Source: Epsilonproteobacteria bacterium tcs-49
GTDB lineage: Bacteria > Campylobacterota > Campylobacteria > Campylobacterales > Sulfurovaceae
Assembly (NCBI GenBank): GCA_002049495.1
Contig: LLYS01000001.1
Coordinates: 186,001-250,000 of the forward strand
Direction: 5' to 3'
Length of the DNA: 64,000 nt
The translations under genes and the position numbers were made by a program. The notes under the pieces were generated by a model. That model was not told the origin of the DNA, did not search any database, and worked only from the letters and a program-made list of their open reading frames with translations. Shown here one piece after another: positions 1-64,000 of this stretch (the stretch's first letter is position 1; each line of letters begins with the position of its first letter).

Positions 1-432
1 GCTGGGGATGTTTTCAAGCATGAAACGCTTCTCCGCGGCGGTCAGCTTGGCGATATCCACCCGTTTGATCAGATGCTCATCCTTTTGGGGTTTTAGCCCC
101 ACCATCATTTCGATATCGGAAATCTTTGCCTCCACCTGCGAAAGCTGCATATTTTTTTCATTCAGCAGCATCTGCAGGTTCTGCAGTTCATTATTTGCTT
201 CCCTGTACTCCCGGGTCAATTTCGCTTTTTTGTCATTGAGCGCCGTAACCTCCTCATACAGGAAGTTGATCAGGAAGCTGCCGATAACCAGTGCACTCAA
301 AACAACCAGTATACTCACCGTCAAAAACCGCCGGGCAAGCTGCCCCAGCGTCACTTGACGAATCCCCCTGGCGCTGTTGATGGTAAAGGTGAACTTCTCC
401 TTTTTCCCAAAGGTCCGAACCCTGTTTTTCAT
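1..432 (-). CDS. M23-family cell-shape peptidase, N-terminal part (Csd1/Csd2/Pgp3 type), cut by window edge
   Basis: The reverse strand from 432 to 1 is open for 144 codons without a stop. It encodes a basic cytoplasmic N-terminus (MKNRVRTFGKKEKF), one membrane segment at about residues 43-65, and then a charged coiled-coil stretch (about 66-125) ending in VGLKPQKDEH. This layout is typical of membrane-anchored M23 endopeptidases of Campylobacterota that trim peptidoglycan cross-links to set helical shape; the LytM domain itself would lie outside the window. It starts 6 bases after the folC stop, so it is the last visible gene of the leuS operon. In H. pylori, csd2 and csd1 sit beside folC in the same way. 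The family call rests on architecture and synteny because no catalytic motif is visible. Confidence 0.72.
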   Translation of the reverse strand, partial: MKNRVRTFGKKEKFTFTINSARGIRQVTLGQLARRFLTVSILVVLSALVIGSFLINFLYEEVTALNDKKAKLTREYREANNELQNLQMLLNEKNMQLSQVEAKISDIEMMVGLKPQKDEHLIKRVDIAKLTAAEKRFMLENIPS

Positions 433-438
433 CTGCTT

Positions 439-1542
439 TTACTCCTTGTCGCTTTGCCAGCTGCGGACAAAGCTTTCTACGGTGAAGAAGGAACCAAACA
501 CCAGGTAGTGTTCCCCCCGTTTGATCCCTTCGTAACCGCCGCAGGGGATCCCCAAAGCTGCGCACACCGCTTCTATATCCTCGCGTGCGGCAGCCCTTGG
601 GGTCCTGATCGGAATGATTTCGACACGCTTTAACCCGGGGCGCAGCTGCGTAAGCACCCCTTTGATATCCTTATCGGCCAGGGCGTTGTACACAAGGATC
701 GTCCCCGCGGGCAGCTGTTTTGAAAGCACCTGCGCGGCAAGGGGGTTATGCCCCACATCAAGGGTAATATTATCGGCAAATCGGTAATTTCGTCCAAAAA
801 GTTCAAACCCTTCCAACAGTGCGGAGTCGTACGCAATCCCCAGGAGGCGCAAAACCTCCACCGCCGTTTGGATGTTTTCCCCCAGATAACCGCCCATAAA
901 AAAATCTTCCCGGGGTTGAACTCTGCGGTAGTTTTCAAACATCGCATCGGCGACGGCGTAGACCTCTGTGCAGGGCTGCTTTGCCACGACAAGGGTATTG
1001 TCACAGCTTCGCAGTTTGGTTTTGGCGATCTCTTCGACGCTTTCTCCTAAAAACTCCTGATGGTCCAGCCCCACGGGAGTCAGTACGGAAATCTCCTTTG
1101 GCGCAACGTTCGTTGCGTCGAATTCACCGCCCATCCCCGCTTCAAGAACCATGAATTCGCACCCGTTGCATGCCGTCAAAGCCAGCAGCGTCGCGTACTC
1201 GAAATAGCTCAGTTTCTCCTCTAGTCCCGAGAGGATTCCAAGAAGCTTTTCATGGGCGCGTTCCAGTGCCGCATCGTTGGCATCTTCACCGTTGATCCAG
1301 ATGCGCTCGTGAAAACTCATGATATGGGGGCTGCTGAAGTGCCCGACGCTTTTGCCGCTTTGACGCAGCATATGCGCCAGGGCACGTCCCGTGCTGCCTT
1401 TACCGTTGGTTCCGACGATATGGATCGTCCGCTGCTTTTTCAAATGCGGCCGCAGCAGCGCATACGCCCGCTGTACGGTTGAAAATTCAAACTCTTTGCG
1501 GTATTCCTCTTTATCCCGTAAAAATTGCGTTAATGTTTTCAC
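439..1542 (-). CDS. folC: Folylpolyglutamate synthase / dihydrofolate synthase
   Basis: A 367-residue Mur-ligase-fold enzyme that adds glutamate to folates with ATP. Visible motifs are the P-loop GTNGKGS (residues 44-50), the SSPH block just after it, EAGMGGEFDATN, and DVGHNP, the family's usual D-x-x-HNP block. It is somewhat shorter than the ~420 residues of the E. coli enzyme, which is common in this phylum. The start is GTG, sharing GTGA with the stop of the upstream diguanylate cyclase, so translation is probably coupled. It lies between that gene and the M23 peptidase. Confidence 0.92.
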   Translation of the reverse strand: MKTLTQFLRDKEEYRKEFEFSTVQRAYALLRPHLKKQRTIHIVGTNGKGSTGRALAHMLRQSGKSVGHFSSPHIMSFHERIWINGEDANDAALERAHEKLLGILSGLEEKLSYFEYATLLALTACNGCEFMVLEAGMGGEFDATNVAPKEISVLTPVGLDHQEFLGESVEEIAKTKLRSCDNTLVVAKQPCTEVYAVADAMFENYRRVQPREDFFMGGYLGENIQTAVEVLRLLGIAYDSALLEGFELFGRNYRFADNITLDVGHNPLAAQVLSKQLPAGTILVYNALADKDIKGVLTQLRPGLKRVEIIPIRTPRAAAREDIEAVCAALGIPCGGYEGIKRGEHYLVFGSFFTVESFVRSWQSDKE

Positions 1543-3071
1543 TTTTCTATCTTGTTTCTTCCATTGTTTTTTGCTTTATAGAGCAGTTTGTCGGCTATTT
1601 TAAGCATATTCGGTACCGATTTTTCCCGATCCCTGGCCGCGACCCCGCCGCTGACGGTCACTTCGATACGGGTTCCTTTATACATAAACTTGCTTTTTTC
1701 GATCGCTTCGCGCACCTTTTGAGCAAAACTGTACGCTTCGTCCCGGTCGGTAAAGGGAAGCACAGCCATAAACTCCTCCCCGCCAAGGCGGCACACCAGA
1801 TCGTTTTGCCGTTTATAACGCTTAAGCACCTTCCCCAGACTTGCCAGGATCACGTCACCCGCGTCGTGGCCGTATGTATCGTTTATCTTTTTGAAAAAGT
1901 CGATATCAAAAAGCGCGACGGCAAAGTTTTTCCCGTGGCGCTGAAAATCCGCTTCGAGCTCCTCAAGCTTTTCATCCCCCGCTCTTCTATTGGGCAGCTT
2001 TGTCAAAGAGTCGGTGTGGCTTTTCTCCTGCTCGATCTTGAGCGCTTTTTCCAGCAGTTGGACGCGGTTTTTGAGGTTATGAACCTCTTCATCTTTGGAT
2101 TTGATATCGGCAAAAAAGCTTTCCGTCTCCTCCTCCAGGGAGTTAACCAGACCCAGCAACTTATCGTGCAGTTTGTCAAAATCCTGCTCCTGGGGATCGA
2201 TATCTTCAAGCTGTCCTTTGATATCTTTAATCTTTGAAGAGCTTCGGTCGGAGCTCAGTACCAGCATGTGCAGCTTCATCGAAAGGGTTTCGATAATTTC
2301 GTTTAAGCTGGTGATCTCTTTTTTGATCTGCTTTTTATCCAACTCGATCCGCAGCTTCACCATCTCCTTGACATCCTCAAGCATCCCCTTGGTCGTCAAG
2401 TTTTCCGGTTTCTTTCTGATCTCGGAGGAGAGTTTGGCGATGCTGTCGTTTGCGGAGTTGGCGATGGAGGGCACGAGGGAAGCCACCACCACTTCGGCGA
2501 TCATGGCAAAGCCCTCTTTCGCCGAGGGCTGTTCAAGCTTGGGCAGCAGGTTTTGTACCATTTGGCGCAGGTCGGTCTTTTTTACGGGCGTATACTGGCT
2601 CAAGGGCTCTAAAAACGAGTCGTCGTACCCGATAACAAAGTCGTTCCACTTTGTGCGCAGTCGCTCAATTTCGCTGACTTTCATATGGGGATCAAGCAGC
2701 TCCAGCGACTCGTGGGCCAACCTCTCCACCTCCTTGTTTTTCAAAAGCGAAGCCGCTTGCACTACCCTGCGGATCAGCAGCGTATAGGCTTTGATCACCG
2801 CCGCGCTCTCCTCTTTGTCAAAGCGGTTGAGCACCGTAGTCAAAAAGGTAAAGAGTTCATCGAGGGTTTGGATATTGCGGCTGTAAAGCTCCCTTTGGTA
2901 CTTGGGATTGAGGCGTTTGATAAATTTATCCACCTTCATGCAATCATCAACGACCACCCCGTGTTTTTTCGCTTCTTTGCAAAAAGCGTTGGCGTAGTTT
3001 TCGGGGGTGAGGGTTTCATCCCGCTGCTGGAGGGCTTTTATACTATTTTTGATTATGTTCTGGATCGTCAT
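1539..3071 (-). CDS. Diguanylate cyclase with GGDEF domain
   Basis: A 510-residue soluble protein. The N-terminal ~340 residues are helical and charged, with predicted coiled coil near 230-345 and no recognisable sensor fold. The C-terminal GGDEF domain carries the active-site GGEEF near residue 428 and, five residues before it, an RxxD (RQND) inhibitory I-site. It therefore probably makes c-di-GMP from two GTP and is product-inhibited. DSLTKLPNRRAGDE marks the domain start. The gene overlaps the end of the LptE-like gene by 29 bases and has AAAGGG upstream of its ATG. C. jejuni carries an uncharacterised gene at the same place between lptE and folC. The input signal is unknown. Confidence 0.9.
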   Translation of the reverse strand: MTIQNIIKNSIKALQQRDETLTPENYANAFCKEAKKHGVVVDDCMKVDKFIKRLNPKYQRELYSRNIQTLDELFTFLTTVLNRFDKEESAAVIKAYTLLIRRVVQAASLLKNKEVERLAHESLELLDPHMKVSEIERLRTKWNDFVIGYDDSFLEPLSQYTPVKKTDLRQMVQNLLPKLEQPSAKEGFAMIAEVVVASLVPSIANSANDSIAKLSSEIRKKPENLTTKGMLEDVKEMVKLRIELDKKQIKKEITSLNEIIETLSMKLHMLVLSSDRSSSKIKDIKGQLEDIDPQEQDFDKLHDKLLGLVNSLEEETESFFADIKSKDEEVHNLKNRVQLLEKALKIEQEKSHTDSLTKLPNRRAGDEKLEELEADFQRHGKNFAVALFDIDFFKKINDTYGHDAGDVILASLGKVLKRYKRQNDLVCRLGGEEFMAVLPFTDRDEAYSFAQKVREAIEKSKFMYKGTRIEVTVSGGVAARDREKSVPNMLKIADKLLYKAKNNGRNKIEK

Positions 3072-3567
3072 GGCTAATCCCTTTGAGTGCCGCTTTGGAG
3101 ATAAAAGCGTCCAACGCTTTGAGCGAACCGTTTTTCAGCGCTTCATAACGCTTCGCATCCGTAATCACACTGCTGGCTTCCACCGGAAATTCGTAACTTC
3201 CCGATACGTTAAAACGATCACTTTGGGTAGGGGTTTCATAATCCACGTTGAGATTGACCACCGCCTGGTAGTAGGTGGCGTACCCGTCATCGTCATACTC
3301 CAGCACCTTAAAGTTGATCGATTTAAACCGTACCGTAATCTTCGACCGGGCGCTTTCCTCCTCGGTCAGTTTTGCTCCAAAGCGGCTGATCACCGCTTCG
3401 TTCAGCGCATCCTGTACCAAAACGGAGTTTTGCGGATCGACCCTTGAAACGATCACTTTGGCATAGATATCGTCGGTAAACACCTTTTTGGTGTAACTGA
3501 TCGTGGGCTTGTACCCGCAGCCCGCAAGAATAAATGCCGCTAAAAGCGTTCCAAGGAGTTTCTTCAT
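3043..3567 (-). CDS. lptE: LptE-like outer-membrane lipoprotein
   Basis: A 174-residue protein with a lipoprotein signal peptide: a short basic start, a hydrophobic core, and lipobox LAGC with Cys17. The mature part is one small alpha/beta domain. It resembles the short LptE (LPS-assembly lipoprotein) annotated in Campylobacter next to leuS, which would partner LptD in placing lipopolysaccharide at the outer membrane. Its ATG follows the leuS stop directly (TAGATG). Sequence similarity within the LptE family is low, so the name rests on lipobox, size and synteny (leuS-lptE-folC). Confidence 0.68.
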   Translation of the reverse strand: MKKLLGTLLAAFILAGCGYKPTISYTKKVFTDDIYAKVIVSRVDPQNSVLVQDALNEAVISRFGAKLTEEESARSKITVRFKSINFKVLEYDDDGYATYYQAVVNLNVDYETPTQSDRFNVSGSYEFPVEASSVITDAKRYEALKNGSLKALDAFISKAALKGISHDDPEHNQK

Positions 3568-6033
3568 CTACTTCACCACGAGGTTGACCAGCTTGTTGGG
3601 CACGACGATCTCTTTGATGATCTGTTTCTCCTCAAGCCACTTGGGTACCTCGGCTTTCGCCGCGGCGATGATCGCTTCCTTGTCCGCATCGGCGGCCACG
3701 TCCACCTCCCCGCGCTTTTTACCGTTGACGGTGATAGCGTAGTTGATGGAGTCTTGTACGAACACCTCCTCTTTAAGCGCGATCTGCGTTTGCAGATTTT
3801 TCCGATCAAAAAGCTCCTGGCTCATCTGCGACGCCACATGGGGTACGATGGGTTCGAGGATATGCAAAAGGATATACAGCCCCTCGCTCCAGATCGCTTC
3901 GTTATCCTGCTTATCCAGCGCGTTGATCGCTTCCATCGCCCCGGCGATGAGGGTGTTAAACGCAAAGGTTTTCTCATACACCTCCGTCGAACGCTTAAGC
4001 GCTTCATACACCTTTTTTCTCGCCTCTTTTTCCTTCTCGTCCAAGCCGCCGTGTTCGATTTCGGGCAGGGTTTTAAAATCCCCCGCTCTGTCTTTTCTGG
4101 CGTAGAGTTTTTTGAGAAATTTAAACGACCCCTCAACGGCGCTGTCATTCCACTCAAGCTCCTTTTGCGGCGGCGCGGCAAAGAGGATAAACAATCGTGC
4201 CGTATCGGCACCGTACTCTTTGATCAGCGCATCGGGGTCGACCACGTTGCCCTTGGATTTGCTCATCTTGGCGCCGTCTTTGAGCACCATCCCCTGGGTC
4301 AGCAGATTGCTAAAGGGTTCGCTGCTTTGGATATAGCCCAGATCGCGCAAGGCTTTGGTAAAAAAGCGCGCATACAGAAGGTGCAAGATCGCGTGTTCAA
4401 TCCCGCCGATATACTGATCCACATCCATCCAGTACGCCGCGTCTTTTTTGTTGATCCCCTCCTTTTCCCAGTGAGAGGAATCGGTGGCGTAGCGCAGGAA
4501 GTACCAGCTTGACTGGATAAAGGTATCGAGCGTATCGGTTTCGCGGGTAGCTTTTCCGCCGCATTTTGGGCATTCGCAATTTTTAAACCCCTCATGGCTG
4601 TCCAGCGGATTGCCCGCGCCCGTGATCTCCACGTCTTCGGGCAGCGTCACGGGCAGATTTTCGATCTTTTCGGGTACGAGTCCGCAGCTTTCGCAGTGGA
4701 TAAAAGGGATCGGTGCCCCCCAGTAGCGCTGGCGGCTTACGCCCCAATCACGCAGCCGGAAATTGGTCTGTTTTTTGCCCATTCCCTTTTGCTCAAAGTG
4801 ATAAATGATCGCTTTTTGCGCCTTTTTGGATTTCATTGCGCTAAAGTCGCCGCTGTCACACAGGATGCCCGGTTCGATATAGGCTTCGCCGGCGCTTCCA
4901 TGGGGCGCATTACCATCTTTTGTGACGACGGTTTTAACGGGCAGACCGTACTTGTTCGCAAACTCGAAATCACGCTCGTCGTGGGCGGGTACGGCCATCA
5001 CCGCACCGCCGCCGTAGCTTGCCAGGACGAAGTTCGCCACCCACACGGGCACCTTTTCCCCCGTCAGCGGATGCACCACGTCAAGGCCCAGATACACGCC
5101 CTGCTTTTCGCTGGAAGCGCGCTCCTTCTCGGTGGTTTTGCGCATCGCTTCGATCGCTTCGGCGGTATCATTTGCAAGCAGGCCGTTTGCCAGCATATAC
5201 TCTACGATTTCGTGTTCGGGGCTGAGTGCGGAGTAGCTTACACCATAGATAGTATCGGGTCTGGTGGTGTAAACGCCGTACTTTTCATATTTGCCGTTTA
5301 ACTTTTTTCTACTCTCTTCGCTGAAGTAAAAATCAAACTCCAACCCCTCGCTCTTGCCGATCCAGTTTTCCTGCATCGTCAGCACCTGCGAAGGCCATCC
5401 CCCCTCCAGGGTTTTGAGATCTTGCAGCAGTTCGTCGGCATATTTGGTGATGGCGATGTAGTAGCCAGGCATCTGCTTTTGCTCCACCTCGTTGTCGCAT
5501 CTCCAGCAGCAGCCGTCCTCTACCTGCTCGTTGGCAAGTACCGTGTGGCAATCTTCACACCAGTTGACGGTGGTGGATTTTCTATACAGCAAGCCCGCTT
5601 CATACATCTTGATGATGAACTCCTGCTCAAACTTTGTATAAAGCGGATCACTGGTGGCAAACTCGCGGGTTTTGCTAAAAGAGAGCCCCAGGGCCTGCAA
5701 CTCCCCTCTCATATAATCGATATTGTCATAGGTCCAGCTTTTTGGGTGCAGTTTGTGTTTGATCGCGGCGTTTTCCGCGGGCATCCCGAAGCTGTCCCAA
5801 CCGATGGGGTGCAGCACGTTGTAGCTTTTGTTTCTGTAGTACCTAGCCAGCGCATCGCCGATGGCGTAGTTGCGCACATGCCCCATGTGGATGCGCCCGC
5901 TTGGATAGGGGAACATACTCAAAATATATTTTTTCTTTTTGCTTTTGTCACTGCTTGGTTCAAAGGCGTTTTCCTCCTGCCAAATCCCCTGCCACTTTTT
6001 CTCTATCTCACCTGGGTTATAACCGTTACTCAT
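3568..6033 (-). CDS. leuS: Leucyl-tRNA synthetase
   Basis: An 821-residue class I aminoacyl-tRNA synthetase. The ATP-binding HIGH-type motif is HMGH at residues 49-52 and the KMSKS loop is near residue 590. The CP1 editing domain contains the GxTTRPDT-type signature ([10 protein letters not shown]) and the [17 protein letters not shown] block. The zinc-type cysteine pairs CEDCH and CWRC are present. Length is slightly under the usual 860. The ATG overlaps the stop of the upstream membrane gene (TAATG). The enzyme charges tRNA-Leu in the cytoplasm. Confidence 0.98.
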
Positions 6034-6371
6034 TAAAATACCTCTTTTGTTTTGGAACTTTCTATAACAACAAGGATAATGCTAAAGACGTTGGCGATAA
6101 CCGCACCGATAACCAGTCCGATCGCCAAAGCCACATTATCGTAAAACTGCAAGGCAAAGAAAGCGGGAATCAGGTGCAAATCCGCAACCAGTGAACCGGC
6201 AAGCAACTCCGCGGAAAGCAGGTTTCGCACCCCGATTTTCAAAAAGGTCGACACAACATTGACCGACCCGGCGATAAAGAGCGCGTATGCGGAATCTTCA
6301 TACAAAAAGCCCGCCGACGTAGTCAAACTCATCAGTGTAAAAAATACATATATTACTTTGCCCCAATCCAT
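6033..6371 (-). CDS. Small conserved membrane protein before leuS (DUF6394-like)
   Basis: A 112-residue integral membrane protein with about three or four hydrophobic segments (residues ~5-23, ~27-46, ~60-80, ~82-105). H. pylori (HP1548) and many relatives carry a similar gene beside leuS. Function is unknown. It is first in the operon, directly after a promoter, and is translationally coupled to leuS through TAATG. Confidence 0.75.
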
Positions 6372-6385
6372 CTCTTACCTTTACA

Positions 6386-6406
6386 ATTATAGTTTTGTAG
6401 ATTATA
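6386..6406 (-). promoter_or_regulatory. Promoter(s) of the leuS operon
   Basis: Two perfect TATAAT hexamers lie on the minus strand, at 6401-6406 and 6386-6391, upstream of the ATG at 6371. The distal one leaves room for a short 5' leader with AAAGG; the proximal one would nearly overlap the ribosome-binding site. Upstream sequence is T-rich with no strong -35 box, as is common for housekeeping promoters in this phylum. Confidence 0.55.
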
Positions 6407-6453
6407 GCAAATAGAAGATGATAAAAAGATTGTGCAGCGGGGTTTGGGCGGAT

Positions 6454-7461
6454 TTAGGCGATTATCCCGCCCCCGAGAAGTTTTTCCCCGTCGTAAAAGG
6501 CCGCGATCTGTCCCTTGGCTACGCCGTACGCACTCTCATGCAGCGTCACTTTGACCCCCTCGGCATACCGTTGGATGCTGCAGGGCACCTTGGGCGTTCT
6601 GTAGCGCACCTTCACTTCACAGTTTTGCGGAATGTCGCCGAACCAGTTACACGCTTGAACAACCACTTCATCGGTTTTGAGCGCATCTTTTTTCCCGACC
6701 GTAATACGATTGTTTTTCGCATCGATATGGGTAACGTAGTGGGGTTCGTGGGCACCGTGGACGGTAAAGCCGCGGCGCTTGCCGATGGTGTAGTGCATAT
6801 ATCCCTTGTGCTCTCCTACTTCCCTGCCCTGCTCATCAATCACGACACCGGGAAGATCCGTATCCATATGTTTTTGCAAAACCTCCATATAGGTATCATC
6901 CACAAAACAGATTTCGCTGCTTTCCTTTTGCGAAGCGATGATCTCCAACCCTTCAAACTCCCGTGCAAGTTCTCTGACCTGGTCTTTGACGTAATCTTGC
7001 AGCGGAAAGAGTACCCGAGGCAACACGCTTTTTTTCACCTGGGCCAAAAAGTAGCTTTGATCCTTGCTCTTATCCACCCCTTCATAAAAAAACTTTCCGT
7101 CGCATTTGACGTAGTGTCCCGTCGCCACGTAGGGGATCCCCAAAGAATCCGCGAAATCCACCAATTTGCCGAACTTGATGGTACGGTTGCAGATAACGCA
7201 GGGATTTGGCGTGCGCCCCTGTTCGTAGGTTTGTACGAAATCGCCGTAAACGTTTTGCATAAACTCCTCTTGAAAATCCACCTTGTGCAGCTCTATCCCG
7301 AAGTAATCGGCTACTTTTTTGGCGTTTTCGTAAGCCCCCTCGTCTCCCATCTCATGGAGCTTCATATGCACGCCTATAACTTCGTAGCCGCGCTTTTGCA
7401 GCAGGTGCGCACTCATACTCGAATCCACGCCGCCGCTCATTCCCAGTAGTACTTTATCCAT
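6454..7461 (-). CDS. mnmA: tRNA-specific 2-thiouridylase MnmA
   Basis: A 335-residue enzyme that thiolates U34 of tRNAs for Lys, Glu and Gln with ATP and sulfur from a persulfide relay. The PP-loop SGGVDSS is at residues 9-15. The two catalytic cysteines are in NPCVICN (near residue 88) and SSEICFVDD (near 187). The C-terminal beta-barrel ends in the usual GGG(I/V)I motif. It overlaps fliY by 8 bases and is the last gene of the long flagellar operon, a position that couples tRNA modification to that transcript. Confidence 0.96.
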   Translation of the reverse strand: MDKVLLGMSGGVDSSMSAHLLQKRGYEVIGVHMKLHEMGDEGAYENAKKVADYFGIELHKVDFQEEFMQNVYGDFVQTYEQGRTPNPCVICNRTIKFGKLVDFADSLGIPYVATGHYVKCDGKFFYEGVDKSKDQSYFLAQVKKSVLPRVLFPLQDYVKDQVRELAREFEGLEIIASQKESSEICFVDDTYMEVLQKHMDTDLPGVVIDEQGREVGEHKGYMHYTIGKRRGFTVHGAHEPHYVTHIDAKNNRITVGKKDALKTDEVVVQACNWFGDIPQNCEVKVRYRTPKVPCSIQRYAEGVKVTLHESAYGVAKGQIAAFYDGEKLLGGGIIA

Positions 7462-8296
7462 TTTTAAGTTTTTTCAACCTTTCCGCTTTGGTGCCGATCT
7501 CGGTCACTTGAATGCCGAAGTTCCCGTCTACGATCACCACTTCCCCCTCGGCGATCACCGTATCGTCGACCAGGATTTCCAGGGGATCGTTGGCCAGCTG
7601 CTCCAGCTCCACGACCGAACCGATGTCCATCGCCAATACATCTTTTAAAAGCAGCCGCTTTGTCCCGATACGCACCTTCACCGGAAGCTTGACGTCCATA
7701 AGCAGATTGATATTTTTCTGCTCCTCGGCACTGAGGCTTGCGATGGCGTCCTCGTTGGAGGCACCTTGGGCTTCTCCTCCCGTCTGAGATTCCTCCTGAG
7801 TCTTCTCAACCAAAGTACCTTTGAGTTTCTCATCAAAAAGCAGCGTGATCTCCCCGTTGATCATCCCCAGTACAAACTGGTAGGTAATGGAGTAGACAAA
7901 ACCCGCCGTATCCACTTTTTCGTTAAAAAACTTGATATCGCTGACGGCGAAATTGAACGAGGGCATATCCTGCTGCGCCCCCAAAGAGGTGGAGATAGCC
8001 CCGAAGATGTTGGAAACGATCTCCTTGGTCGCATCCAGATCATCATCACTCATCTCATTTTGGCTTTCGCCCTCGCCGCCGAGCATCATATCCGAAAGCG
8101 CGGTGGCAACAGAGGGAGCGATCGCTACGGCCATCTTCCCCTCCACGTCGCCGGTGACGTCGATATAGGTCATGGACATGGGAGCGGCAACCATCGCCTG
8201 ATCTTCCTGGGTTTTGAGCTCCACTTCCGGTTTTTGGCCGATCAACCCCTCAACGGTTCCCGAACACTCCTGCGTAAATAGATCTATCCAACTCAT
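7454..8296 (-). CDS. fliY: Flagellar motor switch protein FliY
   Basis: A 280-residue switch protein of the C-ring. The central part (about 40-165) resembles the CheC/FliM middle domain, and a C-terminal SpoA (FliN) domain (about 195-275) begins with LLMDVKLPVKVRIG. Campylobacterota carry FliY as well as a separate FliN elsewhere. It overlaps fliM by 4 bases (ATGA), as in H. pylori. I see no clear CheY-P phosphatase motif of the kind described for Bacillus FliY, so phosphatase activity is not claimed. Confidence 0.93.
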   Translation of the reverse strand: MSWIDLFTQECSGTVEGLIGQKPEVELKTQEDQAMVAAPMSMTYIDVTGDVEGKMAVAIAPSVATALSDMMLGGEGESQNEMSDDDLDATKEIVSNIFGAISTSLGAQQDMPSFNFAVSDIKFFNEKVDTAGFVYSITYQFVLGMINGEITLLFDEKLKGTLVEKTQEESQTGGEAQGASNEDAIASLSAEEQKNINLLMDVKLPVKVRIGTKRLLLKDVLAMDIGSVVELEQLANDPLEILVDDTVIAEGEVVIVDGNFGIQVTEIGTKAERLKKLKNG

Positions 8297-9396
8297 AATT
8301 CATCCTCTTCATATTCTTCTTCCAATTCATCTTCCCCCATCAGCTCGCTGGTGCCGATACGCTGCTTTCTTTCACGCTCGATAATTTCAAGGGTTTTCTT
8401 GACTTCATCTTTTTCATCCTGGATAATTTCGATAATTTCCACACTTTTTCTAAACCGCTTCAAGCCCACTTTACCCATAAAGCGCTCCTTGCCGTCTGCG
8501 GAGATGATCACTTCATCGTTGGCCGGCCGATCCAGGCGGATGATATCGTCCACATTCAGATCCAACAGTTCACGCAGTGTCAAATCCGCACTGCCGATAC
8601 TCGCTTCCATCTGCACGCGTGCCCCGCCAAGCAGTGCCTTAAGCTCTCTGTTTCGGCTTTTTTTAGCGTTGGTTTCGCTAAGCATAAAATCCCGGCTTGC
8701 CATCTTGGAAAGGACCGGCTCGAGCGTAATAACGGGGTAGCACAGGTTCATCATCCCGCTGGAGTGGCCGATCACGATCTCCATAACGACCATAACGACG
8801 ATCTCGTTTTGCGCAACGATCTGGATAACGTTGGGGCTGGATTCCTTGGATTCCACCACGGGATAAAGCTCCGTCACCGGTGCCCACGCATCTTTGAGAT
8901 TGGACATGATCTCCCGCAGCACCGTATCGGCGAGATTGAGCTCGATATCACTAAATTCCCGGCTGGTATCGTAGGGATCGCCTTTGCCGCCGAGCAGCCG
9001 ATCCACCATGGAAAAAACGATGGAGGGGTTGATCTCCAAAATCCCGCTGCCGTCCAAGGGTTTCATGGAAAAAACGTTGAAACTGGTGGGACTGGGAAGA
9101 CTCATCAAAAACTCCCCGTACGTCATCTGATCCACCGAGTGCAACTGGATCTCGACGATGGAGCGCATGATCGAAGAGATCTCCGAAGCAAGCGACCTGG
9201 CCATCTTGTCGTGGACCCCCCGAAAAGCGCGCAACTGCTCCTTACTGACACGGTTGGGCCGTTTAAAATCATACAGCGTTATCTGGCGCTGGTCAAGGGT
9301 ATCCTCTCCCCCCGACTCCTCTACTTCGGAACCCTCGTCGTCATCTACGACTTCTAAAAGCTGATCGATCTCTTCTTGACTGAGTATATCTGCCAT
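8293..9396 (-). CDS. fliM: Flagellar motor switch protein FliM
   Basis: A 367-residue protein starting MADILSQEEIDQLL, the conserved N-terminal CheY-binding peptide of FliM. The middle domain follows (about 50-235) and a C-terminal SpoA domain (about 255-330: LGGARVQMEASIGSADLTLR). The tail is very acidic (EDELEEEYEEDEL). The ATG follows the fliA stop directly. It forms the C-ring with FliG and FliN/FliY and switches rotation on binding CheY-P. Confidence 0.97.
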   Translation of the reverse strand: MADILSQEEIDQLLEVVDDDEGSEVEESGGEDTLDQRQITLYDFKRPNRVSKEQLRAFRGVHDKMARSLASEISSIMRSIVEIQLHSVDQMTYGEFLMSLPSPTSFNVFSMKPLDGSGILEINPSIVFSMVDRLLGGKGDPYDTSREFSDIELNLADTVLREIMSNLKDAWAPVTELYPVVESKESSPNVIQIVAQNEIVVMVVMEIVIGHSSGMMNLCYPVITLEPVLSKMASRDFMLSETNAKKSRNRELKALLGGARVQMEASIGSADLTLRELLDLNVDDIIRLDRPANDEVIISADGKERFMGKVGLKRFRKSVEIIEIIQDEKDEVKKTLEIIERERKQRIGTSELMGEDELEEEYEEDEL

Positions 9397-10074
9397 CTAT
9401 GCAACCTGCGTTTTGATTGTAGCCACAACTTTCTTGTGGATCTGTGAAATTCGCGAAGGGGTGATCTCCAGGATCTCTGCGATCTCCTTATAGGAAAGTT
9501 CTTCGAAATAGTACAGTTGTATCACCATTTGATCCCTTTGAGACAACTCTTTCAAGGCTTCTTTGATCTTTTCCAAGATCTCCGTCTTCTCAACTTTATC
9601 ATCCACGTCCGCGCCGCTGTCTACCATAAAATCGTCTATGGGCATCACATTGTAAATACTCGCGGCCTTCCTGGCTTCGACGATCTTGTCGACGCTTTCG
9701 TCGCACTCTTTGGCCAACTCCTCGTCGCTGGGTTCATAGCCCTGCGTGGAGAGGTAGCGGTTTTCGATCTCCTGGATCTGTTTGATCAGTTTGCGGTTTG
9801 CCCGGCTGACGATATCGAGTGAACGGAGATAATCAAGCATCGAACCGTATACCCGGGTTTTGGCATATCCCCAAAAAGAGTCGTTGATCTGGGGATCATA
9901 GCGGCGGGCGAGCTTGATCAACTCCTCGGTACCGATGGAGTTGAGGTCATTCATATCCACCGAAGAGGGCAGACGCTCCTTGAGCCGATACGCCATCGCT
10001 TTGACCGCGGGCAGATACTGTAAAGCAAGTTCATCTTGATAATGTTTAATTCCCGTATCGTATCCACTATGCAT
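9397..10074 (-). CDS. fliA: Flagellar sigma factor sigma-28
   Basis: A 225-residue sigma factor for late flagellar genes (flagellin, chemotaxis). Region 2 carries SVDMNDLNSIGTEELIKLA and the RVYGSMLDYLR block. Region 4 ends with QLYYFEELSYKEIAEILEI followed by SRISQIHKK, the -35-contacting helix-turn-helix. It overlaps the upstream 121-residue gene by 8 bases and abuts fliM. Confidence 0.97.
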   Translation of the reverse strand: MHSGYDTGIKHYQDELALQYLPAVKAMAYRLKERLPSSVDMNDLNSIGTEELIKLARRYDPQINDSFWGYAKTRVYGSMLDYLRSLDIVSRANRKLIKQIQEIENRYLSTQGYEPSDEELAKECDESVDKIVEARKAASIYNVMPIDDFMVDSGADVDDKVEKTEILEKIKEALKELSQRDQMVIQLYYFEELSYKEIAEILEITPSRISQIHKKVVATIKTQVA

Positions 10075-10432
10075 TTCGTACTCTTTTTTGCTTTTTCTTC
10101 TGCCGTTTCTGATAGAGTTTACTCATCTCCTCTTCCAGCTTGGTGGTAAACTCATATGCCGAATCGATATCTTTTTCCCGGATCAACAGTTCATTATAAT
10201 ACTTATCGATACCCTTTTCGTAATTCTCTTTTTCAAAGCTTATACTCGTATCTTCCGAGTAGCGGATAAAAACGCTGATAGCGATATGTATTATAAAATA
10301 AAAAAACGCAGGGACCGCCAAAGCGATCGTCATAAAGGTAAAAGCGCCCCGGTCTATATTGACGATGGCGGTGATAATGCCTATAAAAAAGCCACTTACA
10401 ATTGTAAAATGGTAATAGTTCATTATCCCCAT
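10067..10432 (-). CDS. Conserved small membrane protein between flhG and fliA
   Basis: A 121-residue protein with two hydrophobic segments (about 8-25 and 30-53) and a charged C-terminal coiled-coil domain ending in a lysine/arginine-rich tail. GAGG six bases before the ATG at 10432 supports this start over the ATG three codons later. The H. pylori locus has an uncharacterised gene (HP1033) at the same place. I know of no established function; the position suggests a role in flagellar regulation or placement. Confidence 0.72.
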   Translation of the reverse strand: MGIMNYYHFTIVSGFFIGIITAIVNIDRGAFTFMTIALAVPAFFYFIIHIAISVFIRYSEDTSISFEKENYEKGIDKYYNELLIREKDIDSAYEFTTKLEEEMSKLYQKRQKKKQKRVRNA

Positions 10433-10472
10433 CGCAAACCTCTACACAAAATCTAAACGGGGCGACCCGCTG

Positions 10473-11348
10473 TTAAAATTGCCCGAGCAGTTTTTTGAAA
10501 AACTTGCTTATCGAGCCGTCGTCACCTTCGACAAGCATATTGTGTTCCACTTTTCTTGCGATTTTCTTTGCGATATTTTTTAATTCGTTGGTACTGGTTT
10601 GATTGGCATACTCTTTGGTAAAAAGCAGGCGCTGCTTCGTCGCTCGCGCCACCAGATCGTCTCTGGAGATCTGCCCGATCAACTCCAGTAAAAACCCGTC
10701 TTTCATATTGGCTTTGGCGACGTTGTTGATCTTGTTGAAAATGGTCGTAGCCTCTTTGATATTTTTCACTTGGTTAAAGATCATAAAAGCGTTGTCCTTT
10801 TCCTTGCTGATCACTTTGATCGTCGCGTAGGCGTCGGTAATGGCCGCGGGGTCGGGAACGGTGACGACCACCACGTCATCGGCGGCGTTTAAAAAGCGCT
10901 GGATATGTTCGCTGATGCCCGCCCCGGTGTCGATAAGCACCACGTCCAGGGCCTTGAGTACCTCAGCTTCTTCCAAAAACGCTTCCACGATCTGCTGATC
11001 GTCGTATTTGAAGATATCGTCTCCGCTTTCACCGGGGATAAGAAAGAGGTTTTCCGAAACGGGGGTCACCACCTCATCGAGGGTCGCCTCCTTTTTAAGC
11101 ACGTCGAGGATATTTTTCTTCACGTCCACGTTAAAGATCACGTCCAGATTCGCCAACCCGATGTCGGCGTCCAATATCGCCACTTTTAAACCCATCTTGG
11201 AAAGCAGATAGCCCAGGTTCGCGCTGATCGTACTTTTACCCACCCCGCCTTTACCGCTGGTAATAGCGATAAAACGGGTATCGGAGGGTTTACCGCTGCC
11301 GTCTTTTTTCATCATCTGCTCTAATTTAGAGGCTTGGTTCTGACTCAT
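10473..11348 (-). CDS. flhG: MinD-like ATPase FlhG (YlxH)
   Basis: A 291-residue ParA/MinD-type ATPase controlling flagellar number with FlhF. The deviant Walker A GKGGVGKS is at residues 32-39 after an N-terminal stretch that includes SQNQASKLEQM, matching the conserved DQAxxLR-like motif that stimulates FlhF GTPase. DADIGLANLD and the VLIDTGAGI Walker B block are clear. The C-terminus holds a MinD-like amphipathic helix (ISKFFKKLLGQF). It overlaps flhF by 4 bases. Confidence 0.95.
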   Translation of the reverse strand: MSQNQASKLEQMMKKDGSGKPSDTRFIAITSGKGGVGKSTISANLGYLLSKMGLKVAILDADIGLANLDVIFNVDVKKNILDVLKKEATLDEVVTPVSENLFLIPGESGDDIFKYDDQQIVEAFLEEAEVLKALDVVLIDTGAGISEHIQRFLNAADDVVVVTVPDPAAITDAYATIKVISKEKDNAFMIFNQVKNIKEATTIFNKINNVAKANMKDGFLLELIGQISRDDLVARATKQRLLFTKEYANQTSTNELKNIAKKIARKVEHNMLVEGDDGSISKFFKKLLGQF

Positions 11349-12727
11349 TTGGAAGCCTCCTTCTTAAAGCCCTCAAGCAGGCAGCTTACCAGGTAATCCG
11401 CCTGTGCGTTGACGATATCGTCGGGGACCTCTTGCCCCGTAGAGAAGTAGCTTACGGGTTTTTGCTTTTCATAGACAAGTGAAAAGATATTGCCGAACAC
11501 GTTCGTTTCATCAAGTTTTGTAAATACCATCGTATCAATTCCCAAAGGTGAAAAATTTTGATAAATATCGCGCAGATCCTCATATTTCGTCGTTGCGGAA
11601 AGTACCAAATTTATATCGATGCCAAAATCACTCTGCGTAGAGAGAAAGCTTTGGATCTTTTCGATCTTTTCCCTATCGTACTGGCTGCTGCCCACCGTAT
11701 CGATCAGGATCACATCGCAGTTGCGCAGCGATTCCAAAGCGGTCACAAACTCCGGAGGATCGACCACCGCCTCTATGCTCAAGCGCATCGTTTTGGCATA
11801 ATGCATGAGCTGTTCCACCGCCCCGATACGGTATGTATCGAGGGTGATAAGTCCCACTTTGTGCTTGCGCTCCATCATATACGCATAGCGCGCGGCGAGC
11901 TTTGCGATGGTGGTGGTTTTGCCCACGCCCGTCGAGCCCACGAACATCATGATCTTCTTCTTCGGCGGTACCACCGCCTGCTCGATGCGCGTCGGGATCA
12001 TCTTGCGAAGCAGCACGTGGAAATAGCGCTTTACGGTGGTGCTGTTTTGCCGCATCGCCAAAGGCATATGCTCCAGCGTCAGTTTCATGATCGTATCGAT
12101 GTGCTCTTTGCTCATCTGATTGTTTTTAATGATACGGAAAATCTCCGCAAACTCCGAGGGGATCACCAACTCTTTGGCATCGGCCTTGCTGTCCCACACC
12201 ATATTTTTAAGCAGGTTGACCGTATCGCCGAGCTTATTGATCTCGGTTTTGATCTGGTCAAGCTCCTTTGAAGAGTTGTGCTGTGCAGCGGGTTCGCTTC
12301 GCGGTGCGGGAGTCTCTTGCTCCGCCGTCACCTCTTTTGTCTGCTGCGCGGATGCCTGCCCCATCTCTTTTTCATCCACGTTGGCGATCTTGGAGATCTG
12401 CTTGGCAGCTTCGGAGATATTGACCAAAATATCCTGGGAATTTTTAAACTCGTCCTCTATTGAGTTTTGCTTATTCTGCGGCTGGGCGGATCGCTGCACC
12501 TCCTCTTTGGAGTAGTACTCCTTTTGCGGCACGCCCTGCTGCCGTGATGCGGGCTGTTCCTGCTCCTGGGCACCGTTGACGACGACGATTTCGTAAAGCG
12601 CATCCTGGGTCAGGGTCTTTTTGCGCAGCTGCTTGGTACTGACGACCATCGCATCCTCGCCGCACACCTCCTGCGCTTTTTTCAATGCCGCGGCGGGGGA
12701 TTGGGCTTTAAATGTTTTTAATTCCAT
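11345..12727 (-). CDS. flhF: Flagellar biosynthesis GTPase FlhF
   Basis: A 460-residue SRP-type GTPase that sets the polar flagellar site and, in Campylobacter, is needed for sigma-54 flagellar gene expression. The basic N-terminal B domain is followed by a low-complexity Q/E-rich linker (about 55-150), then the NG domain with P-loop GSTGVGKTTT near residue 265, LDTYRIGA, DTVGSS and TKLDET. The ATG lies inside the end of folK (20-base overlap) without a strong ribosome-binding site, so translation is likely coupled to folK. Confidence 0.96.
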   Translation of the reverse strand: MELKTFKAQSPAAALKKAQEVCGEDAMVVSTKQLRKKTLTQDALYEIVVVNGAQEQEQPASRQQGVPQKEYYSKEEVQRSAQPQNKQNSIEDEFKNSQDILVNISEAAKQISKIANVDEKEMGQASAQQTKEVTAEQETPAPRSEPAAQHNSSKELDQIKTEINKLGDTVNLLKNMVWDSKADAKELVIPSEFAEIFRIIKNNQMSKEHIDTIMKLTLEHMPLAMRQNSTTVKRYFHVLLRKMIPTRIEQAVVPPKKKIMMFVGSTGVGKTTTIAKLAARYAYMMERKHKVGLITLDTYRIGAVEQLMHYAKTMRLSIEAVVDPPEFVTALESLRNCDVILIDTVGSSQYDREKIEKIQSFLSTQSDFGIDINLVLSATTKYEDLRDIYQNFSPLGIDTMVFTKLDETNVFGNIFSLVYEKQKPVSYFSTGQEVPDDIVNAQADYLVSCLLEGFKKEASK

Positions 12728-13202
12728 CTGTTATACACCTTAAGGGGATTACCACGGATTCCCGTTCGCTCCACCGGGGATGGGGGACGGACAAATCCTT
12801 TGTCTCGATTGAAAATTTATCAAAAAATATTATATCCAAATCTAAGCTTCTTGGGGCGTTTTTAAACGACCTTTTGCGTTTAAATCGCTTTTCTATACGT
12901 AAAAGGTGGCGCAAAAAGGGTTCGGGCCGCAGGTTGGTATGAACAATCAATACCGTATTGTAAAAATCCTTTTGCTCCAGATAACCAAAGGGCGGGTTTT
13001 TCAAAACCGGCGCGCTTGCGACCGGATCGAGGACGGGGTCTTTGCGCAGATAGATAAGCAGCCTTTCAAAACGCCGCCGCACGTCGCCCAGATTGCCCCC
13101 GACGCCCAGCGTCACGCGGTAGCGCTTGTGCGAACCGCCGAAATAAGCGGGAAAGTTGCGGCTGAAGTGGAGGGTCAGTTCCGGGCTGAGTTGGCGCTTC
13201 AT
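12708..13202 (-). CDS. folK: 6-hydroxymethyl-7,8-dihydropterin pyrophosphokinase
   Basis: A 164-residue enzyme that transfers pyrophosphate from ATP to hydroxymethyl-dihydropterin, the step before dihydropteroate synthase in folate synthesis. Family motifs: GVGGNLGD (usual GSNLGD), the F-x-N-x-V strand (FYNTVLIVHTNL), PRSLDLDIIFFD with its magnesium-binding aspartates, and the VPHPRWSERE block. The N-terminus has about 30 extra residues before the first strand. Overlaps pepQ by 4 bases. The same folK-flhF pairing exists in H. pylori (HP1036/HP1035). Confidence 0.94.
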   Translation of the reverse strand: MKRQLSPELTLHFSRNFPAYFGGSHKRYRVTLGVGGNLGDVRRRFERLLIYLRKDPVLDPVASAPVLKNPPFGYLEQKDFYNTVLIVHTNLRPEPFLRHLLRIEKRFKRKRSFKNAPRSLDLDIIFFDKFSIETKDLSVPHPRWSERESVVIPLRCITDGIKNI

Positions 13203-14206
13203 AGCACCTCCGCGCGGCCGTTTTGCATCACCACCATATCTTCGATACGGATACCAAACTCCCCGGGCAGGTAGATGCCCGGTTCTACCGTGTATACCAT
13301 CCCCTCTTCGATAATCGTATCGCTGCGGCTGGAGATAAAGGGCATTTCGTGGATATCAAGCCCCACGCCGTGGCCGGTGGAGTGGATAAAATACTCCCCA
13401 AAGCCCGCCTTTTCGATCACGCCGCGCGCCAGGGCGTCCACTTCGCTGGCTTTCATCCCGCTTCGCGCTTTCTCTATCGCCTGATCGTGGGCTTTTCGTA
13501 CCGTATCATACGCTTTTTGGACCACCGGGGAAAAGCGCTGTTCCATGGAAAACTCCAGCGCCTTGCCAAAGCGCGCCGTGCGCGTGCGATCGAAGCAGTA
13601 GCGTTTGTACTTCAACCCTGCATCCATCAACAGCAGCCTGCCCTCTTCCAGCCTCTGTTCGGTGGGCATGGCATGGGGTTTGGACGCTTCGGCATCCAGC
13701 GCGACGATGGGGTCAAAGCTCAAATCATACCGCCCCGTGTGGCTGAGCGCTTTTTTGGCCAAAAAGTTAAGCTCATACTCATCCATCCCCGCCTGCGCCT
13801 GCTGCGCAAAGCTTTCAAAAGCCTGCGCCCCGAGCTCGACCGCTTTGCGCAAAAGCTCTATCTCGCCCGGCGACTTGATGATACGCTTTTTCCAGGAAAG
13901 CTGCCTGCGCGGGGCAAAGTGCGTCTGCGTCTTTTGCAAAAACTCCAAACTCTGCACATCCCACTCCTTGGGATCATAGGCCAGCGTCCGTATCCGCTCT
14001 TTGCGCAGCAGCTGCCGCGCGCTTTTGAGCAGATTGTGGCTTTGGATCACTTCGCAATTCTTGGCCTGGGCTTTGGCTTCCTGGGTATACCTGCCATCTG
14101 TTAGGAAAAAGGCTTCGCTTCCCAAACGCAGATAGATCGCGTTGTCGCTGCTGTAGCCGCATTCATAATAGATCGCGTTTTCATCTTTAAGGATGTAGTT
14201 GTTCAC
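13199..14206 (-). CDS. pepQ: Xaa-Pro aminopeptidase/dipeptidase (M24 family)
   Basis: A 335-residue pita-bread metallopeptidase that cleaves X-Pro bonds in peptides. The C-terminal catalytic domain shows the five metal ligands in context: MDAGLKYKRYCFDRTRT (two Asp), HSTGHGVGLDIHE (His), TVEPGIY (Glu) and IRIEDM (Glu). The N-terminal creatinase-like domain is about 115 residues. The start is GTG with GGAG six bases upstream. HP1037 in H. pylori has the same place between aroQ and folK. Confidence 0.9.
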   Translation of the reverse strand: MNNYILKDENAIYYECGYSSDNAIYLRLGSEAFFLTDGRYTQEAKAQAKNCEVIQSHNLLKSARQLLRKERIRTLAYDPKEWDVQSLEFLQKTQTHFAPRRQLSWKKRIIKSPGEIELLRKAVELGAQAFESFAQQAQAGMDEYELNFLAKKALSHTGRYDLSFDPIVALDAEASKPHAMPTEQRLEEGRLLLMDAGLKYKRYCFDRTRTARFGKALEFSMEQRFSPVVQKAYDTVRKAHDQAIEKARSGMKASEVDALARGVIEKAGFGEYFIHSTGHGVGLDIHEMPFISSRSDTIIEEGMVYTVEPGIYLPGEFGIRIEDMVVMQNGRAEVL

Positions 14207-14221
14207 GTAAAACTCCGCTTT

Positions 14222-14237
14222 TCTCCCCGAAGGGAGA
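14222..14237 (-). promoter_or_regulatory. Intercistronic UUCG-tetraloop hairpin between aroQ and pepQ
   Basis: On the minus strand six base pairs, TCTCCC with GGGAGA, close a C(UUCG)G tetraloop, a very stable RNA cap. It lies between the aroQ stop and the pepQ ribosome-binding site. It is followed by AAAAGCGG rather than a U-run, so I read it as an mRNA processing or stability element rather than a terminator. Confidence 0.5.
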
Positions 14238-14241
14238 GGAT

Positions 14242-14727
14242 TTAGGCTTGCTGTTGCGCCTGCTGTGCCGCCTGGGCCTCTTTTTGCTGTTTGATCTCGT
14301 TGAGAATCTGCGTCATGCCCACCATCGCCATGTGGTAGCTAAAGGGCCCAAACCCCGTGATCTGTCCCGCACAAACGGGGGCGATGAGGCTTTTATGCCG
14401 AAACTCCTCTCTTTGGTGGATATTGGAGATATGCACCTCGATCGTGGGGATGCGTACCGCCGAGATCGCGTCGCGGATAGCGATGGAGGTGTGCGTATAC
14501 GCCGCGGGGTTGATGATGATGCCGTCAGCGTCGCCGATGCACTCCTGGATGCGGTCAACGATCTCCCCTTCGAGGTTGCTTTGGAAAAACTCCACTTCCA
14601 AACCGTTTTGCTTCGCCGCGGCTTCCATCTGCGAGTGGATATCCTCAAGCTTCATGGGGCCGTAGATATTTTGTTCACGAACACCGAGCATATTGAGATT
14701 GGGTCCTTGGATCACTACAATTTTCAT
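14242..14727 (-). CDS. aroQ: 3-dehydroquinate dehydratase, type II
   Basis: A 161-residue shikimate-pathway enzyme removing water from 3-dehydroquinate. Visible: GPNLNMLG, catalytic Tyr22 in the flexible lid (NIYGP), [24 protein letters not shown] with the catalytic His near residue 101, and GQITGFG. A glutamine/alanine-rich tail ([11 protein letters not shown]) extends beyond the usual ~145 residues. First gene of the long minus-strand operon; a structured leader lies upstream. Confidence 0.96.
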
Positions 14728-14780
14728 TCTCTGCCTTTTTCAGTTTATGTTTTCTGCAGGCAAACAGCTTTGTAGCTATT

Positions 14781-14877
14781 CAAGACTTCTTGCGAAGCTC
14801 TGCCGTGAGGCTCAGACCATCGGGAGGATTTACCCTCTAAGTCAGAGTTTAGCAAGAAGTCAAAGCATTGAATACCT
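14781..14877 (-). ncRNA. Structured RNA-like element upstream of aroQ (copy A of a two-copy motif)
   Basis: The region between divergent aroQ and the hydrolase gene can fold on either strand. GACTTCTTGC (14784-14793) pairs perfectly with GCAAGAAGTC (14852-14861), extended outside by ATTCAA/TTGAAT. CTCTG (14798-14802) pairs with CAGAG (14843-14847). At the tip, minus-strand GAGGG-TAAA-TCCTC (14824-14837) forms a 5-bp tetraloop hairpin. The core, including TCCTCCC and GGTCTGAG, recurs at 18828-18875 before the NUDIX gene. It does not match 6S RNA, SRP RNA, tmRNA, T-box or common riboswitch consensus as I remember them. It may be an aroQ leader element, a small RNA or a repeat. Confidence 0.5.
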
Positions 14878-14884
14878 CACCCAG

Positions 14885-14912
14885 TTGCTCACCTGCGTAA
14901 TTTCGATATAAT
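14885..14912 (+). promoter_or_regulatory. Sigma-70 promoter of the hydrolase-sppA region
   Basis: TTGCTC (14885-14890) and a perfect TATAAT (14907-14912) with 16 bases between them, 27 bases before the ATG at 14939. Confidence 0.6.
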
Positions 14913-14938
14913 TTTAACAAAAAACAGGTTAAGGTCAT

Positions 14939-16129
14939 ATGCAGATAATCAAAGCAGGCTACATCTACCAGCAGGGGCAATTTGTCGCCGACAGGGCGAT
15001 CGCTTTTGACACTACGATCAAAGCGGTGGGAGAGTTTGAAGCGCTGCGGCGGCGCTTCCCCGATGCAACGGTCCGTGACCATAGCAAGCAGATCGTGATC
15101 CCGGGCTTGATCAACCCCCACGTACACCTGGAATTTTGCGCCAACAAAACAAAGCTGCGATACGGGGATTTCATGTCCTGGCTGGATTCGGTGATCGAAA
15201 ACCGCGAAGCGATCGTCAACGATTCCACGCCGAAGGTGATAAACAAGCAGCTTAAAAAGATGCGCCAAAGCGGCACGACGACCATCGGGGCGATCAGCAG
15301 TCTGGGGCTGGAGATGCAAAGCTGCGTCGAGACAAAGCAGAAAGTGGTGTTTTTCAACGAACTTATCGGCTCGGCACCCGCGATGGTGGACGCGCTTTTT
15401 CAGGATTTTTTGGGGCGGCTGCAAAGCAGCCAAAGCAAAGCCGGTGAGCGCTTCATCCCCGCCATGGCGATCCACTCCCCCTACTCGGTCCACCCGATCC
15501 TTCTGAAACGGGCCCTGAAAGTGGCAAAGGAGCAAAGCCTCCCCCTCTCCGCCCACTTTCTCGAAAGCGCCGCGGAAAAGGAGTGGCTGGCCCAAAGCAC
15601 GGGCGGGTTTGCCGGCTTTTTTGCCAAATTTTTCAACCAAAGCGGCGCGGTCAACGACGCCGACAGCTTTTTAGACAGTTTTGAAAGCCCCACCCTTTTT
15701 ACCCACTGCAACTACGCAGACAAAGCCCAGCGCGAAAAGCTCAAAAACCACTACATCACCCACTGCCCCGTCTCCAACCGCCTGCTGGGAAACAAAAGGC
15801 TCCAAATCGACGATCTGGACAACCTGCTGCTGGCTACCGACGGGCTGAGTTCGAACAATTCGCTTAGCCTCTTTGACGAGATGCGCATGGCGCTGATGCT
15901 GCATGAGGATATGGAGCTCAATGCCCTCGCGCACAAGCTGCTTGAAGCGTGTACGCACAACGCGGGCAAAGCGCTGGGGCTACAAACGGGAGAGATCAAA
16001 GAGGGCTACGCCGCGGATCTGAACATCCTCAAACCCATGGAGTGTGAAAACGTGGAGAATATGGCCGTACAGGTGATCTTGCACACCAAAACGGTGGCGC
16101 AAACCTTTATCGACGGGGAAGAGGTGTAA
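14939..16129 (+). CDS. Metal-dependent hydrolase, probable aminofutalosine deaminase
   Basis: A 396-residue amidohydrolase-superfamily protein (SsnA/chlorohydrolase branch). Metal ligands are seen as HVH (residues 61-63), a His in IHSPYSVHP and in SAHFLES, the THCNYAD/THCPVSN blocks, and Asp in LLATDGLSSNN. Campylobacterota lack the classical menaquinone route and use the futalosine route; the H. pylori and C. jejuni homologues (HP0267, Cj0067) are described as deaminases of 6-amino-6-deoxyfutalosine. Gene order aroQ / hydrolase / sppA matches C. jejuni Cj0066c-Cj0068. Substrate is inferred from family and synteny. Confidence 0.75.
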   Translation: MQIIKAGYIYQQGQFVADRAIAFDTTIKAVGEFEALRRRFPDATVRDHSKQIVIPGLINPHVHLEFCANKTKLRYGDFMSWLDSVIENREAIVNDSTPKVINKQLKKMRQSGTTTIGAISSLGLEMQSCVETKQKVVFFNELIGSAPAMVDALFQDFLGRLQSSQSKAGERFIPAMAIHSPYSVHPILLKRALKVAKEQSLPLSAHFLESAAEKEWLAQSTGGFAGFFAKFFNQSGAVNDADSFLDSFESPTLFTHCNYADKAQREKLKNHYITHCPVSNRLLGNKRLQIDDLDNLLLATDGLSSNNSLSLFDEMRMALMLHEDMELNALAHKLLEACTHNAGKALGLQTGEIKEGYAADLNILKPMECENVENMAVQVILHTKTVAQTFIDGEEV

Positions 16130-16165
16130 GCGCTGTTGCATTAACCCTTGGTTTACACAAAAGAG

Positions 16166-16171
16166 TATAAT
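16166..16171 (+). promoter_or_regulatory. -10 box of a possible sppA promoter
   Basis: Perfect TATAAT, 40 bases before the sppA ATG. The best -35 candidate is TTAACC at 16141-16146 (19-base spacing), which is weak. The 82-base gap to the upstream gene fits a separate promoter. Confidence 0.4.
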
Positions 16172-16211
16172 ATAACATTCAATGCTATAAAACAACAAAA
16201 CAAGGATTTCC

Positions 16212-17072
16212 ATGATACGCAAATTTTTTGAAGGGGTAAAAAACACCCTCTCCTTCATACAAAACCACTTTAAAGCGCTGCTGTTTCTGCTGATTTTGTT
16301 TCTGCTGTTCGCCCCCTCCGATACGCAGGTGGCAAAGCCGGCAAACCTGGTCAAGATCGATCTGCAGGGGATGATTTTGGATCATACCGAAGTGGTGGCA
16401 AAGCTTGAAGAGGCCGGCGAGGATGCAAACATCAAAGGGGTATTGCTCAATATCAACTCCCCCGGCGGCATGGTCCCGCCCTCCATCGAGATCGCCGAGG
16501 CGGTCAAGCGCATGGAAAAGCCCGTCATCGCCTACGCAAGCGGTACCATGGCCAGCGGCAGCTACTACGCGAGCATCTACGCCGACCAGATCATCGCCAA
16601 CCCCGGCAGCATCGTCGGCTCCATCGGCGTGGTGTTTGAGGGGATGAACTTTGGCAAGATGCTTGACACCGTGGGCGTATCGCCCCAGACGGTGAAGGTG
16701 GGCACCTACAAAGAAGCGGGCACGCCGCTGCGCAAATGGACCGACGCCGAGCGCAAAGAGTTGCAAACCATCGCAGACGATGTGTATGACATCTTTGTCA
16801 AAGATGTAGCCAAAGCCAGAGGGCTGGATCCAAAAGCGCACGAAAACTACGCCGACGCGCACATCTTCAACGCTTACCGGGCAAAAGAGCACGGCCTCAT
16901 CGACGAAGTGGGCACCATGTACGAAGCCAAAAAACAGCTTGAGGTCATGAGCGGCGTCGGGGATCCGGTGTGGAAGAAAAAAGATAAGATGGAGCGCTTT
17001 TTAGAAAAGTTCCAAGCGACACTGATCTACCAGCTTGCCAGCCGTTTTGAGGGCTTGAAAGCGGGCCTTTGA
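16212..17072 (+). CDS. sppA: Signal peptide peptidase SppA (serine protease, S49)
   Basis: A 286-residue short-form SppA, anchored by one membrane segment (about 20-34) with the catalytic domain outside the cytoplasm. The nucleophile is Ser115 in TMASGSYY and the general base Lys is near residue 167 in VGTYKEAGTP. It degrades cleaved signal peptides in the membrane. It shares TTGA with the next gene's TTG start. C. jejuni calls this locus pspA. Confidence 0.92.
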   Translation: MIRKFFEGVKNTLSFIQNHFKALLFLLILFLLFAPSDTQVAKPANLVKIDLQGMILDHTEVVAKLEEAGEDANIKGVLLNINSPGGMVPPSIEIAEAVKRMEKPVIAYASGTMASGSYYASIYADQIIANPGSIVGSIGVVFEGMNFGKMLDTVGVSPQTVKVGTYKEAGTPLRKWTDAERKELQTIADDVYDIFVKDVAKARGLDPKAHENYADAHIFNAYRAKEHGLIDEVGTMYEAKKQLEVMSGVGDPVWKKKDKMERFLEKFQATLIYQLASRFEGLKAGL

Positions 17073-18829
17073 GCTTCCTCCCCACCACCGCCGCCGAGCT
17101 GAAAAAGCGCGGCATTGAAAAACTCGACGTTATCCTCGTTACCGGGGACGCCTATATAGACAGCCCCTATATCGGCGTTGCCGTGATCGGACGCGTACTG
17201 GAAAACGCGGGATACAGCGTAGGCATCATCGCCCAGCCCGATATGCGAAACGGCGACATCGCCCGCCTGGGCGAACCCCGGCTTTTTTGGGGCGTGAGCG
17301 GCGGCAGCGTGGATTCGATGGTGGCAAACTACACCGCCAATAAAAAGTTCCGCAACAGCGACGACTACACCCCCGGGGGCAAAAACGACAAGCGCCCCGA
17401 CCGCGCGGTGATGCAATACACAAACCTGATCCGCCGCCACTTCAAAGATACCGCCCCTATCGTCCTTGGCGGCATCGAAGCCAGCCTGCGCCGCGTCACG
17501 CACTACGACTTTTGGTCCAATAAGCTGCGCCGCCCCATCTTGTTTGACGCCAAAGCCGATATCGTGCTTTACGGCATGGCGGAGCGCAGCGTACTCGACC
17601 TGGCCCATGCGCTGCGAACAGGCAGGGACTACAGAGCGCTTCGGGGGCTGTGCCATATCGCCAAAGAACCGGTGAAGGAGTATCTGCAGCTGCCCTCTTT
17701 TAGCGCTTGTCAAAGGGATAAAAACGCTTTTATAGAGATGTTTGACCACTTTTACCAAAACAATGATCCCCTCAGTGCCAGGGGGCTGTGCCAGGAGGTT
17801 GACGGTAGGTACCTGATCCAAAATCCCCCCGCGAAGTATCTGGATACAAAGGAGCTGGACCGGGTGTACGATCTGCCCTATGCGCGCGATCTGCACCCCT
17901 TTTACAAAAAAAGGGGCAAGGTCAAAGCCCTGGAGACGATCCGCTTTTCCATCACCACCCACCAGGGCTGCTGGGGAGAGTGCAACTTTTGCGCTATCGG
18001 CGTCCACCAGGGGCGCACTATCCGAAGCCGCAGCCAAGACTCCATCCTAAACGAAGCCGAAAACTTCACAAAGGACCCGGCGTTTAAAGGGATCATCAGC
18101 GACGTGGGCGGAGCGACGGCGAATATGTACGGCTATGAGTGCGGTAAAAAGCTCAAACACGGCACCTGCGCCGACAAAGCCTGCACCGGCTTTGAAGCGT
18201 GCAGCGCCATGAAACCCGACCACTCCGAGCAGATAGAGCTGCTGCGCCATATCCGCGGTATAAAAGGGGTTAAAAAGGCGTTTGTGGCTTCGGGGGTGCG
18301 CTACGACCTGATCAACGAAGACAAAAAGCACGGCTTTGAGTACCTCAAAGAGCTTGTAAGCCACCACATCTCGGGACAGATGAAGATCGCCCCCGAACAC
18401 GCCAGCGACAGGGTGCTGCAGCTGATGAACAAGCCCGGTACCGATTCGCTGGTAAAGTTTAAAAAGCAGTTTGACCGCTTAAACGGCGAGCTGGGCAAAA
18501 AGCAGTTTCTCACCTACTACCTCATCGCCGCGCACCCTGGCTGCGACGAAGCGCAGATGCACAAACTCAAAGATTTCACCTCCAACGTACTGCATATCAA
18601 CCCCGAACAGGCCCAGATCTTTACCCCCACCCCCTCCACCTATTCGGCGCTGATGTACTATACGGGGGTCGAGCCCAAAAGCGGCAAACCGATCTTTGTG
18701 GAAAAGGACCCGGGCAGGAAGGAGAAGCAAAAGCGTATCGTCACCGACAAGCAACCGCCAAAGCAAAAAAAGCGGCCTCATAGCAAAAAACGTTATAATA
18801 AACCAAAGCAAAACCACAAACGGTCGTAA
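17069..18829 (+). CDS. YgiQ-type radical SAM protein (UPF0313)
   Basis: A 586-residue protein with the three-domain YgiQ layout: an N-terminal cobalamin-binding-like region, a radical SAM core, and a basic C-terminal tail (KKRPHSKKRYNKPKQNHK) that could bind nucleic acid. The [4Fe-4S] cysteines are Cys301, Cys305 and Cys308 (GCWGECNFC). Additional cysteines (CGKKLKHGTCADKACTGFEAC) match family members. The start is TTG, overlapping the sppA stop. The substrate is unknown for the family. Confidence 0.9.
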   Translation: MSFLPTTAAELKKRGIEKLDVILVTGDAYIDSPYIGVAVIGRVLENAGYSVGIIAQPDMRNGDIARLGEPRLFWGVSGGSVDSMVANYTANKKFRNSDDYTPGGKNDKRPDRAVMQYTNLIRRHFKDTAPIVLGGIEASLRRVTHYDFWSNKLRRPILFDAKADIVLYGMAERSVLDLAHALRTGRDYRALRGLCHIAKEPVKEYLQLPSFSACQRDKNAFIEMFDHFYQNNDPLSARGLCQEVDGRYLIQNPPAKYLDTKELDRVYDLPYARDLHPFYKKRGKVKALETIRFSITTHQGCWGECNFCAIGVHQGRTIRSRSQDSILNEAENFTKDPAFKGIISDVGGATANMYGYECGKKLKHGTCADKACTGFEACSAMKPDHSEQIELLRHIRGIKGVKKAFVASGVRYDLINEDKKHGFEYLKELVSHHISGQMKIAPEHASDRVLQLMNKPGTDSLVKFKKQFDRLNGELGKKQFLTYYLIAAHPGCDEAQMHKLKDFTSNVLHINPEQAQIFTPTPSTYSALMYYTGVEPKSGKPIFVEKDPGRKEKQKRIVTDKQPPKQKKRPHSKKRYNKPKQNHKRS

Positions 18830-18875
18830 AACCGTGAACTGCGAGGAGAGATCCTCCCTTGCGGTCTGAGACTCA
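18828..18875 (+). ncRNA. Structured leader of the NUDIX gene (copy B of a two-copy motif)
   Basis: Directly after the ygiQ stop, GAGGA-GAGA-TCCTC (18843-18856) forms a GNRA-capped 5-bp hairpin. ACTGC (18838-18842) pairs with GCGGT (18861-18865), leaving a CCTT bulge on the 3' side. TCCTCCC, GGTCTGAG and the following NCTC are shared with the element at 14781-14877 on the opposite strand; the loop sequence differs while the stem is kept, with A-U replaced by G-U. It ends just before the ribosome-binding site of the next gene. Confidence 0.5.
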
Positions 18876-18897
18876 AAGAGAACAAAGGAGAAGCGCC

Positions 18898-19338
18898 ATG
18901 TCCTTTACCCCCAAAACCCCCTACCTCACCGTTGACGGCATCATCGAAATCTACGATGAAAAAGACAACTTCAAAGGAATCGTTTTGATCGAACGCAAAA
19001 ACGAACCTACGGGACTGGCCCTGCCCGGCGGCTTTGTGGACGTGGGCGAAAGCGTCGAGGAGGCGCTGCTGCGTGAAATGAGAGAGGAGACGGGGCTTGA
19101 GGTGGCGATCACCAAGCTTTTAGGCGTATACAGCGATCCTGTGCGCGATCCGCGCTTTCATACCGCAAGCGTCACCTTCATCGCCCACGCCAAGGGGATG
19201 CCCGTCGGCGGCGACGACGCGAAAAAAGCGGGGGTGTACTCCCTTATCCAGATCCCCATGGATGAGCTGGTCTTTGACCACAACAAGATGATCGAAGATT
19301 ACATCCAAACCTTCGACCGGGGAATTTGCAATATTTAA
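18898..19338 (+). CDS. NUDIX hydrolase
   Basis: A 146-residue nucleoside-diphosphate-X hydrolase. The Nudix box begins GFVDVGES near residue 51 and contains REMREETGLE, with all metal-binding glutamates. Of two possible starts I chose ATG 18898 because AAAGGAG precedes it; the longer form would translate the hairpin leader. A family of ADP-ribose pyrophosphatase type is possible but substrate cannot be read from sequence. It overlaps the convergent next gene by 4 bases. Confidence 0.88.
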   Translation: MSFTPKTPYLTVDGIIEIYDEKDNFKGIVLIERKNEPTGLALPGGFVDVGESVEEALLREMREETGLEVAITKLLGVYSDPVRDPRFHTASVTFIAHAKGMPVGGDDAKKAGVYSLIQIPMDELVFDHNKMIEDYIQTFDRGICNI

Positions 19339-19685
19339 TCAAGGACGGGAGCGTCGTAATCCAGCGGTTCGTCGCTGTAGGCGCAAACGTTCCACTTTTC
19401 CACGATCCCCTCTTCGCCGAGACAGTACTTTTCAAAAAACTCCGTGATCTCTTTGCGCCGGCAGTGGGCTTCAAAGCTCTCCATATCCTGCCAAACCTCG
19501 TTAAAGACGATGGGGTAACTCTCCCCGTCCGCAAAGGGCGTTTCGATCCTGCGCGTCACCGTATAATGGATACAGCCGTCCTCTCTTCGGGTATTGGGTT
19601 CTAGCGCCTGCAAGATAGCAAACAGCTCCCTCTCCCTCCCCTCTTTGGGAAGAAACTGTGCGATACAATACACTTTTTTTGACAT
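19335..19685 (-). CDS. ABM-domain (antibiotic biosynthesis monooxygenase-like) protein
   Basis: A 116-residue dimeric ferredoxin-like-fold protein. Typical ABM features are the start KVYCIAQFLPKEGRERELF, EPNTRREDGCIHYTV, and NEVWQDMESFEAHCRR. Members include quinol monooxygenases (YgiN) and heme-degrading enzymes; nothing here decides between them. No heme-ligand pattern is obvious. The stop overlaps the convergent NUDIX stop. Confidence 0.75.
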   Translation of the reverse strand: MSKKVYCIAQFLPKEGRERELFAILQALEPNTRREDGCIHYTVTRRIETPFADGESYPIVFNEVWQDMESFEAHCRRKEITEFFEKYCLGEEGIVEKWNVCAYSDEPLDYDAPVLD

Positions 19686-19725
19686 CAGATTCCTTTGAAA
19701 ATATTTTTGCTATGCTACCATAGAA

Positions 19726-20217
19726 CTACTGAGTTTTCCGCTCGCGGGCCAGGGAGTAGATGATGCCGCTGATACCCACCACGTCAAAGGCGAAGGTAAA
19801 CCACGCCCCGTGCAGATACGCATACACCCCCCAGCACAGCATCGAGATAAAAAGCAGTACCTTGATCTCTTTGTTGTTGCGCATCACCGTCGCAAGCGGC
19901 GTAGCGATGCCCGCAAGCACCAGCAGCAAACCTTCGGGTTCCTGGAGTTTAAAAAGCAGAAACAGCGTAAACAGGGGCAGAAATATTTTAACAATCTTTT
20001 CCACTCGGGGCAGCTGCGCCGCGCCTAAAAAAAACAGCGTCATGATGATGATCGATTGTATCGCCCCGTGCAGCCCGCCGCTGACGTAGAGATCGGGGAC
20101 CACGCAGGAAACGGCAAAGCCCATGAGCACTTTGGAGCGCACTGGGTTGTTGATCGCCATCGCTATGCCGCACAACAATACTGAAAATACTCCCGCTATC
20201 GCGGCAAAGATCGCCAT
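19726..20217 (-). CDS. YgjV-family inner membrane protein
   Basis: A 163-residue protein with about six hydrophobic segments; SCVVPDLYVSGGLHGA and the C-terminal FAFDVVGISGIIY are characteristic of the uncharacterised YgjV family. I chose ATG 20217, which has AGGG upstream, rather than a TTG eight codons earlier. No function is known. Confidence 0.7.
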   Translation of the reverse strand: MAIFAAIAGVFSVLLCGIAMAINNPVRSKVLMGFAVSCVVPDLYVSGGLHGAIQSIIIMTLFFLGAAQLPRVEKIVKIFLPLFTLFLLFKLQEPEGLLLVLAGIATPLATVMRNNKEIKVLLFISMLCWGVYAYLHGAWFTFAFDVVGISGIIYSLARERKTQ

Positions 20218-20270
20218 AGATCGCCCTTTGTTTTTTCGCAATGGTAGCAGGTTTTGATTAAGAGAAATTG

Positions 20271-20294
20271 AAAACCCCCGGACGGTGCCGGGGG
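20271..20294 (-). terminator. Rho-independent terminator of the peroxiredoxin operon
   Basis: On the minus strand CCCCCGG-CACCGT-CCGGGGG is followed by TTTT, 43 bases after the stop of the gene ending at 20337. Confidence 0.8.
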
Positions 20295-20336
20295 AGTTAA
20301 GGAGGTAATCGAGTGTAAAAGAAGTTTGTTACGGGA

Positions 20337-20768
20337 TTATGGCAACTTCTGTACAAACTTTATAGAAGTGACTTTTTGGTTATCCAAAGTCAATATTGTT
20401 ATCTTTTCCTCTTTTTTTGGCAAGAGTTGGGAAATCTCTTCATTGTCTATCAGCCCGATTGAAAAATCATACTCTTCAAACTTTGGAAGCATGAAAAAGG
20501 ACATGACAAAAGAGGGTACCGGCGTCACGTCGGCGGCATACACGCTGCGCGTTTGCTTAAGGTACCCTTTGTTGCTGTCTAAATATGTTTTTATATGCGC
20601 ACCCTGCGCTTTTGTAAAGGAGATGATCACTTGCTGCGTGTTTTCATCTATCTTTACCGTTTTTTCAAATTGATCGGGAAGTTCCGATACCGGAAAGGTA
20701 TCTCCCACTTGCAGCGGTGCAGCAATGACGGCTACCGCCGACACTACCGCTAAAAACAGTTTTTTCAT
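20337..20768 (-). CDS. Small secreted protein of unknown function
   Basis: A 143-residue protein with a signal peptide (about 1-16). The mature start LQVGDTFPVSEL resembles the opening of thioredoxin-fold peroxidases, but there is no cysteine and so no redox centre. The rest has no motif I recognise. It follows the peroxiredoxin gene after two bases and ends before a terminator, so it is probably co-expressed and periplasmic. Confidence 0.65.
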   Translation of the reverse strand: MKKLFLAVVSAVAVIAAPLQVGDTFPVSELPDQFEKTVKIDENTQQVIISFTKAQGAHIKTYLDSNKGYLKQTRSVYAADVTPVPSFVMSFFMLPKFEEYDFSIGLIDNEEISQLLPKKEEKITILTLDNQKVTSIKFVQKLP

Positions 20769-20770
20769 TT

Positions 20771-21478
20771 TTAATTCTTCACGATCTCTTCAAGTGTGAT
20801 GTAATCGCCCACGCGACCGGTCATCTGCTCTTCGTCGGTATTAACGGGAAGGGTTTTTCCACCCGGTTCCCAACCTGCGGGGCAAACTTCACCGGTTTTT
20901 GTCGCGTGCTGCCACGCTTTAACCTGTCTTAGGAACTCGTTGACGTTTCTTCCTACCATCGGTGCTTGTACCTCTTGGGCAACGCAGATACCTTCGGGGT
21001 TGAACAAAAATCTCCCTCGAAGCGCAAGTCCCGCTTCCTCCATCAAGACGCCGAACGCTCTTGAGGTATCGCCTGTGGGATCCGCACCGATGGTGAGTTT
21101 CAAATCTTTAAGCAAAGGTTCCGTTTCGACGAATCTTTTGTGGGAAAAGTGCGTATCCGTTGAAACTGCAAGGATCTCTACGCCCATCTCTTTAAATTCG
21201 TTATATTTCGCGTTCATCGCAGCGATCTCCGTGGGGCATACGAAAGTAAAGTCCGCCGGGTAGAAACACACTACCGTCCACTTGTTTTCGTAATCTTTAT
21301 CGCTGACCTCTTTGTAGTGACCCGTTTTCGCGTCATACGCTGTCATTTTAAACTCGGGAAGTTTTCTTTGTACCAATGTTGAACTCATCTGTTTTTTCTC
21401 CTGTTGTGAATTTTGTGTTTTTTCTTCTTCGTTTTGTTGAGGCTCTTTTCGCTCCTCAACTCCTGAACTACAAGCCAT
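20771..21478 (-). CDS. 2-Cys peroxiredoxin (AhpC/Prx1 type) with N-terminal extension
   Basis: A thiol peroxidase reducing H2O2 and organic peroxides. Peroxidatic Cys81 is in PADFTFVCPTE and resolving Cys199 in GEVCPAG; GRNVNEFLRQ and the C-terminal segment fit typical 2-Cys enzymes. The first 30 residues are an extra, strongly polar E/Q/K-rich stretch starting MACSSG. Two starts are credible: ATG 21478 has AGGAG six bases upstream, and ATG 21388 (giving the usual ~205 residues) also has AGGAG upstream. Both forms may be made. Confidence 0.9.
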   Translation of the reverse strand: MACSSGVEERKEPQQNEEEKTQNSQQEKKQMSSTLVQRKLPEFKMTAYDAKTGHYKEVSDKDYENKWTVVCFYPADFTFVCPTEIAAMNAKYNEFKEMGVEILAVSTDTHFSHKRFVETEPLLKDLKLTIGADPTGDTSRAFGVLMEEAGLALRGRFLFNPEGICVAQEVQAPMVGRNVNEFLRQVKAWQHATKTGEVCPAGWEPGGKTLPVNTDEEQMTGRVGDYITLEEIVKN

Positions 21479-21492
21479 CTTGTGCTCCTAAA

Positions 21493-23316
21493 TTATATAT
21501 ACGTTCTCCCTTTTTTGCAAAAGGTTATCAAAATTATAACAGTTTTAAATAAAATTATTCTTAAAGGAAAAAAATTTTCCACTAGAATTTTAAAATTTCT
21601 CTTCTCTCCGATATAGCGCTTGTGCTGGCTTTGCTTGATCTTGCCGATATCTACGACGATAAAACTGTCGATACACTCGGAAAAATCGGGGTCTACGTTA
21701 TACGCGCAAAACTCGATCCCACCCTGCTCACACAGCTCGCTGTACTGCTTGTACAAAACCGGAACGCTCACCTCAAGCCCCACGAGCATCTTGCGCAGGC
21801 GCTTGAAATCCCCCCGGTAATCTTCGCAGCTGAACTCTTCGTTGATATTTTTCATCAGCGCTTGATCATTTTTGAAATTATAGGGCAGTTTGGCTTTGAC
21901 CTTGCACTCCTTTGCCCCGAAGTAGCAATCGTAAAAGGAGAGGATGATATCTTTTGCCACCTTCGGATAGGTTCCGCTCAGACTCACCGGCCCGTACATA
22001 TACTCGATGTGGGGGTTGTTGCGCAGATAGGCCCCGATCCCCTGCCACAGATAATCCAGCGCGCGGCTGCCCCAGTATTTTGGCTGGACGAAGCTGCGCC
22101 CCAGTTCGATGGAATTTTTGAGATACTTGTCGCTAAAAGCGGGTTCAAATTCAAACAGCGTGGAGGTATACAGCCCCTCTATACCGTGTTCTCGTACGAT
22201 ACGTTCGCTTTCGCCGATGCGGTAGGCCCCCACCACTTCCAGCTCCCCTTCGTCAAAAAGCACGATATGTTTGTAGTAACTGTCGTATTTGTCGATGTCG
22301 CGCCGCTTGTTGGCCCCTTCGCCCACTTTTCGGAAAGAGAGTTCGCGCAAGCGTCCCAACTCTTTGATCAGCGAGGAATCTTTTCCGCTCTCATAGAGAT
22401 AGATCTTTTTGCCGTCTTTGGTTTCTCCCAAAAGCTGCGCGGCTTCAAGCTCCTTTTTGATATCGCGCACGTTTTCGGGGTGGGCGATGGCGCTTTGGGT
22501 TTCAAAGTAGCTTCTGTTTTTGCGCAAGCCGTAGACCTGCTTTTTATACAGCTTGACCAGCTGCTCCTTTTGCAACCCTTTGGGTACGATGTTTTCATAG
22601 GGGATCAGTTCGCCTATCTTGATATCGATGGAGTTATCCCGTTGCTTGAACATTTCATGCGAGAGTAAAAGCGTGGCCAGGGATTTGTTGATCGCCGAAA
22701 CCGAATAGAAGGTTTTGGAGTTTTTGCCGCCGACAAACAGCGGCAGAATCGGCGAGTTGGTACGGCTGGCGAAGTTTAAAAACCCCTTGCTCCATTTTTT
22801 ATCCTTGACCCCCGTCGCACCGGCGCGGCTGACCTCTCCTGCGGGAAAAACGATGATCGCTTCTTCCTTGTTGAGCGCTTCGTAGATACCGTTGATCGAT
22901 TCTTTGCTTTGGCGCTTTTGGAAGTTGTTGATCGAATGCATCAAAGGCTCCAGCGCGCTAAATCCCTGCAAGAAATCGTTGGCGATAATCTTGACATCTT
23001 TGCGTACCTTGCCCACCAGCTTCAAAAGCGCCAATCCGTCCAGCCCGCCCAGGGGGTGGTTGGCGATGATTACCACGCGGCCGCTCGGGGGGATATTTTC
23101 CATATCGTTTTCCGAAACGGTAAAATCGAAGTTGAAGTGTTCCAGCACCGCATCGACGAATTCAAAACCGTTGAGATGGGCGTTTTGCTTTAAAAAGTCG
23201 TTAATCTCCTTTTGGTGGATCACCGCATCGGCGAATTTGGAGATGGCGCCTTTGATGATTTTATTGTTTTTGAGCTTGGGGTAGTTTTTTGCGATCTCTT
23301 TTTCTATATCTATCAT
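21493..23316 (-). CDS. Fused PlsC-type acyltransferase and GNAT-like acyltransferase (OlsF-like)
   Basis: A 607-residue two-domain protein. The N-terminal half is a lysophospholipid-acyltransferase-like domain with NHPLGGLDG (acyltransferase histidine/aspartate) and FPAGEVSR. The C-terminal half matches the hemolysin/OlsB N-acyltransferase family (VVGAYRIGESE, LYTSTLFEFEP, ELGRSFVQPKYWGSRALDYLWQGI). This arrangement is that of OlsF, which makes ornithine lipid in Serratia and Flavobacterium, so ornithine or another aminolipid is a plausible product. A hydrophobic C-terminal tail may sit in the membrane. ATG 23316 was chosen; an in-frame ATG at 23337 has a weaker ribosome-binding site. Confidence 0.75.
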   Translation of the reverse strand: MIDIEKEIAKNYPKLKNNKIIKGAISKFADAVIHQKEINDFLKQNAHLNGFEFVDAVLEHFNFDFTVSENDMENIPPSGRVVIIANHPLGGLDGLALLKLVGKVRKDVKIIANDFLQGFSALEPLMHSINNFQKRQSKESINGIYEALNKEEAIIVFPAGEVSRAGATGVKDKKWSKGFLNFASRTNSPILPLFVGGKNSKTFYSVSAINKSLATLLLSHEMFKQRDNSIDIKIGELIPYENIVPKGLQKEQLVKLYKKQVYGLRKNRSYFETQSAIAHPENVRDIKKELEAAQLLGETKDGKKIYLYESGKDSSLIKELGRLRELSFRKVGEGANKRRDIDKYDSYYKHIVLFDEGELEVVGAYRIGESERIVREHGIEGLYTSTLFEFEPAFSDKYLKNSIELGRSFVQPKYWGSRALDYLWQGIGAYLRNNPHIEYMYGPVSLSGTYPKVAKDIILSFYDCYFGAKECKVKAKLPYNFKNDQALMKNINEEFSCEDYRGDFKRLRKMLVGLEVSVPVLYKQYSELCEQGGIEFCAYNVDPDFSECIDSFIVVDIGKIKQSQHKRYIGEKRNFKILVENFFPLRIILFKTVIILITFCKKGRTYI

Positions 23317-23436
23317 TGTAGTGTGTATCCTTTTCATACTTTCTACAGTGATGATAAAGTAGTATGGTTACATTACGGTGTCACTCCGGCATGGATATAT
23401 AATGTTGCATTCCACAAGGGGATTTTTCAAAAAATC

Positions 23437-24051
23437 CTACAGCCCTTTTAATACGATATCGTAAAGGTGCTCCACCTCCAGTTCGTCCAGTTCGATACTG
23501 GCGCCGCTTTGCAAGAAATCGTAGAGTTTTTCGCTTTCAAAGGCGCTGCCGAAGATACACTCCTCGTGGGCGGGGATAAACGCGCGCATCAGTGCAAGCT
23601 GCCCGCCGATGGGCCCGTGGCAGATGTAGCAGCTTTTCTCCAGATGCAGCCTCCCCTCATACGCCAGCAGCTTGACGTAACTCTCCAGTACCACCCGCTT
23701 GGGATTTTGCCTGGAAAACCTCTTTGCCGCGTCGTACAAAAGGTCGTAATAAAAGCTCTCCAGATGGGTCGTATCTTTGAGATGGGGATAAAACAGCGCG
23801 CAGAAGCTGTGCCATACCTGCACCCGGTCGCGCTCAAGCAGCCAGTCAAACCCCCGATGCATCAAATCGCGCAGGCGGGGCAGAAATGGTTCGTTTTGCT
23901 CAATTTCGAAATTGACCATATTGCCAAGGCCGACGATGGAGTGGCGCGCCCCGTAGAAACGGTAGGTGGTCAAAAGCTCCTCTTTTGTCAAGATATGAAC
24001 GATCAGATCTTCGTTTTTAGCTTTGGTTACATTTATGATAAATCCGTCGAT
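23437..24051 (-). CDS. recO: DNA repair protein RecO, apparent AUC start
   Basis: The conserved body (TYRFYGARHS, FLPRLRDLMHRGF, QNPKRVVLESYVKLLAYEGRLH, CYICHGPIG, RAFIPAHEEC) is that of the short RecO of Campylobacterota, which mediates RecA loading. Counting from TTG 23991 gives only 184 residues and removes the first strands of the OB fold. The frame stays open upstream and encodes IDGFIINVTKAKNEDLIVHI, matching the family's M-x-G-(F/Y)-(I/V) start, back to an in-frame TAA at 24061-24063. There is no ATG, GTG or TTG there; ATC at 24049-24051 takes the Met position and has AAGGA six bases before it. From ATC the protein has 204 residues, the usual length. Confidence 0.78.
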   Translation of the reverse strand: MDGFIINVTKAKNEDLIVHILTKEELLTTYRFYGARHSIVGLGNMVNFEIEQNEPFLPRLRDLMHRGFDWLLERDRVQVWHSFCALFYPHLKDTTHLESFYYDLLYDAAKRFSRQNPKRVVLESYVKLLAYEGRLHLEKSCYICHGPIGGQLALMRAFIPAHEECIFGSAFESEKLYDFLQSGASIELDELEVEHLYDIVLKGL

Positions 24052-24183
24052 ACGCTTTCCTTATATGCATAAATTCTGTACAGTTTTTTCATCATACATG
24101 CATCTATTATACCCTGACTTCTCAAAAAAGATACAGCCCCTGAGAGGAAGCTTAGGTATACTCATCAAACCTTAACCAAAGTT

Positions 24184-24227
24184 TGGATATAATTACTGCA
24201 AATGAGGTTTACTAAATACAGTAATTA
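24184..24227 (+). promoter_or_regulatory. gltB promoter with an inverted repeat over the -10 box
   Basis: GGATATAAT places a perfect -10 hexamer at 24188-24193. A perfect 9-base inverted repeat, TAATTACTG (24190-24198) and CAGTAATTA (24219-24227), begins inside it and extends into the leader. It could be a repressor site or an mRNA 5' hairpin. The gltB ATG follows at 24257. Confidence 0.5.
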
Positions 24228-24256
24228 ACCTTAATATCTAATTAAAGGCTAGTCAA

Positions 24257-27200
24257 ATGGACGACTTATTGACTTCTTATAAAGACAACTGCGGGTTTGG
24301 CCTCTTAGCGAGTATCGACAACAAACCATCGCACAAAAACTTAGAAGACGCCATCACTTCGCTGGAGCGTATGATGCACAGAGGCGGGGTCGGTGCCGAC
24401 GGCAAAAGCGGCGACGGTGCGGGTTTGCTGCTTTCCATGCCGCAGAAATTCATGCACAAGGTTGCGCACGAAAACGGCCATGAGCTTACCGAGCAATACG
24501 CCGTTGCGATGATCTTTTACAAAGATGAGGATCATATCAAAACCTTTCAGGAATATTGTGAAAAAAATGATTTGGAAGTGCTGTTTAAGCGTGAGGTTCC
24601 CTTTAATACCGAAGCGCTGGGAGAGCAGGCGTACTCCCTGCTTCCAAACATCGTTCAAGTCTTCGTAGCGCCCAACTCTATCATGGCTACGAGACGTTTT
24701 GAAGCCCTTTTATATTTGACGAGAAAGGAAACGGAACACGCCATTAAAAGCGAAGATTTCTATATCTGCAGCTTTTCAAACCAGGTGATCTCATATAAAG
24801 GTTTGGTGATGCCTACGATCATCAAACACTTCTATACCGATCTTCGCGATGAGGATTTCGAGATCAGCTTTTGCCTTTTCCACCAGCGTTTCTCTACCAA
24901 TACGCTGCCCCAGTGGCGACTGGCTCAGCCTTTTAGAATGATTGCGCACAACGGCGAGATCAACTCGGTCCACGCCAACCGTGTCAACGTCCAAGCCCGA
25001 AGCGAAAACCTCCACAGCGATGTTTTCAGCGACGAGGAGCTGGATAGACTGCTGCCCATCTTGCAGCCCGCGGCCAGCGACAGCGCCAGCTTGGACAACT
25101 TTTTGGAATTTTTACTTGCCAACGGGATGGATTTTTTCAAAGCCGCGCGCGCCGTTATCCCCGCACCGTGGCAAAATGCGCCCAGGATGGATCCTAAGCT
25201 CAGAGCCTTTTACGAGTATATGAGTGTCTCCTTTGAAGCGTGGGACGGTCCCGCGGCGATCAGTCTGACCGACGGACGCTATATCGGATGCGTTCTGGAC
25301 AGAAACGGGCTGCGCCCCTCAAAATATATCATTACCAAAGACAACAGATTGCTGATTACCAGCGAATACGGAGTCCTTGATACCGATGAAAACAACATCG
25401 CCGAACGCGGCAGATTGCAAAGCGGCGAAATGATGGGACTGGATCTGAAATACGGCAAAGTGCTCAAAAGTTCAGACATCAACGAATACCTCAAAACGTC
25501 CAAGCCCTACGACGTATGGCTAAACCAGGAGATCCAGTATCTCCAGGAACACGTCGAAGTCCCCTTTACCAAAACCGACATCCTCGATATCGACAACCTT
25601 GAAGCCAAACAGCGCTACTTCAACTATACCCACGAAGTGGTCGAAAGCGTAATCGAACCGATGATGAATGACGGCAAGGAAGCCACCGGTTCCATGGGTG
25701 ACGATACGCCGCTTGCGGCTTTTTCCAAGGTACAAAGAAACTTCAGCGACTTTTTCAAACAGAAATTCGCGCAGGTGACCAACCCCCCGATTGATCCCAT
25801 CCGTGAAAAGATCGTGATGAGTCTCAATACCGGATTTGGCTCCAAGGGCAACATCTTGGAAGAGACCCAGTCCAAAGCCAGACGATTGAAAACCGTCTCG
25901 CCTATTTTGAGTTATGAAAAGCTGCAGGTACTGCTGAGCTACGGGGATGATACCAGCCCCAGATACGATGAGATCTTTAAACACAAAAGTTTCAGCACCC
26001 TCTACACCGGCGATTTGAAAAAGGCGGTGGACGCGCTGGCAAAAGAGGTACACGACAGCGTCAACAACGAAGGAACGCGCATCATTATCCTCGATGACAG
26101 CGGCGTGGATGCAGCGCATAAAACGATTCCGATGATGATGGCTGTGGGTCGGGTACACCAATACCTGCTCGATAACGGCTGCCGCAGCCGTGCAAGCATC
26201 GTGGCGATCACGGGTGAGATGCAGGATTCGCATATGGCGGCGTCCTTGCTGGCTTTCGGGGCTACGGCGATCTACCCCTACATGCTTTTTGCTTCGGCGT
26301 ATGCCAAGTGTAAAAAAGCGGGTCTAAGTGATGTCAAAACACGCAAACGGCTCAAAAACATTTACGCTGCGATCAACGCGGGGATTTTGAAAATCCTTTC
26401 AAAGATGGGGATCTCCACCGCGGCAAGTTACAAAAACTCCGCGCTGTTTGACGCGATCGGCCTTGACAAAGAGTTGGTGGATGAGTGTTTCGAAGGTGCA
26501 GCGCCACTGCTTCCGGGCTTGGGATATGCAGATATCGACAAGCGCGTAGAACACTTCCATAAAAACGCCTTTGACAACAGCAACCGCATCTTCCCGCTGG
26601 AACTGGGCGGCTTTTACAAACACATTCACGGGGGCGAATTCCACGATTTCGGTCCGGAAATCGTCCACGCCATCCACAAAGCGGTCGAAAGCGGCAGCAA
26701 GGAAGATTATGAAGCCTTTAAAGCGCTTGTGGACAATCGGGATAAAAAGATGATCCGCGACTTTCTGGATCTCAAATCCGACAGAAACTCCATCGACGTT
26801 TCCAAGGTAGAACCAAAAGAGGAGATCTTCAAACGCTTCGCCACCGCGGCGATGAGTCTGGGCTCCATCTCCCCAGAAGCGCACGAATGCCTTGCCGAAG
26901 CGATGAACAGAATCGGCGGGATGAGCAACTCCGGCGAAGGCGGCGAGGATGAAGCGCGTTTCAAAAGCGATAAAAACTCCAAGATCAAGCAGGTGGCTTC
27001 GGGGCGCTTCGGCGTAACTCCGGGCTACCTTGCCAGTGCGGAAGAGATCCAGATCAAGGTGGCCCAGGGAGCCAAGCCCGGGGAAGGCGGACAGCTTCCC
27101 GGACACAAGGTCAACGGCCTGGTCGCGAAGCTTCGCCACACCAACGAGGGCGTGACGCTGATCTCCCCTCCTCCCCACCACGATATCTACAGTATCGAGG

Positions 27201-28672
27201 ATTTGGCGCAGTTGATCTTTGATCTCAAACAGGTCAACCCCAGAGCCACCATCACGGTCAAGCTGGTCTCCACCGCGGGCGTGGGTACCATCGCCGCGGG
27301 TGTTGCCAAAACTTACGCGGACAAGATCATCATCAGCGGCGGTGACGGCGGTACCGGTGCGGCGCCGCAAACCTCGATCAAGTTTGCGGGCAACCCGTGG
27401 GAGCTGGGCTTGAGCGAAGCGCACAACGCACTGAAAGTCAACGGCCTGCGGGGCAACGTACACCTACAAACCGACGGCGGACTCAAAACCGGTCTTGACG
27501 TGGTCAAAGCCGCTATCCTGGGGGCGGAGAGTTACGCTTTCGGGACCGGGGCATTGACGCTGATCGGGTGTAAAATCCTGCGGATCTGCCACCTTAACCG
27601 TTGTACCGTGGGGGTCGCCACCCAGGAGGAAAGCCTGCGCGAACACTACGTCGGGTCGGTTCAAAAGGTGATCAACTACTTTACCATGCTCGCCGAAGAT
27701 GTACGTGAAATCCTGGCAAAACTCGGTTATGAAAGCTTGGAAGAGATCATCGGAAAAACCGAACTGCTTGAAGTCATCGACGACGGCTTTGCTAGAAAGT
27801 TTAACTTCGATTCCATCATCCAGCGTATTGAGGGGGTCAATACCTGCCAGGTAGCGTCTAACGACCCTTACGATAAAAACGAGTTTGAAAAGCAGATTTT
27901 GGAAGATGTGTTTAAAACGATCCAAAATCCCAACGACTCCATCGTCTTAGAGCGCAAAATCTGTAACCTCAACCGGAGCTTCGGCGCGCGTATCAGCGGT
28001 GAGATCGCCAAATACTACGGAGACAAAGGTCTGCCCGAAGACGCTATCAAACTGCGGCTCAAAGGGATCGCCGGACAGAGTCTGGGGGCTTTTTTGACAA
28101 ACGGCGTAAGCATCTATATCGACGGTGCGGGCAACGACTACGTCGGTAAAGGGATGAACGGCGGCAAGATCGTCATCACCAACAAAAACGGCGGCAGCAG
28201 CTTCTCCCTTGCGGGCAACACCTGCCTTTACGGCGCTACCGGCGGTAAACTTTACGTCGCCGGCAACGTCGGGGAGCGCTTCGGGGTGCGAAACTCCGGA
28301 TGTCTGACCGTGGTCGAAGGTACGGGGGATCATCCGTGCGAGTATATGACCGGCGGGATCGCCGTAATCCTTGGCAAAACCGGGGTCAACTTCGGTGCGG
28401 GTATGACCGGCGGGGTCGCCTTTGTCTATGACGAAGAGCACGAGTTTATCGAAACGATCAATCAGGAGCTCATCGAAGCGATCCGCATCGACACCGACGA
28501 TACGGACTTTGAGAGACACTACCTCAAAAAACTGCTCAAAGATTATATCAATGAAACGGGGAGTGAAAAAGCAAAAATGATCTTGGATAATTTTAGAGTT
28601 AACATTAGAAACTTTTGGATGGTCAAACCAAAAGATGTTAAATCTCCACTAGATGACAAGCAAGGAGAGTAG
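24257..28672 (+). CDS. gltB: Glutamate synthase large subunit
   Basis: A 1471-residue glutamine amidotransferase. A short propeptide (11 residues) precedes the N-terminal nucleophile Cys12 (NCGFGLL). The class II glutaminase domain spans about 1-400, a central domain follows, and the FMN-binding TIM barrel (about 800-1200) has GDGGTGAAPQTS. The [3Fe-4S] cysteines are in GCKILRICHLNRC. The C-terminal GXGXG beta-helix has repeated G-G turns. With GltD it makes two glutamates from glutamine and 2-oxoglutarate using NADPH. Confidence 0.98.
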   Translation: MDDLLTSYKDNCGFGLLASIDNKPSHKNLEDAITSLERMMHRGGVGADGKSGDGAGLLLSMPQKFMHKVAHENGHELTEQYAVAMIFYKDEDHIKTFQEYCEKNDLEVLFKREVPFNTEALGEQAYSLLPNIVQVFVAPNSIMATRRFEALLYLTRKETEHAIKSEDFYICSFSNQVISYKGLVMPTIIKHFYTDLRDEDFEISFCLFHQRFSTNTLPQWRLAQPFRMIAHNGEINSVHANRVNVQARSENLHSDVFSDEELDRLLPILQPAASDSASLDNFLEFLLANGMDFFKAARAVIPAPWQNAPRMDPKLRAFYEYMSVSFEAWDGPAAISLTDGRYIGCVLDRNGLRPSKYIITKDNRLLITSEYGVLDTDENNIAERGRLQSGEMMGLDLKYGKVLKSSDINEYLKTSKPYDVWLNQEIQYLQEHVEVPFTKTDILDIDNLEAKQRYFNYTHEVVESVIEPMMNDGKEATGSMGDDTPLAAFSKVQRNFSDFFKQKFAQVTNPPIDPIREKIVMSLNTGFGSKGNILEETQSKARRLKTVSPILSYEKLQVLLSYGDDTSPRYDEIFKHKSFSTLYTGDLKKAVDALAKEVHDSVNNEGTRIIILDDSGVDAAHKTIPMMMAVGRVHQYLLDNGCRSRASIVAITGEMQDSHMAASLLAFGATAIYPYMLFASAYAKCKKAGLSDVKTRKRLKNIYAAINAGILKILSKMGISTAASYKNSALFDAIGLDKELVDECFEGAAPLLPGLGYADIDKRVEHFHKNAFDNSNRIFPLELGGFYKHIHGGEFHDFGPEIVHAIHKAVESGSKEDYEAFKALVDNRDKKMIRDFLDLKSDRNSIDVSKVEPKEEIFKRFATAAMSLGSISPEAHECLAEAMNRIGGMSNSGEGGEDEARFKSDKNSKIKQVASGRFGVTPGYLASAEEIQIKVAQGAKPGEGGQLPGHKVNGLVAKLRHTNEGVTLISPPPHHDIYSIEDLAQLIFDLKQVNPRATITVKLVSTAGVGTIAAGVAKTYADKIIISGGDGGTGAAPQTSIKFAGNPWELGLSEAHNALKVNGLRGNVHLQTDGGLKTGLDVVKAAILGAESYAFGTGALTLIGCKILRICHLNRCTVGVATQEESLREHYVGSVQKVINYFTMLAEDVREILAKLGYESLEEIIGKTELLEVIDDGFARKFNFDSIIQRIEGVNTCQVASNDPYDKNEFEKQILEDVFKTIQNPNDSIVLERKICNLNRSFGARISGEIAKYYGDKGLPEDAIKLRLKGIAGQSLGAFLTNGVSIYIDGAGNDYVGKGMNGGKIVITNKNGGSSFSLAGNTCLYGATGGKLYVAGNVGERFGVRNSGCLTVVEGTGDHPCEYMTGGIAVILGKTGVNFGAGMTGGVAFVYDEEHEFIETINQELIEAIRIDTDDTDFERHYLKKLLKDYINETGSEKAKMILDNFRVNIRNFWMVKPKDVKSPLDDKQGE

Positions 28673-28673
28673 G

Positions 28674-30062
28674 ATGCAAAACTTTTTTAACCTCAACAGA
28701 CTCGCCCCGAAAAAGCGCGGGGTCATTGAAAGAGTAAAGGATTTCAGCGAAATTTATGAAATCTACACCGAAGGCGACGCCAAAAGCCAGGCGGGGCGGT
28801 GCGTACAGTGCGGCGACCCCTACTGCCTGAACAAGTGTCCGCTGAGCAACTATATCCCCCAGTGGCTCAAAGCCACCGAGGGCAAGGATCTGGATCTTGC
28901 GTTCAAACTCTCCAACCAATCCTCCCCCTTCCCCGAAATCATGGGGCGGGTATGTCCGCAGGACCGGCTGTGCGAGGGGGATTGTACCCTCAACGACGGC
29001 TATGGGGCGATCACGATCGGTTCCATCGAAACCTATATCAGCGAAGAGGGTTTTAAAAACGGAATGAAACCCGAACTGGATGTGGAGAAGATGGGCAAAA
29101 AAGTAGCCGTCATCGGTGCGGGCCCCGCGGGACTGAGTGCGGCAACCTTTTTACTGCGCGAGGGGATCGACGTGGATCTTTACGATGCGCAAAACCAGGC
29201 CGGCGGTTTGCTGACATACGGTATCCCCGGTTTCAAACTGGATAAACACGTGGTCGCGCGCCGGGTCAAATGGCTCAAAGAACAGGGCATGACCATCTAC
29301 AACAACAGCGTCGTCGGCAAAGATGTCCAGATCGGGGAATTGACCGACAAATACGATGCGATCTTTATCGGCGTGGGTGCGACCAAAGGGCGGATGCCCA
29401 AGATCAAAAACGCCGAAGCGCAAAACACTTATCTGGCGATGGAACTTTTAACCAACGTACAGAAGAAAAACTTCGGCGAAAGCTATGATGAGAGCATCGA
29501 TGTCAAAAGCAAAAACGTCGTGGTTATCGGCGGCGGGGATACGGCGATGGATTGTCTGCGCACCTCCTTGCGTGAGGGTGCGGATTCGGTGAAGTGTCTC
29601 TATCGCCGTGACGCGCTGAATATGCCCGGAAGTAAAAAAGAGTATATCAACGCCAAAGAGGAGGGTGTGGAGTTTGTCTTCAACGTTTCGCCCAAAGAGG
29701 TGATCGTCAACGACGAGGGGAAAGCGATCGGTGTGGAGATGGTCAAAACGAAGCTTTCCCAGGCTGCGGGCGGCGGCAGAGCGAAAGTCGAAGAGATCGA
29801 GGGCAGCAACTACGTCGAAAACGCGGACGTTGTGATCTTTGCGCTCGGTTTTGATACAATTGATTATGATTTTTACGCCGAAGCGGGGATCGAAACCGGT
29901 AAATGGGGAGAGATCTTGGTGGATAGGGATTTTCAAACCACGACTCCCGGTATCTTTGCCGGAGGCGACTGTATCCGCGGTGCGGACCTTGTGGTTACGG
30001 CGGCACGTGACGGCAGGGATGCGGCGATCAATATCGCCAAAGAGCTGCGCAAGATAAAATAG
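28674..30062 (+). CDS. gltD: Glutamate synthase small subunit
   Basis: A 462-residue NADPH-dependent flavoprotein that feeds electrons to GltB. The N-terminal region has the [4Fe-4S] cysteines (CVQCGDPYCLNKCPL and CPQDRLCEGDC). FAD binding is GAGPAGLSAA near residue 150 and NADPH binding is VIGGGDTAMDC near 285. C-terminal GIFAGGDCIRGADLVV is the FAD-pyrophosphate motif. I chose ATG 28674, one base after the gltB stop with GGAG upstream, over an in-frame ATG within gltB. Confidence 0.96.
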   Translation: MQNFFNLNRLAPKKRGVIERVKDFSEIYEIYTEGDAKSQAGRCVQCGDPYCLNKCPLSNYIPQWLKATEGKDLDLAFKLSNQSSPFPEIMGRVCPQDRLCEGDCTLNDGYGAITIGSIETYISEEGFKNGMKPELDVEKMGKKVAVIGAGPAGLSAATFLLREGIDVDLYDAQNQAGGLLTYGIPGFKLDKHVVARRVKWLKEQGMTIYNNSVVGKDVQIGELTDKYDAIFIGVGATKGRMPKIKNAEAQNTYLAMELLTNVQKKNFGESYDESIDVKSKNVVVIGGGDTAMDCLRTSLREGADSVKCLYRRDALNMPGSKKEYINAKEEGVEFVFNVSPKEVIVNDEGKAIGVEMVKTKLSQAAGGGRAKVEEIEGSNYVENADVVIFALGFDTIDYDFYAEAGIETGKWGEILVDRDFQTTTPGIFAGGDCIRGADLVVTAARDGRDAAINIAKELRKIK

Positions 30063-30081
30063 GTGAAACAAAGGATAAAAC

Positions 30082-30936
30082 ATGAATTTCGGTGATCTGT
30101 TTAAACGCTTAAGCCAACGGGGAAAACAAAAATCCAGCGATACGAAAAGCGAATGGCAAAAGTGTCCCAAATGCCTCTCCTTGATGTACCACAAAGAGGT
30201 AGAGAAAAACAACGAGGTGTGTCCAAAATGCGGCCACCACTACCGTATCACCGCGGAGGAGCGGATCAAACTGCTGTGTGATCAGGACAGTTTTATCCCC
30301 CACGACAACAACCTTGAACCCACCGATCCTTTGGAGTTCAGTGATAAAAAAAGTTACAAAAAACGTATAGCCGACAGTTATGAAAAAACGGGAAAAAAGT
30401 CCTCCGTTCTTTCGGGAAGCTGCACTATCGACAAAAAGCCCGTGGAACTTGTCGTTTTCGACTTTGCCTTTATGGGCGGCAGTCTTGGTTCGGTCGAGGG
30501 GGAAAAGATCGTACGCGCGGTTAACCGTGCTATCGAGAAGCGTTGCGGCTTGATCATCGTCAGCGCCAGCGGCGGAGCGAGAATGCAAGAAAGTACCTAC
30601 TCCCTGCTGCAGATGAGCAAAACCAGTGCTGCTTTGAAACGGCTGCATAAAGAGAAACTGCCCTTTATCTCCGTACTGACCCACCCCACCATGGGCGGCG
30701 TGAGCGCTTCTTTTGCGATGCTGGGCGATATCATCATGGCTGAACCCGACGCGCTTATCGGCTTTGCGGGGCAGCGGGTGATCAAACAAACTATCGGCGC
30801 CGATCTTCCCGAAGGGTTCCAGCGAAGTGAATTTCTGCTTGAGCACGGCTTGATCGACATGGTGGTTGATCGAAACGAAATGAAAAAGACGCTCTTTGAT
30901 CTGCTAACGCTGCTTGAAGGCAACCAAGCGGCGTAA
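30082..30936 (+). CDS. accD: Acetyl-CoA carboxylase carboxyltransferase, beta subunit
   Basis: A 284-residue subunit of the first committed step of fatty acid synthesis. The zinc ribbon cysteines are Cys28, Cys31, Cys47 and Cys50. The crotonase-fold domain has FDFAFMGGSLGSVEGEK, SASGGARMQE, and LTHPTMGGVSASFAMLGD. AAAGGAT lies before the ATG. In C. jejuni accD is likewise next to rlmH and the dksA-like gene. Confidence 0.97.
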   Translation: MNFGDLFKRLSQRGKQKSSDTKSEWQKCPKCLSLMYHKEVEKNNEVCPKCGHHYRITAEERIKLLCDQDSFIPHDNNLEPTDPLEFSDKKSYKKRIADSYEKTGKKSSVLSGSCTIDKKPVELVVFDFAFMGGSLGSVEGEKIVRAVNRAIEKRCGLIIVSASGGARMQESTYSLLQMSKTSAALKRLHKEKLPFISVLTHPTMGGVSASFAMLGDIIMAEPDALIGFAGQRVIKQTIGADLPEGFQRSEFLLEHGLIDMVVDRNEMKKTLFDLLTLLEGNQAA

Positions 30937-30938
30937 CG

Positions 30939-31496
30939 ATGGCAAAACTCTATGCGCTTTTAGATTTTGATTCGCTGCAGCGGCGGGGCTACTCCCTGGA
31001 AAAGTTCCTGCCGCTGCTCAAAGATGCCGCACTGCTGCAGTACCGCGATAAAACAAACCCTCCGGAAATTCAGAAACAAAACCTCCTTTTTTTAAAACGC
31101 CATTTTCACAATCCCGTTCTTATCAATGACCGTTTGGAGTTGGCAAAGTACTGCGACGGACTGCACCTGGGGCAGGAGGATCTGCTGCGTTACGGTGCCA
31201 ACGGCGCGGAAGCCGCGGCATACGTGCGGCAAAGGCTCGGGGAGAAACTCTTTGGCCTCTCTACACACGACAGGGAGGAGATACTTGAAGCCAACACCTT
31301 GCCGCTGGATTATATCGGACTGGGAGCATACCGGGCGACGGGGACAAAAAAGGACGCTTGCGTTTTAGGGGAGAAACTGCCGGAACTTGCACTCTATTCC
31401 AGCTATCCCGTAGCGGCTATCGGCGGGGTCAAAAAGGATGAAATTATTGAAAACGTCACCTATAACGTCGTAGGAAGCGGGCTTTATGAAGGTTAA
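30939..31496 (+). CDS. Thiamine-phosphate synthase family protein (ThiE/TenI-like)
   Basis: A 185-residue TIM-barrel protein. ThiE motifs are kept: LQYRDK (pyrophosphate/pyrimidine binding), LINDRLELAKYCDGLHLGQEDL, GLSTHDREE, DYIGLGAYRATGTK and VAAIGG. It would couple hydroxymethylpyrimidine pyrophosphate with thiazole phosphate. It is shorter than most ThiE proteins (about 205-215). Campylobacterota can carry more than one ThiE-like gene, so it may be a paralogue. It overlaps rlmH by 11 bases. Confidence 0.78.
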   Translation: MAKLYALLDFDSLQRRGYSLEKFLPLLKDAALLQYRDKTNPPEIQKQNLLFLKRHFHNPVLINDRLELAKYCDGLHLGQEDLLRYGANGAEAAAYVRQRLGEKLFGLSTHDREEILEANTLPLDYIGLGAYRATGTKKDACVLGEKLPELALYSSYPVAAIGGVKKDEIIENVTYNVVGSGLYEG

Positions 31497-31947
31497 TATC
31501 TACTCAATTATTAAAAAAGATCGTTCTGAATTTGATCCTTTATATAAAAATTATGAAAAGATGATTTCTCGGTATGCAAATGTTACGATTGAGGACATTT
31601 TCAATAAAAATATAGCAAAAGCACAAAGTAGTAATGAAATTAAAGCCAAAAAAGAGTATACTTCCGCCTATAAAAAGAAGATAAGTCATGCTTATAACAT
31701 TGCATTAGATGTCCAAGGGCGTGAAGTTGACAGCTTAAAATTCAGCAAGCTGCTGGAGAATAAAGGTGAAATTAATTTTTTTATCGGCGGTGCCTACGGT
31801 TTTGAGAAGGAATTTTTAGATCAGTGTGATCAAACTATCTCTTTAGGCAAGCTCACGATGGCTCACAAAGTCGCCAAAGTGGTTTTGCTTGAACAGATTT
31901 TTCGGGGGTTATGCATAATCAATAACCACCCATACCATAAGGAATAG
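31486..31947 (+). CDS. rlmH: 23S rRNA pseudouridine-1915 N3-methyltransferase
   Basis: A 153-residue SPOUT methyltransferase. The SAM-binding knot reads FFIGGAYGFEKEF then LGKLTMAHKVAKVVLLEQIF and the invariant C-terminal NNHPYHKE. The coding sequence is clearly richer in A and T than its neighbours (many AAA, ATT, TTA and AAT codons), yet the family signature is intact. Confidence 0.96.
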   Translation: MKVNIYSIIKKDRSEFDPLYKNYEKMISRYANVTIEDIFNKNIAKAQSSNEIKAKKEYTSAYKKKISHAYNIALDVQGREVDSLKFSKLLENKGEINFFIGGAYGFEKEFLDQCDQTISLGKLTMAHKVAKVVLLEQIFRGLCIINNHPYHKE

Positions 31948-31949
31948 TT

Positions 31950-32312
31950 TTGAAAGATGTAGATAAGAATTTCTTCAAAGATATGCTCATTGATCGCAAG
32001 AAGCAGATCCAGAAAAATATCAGTGAAACGGAGCTTGAGAAGATCTCCATGGCATCTAATGACCTCAATGACGAAGCGGACTTCGCTTCAGCGGATATTG
32101 ACAATATCATTGATGATGCTATAATATCACAACAAGGTAAGGAACTTTTGGAGATTGATCAGGCACTTGCAAAGATCGAGACCGAAGAGTATGGAGTATG
32201 CGAAATGTGTGAAGAGCAGATCGGGTATTCACGACTCAAAGTCAAACCCTTTGCCAAATACTGCATCACCTGCAGATCGATCGTCGAAAAGTCTGAAAAA
32301 GCCAAAAACTAG
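31950..32312 (+). CDS. DksA/TraR-family zinc-finger protein
   Basis: A 120-residue transcription factor-like protein with a coiled-coil N-terminus and a C4 zinc finger (Cys84, Cys87, Cys105, Cys108). ASNDLNDEADFASADI lies at the coiled-coil tip, where DksA has acidic residues entering the RNA-polymerase secondary channel. It probably works with or replaces ppGpp-DksA control of transcription. The start is TTG with AAGGA six bases upstream; no ATG in frame would keep the conserved N-terminus. Confidence 0.85.
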   Translation: MKDVDKNFFKDMLIDRKKQIQKNISETELEKISMASNDLNDEADFASADIDNIIDDAIISQQGKELLEIDQALAKIETEEYGVCEMCEEQIGYSRLKVKPFAKYCITCRSIVEKSEKAKN

Positions 32313-32331
32313 CTACTAAAGGGACTTTATT

Positions 32332-33333
32332 ATGAAACTCAAACTCTATACGTTGGGTTCGTTGCTCTTAATTGTCGCCACGGGGGTATATACCTACGTT
32401 TATTTCGGCGAAGATTTGATTACGCACAAAATTTACACGACGGAGTTGACGCTGCCGCTGTACCTGTGGGTAATCGCGCCGATGGCGATCTTGTTCATAC
32501 TCTCCTTTTTTCATCTTCTGGTTTACGGTATCCGGAACAAGATGAACTTCTCCCGCTGGGAAAAGGACAGTTTGAACCTGATCGACGTGCTCAACGCGGC
32601 ACTGATCGGAAAGAGCAAACATGCCACGATCAAACATGAGAGTTTGAGTGAAGTCGCCTCGGTCCTCGCAAAGTCCCAAATAAAAGTGGTCGAAACGATC
32701 AGCGACCTGGAGAAGAGTAAGCTCAAAGAAAACCTGGAAAAAAATAAAACGATCTACAAAGGCGGCTACGTTCCCTTGGGCAAAAGCGACTACGCGAAAA
32801 ACAGCCCTATCTTGATCCGCAATCAGCAAAACCGTTTGAAACAGGACCCCGACTTTGCCAAGCAGGTGATCAAAAACAGCGGTAATTACGACAACAGCAT
32901 CATCGATGACGCCATCGTGGCCTATATGCAGCAGATCGAACCCAAAGAGTTGCAAAACGTCGAAAACCTTTTAACCGCGGACGCCATAAACGCCTTGATC
33001 GAACGGGCAAACCGTGCGGAGTTTGCACTCAGTGAAGAAAACCTTACGCTGCTTGTGAAAAAAGCGGATGAAAAGCAGCTGATCCCCTTAGCTTCAGTTG
33101 CCAAAAAACACCTTCTTCCCGATGCCGTACTCGCCACGTTCAAACACTGCTATGAAGAGGATCCCGCAAAAAACAAGATGGTATACGTCTATCTGCTGCT
33201 GGAGTATGAGATGATAGAAAAAGCCGCGCAGGAACTTGCCGAAGAGGAAGAAAACGGCGAGTATCAAAAGCTTCAAGCCTATATCGATCTCAAAGCAGCA
33301 GGAAAAAAATACCCGCTAGACCTTTTCATCTAG
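32332..33333 (+). CDS. Conserved Campylobacterota membrane-anchored protein of unknown function
   Basis: A 333-residue protein with two N-terminal membrane segments (about 5-25 and 42-64) followed by a large charged, helical soluble domain rich in lysine and glutamate. C. jejuni Cj0124c has the same position between a dksA-like gene and a dihydrouridine synthase. The domain is probably cytoplasmic. No enzymatic motif is visible. Confidence 0.75.
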   Translation: MKLKLYTLGSLLLIVATGVYTYVYFGEDLITHKIYTTELTLPLYLWVIAPMAILFILSFFHLLVYGIRNKMNFSRWEKDSLNLIDVLNAALIGKSKHATIKHESLSEVASVLAKSQIKVVETISDLEKSKLKENLEKNKTIYKGGYVPLGKSDYAKNSPILIRNQQNRLKQDPDFAKQVIKNSGNYDNSIIDDAIVAYMQQIEPKELQNVENLLTADAINALIERANRAEFALSEENLTLLVKKADEKQLIPLASVAKKHLLPDAVLATFKHCYEEDPAKNKMVYVYLLLEYEMIEKAAQELAEEEENGEYQKLQAYIDLKAAGKKYPLDLFI

Positions 33334-33339
33334 GATATA

Positions 33340-34263
33340 ATGATACGATTTGACAAGCCCCTTTACTTTCTAGCCCCCCTTGCGGGCTATACCGACCTGC
33401 CTTTCCGCAGTGTCGTAAAAAAGTTCGGCGTAGATGTTACCGTCAGCGAAATGATCAGCTCCAACGCCCTGAGCTTTCAAAACAAAAAGACGCTGAAAAT
33501 GCTGGAAAAGTCCCCCCTTGAAGATCCCTACAGTGTCCAGATAGCGGGCAACGATCCCTACTACATACAAAAAGCGGTGGAGTACCTCAATACCCTTGAG
33601 GGGATCGACGATATCAACCTCAACTGCGGCTGCCCGGCACCTAAGGTAGCCAACAACGGTTCGGGAAGCGGTTTGCTGCAGGATTTGAATAAAATGGGAA
33701 AGATCATTAAAACGATCAAAAACACCGCTACCACCAACACGATAAGCGTAAAGATGCGTATCGGTTTTGATAGCAAGATTCCCGTCGAAGCCGCAAAGGT
33801 TTGCGAAGACAACGGAGCGGACTTTCTCGCCGTACACGGTCGTACCAAAGTAGGAGCGTATAAAGCGCCGGTGGATTACGACGCGATTAGAGATATCAAA
33901 AAAGCCCTCTCCATCCCCGTTATCGCCAACGGTGATATCACCGATGCGGCAAAGGCGAAGCGGGTCCATGAACACACCGGCTGCGACGGGATTATGGTCG
34001 GCCGGGGCGCAATCGGCAAACCCTGGATCTTCCATCAGATGAAACACGGTGAAAGCGAAATCGATCCCGGTTTAAAAAAGCAGATTATTTTGGAACATTT
34101 TGATCAGATGGTGCATTTTTACGGAACATACGGTGCCGTTATGTTCCGCAAGCATCTGCATACCTATTCCAAAGGCTACGACAAAGCCAGCAGTTTCCGC
34201 GAAACGATCAACGTGACTTCCGACACCGCGGAAGTCCGAAAATTGATCTCGGAGTTTTTTTAA
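33340..34263 (+). CDS. dusB: tRNA-dihydrouridine synthase
   Basis: A 307-residue FMN-dependent TIM-barrel enzyme reducing uridines in tRNA. Visible: FLAPLAGYTDLPFR, NLNCGCPAPKV with the catalytic Cys, VKMRIGFD, VHGRT, ANGDI and GIMVGRGAIGKPW. DusB-type is the best guess since most Campylobacterota carry one or two such genes. It ends by overlapping the convergent prepilin gene by 4 bases. Confidence 0.9.
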   Translation: MIRFDKPLYFLAPLAGYTDLPFRSVVKKFGVDVTVSEMISSNALSFQNKKTLKMLEKSPLEDPYSVQIAGNDPYYIQKAVEYLNTLEGIDDINLNCGCPAPKVANNGSGSGLLQDLNKMGKIIKTIKNTATTNTISVKMRIGFDSKIPVEAAKVCEDNGADFLAVHGRTKVGAYKAPVDYDAIRDIKKALSIPVIANGDITDAAKAKRVHEHTGCDGIMVGRGAIGKPWIFHQMKHGESEIDPGLKKQIILEHFDQMVHFYGTYGAVMFRKHLHTYSKGYDKASSFRETINVTSDTAEVRKLISEFF

Positions 34264-34679
34264 AGTTTCTGAAGTGTGCGGCGGAAGTAAGAAACCTCCT
34301 CGCCGTTCCCCGCATCAAATGTCACTGTCGTATCGATAATTACCGTTGCGTTGGAACTGGTCGTTTGTACTGTATTATCGAGAATATGCCCCGCACTACA
34401 AGGTAGCGCATTCCCCAGATAGTGTAAACTCATATTCACGTCATAGTTACCGTAATCTAAATTTATGGTTTCGATACAATCAGCGCCGTTATCATGCCCG
34501 CTTACGGCAAGCATGGCGTATTCCGTCGCACTTCTTGCAACCAGGGCCGTTTGCTCTTTTAAATAGATATCAACCGTGGACTTGGCACTCTGCGTTGAAA
34601 GATTCAGCATCAGTAACAGTACCGTAGAAACCAGTACCAGTACAAAGATAGCCGTTATCATCGAAAATCCCCGTTTCAC
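34260..34679 (-). CDS. Minor prepilin-like protein lacking Glu5 (MshP/PilX-like)
   Basis: A 139-residue protein beginning MKRGFSMITAIFVLVLV: a basic leader, glycine before the hydrophobic stretch, and a single N-terminal helix, but no glutamate at mature position 5. That gap is typical of PilX/MshP/GspK-like minor components at a pilus tip. Two cysteines (in the later half) could form a disulfide. It is the last gene of the four-gene cassette, overlapping its upstream neighbour by 4 bases. Confidence 0.72.
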   Translation of the reverse strand: MKRGFSMITAIFVLVLVSTVLLLMLNLSTQSAKSTVDIYLKEQTALVARSATEYAMLAVSGHDNGADCIETINLDYGNYDVNMSLHYLGNALPCSAGHILDNTVQTTSSNATVIIDTTVTFDAGNGEEVSYFRRTLQKL

Positions 34680-35587
34680 AATATCGCCTTTTCTTTACAT
34701 ACCGTAATATTCTGATCACCGTTATGCTCGGTCGCACACAGTTTCAACCGTACGACATCACCCACCTGTTTAAATCTAAAAGTGCTTACGCCGTCGATAA
34801 GCCGCACCCGTGTACCGTTTTGGTAAGTCTCATTCTCCCACGGCTGATAGTTGTAGTAAAGGTCCCACACCCCGTTTCCGGCAGGTACAATGGCATACGC
34901 GCTGTAGCTGAGGTAATACTGTTCATACATGCGCAGGTCCAAAGTTCCGGGATTAGCGTCATTGAAGTTTTCCCTAAAGGCTAAAACAGAGTTTGCATCG
35001 CTGCACACCCCACTACACTGAACCGGATAAGCGTAATCGCTTACCGTACTATTCCAGTATTGAGCTATTTGGGTGTCATCTAAGCGTCCTTTAAAAAAAA
35101 TAGCAGGGTTTTGTGTAGCCACTGTCAACCCTACCTGGTTGTTTGATAGCGTTTGCAGTCTATTATGTAAGGACAACGGTTTCGTCACGGTACTGAAAAA
35201 CTGTGACTGAGTCGTTGCCGCATTATCAAGATCGATAAATCCACTCCACAGAGGAAGATATCTATTGGCCAACGTATCCCAATTACCGCGGAAGCCTTCA
35301 AAATCGCGTCCGATCCACTCTAAAATATCTTCATTCCCCGTTGCCGACCGCAAAGGCACATAGCCGCCTCCGGTATTTTTAGCGATTGCCGTGTTGGGTA
35401 TACGGTAGGATAAGCGCTGTGCCACCTGTTGGACGGCAAACTCCGTTTTTGTTTGTAAACGGTTATAGGTCCTTGAGACAATATAACCGTCAAACATTTT
35501 TGCTAATATCTCCGAGGTGATAGATGCTACTATCCCTAATACGACAATCACAAAGATCAATTCTAAGAAGGTAAAAGCTTTTCTCAA
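34676..35587 (-). CDS. Prepilin-type minor pilin (MshO/PilW-like)
   Basis: A 303-residue protein with a class III prepilin leader (MRKAFTFLELIFVIVVLGI), Glu5 of the mature protein present, and a large variable globular domain with two cysteine pairs, including CSGVC. Size and N-terminus fit PilW/MshO pilins that cap type IV pili. A prepilin peptidase would be needed but is not in the window. Overlaps both neighbours by 4 bases. Confidence 0.78.
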   Translation of the reverse strand: MRKAFTFLELIFVIVVLGIVASITSEILAKMFDGYIVSRTYNRLQTKTEFAVQQVAQRLSYRIPNTAIAKNTGGGYVPLRSATGNEDILEWIGRDFEGFRGNWDTLANRYLPLWSGFIDLDNAATTQSQFFSTVTKPLSLHNRLQTLSNNQVGLTVATQNPAIFFKGRLDDTQIAQYWNSTVSDYAYPVQCSGVCSDANSVLAFRENFNDANPGTLDLRMYEQYYLSYSAYAIVPAGNGVWDLYYNYQPWENETYQNGTRVRLIDGVSTFRFKQVGDVVRLKLCATEHNGDQNITVCKEKAIL

Positions 35588-36270
35588 TTGTAAAACTCCC
35601 GTGTCAGAAGTTTTCCCTCACCGATATTTGACGCAAAGGTACTAAGCTGAATTTGAAGGTTTGGATCATCGTTACTCGTAACTACAACCGTAATGAGTTT
35701 GATATTTGTGGGATTTGCTACCGCCGCTTGATTGATAGTAACGTTTAAAGGGTTCTGCGTATAATTTGCCGCATCGCTGATATAATCGACATCGATGTTG
35801 ACATTATAGGTTCTGATATAATCGTTTCCGGCTGCATTCCCCTGTACCAGCACTTGATTATTGCCGATAAAATCATCTATATCGTTTAACTCACCCCCTT
35901 CACTTCCAAGGTTAGCTTCGGAAGTGGGAGCACTGTTTTGATAAAATTTACGCCGCTTATCTCCGAGGAAATGTCCCTTTCTCGTACGTGTAATATTGGA
36001 ATCCATATCCAGTTCGTCGTCGGCACTCGCGGTATTGACATTAACCACTTTAATATAACCGCCGTTTTGCTCGGGATCGGTCTGGTTCTGGTCCCACGGA
36101 TGGCTAATGACATTACCGATCTGTGTTGATGCCGCCATGATAGCTTCTTGCTGAACGGTAGTTAAAATAGCCGTGCTGGACTGCGTTAACATTGTCGGTA
36201 TACTCATAACGGCTATACCTATTATAACTATCGCAAAGATCAACTCCAACATTGTTGCCGCTTTTCGCAT
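35584..36270 (-). CDS. Prepilin-type minor pilin (MshD/PilV-like)
   Basis: A 228-residue protein with leader MRKAATMLELIFAIVIIGIA, Glu5 present and a soluble beta-rich domain without cysteines. It starts 12 bases after the stop of the large exoprotein gene. Resembles PilV/MshD-type pseudopilins by size and N-terminus; the distal domain is not recognisable. Confidence 0.76.
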   Translation of the reverse strand: MRKAATMLELIFAIVIIGIAVMSIPTMLTQSSTAILTTVQQEAIMAASTQIGNVISHPWDQNQTDPEQNGGYIKVVNVNTASADDELDMDSNITRTRKGHFLGDKRRKFYQNSAPTSEANLGSEGGELNDIDDFIGNNQVLVQGNAAGNDYIRTYNVNIDVDYISDAANYTQNPLNVTINQAAVANPTNIKLITVVVTSNDDPNLQIQLSTFASNIGEGKLLTREFYN

Positions 36271-36282
36271 CTTTTCCCCTAA

Positions 36283-39200
36283 CTACCAATCTATTCTTCT
36301 ATGCCGCTGGATACTACTGTTTTCATCAACCGTATTTCCGGTCTGGCCCTCCCCGGCCCAGTTGGCACTGGGAGTAAGGTTAAACTCGATAAAGAAAAAG
36401 TTTTGATCATTTTCCACGGGAATATATTTGTGATAACTCAACCAGGGATCCGGCCGTAAATTAATACGTGTTTTATACCGATCGTCATTACCAGTATACT
36501 CAAAATTTAGCGAATCGGGATTGAGTAAATCTTTATTGATCGTCACATCGTCGTCTAAAGCTTCGATCTTTATCTCCGGTTGAGACGCAATCACCCTTTC
36601 AAGTTCACCGTTGCCGGTTCCATGCTGGGAGTTTTGCCACCAGTTGATATTATCTTCGCTTGCTGAACCGATACTACTGCAGGTAATATCGGCGGAGTTT
36701 TGACAAAAAACCTCCATATACAGCGGTACGTCCACCTTCGTCTCTGCAGTTTGCACGTCGGGGGCATAGATGTGCCCGTAATAAAACAAACTTTGCCCGT
36801 TTGCCTGATCTCTATTTCCCGTAACGTTATCCTCATCTTGTATCTGGGTGGCAAAACTGCTTCCGGGGACGATGAAAGGCTCTTCGGGAGTATTATTATC
36901 CCGCCCGAAATTAAACAAGATCAAATTTTGATCGCCAAGATTTTGTGAAGCGATACCGTCATTAAAGCTTAAATTAACATCGTTAAGGGTATTAAATCGG
37001 GCATCCTCCCCATCATGTTCCAAGCTGTTGGTAAAACTGATCAGTTTTTTATACAGACCGTCACTGTAGTTTTTCGTCTCGTTTCCCTCTTTATTGACCG
37101 CAGCTATTCTATATTCAACTTTTGCCGACATATTCAAATCGTTGGAAAGATAGGTAAAACCGTTTCCTGCACCGTGATTTCTCATATTCAACACCGGCAG
37201 CTTAAACTCAAAGGGGATCCAGCGCGCTTCATGTTCGCCTGTTACGATATAGTCGCTATTAGCTTCATCGCTGTCCACGTCGGCCCACTCTTTATCATAG
37301 ATATGCAGCTTTATTTTCCCCACATCAGTAAAGGTCACTTTATAATTTTCATACTCTCCGGCTTGAAAATATTCACTCATCGTCACGTTAAAATCACGTC
37401 CTAAAATTTTCTCTTTCCCTGAAAGGTTGTTGTCCACGGTACCGTTGGGGAGAAACTTCGTCGTATTGGCATCAAATTGATAAACGCTTTGATCATACTG
37501 GCTGGCAACGATATCCTCGTTATCTACTGCTTTGACATTCATCTCATACACTTCCCCCGCTTTTGCCAACTGGGGAAGTTCGTTTTGCGTATCCAGGACA
37601 AACTCTTTGGGACGCAGCGCAAAATTATCCCGAGAACATATCGGGGCGTTATAGCCGGTGATACACTCATAGCAGCGCCAATCAAGATCTCCCGTTTGTT
37701 CCTCAGATTTACACACGTCAGTTTCAGGAGGTGCACACTTTGGAAAAACTTCCGCCAGCTTATTATCCGTCGCATTAAGACACTGCGGTATGCCGTTGAT
37801 ATTAGCACTTGTGTTGCTGACTTTACACGCCTGATTATAGATATCTTCCAATATACTCAAATCATAGTATTTAATACGAAAACGTACGTTGCGGGCGACA
37901 TCGTCATGGGATATCGTTACCGTTTTCGTTGCTTCATCGTTAAAAAGATTTTCTTTGGCTTCCAAAATATCATAGTAGGTTTCAAGTACCATCGCATCTT
38001 CACAGGATTGCTGCGTATCTGTCAAGGTTGAAGCGTCTATCAACTCCAGGATCACGTTCCCCGTAAAGTTTCTAAGCGTCGTGAAGTCTTCGTCCAGGCT
38101 TACCAACGTGACGTTAAAATCCTTTTTCCCTATCTGGGTGTAAAGATCGTTAACGGGATCATCACCATCCAATGGGTCGCCGTTTGATAGATCTGCTCCC
38201 TCATGGACGGTATTGAATGCACCCAACGGCGGTTGAAGAATAACAAGGGAAGTATTGAAATCCCTGCACTCCTCTATCTCTACCGGTTCGGTGGAAATAG
38301 GAGCACCCGTCAACGCATTTACGTATTCAATATAATACTCATTGTCAACATCAAACTCTCCGGCACTCGTCACGACGGCACTGAAGCGGATATTGGCATA
38401 CTCCATCTCCTCGATAGAACCGCCATTTTCCGCATCTGCGCCCTCGCCCAAACGGAAGGTAGTCATATTCGTATCTTCATTAAACTCCGCCAAATCATCC
38501 CCCTCATCATCCGTTTGCTGAGTAAACCCCGTTTCGCCTATATTTTCTATCTCAATGGTTTCGGGTTTGTAACGCAGGATACTCTCATCGAGCTTATTTA
38601 AGATACTTACTCCCTTCGCCGTTTCTACCGAAGTTTCTCCCTCCCGCGGTTCATTAGTGATATACACGTTAAAATATACCGTTTCACCTACCTTGACCGC
38701 TCTGGAGTTCAAAATCTCTTGCACATAGCACACCCTGGGCTGATAAATGTTTGTAGAAAAACCGAATAAACCGGGCATATAGCCGTCATCGTTGGTATTT
38801 AACCGTACCGTTGTTTCCATTTGTTCGTTATCGATAATATCGCTGATATCAAAAGTATCTATATCGATACCGTTGCTGTTATCAGAGTTGTAGGGAGAAA
38901 GAAACTCGCCGTCAAGGGCTTCATCGTCTTTGGATATGGTGGAGTTAAACACGTCATCTTCAGGATTGACACTGTTTGTCAATTTATAAAATGTTCCGCT
39001 TTTATCGGCTATTTGGAGGTGATCACCCCTGGCATCCGCATCGTCTGCCCCGTTATCCCCCTCACCGGCAAAAATAAAAAGCTTAGAATCGATACTGCTT
39101 GTTGTCGGGGTCAGAAACCCGGATAGACCGATATCGACCGTATTGCCTACCCCCGGGTCTGAACAGCCGTTATCACTCGCATAATCATTGGCGTCATCCT

Positions 39201-39873
39201 CATCTCCGGTATTGACCACCCCCTGATATCCGTCAAAAATAGTTAAATTTTTCAATTTTTTATCACTGTTTTTATAAGCTATCGCGATGGACCATGCACC
39301 GTAGCTCCCACCCGCAGGCGTTCCCTCCTTGGTTGTGATATTCGCGACGTAGTACCAACCGTTATTATTGTTACGAACGAAATCCGTAATATCTCTATTT
39401 CCCTGGTAATACATTCTCGTACCGCTGAAATATATCCAGTTGTGATCGGAAGCTGCAATATCCTGATAGTTTGGAGTGGTTGTTTTTGTCGGGGAGTACG
39501 CCAATTTTATCGACGCGGATTGGGCTTTTGTCGAATCATCCTCATTGGCCAGGTAACCCTGCCAGTACAATCCCGCCCATAAAACTTCCGACCCGGGAGG
39601 AATTTCAAGCTTTGCGGCAGAAGAGTTGAAAGTCGAATCATCACTATCGATATCGATATACATCATATCGATATCATTATTTCGATCTGTACCCGGATCC
39701 CCACACTCTCCGTTATCGTTATAACACATCACCGTATTACCGATGAGCTCGATATCCCCTTTGACATTAGCTGTAAATGCTTGGCTGAACTCTTTGGGAT
39801 TTGGACAGGTATAATACCCCCCTTCAGCCCAAAGAACCAAAACTGTACATACAATAAGGACTCGTAAAAACAT
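36283..39873 (-). CDS. Large exported protein, MshQ/DUF6701-like, possible pilus-associated adhesin
   Basis: A 1196-residue acidic protein with a signal peptide (about 1-16) and no membrane anchor. Part 1 (about 20-390) contains PPGSEVLWAGLYWQG and calcium-like D/N-rich stretches. Part 2 (about 390-560) resembles a DUF11-type beta domain (KVGETVYFNVYITNEP). A cysteine cluster lies near 725-765. Part 3 (about 770 to the end) has NFALRPKEFVLD, AGEVYEMNVKAVD and YYGHIYAPDVQTAETKVDVPL, similar to the C-terminal part of MshQ of the Vibrio MSHA pilus. It heads an operon with three prepilin genes. Confidence 0.65.
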   Translation of the reverse strand: MFLRVLIVCTVLVLWAEGGYYTCPNPKEFSQAFTANVKGDIELIGNTVMCYNDNGECGDPGTDRNNDIDMMYIDIDSDDSTFNSSAAKLEIPPGSEVLWAGLYWQGYLANEDDSTKAQSASIKLAYSPTKTTTPNYQDIAASDHNWIYFSGTRMYYQGNRDITDFVRNNNNGWYYVANITTKEGTPAGGSYGAWSIAIAYKNSDKKLKNLTIFDGYQGVVNTGDEDDANDYASDNGCSDPGVGNTVDIGLSGFLTPTTSSIDSKLFIFAGEGDNGADDADARGDHLQIADKSGTFYKLTNSVNPEDDVFNSTISKDDEALDGEFLSPYNSDNSNGIDIDTFDISDIIDNEQMETTVRLNTNDDGYMPGLFGFSTNIYQPRVCYVQEILNSRAVKVGETVYFNVYITNEPREGETSVETAKGVSILNKLDESILRYKPETIEIENIGETGFTQQTDDEGDDLAEFNEDTNMTTFRLGEGADAENGGSIEEMEYANIRFSAVVTSAGEFDVDNEYYIEYVNALTGAPISTEPVEIEECRDFNTSLVILQPPLGAFNTVHEGADLSNGDPLDGDDPVNDLYTQIGKKDFNVTLVSLDEDFTTLRNFTGNVILELIDASTLTDTQQSCEDAMVLETYYDILEAKENLFNDEATKTVTISHDDVARNVRFRIKYYDLSILEDIYNQACKVSNTSANINGIPQCLNATDNKLAEVFPKCAPPETDVCKSEEQTGDLDWRCYECITGYNAPICSRDNFALRPKEFVLDTQNELPQLAKAGEVYEMNVKAVDNEDIVASQYDQSVYQFDANTTKFLPNGTVDNNLSGKEKILGRDFNVTMSEYFQAGEYENYKVTFTDVGKIKLHIYDKEWADVDSDEANSDYIVTGEHEARWIPFEFKLPVLNMRNHGAGNGFTYLSNDLNMSAKVEYRIAAVNKEGNETKNYSDGLYKKLISFTNSLEHDGEDARFNTLNDVNLSFNDGIASQNLGDQNLILFNFGRDNNTPEEPFIVPGSSFATQIQDEDNVTGNRDQANGQSLFYYGHIYAPDVQTAETKVDVPLYMEVFCQNSADITCSSIGSASEDNINWWQNSQHGTGNGELERVIASQPEIKIEALDDDVTINKDLLNPDSLNFEYTGNDDRYKTRINLRPDPWLSYHKYIPVENDQNFFFIEFNLTPSANWAGEGQTGNTVDENSSIQRHRRIDW

Positions 39874-39902
39874 GGCATATCCTTTTATTGCAATAAGTTC
39901 AT

Positions 39903-39908
39903 ATTATC
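39903..39908 (-). promoter_or_regulatory. -10 box of the pilin cassette promoter
   Basis: GATAAT within TGTGATAATATG, 30 bases before the ATG of the 1196-residue gene and inside the 92-base gap after lon. It has an extended TG motif but no clear -35 box. Confidence 0.45.
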
Positions 39909-39965
39909 ACAGTTTACTTTAAAATTTTCTTTAAGGATAAGCCTAGTCGCTTCAAGTTTTCTCCC

Positions 39966-42323
39966 CTATACCAAAGCTTCTTTCAGCACCTCATCTACAC
40001 TGCTCACACCCACAATTCTGATCCCCTCTTTCACCTCTTTGGGGATATCCTCAAGGTCTCTGTCGTAATTTTTCTGCGGAACGAGCGCCGTTTTCACTCC
40101 CGCTTTAAACGCGGCGATCAGCTTTTCTTTGAGTCCGCCGATGGGCAAAACTTCGCCCGTAAGCGTCACTTCCCCCGTCATCGCCACGTCCCGTTTGACT
40201 TTGGTCTCGGAAAGGATAGAAGCGATCGCGGTGACCATCGTGATCCCCGCACTCGGTCCATCTTTGGGCGTAGCGCCTTCGGGGACGTGCACGTGCAGGT
40301 CAAACTCTTTGTATATCTCGTCTTTCGCTTCTATCTGTTTGGTATCGATCAGGGTTTTGACGCAGGTAAAAGCGATCTTGGCCGATTCTTTCATCACGTC
40401 TCCAAGCTTACCGGTAAGCTGGAGGTTGCCTTTGCCCTTGATCTTGGCCACTTCCACCTTCAGCACGTCGCCGCCTACGGAGGTCCACGCCAAACCGTTG
40501 ACCACCCCGACCTGATCGGTTTTGGCGATCTTGGAAATTTCAAACACCTCTTTATCCACAAACTCTTTGAGGTTGCGTACGCCTACCGTGACTTTTTCCA
40601 CCTCTTTGGACAGAATCTTGCGCACGCCGCGGCGGATGACTTTGGAAATCTCCCGGCGCAGTCCCCGTACCCCCGATTCGCGGGTATAGTTTTCGATCAC
40701 CGTCTCCAGCGCTTTTTTCGAAACGCTGAATTCGCTCTTTTTCAATGAGTGCTTTTTAAGCTCCTGGGGAATCAGATACTTCGTCGCGATCTGGTACTTC
40801 TGGCTGGGCGTATAACTGCTTAGCTGGATAAACTCCATCCGATCCCGAAGCGGCGCGGGGATCGTGCTCAGGTCATTGGCCGTGGCGATAAAGATCGTTT
40901 GGGAGATATCGATATGAAAGTTTAGATACAGATCCCGAAAATCCGTATTCTGTTCCGGATCCAAAATCTCCAAAAGCACCGCCGTGGGATCGCCTCTGTA
41001 GTTGCGTCCCACTTTATCGATTTCGTCAAATACGACCACCGGATTCATCGACTTGGCATCGATCAGTCCCTGCACTACCCGTCCGGGCATGGCGCCGATA
41101 TATGTTCTTCTGTGCCCGCGCAGCTCGTTGACATCTTCCAGCCCGCCCAGCGCGATACGTACAAGTTCGCGCTTCAGCGCGGTGGCGATGGAGTTGGCCA
41201 AAGAGGTTTTTCCCACGCCCGGAGGTCCCACGAAGCAGATGATCGCCCCGTCTTTATCCTGCTCGTTGCCCCGCAGCTTCGCAAGCTGTTTAACCGCAAA
41301 AAACTCCAGGATACGATCTTTTGCTTTTTCCAGCGCGTAGTGGTCGCGGTCAAGCTGTTTTTTGACTTCATCGATCTCCATCGCTTTTTTGCTGTATCTG
41401 CCAAAGGGGATATCCAGCACCCAGTCAAGGTAGCTTTGGATCATACTGGCATCTCCGCTGTCGGGGTGGATCGCCGCTAAACGGTTGATCTGCTTATCGA
41501 TCTCCTTTTTCGCATCCTCTTTGAGATACTTTTTGATCTGTTCAAACTTGTTGCGGTACTCCTCGATCTCTTCGTCGCGCTGGTTATCCGTCCCCAGCTC
41601 CTTTTGGATCTGCTTGAGCTGCTCTTTAAGGAAATACTCCTTGTTGGTCTTGTCCATTTTGGAGTGGACTTTGGATTTGATCTCCTTTTGCAGCTTGTAC
41701 GCTTCGATCTCCTGGTTCATCTGTGAAATGATCCCGATCAGGCGCTTTTCCACATCCGTTTGCACGAACAGTTCATAGGCGCGCTCTTTTTTAAGCTTGA
41801 GCATGGAACAGATCAGATCGGCGATACGCCCCGGATCGCGGTTTTCTTCGATGGTTTTGACCAGATCCAGCGGAAAGTTCTGCCCCGCCACGGCGGAGAA
41901 GGAGCGCACGCGATCACGCACCACTTCCAGCAGCGCATCCACTTTCAAACTGTCCGTTTCACTGTCGTGGAGTTCATCCACCATCGCTATGAGCGGATCG
42001 GTTTCCAGGGGTTCCTCGATGCAGGTTCGCATCATCCCCTGAAACAAAATCTTCACGCGTCCGTCGGGCAGATCGATCTTTCGCATGATCGTCCCCGCTA
42101 CACCGCATTCATAGATACTCTCAAAATCCCTCTTACCCTCTTCTCCGGGTTTTGATGGGATAATCATGAGCAAAGAGTTGTTTTCGATGGCAAAATCCAC
42201 CGCCTTTTTATTCTCCTCGTCGCCGATAAACACCGGAGAGATCATAAAGGGATATAAAAACAGTTCATCCTCTACCAGGATCGGCAATTGGGTTGGAAAT
42301 TTATCATAATCTTTTAGTTGCAT
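39966..42323 (-). CDS. lon: ATP-dependent protease Lon
   Basis: A 785-residue LonA. The N-terminal substrate-binding domain starts FPTQLPILVEDELFLYPFMISPVF. The AAA+ domain has GPPGVGKTS and the VVFDEIDKVG Walker B. The serine-lysine dyad is in PKDGPSAGITM and the TGEVLPIGGLKEKL block. A coiled-coil stretch lies at about 190-260. It degrades misfolded and regulatory proteins in the cytoplasm. bamD lies 15 bases upstream on the same strand. Confidence 0.98.
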   Translation of the reverse strand: MQLKDYDKFPTQLPILVEDELFLYPFMISPVFIGDEENKKAVDFAIENNSLLMIIPSKPGEEGKRDFESIYECGVAGTIMRKIDLPDGRVKILFQGMMRTCIEEPLETDPLIAMVDELHDSETDSLKVDALLEVVRDRVRSFSAVAGQNFPLDLVKTIEENRDPGRIADLICSMLKLKKERAYELFVQTDVEKRLIGIISQMNQEIEAYKLQKEIKSKVHSKMDKTNKEYFLKEQLKQIQKELGTDNQRDEEIEEYRNKFEQIKKYLKEDAKKEIDKQINRLAAIHPDSGDASMIQSYLDWVLDIPFGRYSKKAMEIDEVKKQLDRDHYALEKAKDRILEFFAVKQLAKLRGNEQDKDGAIICFVGPPGVGKTSLANSIATALKRELVRIALGGLEDVNELRGHRRTYIGAMPGRVVQGLIDAKSMNPVVVFDEIDKVGRNYRGDPTAVLLEILDPEQNTDFRDLYLNFHIDISQTIFIATANDLSTIPAPLRDRMEFIQLSSYTPSQKYQIATKYLIPQELKKHSLKKSEFSVSKKALETVIENYTRESGVRGLRREISKVIRRGVRKILSKEVEKVTVGVRNLKEFVDKEVFEISKIAKTDQVGVVNGLAWTSVGGDVLKVEVAKIKGKGNLQLTGKLGDVMKESAKIAFTCVKTLIDTKQIEAKDEIYKEFDLHVHVPEGATPKDGPSAGITMVTAIASILSETKVKRDVAMTGEVTLTGEVLPIGGLKEKLIAAFKAGVKTALVPQKNYDRDLEDIPKEVKEGIRIVGVSSVDEVLKEALV

Positions 42324-42338
42324 ATATCCATATCCTTA

Positions 42339-42986
42339 TTATTCAAAAATCATTTCAATATAGGTTTTTTCCGGCAGCGTCAGATCGCTGGAGATGATCC
42401 AGGAATCCTCGTTTTTCTTCCGGTATATTTTTGCCGCCTTGGGCTTGTCGAGGCGCTCATATAAACTTGCGATATTTTCATTGATCAAAAAGCGCGTCAT
42501 CTCCAAACGGGCCTGTACCGTCTTGACCATCGGATTGTAGATGGAGTTTGGGTACATCTGCACAAACTCCTTTGCATCCTCGATCGTTTCATGGATCAGT
42601 TTCTGGTTCCTATTGGCGGATTTGATATGTTTAAAAGACGCATCGATCTTTTTAAACTTATAATACTCCAGGTTCTGCTGCGTTGCGTAACGCTTGATAT
42701 ACTCATCGTAGTAAAACTCGGCCAGCAGGTTTTCCTCGCTGTTTTCATGGGCTTGCGCCAGGATAAGCGTCGCACTCTCTAGCAGTGGCGAACGGGAGTG
42801 TTCACTCTGCAGGGAAACGTAAAAATCGTCCGCTTTATCCAGTTGATACGCCGTGATCGCATCGACGATATTTTCATACCAGTACTCCGCGGGTTTGTTA
42901 TATTCATCAACGCCGTTTTTATCCGCACACCCGCTTATAAACAATGTTACCGCAAACAGGACCGTTATCAACTTATAGCTTTTCAT
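42339..42986 (-). CDS. bamD: Outer membrane assembly lipoprotein BamD
   Basis: A 215-residue lipoprotein with lipobox ISGC (Cys20) followed by TPR-like helices: YWYENIVDAITAYQLDKADDFY, LLESATLILAQAHENSEENLLAEFYYDEYIKRY, YPNSIYNPMVKTVQARLEM. It matches the short BamD of Campylobacterota that joins BamA in inserting beta-barrel proteins. AAGGTG precedes the ATG. Upstream of lon, as in relatives. Confidence 0.88.
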   Translation of the reverse strand: MKSYKLITVLFAVTLFISGCADKNGVDEYNKPAEYWYENIVDAITAYQLDKADDFYVSLQSEHSRSPLLESATLILAQAHENSEENLLAEFYYDEYIKRYATQQNLEYYKFKKIDASFKHIKSANRNQKLIHETIEDAKEFVQMYPNSIYNPMVKTVQARLEMTRFLINENIASLYERLDKPKAAKIYRKKNEDSWIISSDLTLPEKTYIEMIFE

Positions 42987-43050
42987 TTTTCACCTTATTG
43001 AAATATATGTTAAGAAAAATTATTATATCGAAATTTCACCGATAGAGGGA

Positions 43051-45180
43051 TTAGACCTCTATCTTTTTACTGCGCAGAACCTGCAAAAAATAGATAAACC
43101 CAAACAGCAGTAACCCCAGTACGTAACTCATATACTCCTGGGGCAGATGCAGATAGCGTGCCGCCACGTTGGGGATGAAAAATAGCGGCACGGCGGCAAA
43201 AAACAGCAGCCGTTCAAAGATCGTGGCGCGGATCAGGAAAAACCCCTGCGTCGCGCTGGCAAAAGCGAACATCCCCAATATCGCCGTTATAAAGATCACC
43301 GCTATTTGCAGCGGATCGGTGATCCAGTGCCAACTTCCGGGATCTTTGACCCAATCAAGCATCGTAAACATGGAATAATGCTCCTCGGGATTGCCCGGTT
43401 CCACCAGCACCAGATTGGGATTGAAAAAGAACATAAAGGGCAGTATCGCCGTTCGCATATCGTAGACAAAGCCCTGTACCCCCGTTCGGATGGGATCGCT
43501 TTTGGCTATCCCCGCCCCAGCGTACGCGGCGATGCCCACCGGCGGCGTATCATCTGCGAGGATACCGAAATAAAACACGAACAGGTGCAGCGCGATCAGC
43601 GGCACCATATAGCCGCTGGCTACGGAAAGCTCACTGATAACGGGGATCGTCATGGAGGAGACGATGATGTAGTTTGCCGTCGTGGGCAGCCCCATCCCCA
43701 AAATCAGTGACATCAGCGCCACAAGCAGCAAGATCAGCATAATGTTGTCCCCGGCGATGCTTTCAATCACTTCGGTCATAAACAGCCCCAGCCCCGTCAG
43801 GGTAATGGACCCCACCACGATCCCCGCCGCGGCGGTGGCGATGGCGATGGGGATCATATTTTTCGCTCCCATCACCATCCCGTGGAAAATATCAACCGGG
43901 CCCTGAAGCCAGTGGTCCAGAGTGATTTTTTGCTTGAGAACTGCCGCTTTGATCGGATACTGCACCAGCATGATCACCATCATCGTAATCACGGCGAAAA
44001 ACCCCGCGTAGATGGGGGAGCGCTGCTCCACTACAAGCAGATACATCAGGTAGATAATGGGCAAGATATAGTGCAACCCGCTTAAAAAGGTCGCCATCTT
44101 CGGCGGCAGTTTTTTGGGATCTTCGCCCTTGAGTCCCATCTTGACGCTTTCAAGGTGCACCAGATAAAACAGCGCGATATAGCTGACCACCGCGGGGATG
44201 ATCGCCGCCATGATCACCTGTGAATACGCCAGCCCCAGAAACTCCGCGATGATAAAAGCCGCCGCGCCCATAATAGGGGGCATAAGCTGTCCGTTGGTAC
44301 TGGCAGCCACCTCCACCGCTGCGGCTTTTTCGCCGCTAAAGCCCAGACGCTTCATCAGCGGGATGGTAAAGTTGCCCGTCGTGACCACGTTGGCCGTAGA
44401 ACTTCCCGAGATGATACCCGTCATTCCGCTTGCGGCCACACTTGCCTTTGCCGGGCCGCCGCGGTACTTGCCAAGCAGGGCGTACGCCAGATTGATAAAG
44501 TACTCCCCCGCCCCGGCGCGATCAAGCATCGCCCCGAAAAGCACAAACAAAAAGATAAAATCGGTACTCACCCCCAAAGGGATCCCGAATATCCCCTCGG
44601 TGGTCAAAAACATCTGCCCCGCCAACTTGCTGATACTCGCCCCCTGGTGGGCGATCATATAGGGCATATACTGCCCGAAGTAATCATAGGCTAAAAATAC
44701 AATGGCGATGATCATCAAAGCAGGTCCCAAAGCCCGGCGGCTGGCTTCTAGCAGTAAAATAACCGCAACCACCGCCACGGCGATATCCTGCCACAGGTAC
44801 GCCCCCTGACGGTAAGAGAGTGCTTCATAGTTTAAAAAGATATAAAGGGCGGAAACGGAAGCCGCAACGGCTAAGAGATAATCGTACAAGGGAACTTTGC
44901 TGCGGTCTTTGGTTTTTTTATACGCTGTATAAACGATAAAACCCAAAAACAGCGCGAAACTCAGGTGTACCGACCGTGCCAACACCGTATTGAGGGGGAA
45001 ATAAGCGATGTAGAGTTGAAACGCGGACCAGCTAAAGGCGATAAGAGCCACCATCCAGCCCAGCCAGGACCCGTGGTCGATTTGGCGCTCCCCTTCCAGT
45101 TTGCTGAGCAGCTCCTCCTCTTTGTCGTGATCGATATGGACCTCTCTGTCCCGGTCGCGGGTATAGATCTTTTCAGCCAT
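43051..45180 (-). CDS. TRAP transporter fused permease (DctQM type, TAXI family)
   Basis: A 709-residue membrane protein fusing the small (4-helix) and large (about 12-helix) TRAP permease subunits. An N-terminal hydrophilic stretch of about 40 residues is rich in R, D, E and H. Conserved large-subunit segments include GASTSV-like STANVVTTGNFTIPLMKRLG, EVAASTNGQLMPPIMGAAAF and GMGLPTTANYI. It imports a solute delivered by the TAXI protein using a sodium or proton gradient; such systems often carry dicarboxylates or amino acids. I chose ATG 45180 over the adjacent in-frame GTG. Confidence 0.93.
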   Translation of the reverse strand: MAEKIYTRDRDREVHIDHDKEEELLSKLEGERQIDHGSWLGWMVALIAFSWSAFQLYIAYFPLNTVLARSVHLSFALFLGFIVYTAYKKTKDRSKVPLYDYLLAVAASVSALYIFLNYEALSYRQGAYLWQDIAVAVVAVILLLEASRRALGPALMIIAIVFLAYDYFGQYMPYMIAHQGASISKLAGQMFLTTEGIFGIPLGVSTDFIFLFVLFGAMLDRAGAGEYFINLAYALLGKYRGGPAKASVAASGMTGIISGSSTANVVTTGNFTIPLMKRLGFSGEKAAAVEVAASTNGQLMPPIMGAAAFIIAEFLGLAYSQVIMAAIIPAVVSYIALFYLVHLESVKMGLKGEDPKKLPPKMATFLSGLHYILPIIYLMYLLVVEQRSPIYAGFFAVITMMVIMLVQYPIKAAVLKQKITLDHWLQGPVDIFHGMVMGAKNMIPIAIATAAAGIVVGSITLTGLGLFMTEVIESIAGDNIMLILLLVALMSLILGMGLPTTANYIIVSSMTIPVISELSVASGYMVPLIALHLFVFYFGILADDTPPVGIAAYAGAGIAKSDPIRTGVQGFVYDMRTAILPFMFFFNPNLVLVEPGNPEEHYSMFTMLDWVKDPGSWHWITDPLQIAVIFITAILGMFAFASATQGFFLIRATIFERLLFFAAVPLFFIPNVAARYLHLPQEYMSYVLGLLLFGFIYFLQVLRSKKIEV

Positions 45181-45231
45181 CACTCACCTTTATACGCAAA
45201 ATTCCTTCTTTTTAACCTACCGCGATACGCT

Positions 45232-45255
45232 AAAAAGAACCCCCCGAGGGGGGGG
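45232..45255 (-). terminator. Intercistronic terminator-like hairpin between the TAXI and permease genes
   Basis: On the minus strand a G/C hairpin (a run of eight C and a run of six G around a two-base centre) is followed by TTCTTTTTA. It may end most transcripts after the binding-protein gene, giving excess receptor over permease. Confidence 0.62.
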
Positions 45256-45264
45256 AAAGGGGAG

Positions 45265-46224
45265 CTATTGTAAAATCCCGTGCTTTTTGTAATACGCTTT
45301 TGCCGCGGGGTGCAGCGGTGCGCCCAGTCCCTGCAAAACGCTTTGCTTGGTCAAGCCTTTATATGCCGGGTGCATCGATTTGAATTTTTCAAAATTTTCC
45401 ATGATCGCTTCGACGATCGCCGTTACCTTTTTGTCACTGACGTCGCTGCTTGTTACCAGCGTCGCTTTTACCCCCATAGTGTGGCGGTCCTCTTCTATGC
45501 CGTCATAGGTCCCTCCGGGGATTTTGCCGATAGCGTAGTAAGGCATATTATCCAGAATTTTTTTCGCTTCGGGGAAGTTCTCGGGGGTGATGTTGACGAT
45601 ATCGATATCTACGGAGTTAGCCGCTTCTTTGATATTTGCCGAAGGGTGTCCCACCGTATAGAAGTAGCCGTCGATTTTGCCGTCTTTGAGCGCTTTTGGC
45701 ATCTCTGCGGCTTTGAGCTGTTCGGCCGCTTTGAGCATCGATCTGTCCAGGGTTGATTCTTTAAAGAGCATATCGACCATATTGCGCTGCCCGCTTCCGG
45801 GGTTGCCGATATTGATCACCTTGCCTTTCATATCCGCCAAGCTTTTAATCCCGCTTGCTTTCGTAACGACAAAGGTCAGCGGTTCGGGGTGGATCGTCAT
45901 GATGGTGCGCAGCTTCTCGATGCGCTTGCCGGCAAACTTGCCCTCGCCTTTATAGGCTTGATATACCACGTCACTTTGCGCGATACCGAAATCCAGCTCG
46001 CCCGCGTTGATCGTATTGACGTTATAAACCGAACCGCCCGTGGACTCTACGGTACAGCGGATTCCGGTCTGGGCGCGGTTTTTATTTGCCATACGGCACA
46101 CGGCACCGCCCGTGGGGTAATAAACACCGGTTACGCCCCCGGTTCCGATTGTGACAAAATCTATGGCCGAAGCGCTAATCGCAACCGCCGCCGAAAGTGC
46201 CAATGAAAGTAAAGGTCTTCGCAT
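45265..46224 (-). CDS. TAXI-family TRAP solute-binding protein
   Basis: A 319-residue periplasmic receptor with a signal peptide (cleavage after ...SASA near 21). TAXI features: FVTIGTGGVTGVYYPTGGA, the name-giving TxxI/TGG block, STGGSVYNVNTINAGELDFG, VINIGNPGSGQRN and DGYFYTVGHPS. I chose ATG 46224 because AAAGGAG precedes it; the longer reading from 46251 adds nine polar residues before the signal peptide. It pairs with the permease downstream. Confidence 0.94.
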   Translation of the reverse strand: MRRPLLSLALSAAVAISASAIDFVTIGTGGVTGVYYPTGGAVCRMANKNRAQTGIRCTVESTGGSVYNVNTINAGELDFGIAQSDVVYQAYKGEGKFAGKRIEKLRTIMTIHPEPLTFVVTKASGIKSLADMKGKVINIGNPGSGQRNMVDMLFKESTLDRSMLKAAEQLKAAEMPKALKDGKIDGYFYTVGHPSANIKEAANSVDIDIVNITPENFPEAKKILDNMPYYAIGKIPGGTYDGIEEDRHTMGVKATLVTSSDVSDKKVTAIVEAIMENFEKFKSMHPAYKGLTKQSVLQGLGAPLHPAAKAYYKKHGILQ

Positions 46225-46392
46225 TTTTTCTCCTTTTTTGAATCGATTCATTTTTCATTGTAGCCAAAAAGTTTAATTTAAGATAAAGTTCACTATCATA
46301 TGTCTACTTGTGACTTGCAAAATGTCCCGATTCTATACATGGGAACGGTAATTGCTTAAACAGTGATAATTTACAGAAAATAAGGACAGATA

Positions 46393-46776
46393 ATGACATA
46401 TGAAGTTGTTTCTCCCATATACGGCTTTGAAAAAGTAAAAAACTTTGAATTAAAAGAGATTGACGATACCTTTTTTACCCTAGCCAATGCCGATGATACC
46501 AAGCCTACCTTCACTCTGGTCAACCCTTTTGCGTTTCGAGAATATGAGTTTGATATTCCAGACAGCACCGTAAAAGAGCTAGAGATCGAAGACGCAAAAG
46601 ATATCAGCGTGCTCAATATCATGGTCGTGGGCTCCCCCATCGAAGAATCCCGGATCAACTTCGCCGCACCGCTTATTTTTAACACCAAAAAGAAAAAATT
46701 AACACAGATCATTTTAAACGAGATGAAATATTCCGATTACGGACTTTCCGAAAAAATCAGCGACTATATACAGTAG
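46393..46776 (+). CDS. fliW: Flagellar assembly factor FliW
   Basis: A 127-residue beta-barrel protein. In C. jejuni FliW binds and antagonises the translational regulator CsrA and also binds flagellin, linking filament assembly to flagellin synthesis. Recognisable pieces are SPIYGFEKVKNFELKEID, FTLVNPFAF, DISVLNIMVVG and NFAAPLIFN. AAGGA precedes the ATG. csrA is not in this window. Confidence 0.93.
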   Translation: MTYEVVSPIYGFEKVKNFELKEIDDTFFTLANADDTKPTFTLVNPFAFREYEFDIPDSTVKELEIEDAKDISVLNIMVVGSPIEESRINFAAPLIFNTKKKKLTQIILNEMKYSDYGLSEKISDYIQ

Positions 46777-46787
46777 TCACTACTCCC

Positions 46788-46804
46788 GCCGCGTCTGGCG
46801 CGGC
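46788..46804 (+). terminator. Possible weak terminator after fliW
   Basis: GCCGCG-TCTGG-CGCGGC forms a 6-bp hairpin 12 bases after the fliW stop. The T-run is about a dozen bases away (46817-46822), so termination may be partial. Confidence 0.35.
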
Positions 46805-46846
46805 ATCACTCGAACCTCTTTTTAACTAAATATAAAGGTAATACAG

Positions 46847-47593
46847 ATGCAATTAACCATGATCGGCAACGGTGCCATGGCAAAATCGATCGTTTTGGGA
46901 CTCCCCGAAAAGTATGAGATCACCGTCGTGGGACGCAGTGAAGAGAAGCTGCAAATCTTTGCAAACGAGTGCGGCTGCGGTTACGCCCTTTTGGACGATT
47001 ACGATATCAGCGATCAAAACGTGATCTTTGCGGTCAAACCCCACGTCCTCGAACAAACGGCGGCAAAGCTGCGGGGAAAAGCGAAGGTGCTTTTTTCCGT
47101 TTTGGCGGGAACGACGCTCGCACAGCTGCAAAATGCGATCAAAGCCCAGTACTACATCCGCACTATGCCCAACGTGGGCGCCACCTACAACGCTTCGACG
47201 ACGACGCTTACCGGTGACGTTTCGCAAAAGGAGTTGAGTATAGAGCTTTTCTCCTCTATCGGCAAGGCGGTATGGGTCGATAGCGAAAAGGAGCTTGATA
47301 TCGCGACGGCCTTGGCGGGAAGCGGCCCCGCTTTTTTAGCCCTGGCCGCCGAAGCCATGGCCGATGCTGCGGTCAAATGCGGAATGAGAAGGGATCTTGC
47401 CAAAGAGTTTACGGCAAACAACTTTTACAGTTTTGCGAAATTGATCGAAAATGAAAACCCCGCGGATATCAAAGACAAAATCTGCTCCCCGGCGGGAACC
47501 ACGATCGAGGGGGTCAAAGCCCTGGAAGATAACGGGGCAAGAAAAGCCTTTTTCAGTGCCGTTGAAAAGGCGTATGAAAGATTGCAAAAATAG
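46847..47593 (+). CDS. proC: Pyrroline-5-carboxylate reductase
   Basis: A 248-residue NAD(P)H-dependent enzyme for the last step of proline synthesis. The Rossmann motif is IGNGAMAKSI at the N-terminus, followed by FAVKPHVLE, IRTMPNVGA, and the signature ALAGSGPAFLALAAEAMADAA with CSPAGTTIEG near the end. Slightly shorter than the usual 260-270. AAAGGT precedes the ATG. Confidence 0.96.
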   Translation: MQLTMIGNGAMAKSIVLGLPEKYEITVVGRSEEKLQIFANECGCGYALLDDYDISDQNVIFAVKPHVLEQTAAKLRGKAKVLFSVLAGTTLAQLQNAIKAQYYIRTMPNVGATYNASTTTLTGDVSQKELSIELFSSIGKAVWVDSEKELDIATALAGSGPAFLALAAEAMADAAVKCGMRRDLAKEFTANNFYSFAKLIENENPADIKDKICSPAGTTIEGVKALEDNGARKAFFSAVEKAYERLQK

Positions 47594-47594
47594 T

Positions 47595-47620
47595 AGCAAG
47601 GCCCCTATGGAGCCTTTGCT
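47595..47620. terminator. Bidirectional terminator between proC and leuA
   Basis: AGCAAGGC (47595-47602) pairs with GCCTTTGCT (47612-47620) with one bulged base, filling the whole gap between the convergent stop codons. It can serve both genes. Confidence 0.65.
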
Positions 47621-49171
47621 TTAGATCTTATCCTCTTCGCCCAAGCGAAGCTGCTGCTTTAAACTGTCCTTCATGGAAAGATAACTATTAAGCGCGTTGA
47701 CGTACGCTTCCGCGCTGGCTTTCATCGTATCCAGATCCAAACCGCGGCCGATCACGGCGGGTTTGTCATCGTCAAAGATCACCTGCACCACCACTTTTGC
47801 CAACGCGTCTTTGCCCTGGCTGACCGCCTGGACCTGGTAATCTTTAAGCGTTCCCTTATAACCCGCGGCTTCGTCGATGGTTTTAAACACCGCATCGATA
47901 GTCCCGTTGCCGATCTGTGCCGCACGGATCGTTTCGCCCTCTTTGCGCAGCGCAACCGCCGCAGTCGCCATGGCGCTGCTGCAATCACTCAGCTGCATAC
48001 TCTCAAGCTCGTAAACCGGCTCGAAATTGACCTGGGAATTCAACAGCGCTCTGATATCGTCGTCAAAAACCTCTTTTTTACTGTCGGCTAAGACTTTGAA
48101 CTTTTCAAAGGCGTCAAGCAACTCACTTTCACTCAACTCATAGCCAAGCTTTTGCAACTTGTCTTTAAAGGCGTGTTTGCCCGAGTGCTTGCCTAACACG
48201 ATACTGTTTTTCTCCATCCCGATATCTGCCGCACTCATAATTTCATAGGTTTCCTGGCATTTCAACACGCCGTCTTGGTGGATACCGCTTTCGTGCGCAA
48301 AGGCGTTTTTGCCCACGATCGCCTTGTTGGGCTGGGGCACGATTCCGGTGATGGAGGAGACCAAACGGCTGGAGGGATATATCTCTTTGGTGTTGATATT
48401 GGTCTCATACTCGCCGTAGATATCGGCTCTGGTTTTAAGCGTCATGACGATCTCCTCAAGTGCGGCGTTGCCCGCGCGCTCCCCCAGACCGTTGATGGTA
48501 CACTCCACCTGCATCGCGCCGTTTTCGACCGCGGCCAAAGAGTTGGCCACGGCCAAGCCCAAATCGTTGTGGTTATGCACCGAGATAATCGCCCGCTCTC
48601 CCGCGTGCTCGCTCAACTCTTTGATCATCGCCGCGATTTCGTGGGGCATTCTGTAGCCCACCGTATCGGGAAGGTTGATCGTCGTCGCCCCCGCTTCGAT
48701 CACGGCGTCCATAATCCGCTTTAAAAAAGGGATCTCACTCCGTCCCGCGTCTTCGCAGCTAAACTCCACGTCTTCACAGTAGCTTCGCGCCAGCTTCACC
48801 GCTTTGACCGCGCGTTCTACCACCTCGTCCTCGCTCATTTTCAACTTGTTTTCCATATGGATGGGACTGGTGGCGATAAAGGTATGGATCCTTTGGTATT
48901 TAGCCTCTTTAATCGCTTCCGCGGCTTGGATGATATCGTTATCCACCGCTCTGGCCAAGGAACACACCCGGCTTTTGGTGACCCGTTTTGCGATCTTTGA
49001 GATCGCTTCAAAATCCCCTGGACTTGCCGCGGCGAACCCCGCTTCGATGATATCTACGCCCAACCTTTCCAACTGTAGCGCAATCTTGACCTTTTCCTCT
49101 ATATTCATGGACGCGCCGGGACTTTGCTCCCCGTCACGCAACGTTGTATCAAAAATTTTAATCGTTTTCAT
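47621..49171 (-). CDS. leuA: 2-isopropylmalate synthase
   Basis: A 516-residue enzyme condensing acetyl-CoA and 2-ketoisovalerate, first step of leucine synthesis. The TIM barrel has [16 protein letters not shown], the metal-binding [13 protein letters not shown], and [11 protein letters not shown]. The C-terminal leucine-feedback (LeuA dimer) domain is present (about 385-505, [13 protein letters not shown]). AAGAAGG precedes the ATG. A promoter, a leucine-rich leader peptide and alternating hairpins lie upstream, so it seems to be controlled by leucine supply. No other leu gene is adjacent. Confidence 0.97.
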
Positions 49172-49192
49172 TGTATAAAACCTTCTTCAATT

Positions 49193-49229
49193 ATCTAATT
49201 TAATCTGCATTTAGATGCCTTAATGCATC
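49193..49229 (-). promoter_or_regulatory. Mutually exclusive hairpins between the leader peptide and leuA
   Basis: Three perfect pairings overlap: GATGC with GCATC (49225-49229 / 49214-49218), TGCATT with AATGCA (49222-49227 / 49206-49211), and ATCTAA with TTAGAT (49211-49216 / 49193-49198). The first and third exclude the second. No U-run follows directly, so a classic terminator is not evident. Confidence 0.5.
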
Positions 49230-49255
49230 ACATATTCGTATCGTATAGTGGTTAT

Positions 49256-49336
49256 TTATCGAGAGAGAAGTAGGAGTTTCAGGAGGAGCAGTATACCGTT
49301 GCCTTGTGGTATTGTATAACGAACTTGTGTTTTCAT
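49256..49336 (-). CDS. leuL: Leucine-rich leader peptide of leuA (attenuation leader)
   Basis: An unlisted 26-codon frame, ATG 49334-49336 to TAA 49256-49258, encoding MKTQVRYTIPQGNGI, then LLLLKLLLL, then SR. Eight of nine consecutive codons are leucine (CTG CTC CTC CTG, AAA, CTC CTA CTT CTC). AGGAGG lies five bases before the ATG and a consensus promoter lies just upstream. This is the architecture of amino-acid attenuation leaders such as leuL of enterobacteria: ribosome stalling when charged tRNA-Leu is scarce would change folding of the downstream RNA and raise leuA expression. The peptide would have no other function. I infer regulation; it is not proven. Confidence 0.8.
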   Translation of the reverse strand: MKTQVRYTIPQGNGILLLLKLLLLSR

Positions 49337-49364
49337 AACGTCCTCCTTTAATTTTATGTTGCTA

Positions 49365-49394
49365 ATTATACTACAATTTTTCCTTTTTAATCAA
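49365..49394 (-). promoter_or_regulatory. Sigma-70 promoter of the leuA leader
   Basis: TTGATT (49389-49394) and perfect TATAAT (49365-49370) separated by 18 bases, placing the transcript start about 20 bases before the leader ATG. It begins just after the pssA stop. Confidence 0.75.
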
Positions 49395-49401
49395 GGTGAT
49401 A

Positions 49402-50097
49402 TTATATATGCCCCGGACCCCGGAAAAAGCCGTAAACGATATACAGCGTGATCAAAAACGCAAAACTTTCCACGGGCAGAATATAGATAACGGCCAGAAC
49501 CACCGTAAGAATCACCAGGATTTTAAATACGTCCTTTTTCGCCAAATCGATCTTTTTGAAGCTGGGAAAGCGGAAATTGGACACCATCAAAAAGGAGATG
49601 AAGATGGTAATGAGCAGTAAAACGACTTCAAGCATCCGCAGATGCGCATACTTTTCCAGCATCAGGATCCAGATACTGACAAAAACCGCGGCGGTGGGGA
49701 TGGGGACACCGATAAACACCCCCGGTTCCGTTTCGCTGGACATGACGTTAAAACGCGCCAGGCGGATCGCTCCGAAGATGATATACAGCGCCGTTACTAC
49801 GATCCCCAAACGGCCGTAATCGATACCGACGTAGAAATACAGCAGCAGCGCCGGAGCAACGCCGAAAGCGACGATATCGGCCAAAGAGTCAAACTCCACT
49901 CCGAATTTGCTGGTGGTTTTGGTCATTCGCGCCACGCGGCCGTCGAGACCGTCGAAAACAAGGGAGAGAAAGATCAGCCACGCCGCCTTCTCAAAAGCTC
50001 CCTGCGAAGCGCTGACGATACTCAAGATTGCGATAAAGATACTCGCCGCGGTAAAAAGGTTGGGCAGAATATAGATCAGTTTGAAATTGTGTTTCAT
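49402..50097 (-). CDS. pssA: CDP-diacylglycerol-serine O-phosphatidyltransferase
   Basis: A 231-residue membrane enzyme making phosphatidylserine from CDP-diacylglycerol and serine. The CDP-alcohol phosphotransferase signature is complete: DGLDGRVAR, then eight residues to GVEFDSLAD, supplying the catalytic aspartates. About seven hydrophobic segments follow the Bacillus-type PssA pattern. Its start abuts the stop of the decarboxylase-like gene. Confidence 0.95.
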   Translation of the reverse strand: MKHNFKLIYILPNLFTAASIFIAILSIVSASQGAFEKAAWLIFLSLVFDGLDGRVARMTKTTSKFGVEFDSLADIVAFGVAPALLLYFYVGIDYGRLGIVVTALYIIFGAIRLARFNVMSSETEPGVFIGVPIPTAAVFVSIWILMLEKYAHLRMLEVVLLLITIFISFLMVSNFRFPSFKKIDLAKKDVFKILVILTVVLAVIYILPVESFAFLITLYIVYGFFRGPGHI

Positions 50098-50669
50098 CAG
50101 CGGTATGCCAAAATCGTTGCGTTGGGGCGTACCTTATCCCCGATAGCGACCTTGACGTCAAGGGAGTTTGCTTCGATCACGACGCGGCCGCAGACCGCCT
50201 TTGCGATCAGATCACCGATAAAGTAGCGATCCTTTGTAATATAGTTTTGCACGGGGAAAAAGGAGGGGATAAGTGTCATGGAAAAATCCCCGATCTCATA
50301 GCGCAGATTTTGATTGAGTTTCTGTGCCAGCGGATTATCGGTGTTTAAAACCGCTCCGTCTCTTCGCAGCGGAAGAAACTCCCCGTTGACCGGCGCGCAG
50401 ACCAGCGAAAAATCCGTCATTTTCGTTTCTAAAACGATACGGGTACGCTCTCCTTCGTAGCTGATATCCTTCACCTCCCCCATAACCGGAGAAACGATAC
50501 AGTCGTCGCTGCGGCATACGGGTCTGTTTGAAGGGATAAAGCTGGTATAGAGATACCCCGAAAGAAAAAGCAGTGCCGCCAGCTTGAAGATAAAGCAATC
50601 CCCTACCAAAAGGTAGAGTAATACCAATAGGGCGATTACGGGCAGGGCTTTATCTTTGGTATTGATCAC
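50097..50669 (-). CDS. Phosphatidylserine decarboxylase-related membrane protein, catalytic serine apparently missing
   Basis: A 190-residue protein with two N-terminal membrane segments (about 9-25, 28-45) and a lipoyl-like beta domain (SPVMGEVKDISYEG, GDKVRPNATILAY) as in short PSD enzymes. In true PSDs the pyruvoyl group arises by cleavage at a Gly-Ser before R-V; here the matching place reads AVCGRVVI, with no serine. H. pylori HP1070 occupies the same position between ftsH and pssA while its active psd lies elsewhere. It may be a pseudoenzyme partner of PssA or a lipid-binding protein. Confidence 0.7.
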   Translation of the reverse strand: MINTKDKALPVIALLVLLYLLVGDCFIFKLAALLFLSGYLYTSFIPSNRPVCRSDDCIVSPVMGEVKDISYEGERTRIVLETKMTDFSLVCAPVNGEFLPLRRDGAVLNTDNPLAQKLNQNLRYEIGDFSMTLIPSFFPVQNYITKDRYFIGDLIAKAVCGRVVIEANSLDVKVAIGDKVRPNATILAYR

Positions 50670-52663
50670 TGCTGCGGCCCTTTCTCATCGCCATCCTCAC
50701 CATCTTCATCCTCGCTGTCGATCGCTTCTTGGATGTCGCTGTTTTTATCTTCGTGCTGCACGATCTTTGTGGGGATATCGTGCTCCTTCTCAAAGGCTTC
50801 GATCAGTTTCGTCACTTCGCTTCCCTCGATCGTTTCCTTTTCAAAAAGCTTTTCCACCATCTGTTCGATCGCGCCGTTATACTCTTTGAGGCGATTGATC
50901 ACATGCTTATAGCGCTCATCGAGCATACTTTTAATATACTCATCCTGCTGCTGGGCCATATTGTCGCTGTACTCCTGGGCGCCCATACCGCCGCCGAGGA
51001 ACTGGTTATTCTGTTTACGCAGCACCATCAAGCCCGCCACTTCGCTCATCCCGTAGATGCTTACCATCGACTTGATGATATCCGTTGCCCGTTCCAGGTC
51101 GTTGCTCGCTCCAGTGGAGATTTCGCCCAAAAACACCTCTTCGGCCGCGCGACCGCCAAGCAGCGTATCCACTTCGGCGATGAGTTCGTGCTTCTGCATC
51201 AAAAAGCGGTTCTCTTCGGGTTTATTCAGGGTATACCCCAGCGCCGCAAGCCCCCGCGGAACGATGGAAACTTTTGAAACGCGCTTCGCGCCCTTGGTCG
51301 TTTCGGCGATCAAGGCGTGGCCGCTTTCATGGTACGCAACGATCTTTTTCTCTCTGGGGTTGATACGGCGGCTTTTTTTCTCAAGCCCCGCGATGGCACG
51401 CTCAACCGCTTCGAAAAAATCCTTTTGCTCCACCGATTTTTTACTTTTTCTTCCCGCAAGCAGCGCCGCTTCATTGATAATGTTGGCCAGATCTGCCCCA
51501 GCAAGTCCCGCCGTCATGCGTGCAAGCTCCTCCAAATCCACGTCATCGGAGAGTTTGATCCCCTTGATATGCACGTCAAGGATCTCTTTTCGACCCTCGA
51601 AATCGGGCTTATCCACAAGTACCTGACGGTCAAAACGTCCGGGCCGCAAAAGTGCCGGATCGAGCACTTCGGGTCTGTTCGTCGCTGCCAGTACGATAAT
51701 AGGCACGTCGGTACTAAAGCCGTCCATCTCCGCAAGCAGCTGGTTGAGCGTTTGCTCCCGCTCATCGTTGCCGCCCATGGGACCGCCCGCACTTCTGCTT
51801 TTACCGATGGCATCGATCTCGTCGATAAAGATGATGCCGGGGGCATCCTTTTTCGCCTTTTCAAACAGATCGCGCACACGGCTTGCGCCTACGCCCACGA
51901 ACATTTCGATAAAGCTCGAACCGCTCATGGAGAGAAAGGGAACGTCCGCTTCACCGGCGACCGCTTTGGCCAGCAGGGTTTTACCCGTCCCCGGAGGGCC
52001 CACGAGAAGTACGCCTTTGGGGATCTTTGCCCCCAGTTCGATATAGCGCTCGGGGTATTTCAGAAATTCAACGATTTCGCTGACCTCCTCTTTGGCCTCC
52101 TTCGCTCCGGCAACGTCGTCAAACTTCACCTTGGGCTTTTCGGAACTGATCACGCCGTCGCCCTTGTTCATCCCCAGCATACCGCCGCCGATGTTTTTCT
52201 GCATCCGGTTTGCCAAAAACATCCAGATGGCAAAGAAGATAAAGATGGGAATGATCCAGCCAAAAAGCATTTCGCTCAGCCAGTTGCTTTCGCTGTAGCC
52301 TCCGTAGCTGATCCCCTTCTCTTCCAAAAGCGGGATCAGCGTGGGGTCGTTTTTGACCGCTTTGGCGATGTAGAGCGTACGCTGTCCGTTTTGCTCACTG
52401 ACGGCTTTGATGCTCGTTTCGCCCACAGCCACGTGCTGTACCTGTTGATTTTTGATCAAATCCTTAATCTCGGAGTAACTGACCTCCTGGGTTTTTGCGG
52501 CTTTGCCCTGCATCGCCGCTCCGGCTCCACCTTCGCCGATGATCGTTTTAAACAGTACGATCACGACCAGCGAAAAGATACCGAAGGTCAATAGCGGATT
52601 TTGATTAAAAAAGTTGTTGTTTTTATTATTGTTGTTATTGTTATTGCTGTTTTTATTATTCAT
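50666..52663 (-). CDS. ftsH: ATP-dependent membrane metalloprotease FtsH
   Basis: A 665-residue AAA+ protease of the inner membrane. Two membrane segments (about 24-43 and 132-152) flank a periplasmic domain; GPPGTGKT Walker A, the VLAATNRP block, and zinc-binding HESGH near residue 445 are present. The N-terminus is unusual: about 16 residues of almost only Asn and Lys. Overlaps both prmA and the decarboxylase-like gene. Confidence 0.98.
52610..52660 (-). repeat. Asn-codon trinucleotide tract at the start of ftsH
   Basis: A run of AAT/AAC/AAA triplets encodes the N-rich cytoplasmic tail of FtsH. It is imperfect, so slippage would be in triplets and would not break the frame. Confidence 0.6.
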
Positions 52664-53471
52664 TTGCTCCCCTGTAAACGAGTGTCACCCACTCGTCACG
52701 TTCGATTTTTTCCAAGCATTCCAAATCGCTGAATCTGTCCATTACGCTTTGGGCTTTGCTATCAAGTATCCCCGAAAGGATCAAGATTCCCCCGGGTTTG
52801 AGTTTTGCTTTCAAATCCCCGTGCAGCATTTTCAAAACATCGGAAATGATATTTGCCATGACCAACCCGTAGCTTCGGGGAGCTGTCGTCACACTCCCCG
52901 TCCAGCTTGCGCGGTAGGTACAATCGTTAAGATCAAAATTTCTCTTTGCCGATTCCACCGCCTGCTCGTCGGTATCGCACATATCCACCTCCGCGCCCGA
53001 CTTTGACGCCGCGATGGAAAGAATGCCGCTGCCGCATCCCACGTCCAGCACACTTTGTCCTTCGGTGCAGTATTTGGAAAGTGCCTCGACACAGGAATAG
53101 GTCGTAGCGTGGTGTCCCGAACCGAAACTCAATGCCGGATCGATCACGATGTTGAGGCGATCGGTTTTGGCTTCATTCCAACTGGGATGGATGTAAAATT
53201 TCCCTATCTCTATAGGGCGTACCGATTCTTGATACTTTCGTATCCAGTCGCTGTTTTCTTTTTTCTCCTCCGTTAGCTTTACGGGGATACGCAGCTCCTG
53301 CGCAAAGGTTTCGATCTGCTTTTTAACCTCCGCAAGCCCACTTTCGCTGCGTAAAATGATGCTGTCGTTTCCGATCTCCAAACCGTCCTGGTAGATCGTT
53401 TCAATATACTCCGCAAGCAGCTGCGGATCGCATTGGGGTTGAACTACCAACTCATGGTAAAATTCGGTCAT
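52656..53471 (-). CDS. prmA: Ribosomal protein L11 methyltransferase
   Basis: A 271-residue SAM-dependent methyltransferase trimethylating L11. Motif I is VLDVGCGSGILSIAASKSGA; FGSGHHATT, a PrmA hallmark, precedes it; VMANIISDVL is motif IV. Overlaps ftsH by 8 bases and cheY by 1. The cheY-prmA-ftsH order is conserved in Campylobacterota. Confidence 0.94.
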   Translation of the reverse strand: MTEFYHELVVQPQCDPQLLAEYIETIYQDGLEIGNDSIILRSESGLAEVKKQIETFAQELRIPVKLTEEKKENSDWIRKYQESVRPIEIGKFYIHPSWNEAKTDRLNIVIDPALSFGSGHHATTYSCVEALSKYCTEGQSVLDVGCGSGILSIAASKSGAEVDMCDTDEQAVESAKRNFDLNDCTYRASWTGSVTTAPRSYGLVMANIISDVLKMLHGDLKAKLKPGGILILSGILDSKAQSVMDRFSDLECLEKIERDEWVTLVYRGANE

Positions 53472-53848
53472 TAATCGTTGGTACCCAATACCGCCTCAAG
53501 CTTCTCTTTTAAAACCTGCGGAGTGAAGGGTTTAACGATGTAGTTGTTCACACCCGCTTTGAGCGCGGTGATCACTTCCCCCTTTCCCCCTTCGGTCGTT
53601 ACCATGATGATAGGCATATCAACATATTTCTCCTCGGCGCGTACCTTTTGTACGAGCTCGAGGCCGTTCATTTCGGGCATGTTCCAGTCAGTTACCAAAA
53701 CACCGATGGCATCACCGTGTTCTTGCATCTGTTCCCACGCTTTTGCACCGTCCTCCGCTTCGAGAAGATCTTTATATCCCAATCTTCCCAGGGTGTTTTT
53801 AATAATTCTTCTCATAGTCGAGCTATCATCAACAACTAAAATTTTCAA
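53471..53848 (-). CDS. cheY: Chemotaxis response regulator CheY
   Basis: A 125-residue single receiver domain. Acid pocket Asp7 and Asp8, phospho-acceptor Asp54 (LVTDWNMPEMNG), the switch Thr in MVTTEGG near 84 and Lys in IVKPFTP near 106 are all present. Phosphorylated by CheA, it binds FliM/FliY to change motor rotation. The start is TTG with AAAGGA six bases upstream; the nearby ATG is out of frame. A -10-like TATAGT lies upstream at about 53865. Confidence 0.95.
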   Translation of the reverse strand: MKILVVDDSSTMRRIIKNTLGRLGYKDLLEAEDGAKAWEQMQEHGDAIGVLVTDWNMPEMNGLELVQKVRAEEKYVDMPIIMVTTEGGKGEVITALKAGVNNYIVKPFTPQVLKEKLEAVLGTND

Positions 53849-53961
53849 ACGACATCCTTTATACTATATTTACCATCATGATTTCATCTTTATTATGCAC
53901 TGCGTACGCATATCCAATGCATGAAATACTAACGTATTTATACGATGAATTTTAACTTAAT

Positions 53962-54675
53962 TTAGTTTTGAACAACTTTAAACGCTTCTTTTAAATTTAA
54001 AGTTCCCTCGTAGAACGCTTTGCCTACGATGGTTCCAGCTATATATCGGCTGGAATTGAGTTTCTTTATATCCTCGATATCTTTTAAACCTCCGCTGGCG
54101 ATCGTTTCAACGCCGCTTGCTTTGGCTATCTGCTCGGTGAATTCCACGTTGACGCCGCTGAGTGTCCCGTCTTTGCCCACGTCGGTACAGATGATCGCCT
54201 CCACTCCCGCATCGGCGAACTCTTTGGCCAGATCGGTGGCTTTCATTTCACTCACTTCCGCCCAGCCTTCAACCGCCACGTAGCCGTCTACGGCATCGAT
54301 GCCTACGACGATAGGATACTTTGCCGCCATCTTTTTGACAAAGTCGGGATCGCTGACGGCAACGGAACCCAGAATCAAGCGATCGATCCCCAGATCCAGA
54401 TAGCGTTTGATCGTCTCCTCGTCGCGGATACCGCCGCCGAGTTCGAGTTTGAGCGAACAGTTTTGCCGGATCTTTTCGATCTGTTCCAGGTTTTTGGGCT
54501 CCCCCGCAAACGCCCCGTTGAGATCGACCAGATGCACCCAGCCGCTACCCAGCTGCTCAAACTTTTTCGCCAGCTGCCACGGTTCGCTGCTGTAAATTTT
54601 CGCGCTATCCATCAACCCTTTGGTCAGACGCACCGCCTGGCCGTCTTTTAAATCTATCGCCGGTAAAATTTCCAT
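53962..54675 (-). CDS. hisA: Phosphoribosylformimino-5-aminoimidazole carboxamide ribotide isomerase
   Basis: A 237-residue (beta/alpha)8 enzyme of histidine synthesis. The general base Asp8 is in [10 protein letters not shown], the second catalytic Asp in [10 protein letters not shown], and phosphate-binding glycines in [11 protein letters not shown]. hisH lies 16 bases upstream, so the two are co-transcribed; hisF is not here. Confidence 0.96.
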
Positions 54676-54691
54676 ATCTGCTTCTTTCTCC

Positions 54692-55309
54692 TTATGTTAA
54701 CTCGATAAAGTTTTTGACTATCTTCAACCCGTTTTCATGGGACTTTTCCGGGTGGGGCTGCAAGCCGATGATGTTGTCCTTTTGCACCGCGCTGACAAAC
54801 TCGTAGCCGTAAAAGGTTTTGCCGATGACATACTCATCCTCGGTTTGGGCGTGATAGGAGTGGACGAAGTAGAGGTAAAACTCCCTCTCCATCCCTTGAA
54901 AAATCGACGTCTCCTTTTGCACGAACAGTTCGTTCCAACCCATGTGCGGCACTTTTAAAGGGTGGGCAAAGCGCTCCTTGTCAAAGGGTACGATCCGGCC
55001 CGGGATCAATCCCAACCCCTCGTGTTCGCCAAATTCAAACCCCTTTTCAAACAGAACCTGCATCCCCAGACAGATGCCCAGCATATACCTGCCGCTTTTT
55101 TCATACTCCCGTACCGCCTGCTTCATACCCGTCTGCCCCAGGTGTTCCATCGCGTCACCGAAAGCGCCCACGCCCGGCAGGATCGCTTTATCGTAATTTT
55201 GCAGCTTGTCGGGATCACTGACCAGTTCGCAGGAAGCGCCCATCTTTTTAAAGGCGTTTTGCACACTGGCCAGATTGCCCATATTGTAGTCAATCAATGC
55301 TATCTTCAT
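54692..55309 (-). CDS. hisH: Imidazole glycerol phosphate synthase, glutamine amidotransferase subunit
   Basis: A 205-residue class I glutaminase. The triad is Cys80 (LGICLGMQ), His186 and Glu188 (QPHPEKS). NMGNLASV is the N-terminal signature. It supplies ammonia to HisF. The usual hisH-hisA pairing is kept. Confidence 0.96.
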
Positions 55310-55353
55310 CGAAGTGTTTCCTTATATCTAACTAAATCCGTAAACATAACCCC

Positions 55354-55359
55354 ATTATA
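55354..55359 (-). promoter_or_regulatory. -10 box of the hisH-hisA promoter
   Basis: Perfect TATAAT on the minus strand, 44 bases before the hisH ATG, in the 109-base region divergent from gyrA. A weaker GATAAAAT facing gyrA lies near 55380. Confidence 0.45.
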
Positions 55360-55418
55360 TCTAACCCTAAGTCAAAATTTGATAAAATTCCGTATCAAAA
55401 CTCTACAAAAGGCGGTCA

Positions 55419-57902
55419 ATGAGTGATTTGTTCGACAATGAAAATCAAAACGTTTCTAAGATAAATATTGAAGAGAGTATGAAAAGCAGTTACCTTGATT
55501 ACTCCATGAGCGTTATCATCGGTCGTGCCCTGCCCGATGTGCGTGACGGTTTAAAACCGGTGCACAGACGGATCCTGCACGCGATGAACGAACTCAAACT
55601 TTCCCACAAATCCTCCTACAAAAAAAGTGCGAGAATCGTCGGGGACGTGATCGGTAAATATCACCCCCACGGCGACACCGCCGTATACGACGCGCTTGTG
55701 CGGATGGCGCAGGATTTCTCCATGCGCGAACCCCTGATCGACGGTCAGGGCAACTTCGGCTCCATCGACGGCGACAACGCCGCGGCGATGCGGTATACCG
55801 AAGCCAAGATGACCAAAATTTCAGAAGCGCTGCTTAGCGACATCGAAAAGGACACGGTGGATTTCATCCCCAACTACGACGACACCATGAGCGAACCCGA
55901 CGTGCTGCCCACCCGGGTACCCAACCTCCTGGTCAACGGCAGCAACGGGATCGCCGTGGGGATGGCGACGAACATTCCTCCCCACCGCCTTGATGAGATC
56001 ATCGATGCGCTTGTGCTCAAGATCGACAATAAAAGCACCACCGTCGAGGAGCTGCTTGAAGTGGTCAAAGGCCCGGACTTTCCCACAGGCGGGATCATCT
56101 ACGGGAAAAAAGGGATCATCGACGCGTACACCACGGGGCGCGGTCGGATCAAGGTACGGGCAAAATCCCATATCGAAAAAAAGGGTTCCAAAGAGGTGAT
56201 CGTCATCGACGAACTGCCCTATCAGGTCAATAAAGCCAAACTGATCGAACAGATCGCGAACTTGACAAAGGAAAAGATCGTCGACGGTATCTCGCTGGTA
56301 CGGGATGAAAGCGACCGCGACGGGATGCGTATCGTCATCGAACTCAAACGTGACGCCATGAGCGAAATCGTGCTGAACAATCTGTACAAATCCTCGGCAC
56401 TGCAAACGACGTTTGGGATCATTATGCTCGCAACCTACAACAAAGAGCCCAAAGTATTTAACCTCAACGAAGTGCTCGATACCTTCTTGAAACACAGAAA
56501 AACGGTCGTGATCCGAAGAACGATCTTTGATCTGGAAAAAGCCAAAGCCAGAGCGCACATTTTAGAAGGTCTCAAAATCGCGCTGGACAACATCGACGAA
56601 ATCGTTAAGCTGATCCGAGCCAGCCAGGACGCGGGCGAAGCCAAAGAGCAGCTTATGAGCCGCTTCGGACTCAGCGAAGTCCAGTCCAAAGCGATTTTGG
56701 ATATGAGACTGCAAAGACTTACCGGTTTGGAACGCGACAAGATCGAAGCGGAATACAGGGAGCTGATGGAGCTGATCGAGTACCTTGAAGCGATCCTCAA
56801 AAGCGAAGAGCGCCTCAACGAAATCATCAAAGAGGAGCTCCTTGAGATCAAGGAGGAGTACAGCAGCCCCCGAAAAACTTTGATAGAAGACGATTACGAC
56901 GAGATCGATATCGAAGATCTGATCCCCAACGAGCCGATGGTCGTCACCATCACCCACAGGGGCTATATCAAAAGAGTACCTTTAAAAAGTTATGAAAAAC
57001 AAAACCGCGGCGGCAAGGGTAAAACCGCCGTCACGACCCATGATGACGACTTTATCGAGCGCTTTTTCATCTCCAATACCCACGATACGCTCATGTTCGT
57101 CACCGATCTGGGCAAGCTGTACTGGCTGAAAGTGCACCGCATCCCGGAAGGCAGCAGAAACGCCAAAGGCAAAGCGGTAGTGAATCTGATCAACCTCGAA
57201 GAGGGGGAAAATATCAAAGCGATCATCCCCACCACCGATTTCGCCGAGGACAAATCCCTGGCCTTTTTCACTAAAAACGGGATCGTCAAACGAACCAACC
57301 TCAAAGAGTTTTCCAACATCAGAAGCGTGGGGATCAAAGCGATCAATCTGGATGAAGAGGACGAACTGGTCGAAGCGCATATCGTTCTGCCCGAGACCAA
57401 GTGGCTCTTTGCCATCACCAACCAGGGGCAGTGTATCCGCTTCAAAGTTGAAGACGCCAGGGAGATCGGTCGAAGCGCACGCGGCGTAACGGCGATCAAG
57501 TTCAAAAAAGAGGGGGATTACCTCACCGGCGCCGCGACGATCAGCAGCGAAGAAAACGAACTGCTCACCGTCAGCGAAAAGGGGATCGGCAAACGTACCC
57601 AAGCCAGCGAATACCGCGAACAAAGCCGCGCGGGCAAAGGGGTGATCGCCATGAAACTCACCCCCGCCACCGGAACCCTTGTGGGCGTCGTAATCGTCGA
57701 GGACAACAAGGACCTCATGTGCCTTACCAGCGCGGGCAAAATGGTGCGCACAGATATGGAGAGCATCCGTAAAGCCGGGCGTAATACCAGCGGCGTAAAA
57801 GTGGTCACCGTAGGCAGCGACCGGGTGGTCAACATCGCAAAATGCCCCAAAGAGGAGAGTGAACCCATCGATATCGAAGAGGAGATCAACGAGCAGCAGT
57901 AG
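55419..57902 (+). CDS. gyrA: DNA gyrase subunit A
   Basis: An 827-residue type II topoisomerase subunit. The catalytic tyrosine is Tyr126 in AAAMRYTE. The quinolone-resistance region around residues 83-90 reads [14 protein letters not shown], with Thr at the position that is Ser83 in E. coli, which is usual for this phylum. The C-terminal beta-pinwheel contains the GyrA-box [18 protein letters not shown] precedes the ATG. First gene of the gyrA-flgPQR block. Confidence 0.98.
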
Positions 57903-57968
57903 CTGTTCCTCCTCTTTGGAACACCCTTTGCTTCACCCTTGACAAATGACAACAACAAGGGGAAAATA

Positions 57969-58472
57969 ATGCTAAAACATCTACTCATCGCAGTATTTGC
58001 TTCGGTCTTTACACTGGCAAACGCTGCTCAAAAAGATTCCAATCCGGATTCTTCACAAAATTCGCAATCGAACATCACCATCAACAACCAGGTCAATAGC
58101 GGACAGTGCATGAACGGTGATTGTACACCCGATCGTGTTCTCAAAATGGATAACACGGTGATCCTCACCTCCGTCGGTCAGGGGGTATCGCCCAACTCTA
58201 CGATTTCACCTGCACAGGCGATGGCTTTGGCAAAGCGTGCGGCGATTGCCGATGCGTACCGTCAGCTGGCCGAAAAACTCAACGGCGTGAAAGTCGAAGG
58301 CCGTGATTACATCAAGAACATGGTTGCCAAAAGAACGGAAGTGCGTACCTGCGTACGTGCCATGATCCGCAACGCGACCGTGATGGAAACGCGTTTTAGC
58401 GACGGCTTGTGTGAAGTGGAAGTGGAACTTCGCGTATCCGGCAAGCAATGGTACGGGCAGTTGGCGCAATAA
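57969..58472 (+). CDS. flgP: FlgP-like outer-membrane/basal disk protein (LPP20 family)
   Basis: A 167-residue exported protein. The signal peptide ends ...TLANA (cleavage near residue 19-20) with no lipobox cysteine, unlike C. jejuni FlgP, which is a lipoprotein. The mature part begins polar and low-complexity, then carries Cys47 and Cys52 (GQCMNGDC) and an LPP20/FlgO-type domain (AQAMALAKRAAIADAYRQLAE, DGLCEVEVEL). In C. jejuni FlgP builds the basal disks around the flagellar motor. AAGGGG before ATG 57969 decides the start. Gene order gyrA-flgP-flgQ-flgR is that of C. jejuni. Confidence 0.85.
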   Translation: MLKHLLIAVFASVFTLANAAQKDSNPDSSQNSQSNITINNQVNSGQCMNGDCTPDRVLKMDNTVILTSVGQGVSPNSTISPAQAMALAKRAAIADAYRQLAEKLNGVKVEGRDYIKNMVAKRTEVRTCVRAMIRNATVMETRFSDGLCEVEVELRVSGKQWYGQLAQ

Positions 58473-58825
58473 TCTTCTCCTTTGCGCTGCTGCACGGGGA
58501 GGATTACTTCGTAACCTATAAACTCTACACCAAAGATTTCAGAGTTTACAACGAATCGATCCAGATCGCAAAGGCGATGACGCCGCGGGCCGATAAACCC
58601 TACGGTTTCATCAGCCTCTCAACCCCCTATGAAAAACCCGGGAAGTTTTTCGCCCATCAAAAAAGGGAGCTTCTCCAAAAGCTCCTCGCCCACGATGCGT
58701 ACCTCTCTTCCAAAACCGCAGTTTCGGCCCTGCAGGCCCGCACCGACACGACGCTGCGTCTCTACCCCAAAAGAATCAAAGTTGAATTTAATAATGGTTT
58801 AGCTAGAATAGGCCTTTATAAATAA
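58448..58825 (+). CDS. flgQ: FlgQ-like flagellar protein
   Basis: A 125-residue exported protein with a short signal peptide (about 1-16) and a basic mature domain (FVTYKLYTKDFRVYNESI, SISLSTPYEK-like segment). It overlaps flgP by 25 bases. C. jejuni FlgQ is needed to keep FlgP stable and for motility; the call rests mainly on position and size. Confidence 0.72.
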   Translation: MVRAVGAIIFSFALLHGEDYFVTYKLYTKDFRVYNESIQIAKAMTPRADKPYGFISLSTPYEKPGKFFAHQKRELLQKLLAHDAYLSSKTAVSALQARTDTTLRLYPKRIKVEFNNGLARIGLYK

Positions 58826-58870
58826 CCCTCTCTATCTCAACGGAGGGAGATGAAACAGTAAAGGCGGTCT

Positions 58871-60013
58871 ATGAAAATTGCTATCGTTGAAGACGATATC
58901 AATATGCGCAAATCCTTGGAAATAGCTTTAAGCCAGTATAGCGATTTCGAGGTTAAAACCTTTCGAAATGCCGTACTCGCGTTAAAAGCTTTGGATGAGA
59001 GTTTTGATCTGGTGGTTACTGATATCACCATGCCCAAAATGGACGGGATCGAATTTTTAAAAAAACTGGACAACCGTTACGAAGCGATCGTCATCACCGC
59101 CGATGCGACCCTGGGACGGGCCGTGGAAGCGCTTCGGCTGGGGGCAAAGGATTTTTTGACCAAGCCTTTTGAGATCGAGGATCTGGTCAAAGCGATCAAG
59201 CGCTCCTACCAGGTCAAACAGCGTTCAAAGACGCAAAAGACTCCCTCTAAAAATGAAACCGGAGACTTTCTCGCCCAAAGCCCCGCACTGGATAAAGCGC
59301 TTAAGATGACACAAAAAGCCGCGCAGACGGACGCTACGATCCTGCTTCAGGGAGAAAGCGGCGTGGGCAAAGAACTTTTTGCCAACTATATTCATAAAAA
59401 CTCCGCTTTTAAAGATAAAAAATTTGTCGCTATCAATATGGCGGCGATCCCGGAAAACTTGATCGAAAGTGAACTGTTCGGTTTTGAAAAAGGCGCTTTT
59501 ACCGATGCGACTGCTGCAAAAAAAGGGCTTTTTGAAGAGGCCAACGGCGGGACGCTTTTTTTGGATGAGATCGGGGAGATGCCCTTTCAAATTCAAGCGA
59601 AACTGCTTCGCGCCCTGCAGGAAAAAACCATACACCGGCTGGGCTCGAACAAACCGATCAAAATCGACGTTCGCATCATCAGCGCCACCAACGCCGATAT
59701 CCTTAGCAAGATCAAAGAGGGGGAGTTCCGTGAAGATCTGTACTACAGGTTAAACACGGTACCTATCCATATTCCGCCCCTGCGCGAGCGCAGTGAAGAG
59801 ATCCTTCCCCTGTGCGAAGCCAAGCTGGCCGAGGTATGCCGGCGCCACGGATTTGAGAGCAAAGTCCTCGACGGCGACGCCGCGGAGGAGCTGCAGCAGT
59901 ACAGCTGGCCGGGCAATATCCGTGAACTGCTCTCGGTCATCGAACGCGCAGCCATTTTGAGCGACGGACAAAGCATTACAAAAGAGGATCTGTTTTTAGA
60001 CAGCCGATTATAA
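58871..60013 (+). CDS. flgR: Sigma-54 activating flagellar response regulator FlgR
   Basis: A 380-residue NtrC-family protein. The receiver domain has phospho-acceptor Asp51 (VVTDITMPKMDG). The AAA+ domain has GESGVGKE near residue 160 and the sigma-54-contacting GAFTDA loop near 208. The protein ends right after the C-terminal AAA+ helix bundle (YSWPGNIRELLSVIERAAILS), with no helix-turn-helix; H. pylori FlgR is also truncated this way and activates from solution. Its kinase FlgS is not in the window. It turns on hook and basal-body genes. Confidence 0.94.
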   Translation: MKIAIVEDDINMRKSLEIALSQYSDFEVKTFRNAVLALKALDESFDLVVTDITMPKMDGIEFLKKLDNRYEAIVITADATLGRAVEALRLGAKDFLTKPFEIEDLVKAIKRSYQVKQRSKTQKTPSKNETGDFLAQSPALDKALKMTQKAAQTDATILLQGESGVGKELFANYIHKNSAFKDKKFVAINMAAIPENLIESELFGFEKGAFTDATAAKKGLFEEANGGTLFLDEIGEMPFQIQAKLLRALQEKTIHRLGSNKPIKIDVRIISATNADILSKIKEGEFREDLYYRLNTVPIHIPPLRERSEEILPLCEAKLAEVCRRHGFESKVLDGDAAEELQQYSWPGNIRELLSVIERAAILSDGQSITKEDLFLDSRL

Positions 60014-60038
60014 AACAATTACGACAGGAGTATATTTA

Positions 60039-61067
60039 ATGAAACAGTACAATATCGCCGTAGCCGGAGCGACCGGAGCCGTAGGTGAAGAGATATTTCA
60101 TATTCTGGAAGAACAAAACTTTCCCATCAAAAGCGTTCTTCCCCTCAGCAGCGCGCGCAGCGCGGGAACAGAGATTACGTGTCAGGGAAAAACCTACAAG
60201 TGCGTTGAGCTGACCGAGGAGAGTTTTAAAGGCCGGGATATCGATATCGCCTTTTTCAGCGCGGGAGGAAGCATCTCCGAAAAATACGCCAAATACGCCG
60301 TTGAAGCCGGAGCGGTCGTAATCGATAACACCAGCTTTTTCCGTATGGATGAGAAGGTGCCGTTGGTGGTTCCCGAAGTCAACCCCGAAGATATCGACAA
60401 TTGGAAAGAAACCGGAATCATCGCCAACCCCAACTGCTCCACCATCCAGATGGTGCAAGCCCTTAAACCCCTGGAAGATCTTTACGGGATCAAGCGCGTC
60501 GACGTCAGTACGTACCAAGCCACAAGCGGCGCGGGTAAAAGCGGGATGGAGGAACTGGTCAACCAGATGAAAGACTTTTTTGCTTTTAAGCTGGATGAGA
60601 GCCCCAAAGAGGCCTTTGAACACCAGATCGCGCTGAATGTGATCCCCGATATCGACAAACCGCAACCCAACCTCTATACCAAAGAGGAGATGAAGATGGT
60701 CAACGAGACCCAAAAGATTCTGCACAAAAACGTCGCCGTCAGCGCCACCTGTGTACGCGTTCCCATTTTGCGAAGCCACAGCGAATCGATCACGGTACGT
60801 TTTGAAGAGGGTGTAGACGTGGACCTCGACGCGGTGCGCAACGCTTTTGAAAACTTTGAAAACATGAAGGTGCTGGATGATTTGGAAAACAATATCTACC
60901 CCATGCCCATCATCTCCACCGATACGGATTTGACCTACGTGGGCCGTATCCGCAAGGACAACTTCGAAAACAACGTACTGCACTTTTTCAACGTGGCCGA
61001 TCAGGTGCGCGTGGGCGCGGCGACCAACGCCGTACGGATCGCGCAAAAGTGGATCGAAAAAAACTAG
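60039..61067 (+). CDS. asd: Aspartate-semialdehyde dehydrogenase
   Basis: A 342-residue NADPH enzyme feeding lysine, threonine, methionine and diaminopimelate synthesis. The N-terminal GATGAVGEE Rossmann motif, the catalytic Cys133 (NPNCSTIQ) and the His in ILRSHSES near 247 are clear. AGGAG lies before the ATG. flgR-asd order matches C. jejuni. Confidence 0.97.
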   Translation: MKQYNIAVAGATGAVGEEIFHILEEQNFPIKSVLPLSSARSAGTEITCQGKTYKCVELTEESFKGRDIDIAFFSAGGSISEKYAKYAVEAGAVVIDNTSFFRMDEKVPLVVPEVNPEDIDNWKETGIIANPNCSTIQMVQALKPLEDLYGIKRVDVSTYQATSGAGKSGMEELVNQMKDFFAFKLDESPKEAFEHQIALNVIPDIDKPQPNLYTKEEMKMVNETQKILHKNVAVSATCVRVPILRSHSESITVRFEEGVDVDLDAVRNAFENFENMKVLDDLENNIYPMPIISTDTDLTYVGRIRKDNFENNVLHFFNVADQVRVGAATNAVRIAQKWIEKN

Positions 61068-61076
61068 GGGCGACGG

Positions 61077-61589
61077 ATGCTTGAAAAACTTTTTGAAGGA
61101 GCTATCTGGAGAAGCCGCTTAGTGATCATTCTGGCGGTTATCTTCGGGCTGGTTGGGGCGTTTGTACTTTTTATCGTGGCGAGTATGGATATCTACGCGG
61201 TAGCAAAATACGTCGCTGTTACGATCATCAACCACGCCCACCCCGAAAACTTCCACGAAGATATCGTCGCCGGAATTATCGGTGCTGTGGATCTTTACCT
61301 CATCGCGGTCGTGATGCTGCTGTTTGCTTTCGGGTTGTATGAACTCTTCATCTCCGAGATCGATGAAGCGATGGAGAAGGAAAACGCCAATAAAATTCTC
61401 GCGATCCACTCTTTGGACCAGCTCAAAGACAAGATCGCGAAAGTAATCGTTATGGTACTGGTAGTAAGCTTTTTTCAAAAGGTACTGCACACCCCCTTTA
61501 AAACGCCCCTGGAGATGCTGTATTTCGCCCTCTCCATCACCGCTTTGGCGGTCGGCTTGTACTTTTTGGGCAAAGTGGGAAAAAAATAA
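61077..61589 (+). CDS. UPF0114 (YqhA) family membrane protein
   Basis: A 170-residue protein with four membrane helices (about 15-38, 70-96, 123-140, 148-166). EGAIWRSRLVIILAVIFGL and LYELFISEID are typical of the family. Function unknown. C. jejuni has a membrane protein gene at the same place after asd. Confidence 0.85.
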   Translation: MLEKLFEGAIWRSRLVIILAVIFGLVGAFVLFIVASMDIYAVAKYVAVTIINHAHPENFHEDIVAGIIGAVDLYLIAVVMLLFAFGLYELFISEIDEAMEKENANKILAIHSLDQLKDKIAKVIVMVLVVSFFQKVLHTPFKTPLEMLYFALSITALAVGLYFLGKVGKK

Positions 61590-61610
61590 ATTCAGGAAAC
61601 AGGAAAATAG

Positions 61611-62645
61611 ATGTCAAAAATTTTTGTAGATGCATGTTTTGGAAAAGAGACCCCCTACACTCCGGTGTGGATGATGCGCCAGGCGGGTCGTTACCTGCCC
61701 GAGTATATGGAGGTTCGCGCCCAGGCGGGAAGCTTTCTCAACCTTTGTCACGATCCGAAAAAAGCGTGTGAAGTTACGATCCAACCTTTAGATATCGTCG
61801 GCGTCGACGCCGCGATCTTGTTTAGCGACATTCTCGTTATCCCGCACGAGATGGGTATGGACCTGGAATTCATCAAGGGCAAAGGGCCCGTTTTCCACGA
61901 TCCGCTGGAGGGACAAAGCGACCTTGACAAACTCATCGGCGGCGAGGAAGCGGCAGAGAAGCTAACATATGTGTACGATACCATCAAGCTTTTAAAACAG
62001 GAGCTCCCCGAGGATAAAGCCCTCATCGGCTTTACCGGATCGCCGTGGACACTGGCGACGTATATGATCGAGGGACAGGGGACGAAAACGTACAATAAAT
62101 GCAAAAAGCTGATCTATACCCAGCCGGAGTTTATGCACAACCTCCTTGGCAAAGTCACGGAAGTGATCAAGCTTTACCTGCAAAAACAGATCGAAGCGGG
62201 CGCGGACGTGGTACAGATCTTTGACAGCTGGGCAGCGGCGCTGGAGAAACCGGCGTATTTTGAATTCAGCTGGAAATATATGGTCGAAATCGCGGAGTAT
62301 ATCAAGGAGAAGTACCCCCATATCCCCGTCATCATGTTCCCCAAAGGGATCGGACAATACCTGGACGATATCTACGGCAACTTCGACGTTTTCGGCGTGG
62401 ACTGGTCTACGCCCATGGCGCTGGCCAAGGAAAAGCTAGGCGACAAATACGTTTTGCAGGGCAACATGGAACCCTGCCGCCTCTACAGCAAGGAAGCAAC
62501 CACCAAGTGCGTCGAAGCGCTGCAAAAGGTCATGGGCGGAAAGCGCCACATCTTCAATCTCGGTCACGGCATTTTGCCCGACGTTCCCGTGGAAAACGCC
62601 AAACACTTTGTCAGTGAATGCCACAGGGTGAGTTCAAAAGGGTAG
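61611..62645 (+). CDS. hemE: Uroporphyrinogen decarboxylase
   Basis: A 344-residue heme-pathway enzyme. The N-terminal [15 protein letters not shown] signature, FSDILVIP with its catalytic Asp, [18 protein letters not shown], and FDSWAA are all intact. It converts uroporphyrinogen III to coproporphyrinogen III. Usual length. Confidence 0.98.
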
Positions 62646-62649
62646 AGTT

Positions 62650-63609
62650 ATGCGAGTACTGTTATCGATTCTTTTTCTCCTCCAGGCGCTTTTTGCCAAC
62701 TCCTATGTCGATGCTTACCTGCAAGGGGGCGTAGAGAAGGTGGAGCGTATGATTGAAAAGCGCTTGGAAGATGCGGCATACTGGGAAAAAACCCTGGGCG
62801 ATCAAAACGTCACCTACGGTTATTATCAAGATAATGCCTATGAAACCATCATCGTTTGCGACAAATCCGAACCGATCCTAAACGTCTATGATCAAAATAT
62901 GAGTAAAATCTTCTCTATCCCCGCGGTGGTAGGCAAGATCAAAGGGGATAAACGGGTTGAGGGGGATCTCAAAACCCCCGTGGGCGTTTACAACTTTACC
63001 AAAAAGATTACAAAGCTCGATCCCTTTTACGGACCTTTGGCCTATGTGACCAACTACCCCAACTTTTTTGACCGGATGCACAAGAAAAACGGCAGCGGCA
63101 TCTGGCTGCACGGCTACCCCATGGATCAAAGCGAAAAGGAAAACACCAAAGGGTGCGTCGCCATCGAAAACGACAATCTGCTCAGTCTGGATAAACAGAT
63201 CCATTATAAAAAATCCCTTTTCATCATCAACGAAAGGGGAACACTGACGACGAATAAAGGGGAAGTCAGCGCTATTTTGGCTTTTATCTACCGCTGGCGC
63301 AACGCGTGGAAATATGACCGCTATGAGCAGTATATCGGTATGTACGATGAGCAGTTCAAACGCTTTGACGGCAAGGATAAAAAGCAGTTCGCGCGGATGA
63401 AAAAGCGCATCTTTGAAATCGCCTCAAAAAAGCAGATCCATTTTTCCGATATCGAGATCACCCCCTACCCCAACTCCATGCACCACAAGATTTTCAAAGT
63501 ACGCATGGATGAAGTCTATGATGCGTCCAACCACCACTTCGAAGGAAAAAAAGAGCTTTATCTGCGTATGAACGATGACGGTAAAATCACTATTATGATG
63601 GAAAGATAA
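62650..63609 (+). CDS. L,D-transpeptidase/carboxypeptidase of the Csd6/Pgp2 type
   Basis: A 319-residue periplasmic enzyme with a signal peptide (about 1-17). The YkuD catalytic core has His154 (GIWLHGYP) and Cys169 (NTKGCVAIE). A C-terminal NTF2-like domain (about 205-315) follows, as in H. pylori Csd6 and C. jejuni Pgp2, which trim tetrapeptides to tripeptides and set helical shape. The next gene, four bases on, is the partner carboxypeptidase. Confidence 0.88.
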   Translation: MRVLLSILFLLQALFANSYVDAYLQGGVEKVERMIEKRLEDAAYWEKTLGDQNVTYGYYQDNAYETIIVCDKSEPILNVYDQNMSKIFSIPAVVGKIKGDKRVEGDLKTPVGVYNFTKKITKLDPFYGPLAYVTNYPNFFDRMHKKNGSGIWLHGYPMDQSEKENTKGCVAIENDNLLSLDKQIHYKKSLFIINERGTLTTNKGEVSAILAFIYRWRNAWKYDRYEQYIGMYDEQFKRFDGKDKKQFARMKKRIFEIASKKQIHFSDIEITPYPNSMHHKIFKVRMDEVYDASNHHFEGKKELYLRMNDDGKITIMMER

Positions 63610-63612
63610 ACG

Positions 63613-64000
63613 ATGAGAAAACTTTTTTTAGGATTGTTTCTCTGCCTTTCCATACTCCAGGGAGCGAAACTGGATTTTGATTTTTATCAAAAGCACGGTG
63701 AAAAACCGGGTCACACCCTGCTTGTCATCGGCGGTATCCACGGCAACGAGCCGGGCTCTTACTTCGCGCCGATGCTTTTGGCCACCTCCTATACGATCAC
63801 CAAGGGCAACCTCTGGCTTGTGCCGAACCTTAACTTTGACTCCATTGTCGCCTATAGACGCGGTATATACGGGGATATGAATAGAAAATTTGCCCATATC
63901 GACAAGGATGATCCCGATTACGCTTCGGTCATGCGCGTCAAGGAGCTTATCACCGACAAAGCGGTGGATATGGTGCTCAACCTCCATGACGGCCACGGCT
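63613..64000 (+). CDS. Csd4/Pgp1-type peptidoglycan carboxypeptidase, N-terminal part cut by window edge
   Basis: The frame opened by ATG 63613 runs 129 codons to the window end. A signal peptide (about 1-18) is followed by an M14 carboxypeptidase domain. Zinc ligands appear as His43 and Glu46 in IGGIHGNEPG, and His125 in LNLHDGHG. In H. pylori Csd4 the equivalents are Gln46, Glu49 and His128, so this protein has the canonical histidine. It would cleave the terminal residue of muropeptide tripeptides after the Csd6-like enzyme has acted. Confidence 0.85.
   Translation, partial: MRKLFLGLFLCLSILQGAKLDFDFYQKHGEKPGHTLLVIGGIHGNEPGSYFAPMLLATSYTITKGNLWLVPNLNFDSIVAYRRGIYGDMNRKFAHIDKDDPDYASVMRVKELITDKAVDMVLNLHDGHG

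Follow-up and report, generated by a model that had tools for sequence, protein, structure and literature searches.

Upstream of leuA in the 64 kb stretch of DNA analysed here (the window, taken at its full length) lies a short leader locus comprising a promoter, a Shine-Dalgarno (SD) sequence and an open reading frame (ORF), leuL, encoding a 26 amino acid peptide whose last 11 residues include 8 leucines (Table 1). A sequence-only reading of this DNA had placed such a unit, with promoter TTGATT-18-TATAAT, AGGAGG and a 26-codon frame carrying eight leucine codons in nine, between pssA and leuA on the minus strand; all of these elements were confirmed in the sequence and the identities of PssA and LeuA are both backed by NCBIfam matches. 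The leuA ATG is at 49171, 84 nt beyond the end of leuL. Among ORFs of 15-60 amino acids in all six frames of the 64 kb, leuL alone has at least 8 leucines in 9 residues, and no small ORF of this kind was found in 30 Markov-1 resamplings of the window. The pattern of an SD, an ATG and four leucine codons occurs twice in the whole genome, one occurrence being leuL, and is not rare by itself since a reversed control pattern was found three times. The leucine run is doubled, reading LLLLKLLLL at 49291-49265, and a relative (L062) has LLLLSLLLLSL.

Table 1 Features of the leuL-leuA locus (positions in the window)
Feature	Position	Strand	Remarks
Sigma-70-type promoter of leuL	49365..49394	-	TTGATT 49394-49389, 18-nt spacer, TATAAT 49370-49365; 10/12 consensus matches
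Leader Shine-Dalgarno AGGAGG	49342..49347	-	Read from sequence; 5′ arm of predicted SD:Leu-codon helix
5′ arm of predicted SD:Leu-codon helix	49347-49341 + 49339-49338	-	
leuL, 26-codon leader peptide MKTQVRYTIPQGNGILLLLKLLLLSR	49256..49336	-	ORF; such leaders precede leuA in 121/157 loci
Leucine codon run CTG CTC CTC CTG AAA CTC CTA CTT CTC	49265..49291	-	8 Leu in 9 codons
3′ arm of predicted SD:Leu-codon helix (anti-SD)	49289-49281	-	Part of leucine run; group-level covariation
leuL-leuA spacer, 84 nt	49172..49255	-	No U-tract terminator
Possible hairpin GATGC-ATTAAG-GCATC	49229-49214	-	Within leuL-leuA spacer
leuA Shine-Dalgarno AGAAGG	49181..49186	-	Pairs with second half of Leu run in the window's minimum-energy fold; not above chance
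leuA, 2-isopropylmalate synthase, presumed controlled gene	47621..49171	-	TIGR00973 leuA_bact 705.7 bits; NF002086 765.8 bits

Leaders of this type have been reported before in the phylum, and the sequence-only reading, which knew of no description in Campylobacterota, is contradicted on this point by the passages on LeuL in two papers (PMC3847290, 2013; PMC11955535, 2025). In those of the former, Porcelli et al. named LeuL upstream of leuABCD in C. jejuni, a 28 amino acid peptide with five terminal leucine codons whose RNA stops shortly after the stop codon, and predicted orthologs in most epsilonproteobacterial genomes with leu genes (PMC3847290). The corresponding passages of the 2025 translatome report a retapamulin initiation peak on C. 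jejuni leuL and its detection by tBLASTn in close relatives only (PMC11955535). Both propose that LeuL of C. jejuni or the Epsilonproteobacteria couples leucyl-tRNA to leuA expression, while these main-text passages mention neither pairing of the SD with the leucine codons nor the peptide motif LPKIEIKN described below (PMC3847290, PMC11955535). The window leader, an ORF within the 20-35 amino acid range with an SD directly upstream of leuA and several C-terminal leucines, belongs to this known LeuL set, and its anatomy departs from both the textbook attenuator and the actinobacterial LEU element. The leucine codons of C. jejuni LeuL are rare, whereas those of the window are not especially so; CTG is the commonest leucine codon there, and sensing through rare codons was rejected for the window leuL on this ground.

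To place the leader among its relatives we utilized the leuA-upstream regions of 157 loci in the order to which the window belongs. An ORF with SD and leucine run was called as a leader in 124 of them, and three of these calls were set aside as false. The frame and the terminal leucine run thus recur upstream of leuA in 121 of the 157 loci, so that the conservation of frame and leucine codons on which the sequence-only reading had staked its case was borne out. This conservation gives good support to a genuine leucine leader peptide before leuA, and leuL probably reports leucine supply. A -10-like TANWAT lies 14-75 nt upstream of leuL in 35 of 48 class A and 31 of 41 class B loci, as against 22.9 and 17.7 in shuffles, A and B being the two classes into which the leaders split. 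Class A, to which the window leader belongs, mostly has a leucine run of at least three codons and otherwise little sequence common to the whole class. Several families (f6 and f15, e.g. L022, L097, L103) have no recognisable leucine leader before leuA by the criterion of ORF, SD and leucine run, and seem to have lost it or never gained it. Five leaders searched against Pfam and NCBIfam gave no match, nor did an Rfam scan of the window at the gathering score; leaders of this kind are covered by no model in these three collections.

Together with the nucleotides that follow it, the SD is complementary to the leucine codons and the nucleotides just ahead of them, as in AGGAGGATAGA/TCTATCCTCCT, AGGAGTGT/ACACTCCT and AGGAGAATAG/CTATTCTCCT. 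As AGGAG and CTCCT pair by default, each species' own SD and leucine run were compared with pairs drawn from different species. The duplex averaged -10.92 kcal/mol within species and -9.44 kcal/mol between them (permutation z -7.1, n = 73 leaders), and the excess was still present among only 20 very divergent class A leaders (z -4.8). No within-species excess was seen for the leucine run with the leuA SD or with the spacer, for the leader SD with the spacer or with the N-terminus, or for the N-terminus with the leucine run. RNAalifold found no structure in whole leaders aligned by MAFFT, since the alignment was built on the ATG and the SD lies at varying distances from it. Rows were therefore anchored at the SD and the first leucine codon and joined by an artificial constant spacer, and the helix was counted on these. 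In this fixed register 43 class A leaders gave 39 double-change cells where 24.4 were expected, and a covariation score of 0.183 versus 0.114 that was reached by none of 500 shuffles, which do not remove kinship and so give no exact probability. The register scored best at slide 0, and the first flank pair is AU in 28, UA in 7, CG in 1 and GC in 1 of the class A leaders. The anchored rows omit five class A loci whose leucine run or SD lies off the anchor (L028, L107, L116, L140 and L142), which favours the helix somewhat; the duplex tests and another fixed-register test are free of this omission. Within the window the first half of the leucine run forms a duplex of -12.9 kcal/mol with AGGAGGA, equalled by 0.4 % of shuffled SDs, and the predicted probability that the SD core is paired with the leucine run is 0.999 (median 0.98 in class A). 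Against synonymous recoding the window taken by itself is not extreme, 6-32 % of recodings pairing as strongly. In class B the excess is weaker (z -3.5 to -2.0); there the two codons of the leucine run are TTA or TTG in 0 of 46 leaders, whereas the leucine before the proline in the same peptides is TTA or TTG in 35 of 46. The sister family f18 has a weak SD and has mostly lost the pairing. Pairing of the leucine codons with the SD of their own leader is thus supported by covariation, the case being made by the group rather than by the window. It is the single helix here that comparison backs, and the sequence-only reading had not noted it; leucine codons doubling as the anti-SD of their own leader are described in none of the literature searched.

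Class B leaders, found in sister families (sites labelled L160-L189 and L190-L254), carry G..KAIK.LPKIEIKN.LL with LPKIEIKN directly before the leucine run. In 46 non-redundant leaders the L, P, K, I, E and N of this motif and both leucines are invariant, while the second I is kept in 44 and the second K in 40, the remainder being Thr and Arg. Third codon positions of LPKIEIKN vary (diversity ~0.3-0.7) while first and second positions show almost no diversity, a codon pattern that points to selection acting on the peptide and not on the RNA or the leucine codons alone. Of 299 genomes, 65 have the LPKIEIKN codon pattern, each at a single site, and none has its reversed control; 29 of 30 inspected sites stand before leuA. 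A codon scan for PKIEIKNxLL across ~85,000 species genomes returned 65 sites, of which 60 lie immediately ahead of leuA, four are truncated where a contig ends and one is unrelated. The genomes include those of Campylobacter concisus, Sulfurospirillum, Nitratiruptor and Hydrogenimonas or its type, where the conserved peptide offers a ready test for a nascent-chain effect. A literature search for 'LPKIEIKN' found no paper.

The sequence-only reading had also recorded the absence of a U-tract, and no intrinsic terminator was found in the window spacer. Terminator-like sites are scarce among the relatives too, being present in 6 of 89 loci (5 of 48 in class A, above the 1.3 of shuffles, and 1 of 41 in class B). 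This scarcity fits control by Rho or at the level of translation, as that reading had suggested. Rho sites are usually rich in C and poor in G. In the relatives the leucine run and spacer have more C than G (C.18-.31, G.08-.10) while the upstream flank does not; in the window the leucine run alone is C-rich, the spacer having C.14 and G.16. The genome encodes Rho (TIGR00767, 673 bits, over the cut-off). A -10-like TAWAAT lies between leuL and leuA in 30 of 48 class A loci versus 18.4 in shuffles, and many class A relatives may have a second leuA promoter bypassing the leader.

We propose, at a probability of roughly 45 %, that LeuL is a ribosome-based leucine sensor that dispenses with a terminator/antiterminator pair and probably depends on Rho, with a one-shot lock on its own initiation. 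A pioneer ribosome would start leuL before the leucine codons are transcribed. With ample leucyl-tRNA it would finish leuL, whereupon the leucine codons would fold back onto the leuL SD, no further ribosome would load and the leader would remain ribosome-free; transcription of the bare leader would then stop before leuA, most likely because Rho acts on the leucine run and spacer, whose RNA is C-rich and G-poor. Under leucine shortage the ribosome would stall on the leucine codons close to the stop codon and cover the RNA of the run, so that the anti-SD could not close the SD; leader translation would go on and transcription would reach leuA. The position of the ribosome on the leucine codons would thus set the choice between a covered and a bare leader, with the SD:Leu helix stabilising the bare state by blocking initiation. 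That the leader responds to leucine, that Rho terminates transcription and that the lock makes translation one-shot is what we infer. Termination and sequestration could oppose each other because some of the C-rich run is buried in the helix.

Control by a classical attenuator of the E. coli type, in which readthrough is settled by alternative hairpins beyond leuL that include a terminator, would share the logic of a leader ORF with leucine codons and could draw on possible hairpins at 49229-49206 and on a few class A relatives in which a hairpin resembling a terminator, for instance ACACC/GGTGT-TTT in L011, lies near leuA. The three overlapping, mutually exclusive hairpins of the sequence-only reading did not hold up, however, as the fold of the region from the end of leuL into leuA is on a par with shuffles (-10.2 vs -9.95 kcal/mol, z -0.09; z -0.48 for the whole leader) and no hairpin set is conserved in relatives. 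Class B spacers measure 42-60 nt in most cases and contain 9 % G, their median minimum free energy (MFE) being -1.7 kcal/mol against -29 kcal/mol for E. coli with its terminator; at this length and G content they offer too little for alternative hairpins. Leucine runs pair with the RNA downstream no better in their own species than across species (z +2.3) and the window has no Rfam match, all of which renders this mechanism improbable. Control at the level of translation, with the leucine codons or a stalled ribosome gating the leuA SD, or with reinitiation coupling leuL to leuA, has a precedent in the actinobacterial LEU element, where the leucine codons pair with the leuA SD inside a pseudoknot (PMC1262725), and in the minimum-energy fold of the window the leuL SD takes up the first half of the leucine run and the AGAAGG of leuA the second. 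The latter pairing is not above chance, though, 21-29 % of shuffles being equally strong, and across the group the leucine run pairs with the leuA SD more weakly within species than between them (z +2.1), while nearly all relatives have at least 42 nt between the leuL stop and the start of leuA. We consider translational control unlikely, if somewhat less so than the classical attenuator.

The nascent peptide might itself be the regulator, stalling the ribosome from inside the tunnel, helped by the leucine run. LPKIEIKN is a possible arrest peptide, and its near invariance in protein despite varying third positions, together with its single site per genome before leuA, would agree with such a role; the window leader and its family lack it, however, and only the leucine codons and the pairing are conserved there, which makes arrest a doubtful explanation. 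The pairing could also be a by-product, AGGAG and CTC-CTG pairing by default with flanks shared by descent and the leader acting otherwise. The core pairs hardly vary, the fixed register of class B gives no overall flank signal (z -0.2, with one position only), and synonymous permutation lowers the predicted pairing modestly, from 0.82 to 0.72, because AGGAG and CTCCT pair almost by default. Against this, flank positions covary in class A to a degree that no shuffle attained, slid registers score worse and the excess pairing extends to the very divergent leaders, so that we give the by-product explanation a low probability.

The proposed ribosome-based sensor differs in several respects from systems of known architecture. 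Textbook attenuation by leader peptides is known mostly from systems with terminator hairpins. E. coli leuL (NC_000913.3) likewise has a leader ORF with a run of leucine codons, four consecutive, before leuA; from the first leucine of the run to the stop there are however 19 codons in E. coli and 2-12 in the window and its relatives. The E. coli leu attenuator has a strong terminator hairpin with U-tract, to which the window and relatives have nothing comparable, and the window lacks an intrinsic terminator, antiterminator pairing with the leucine region and an Rfam match alike. Nor does E. coli leuL show unusual pairing of its SD with the leucine run (33 % of shuffles are equally strong), whereas in the window and relatives the SD pairs with the leucine codons. 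In Rho-dependent leaders, among them E. coli tnaC and speFL, ribosomes halt close to the end of a short ORF and intrinsic terminators are absent; the stall there involves a bound small molecule and not hungry codons. The layout proposed for leuL, with Rho as the probable terminator, resembles control of the tnaC type, except that leuL would read hungry codons. The LEU element shares a leader with a leucine run before leuA and leucine codons in a helix with an SD, but that SD belongs to leuA and not, as in the window and relatives, to the leader (PMC1262725, which also cites the tna case).

A bolder and rather unlikely version of the sensor model would extend it to the Campylobacterota at large, with leuA under a terminator-less attenuator whose leucine codons are the anti-SD of their own leader, so that one ribosome per transcript is decisive unless leucine is short; in sister families LPKIEIKN would additionally arrest or slow the ribosome, a leucine-gene arrest peptide not described before. 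If true, this would amount to phylum-wide attenuation without terminator hairpins, with the leader's ribosome-binding site locked by the very codons that do the sensing, and codon-based sensing would prove workable with Rho or another hairpin-free exit.

Spacers in the family of the window leader (e.g. L011, L014, L018, L009, L071) contain a recurrent ACCC-N5-GGGTAAAATTAGACAATT, a short inverted repeat with apparent compensatory changes, in place of which the window spacer has only a degenerate GATTAAATTAGATAATT. The repeat adjoins a -10-like TAAAAT (TATAAT in family f8 loci such as L110 and L138), perhaps a second leuA promoter. Elsewhere in the window the start of the FtsH ORF (52601-52663) is an asparagine-rich low-complexity repeat.
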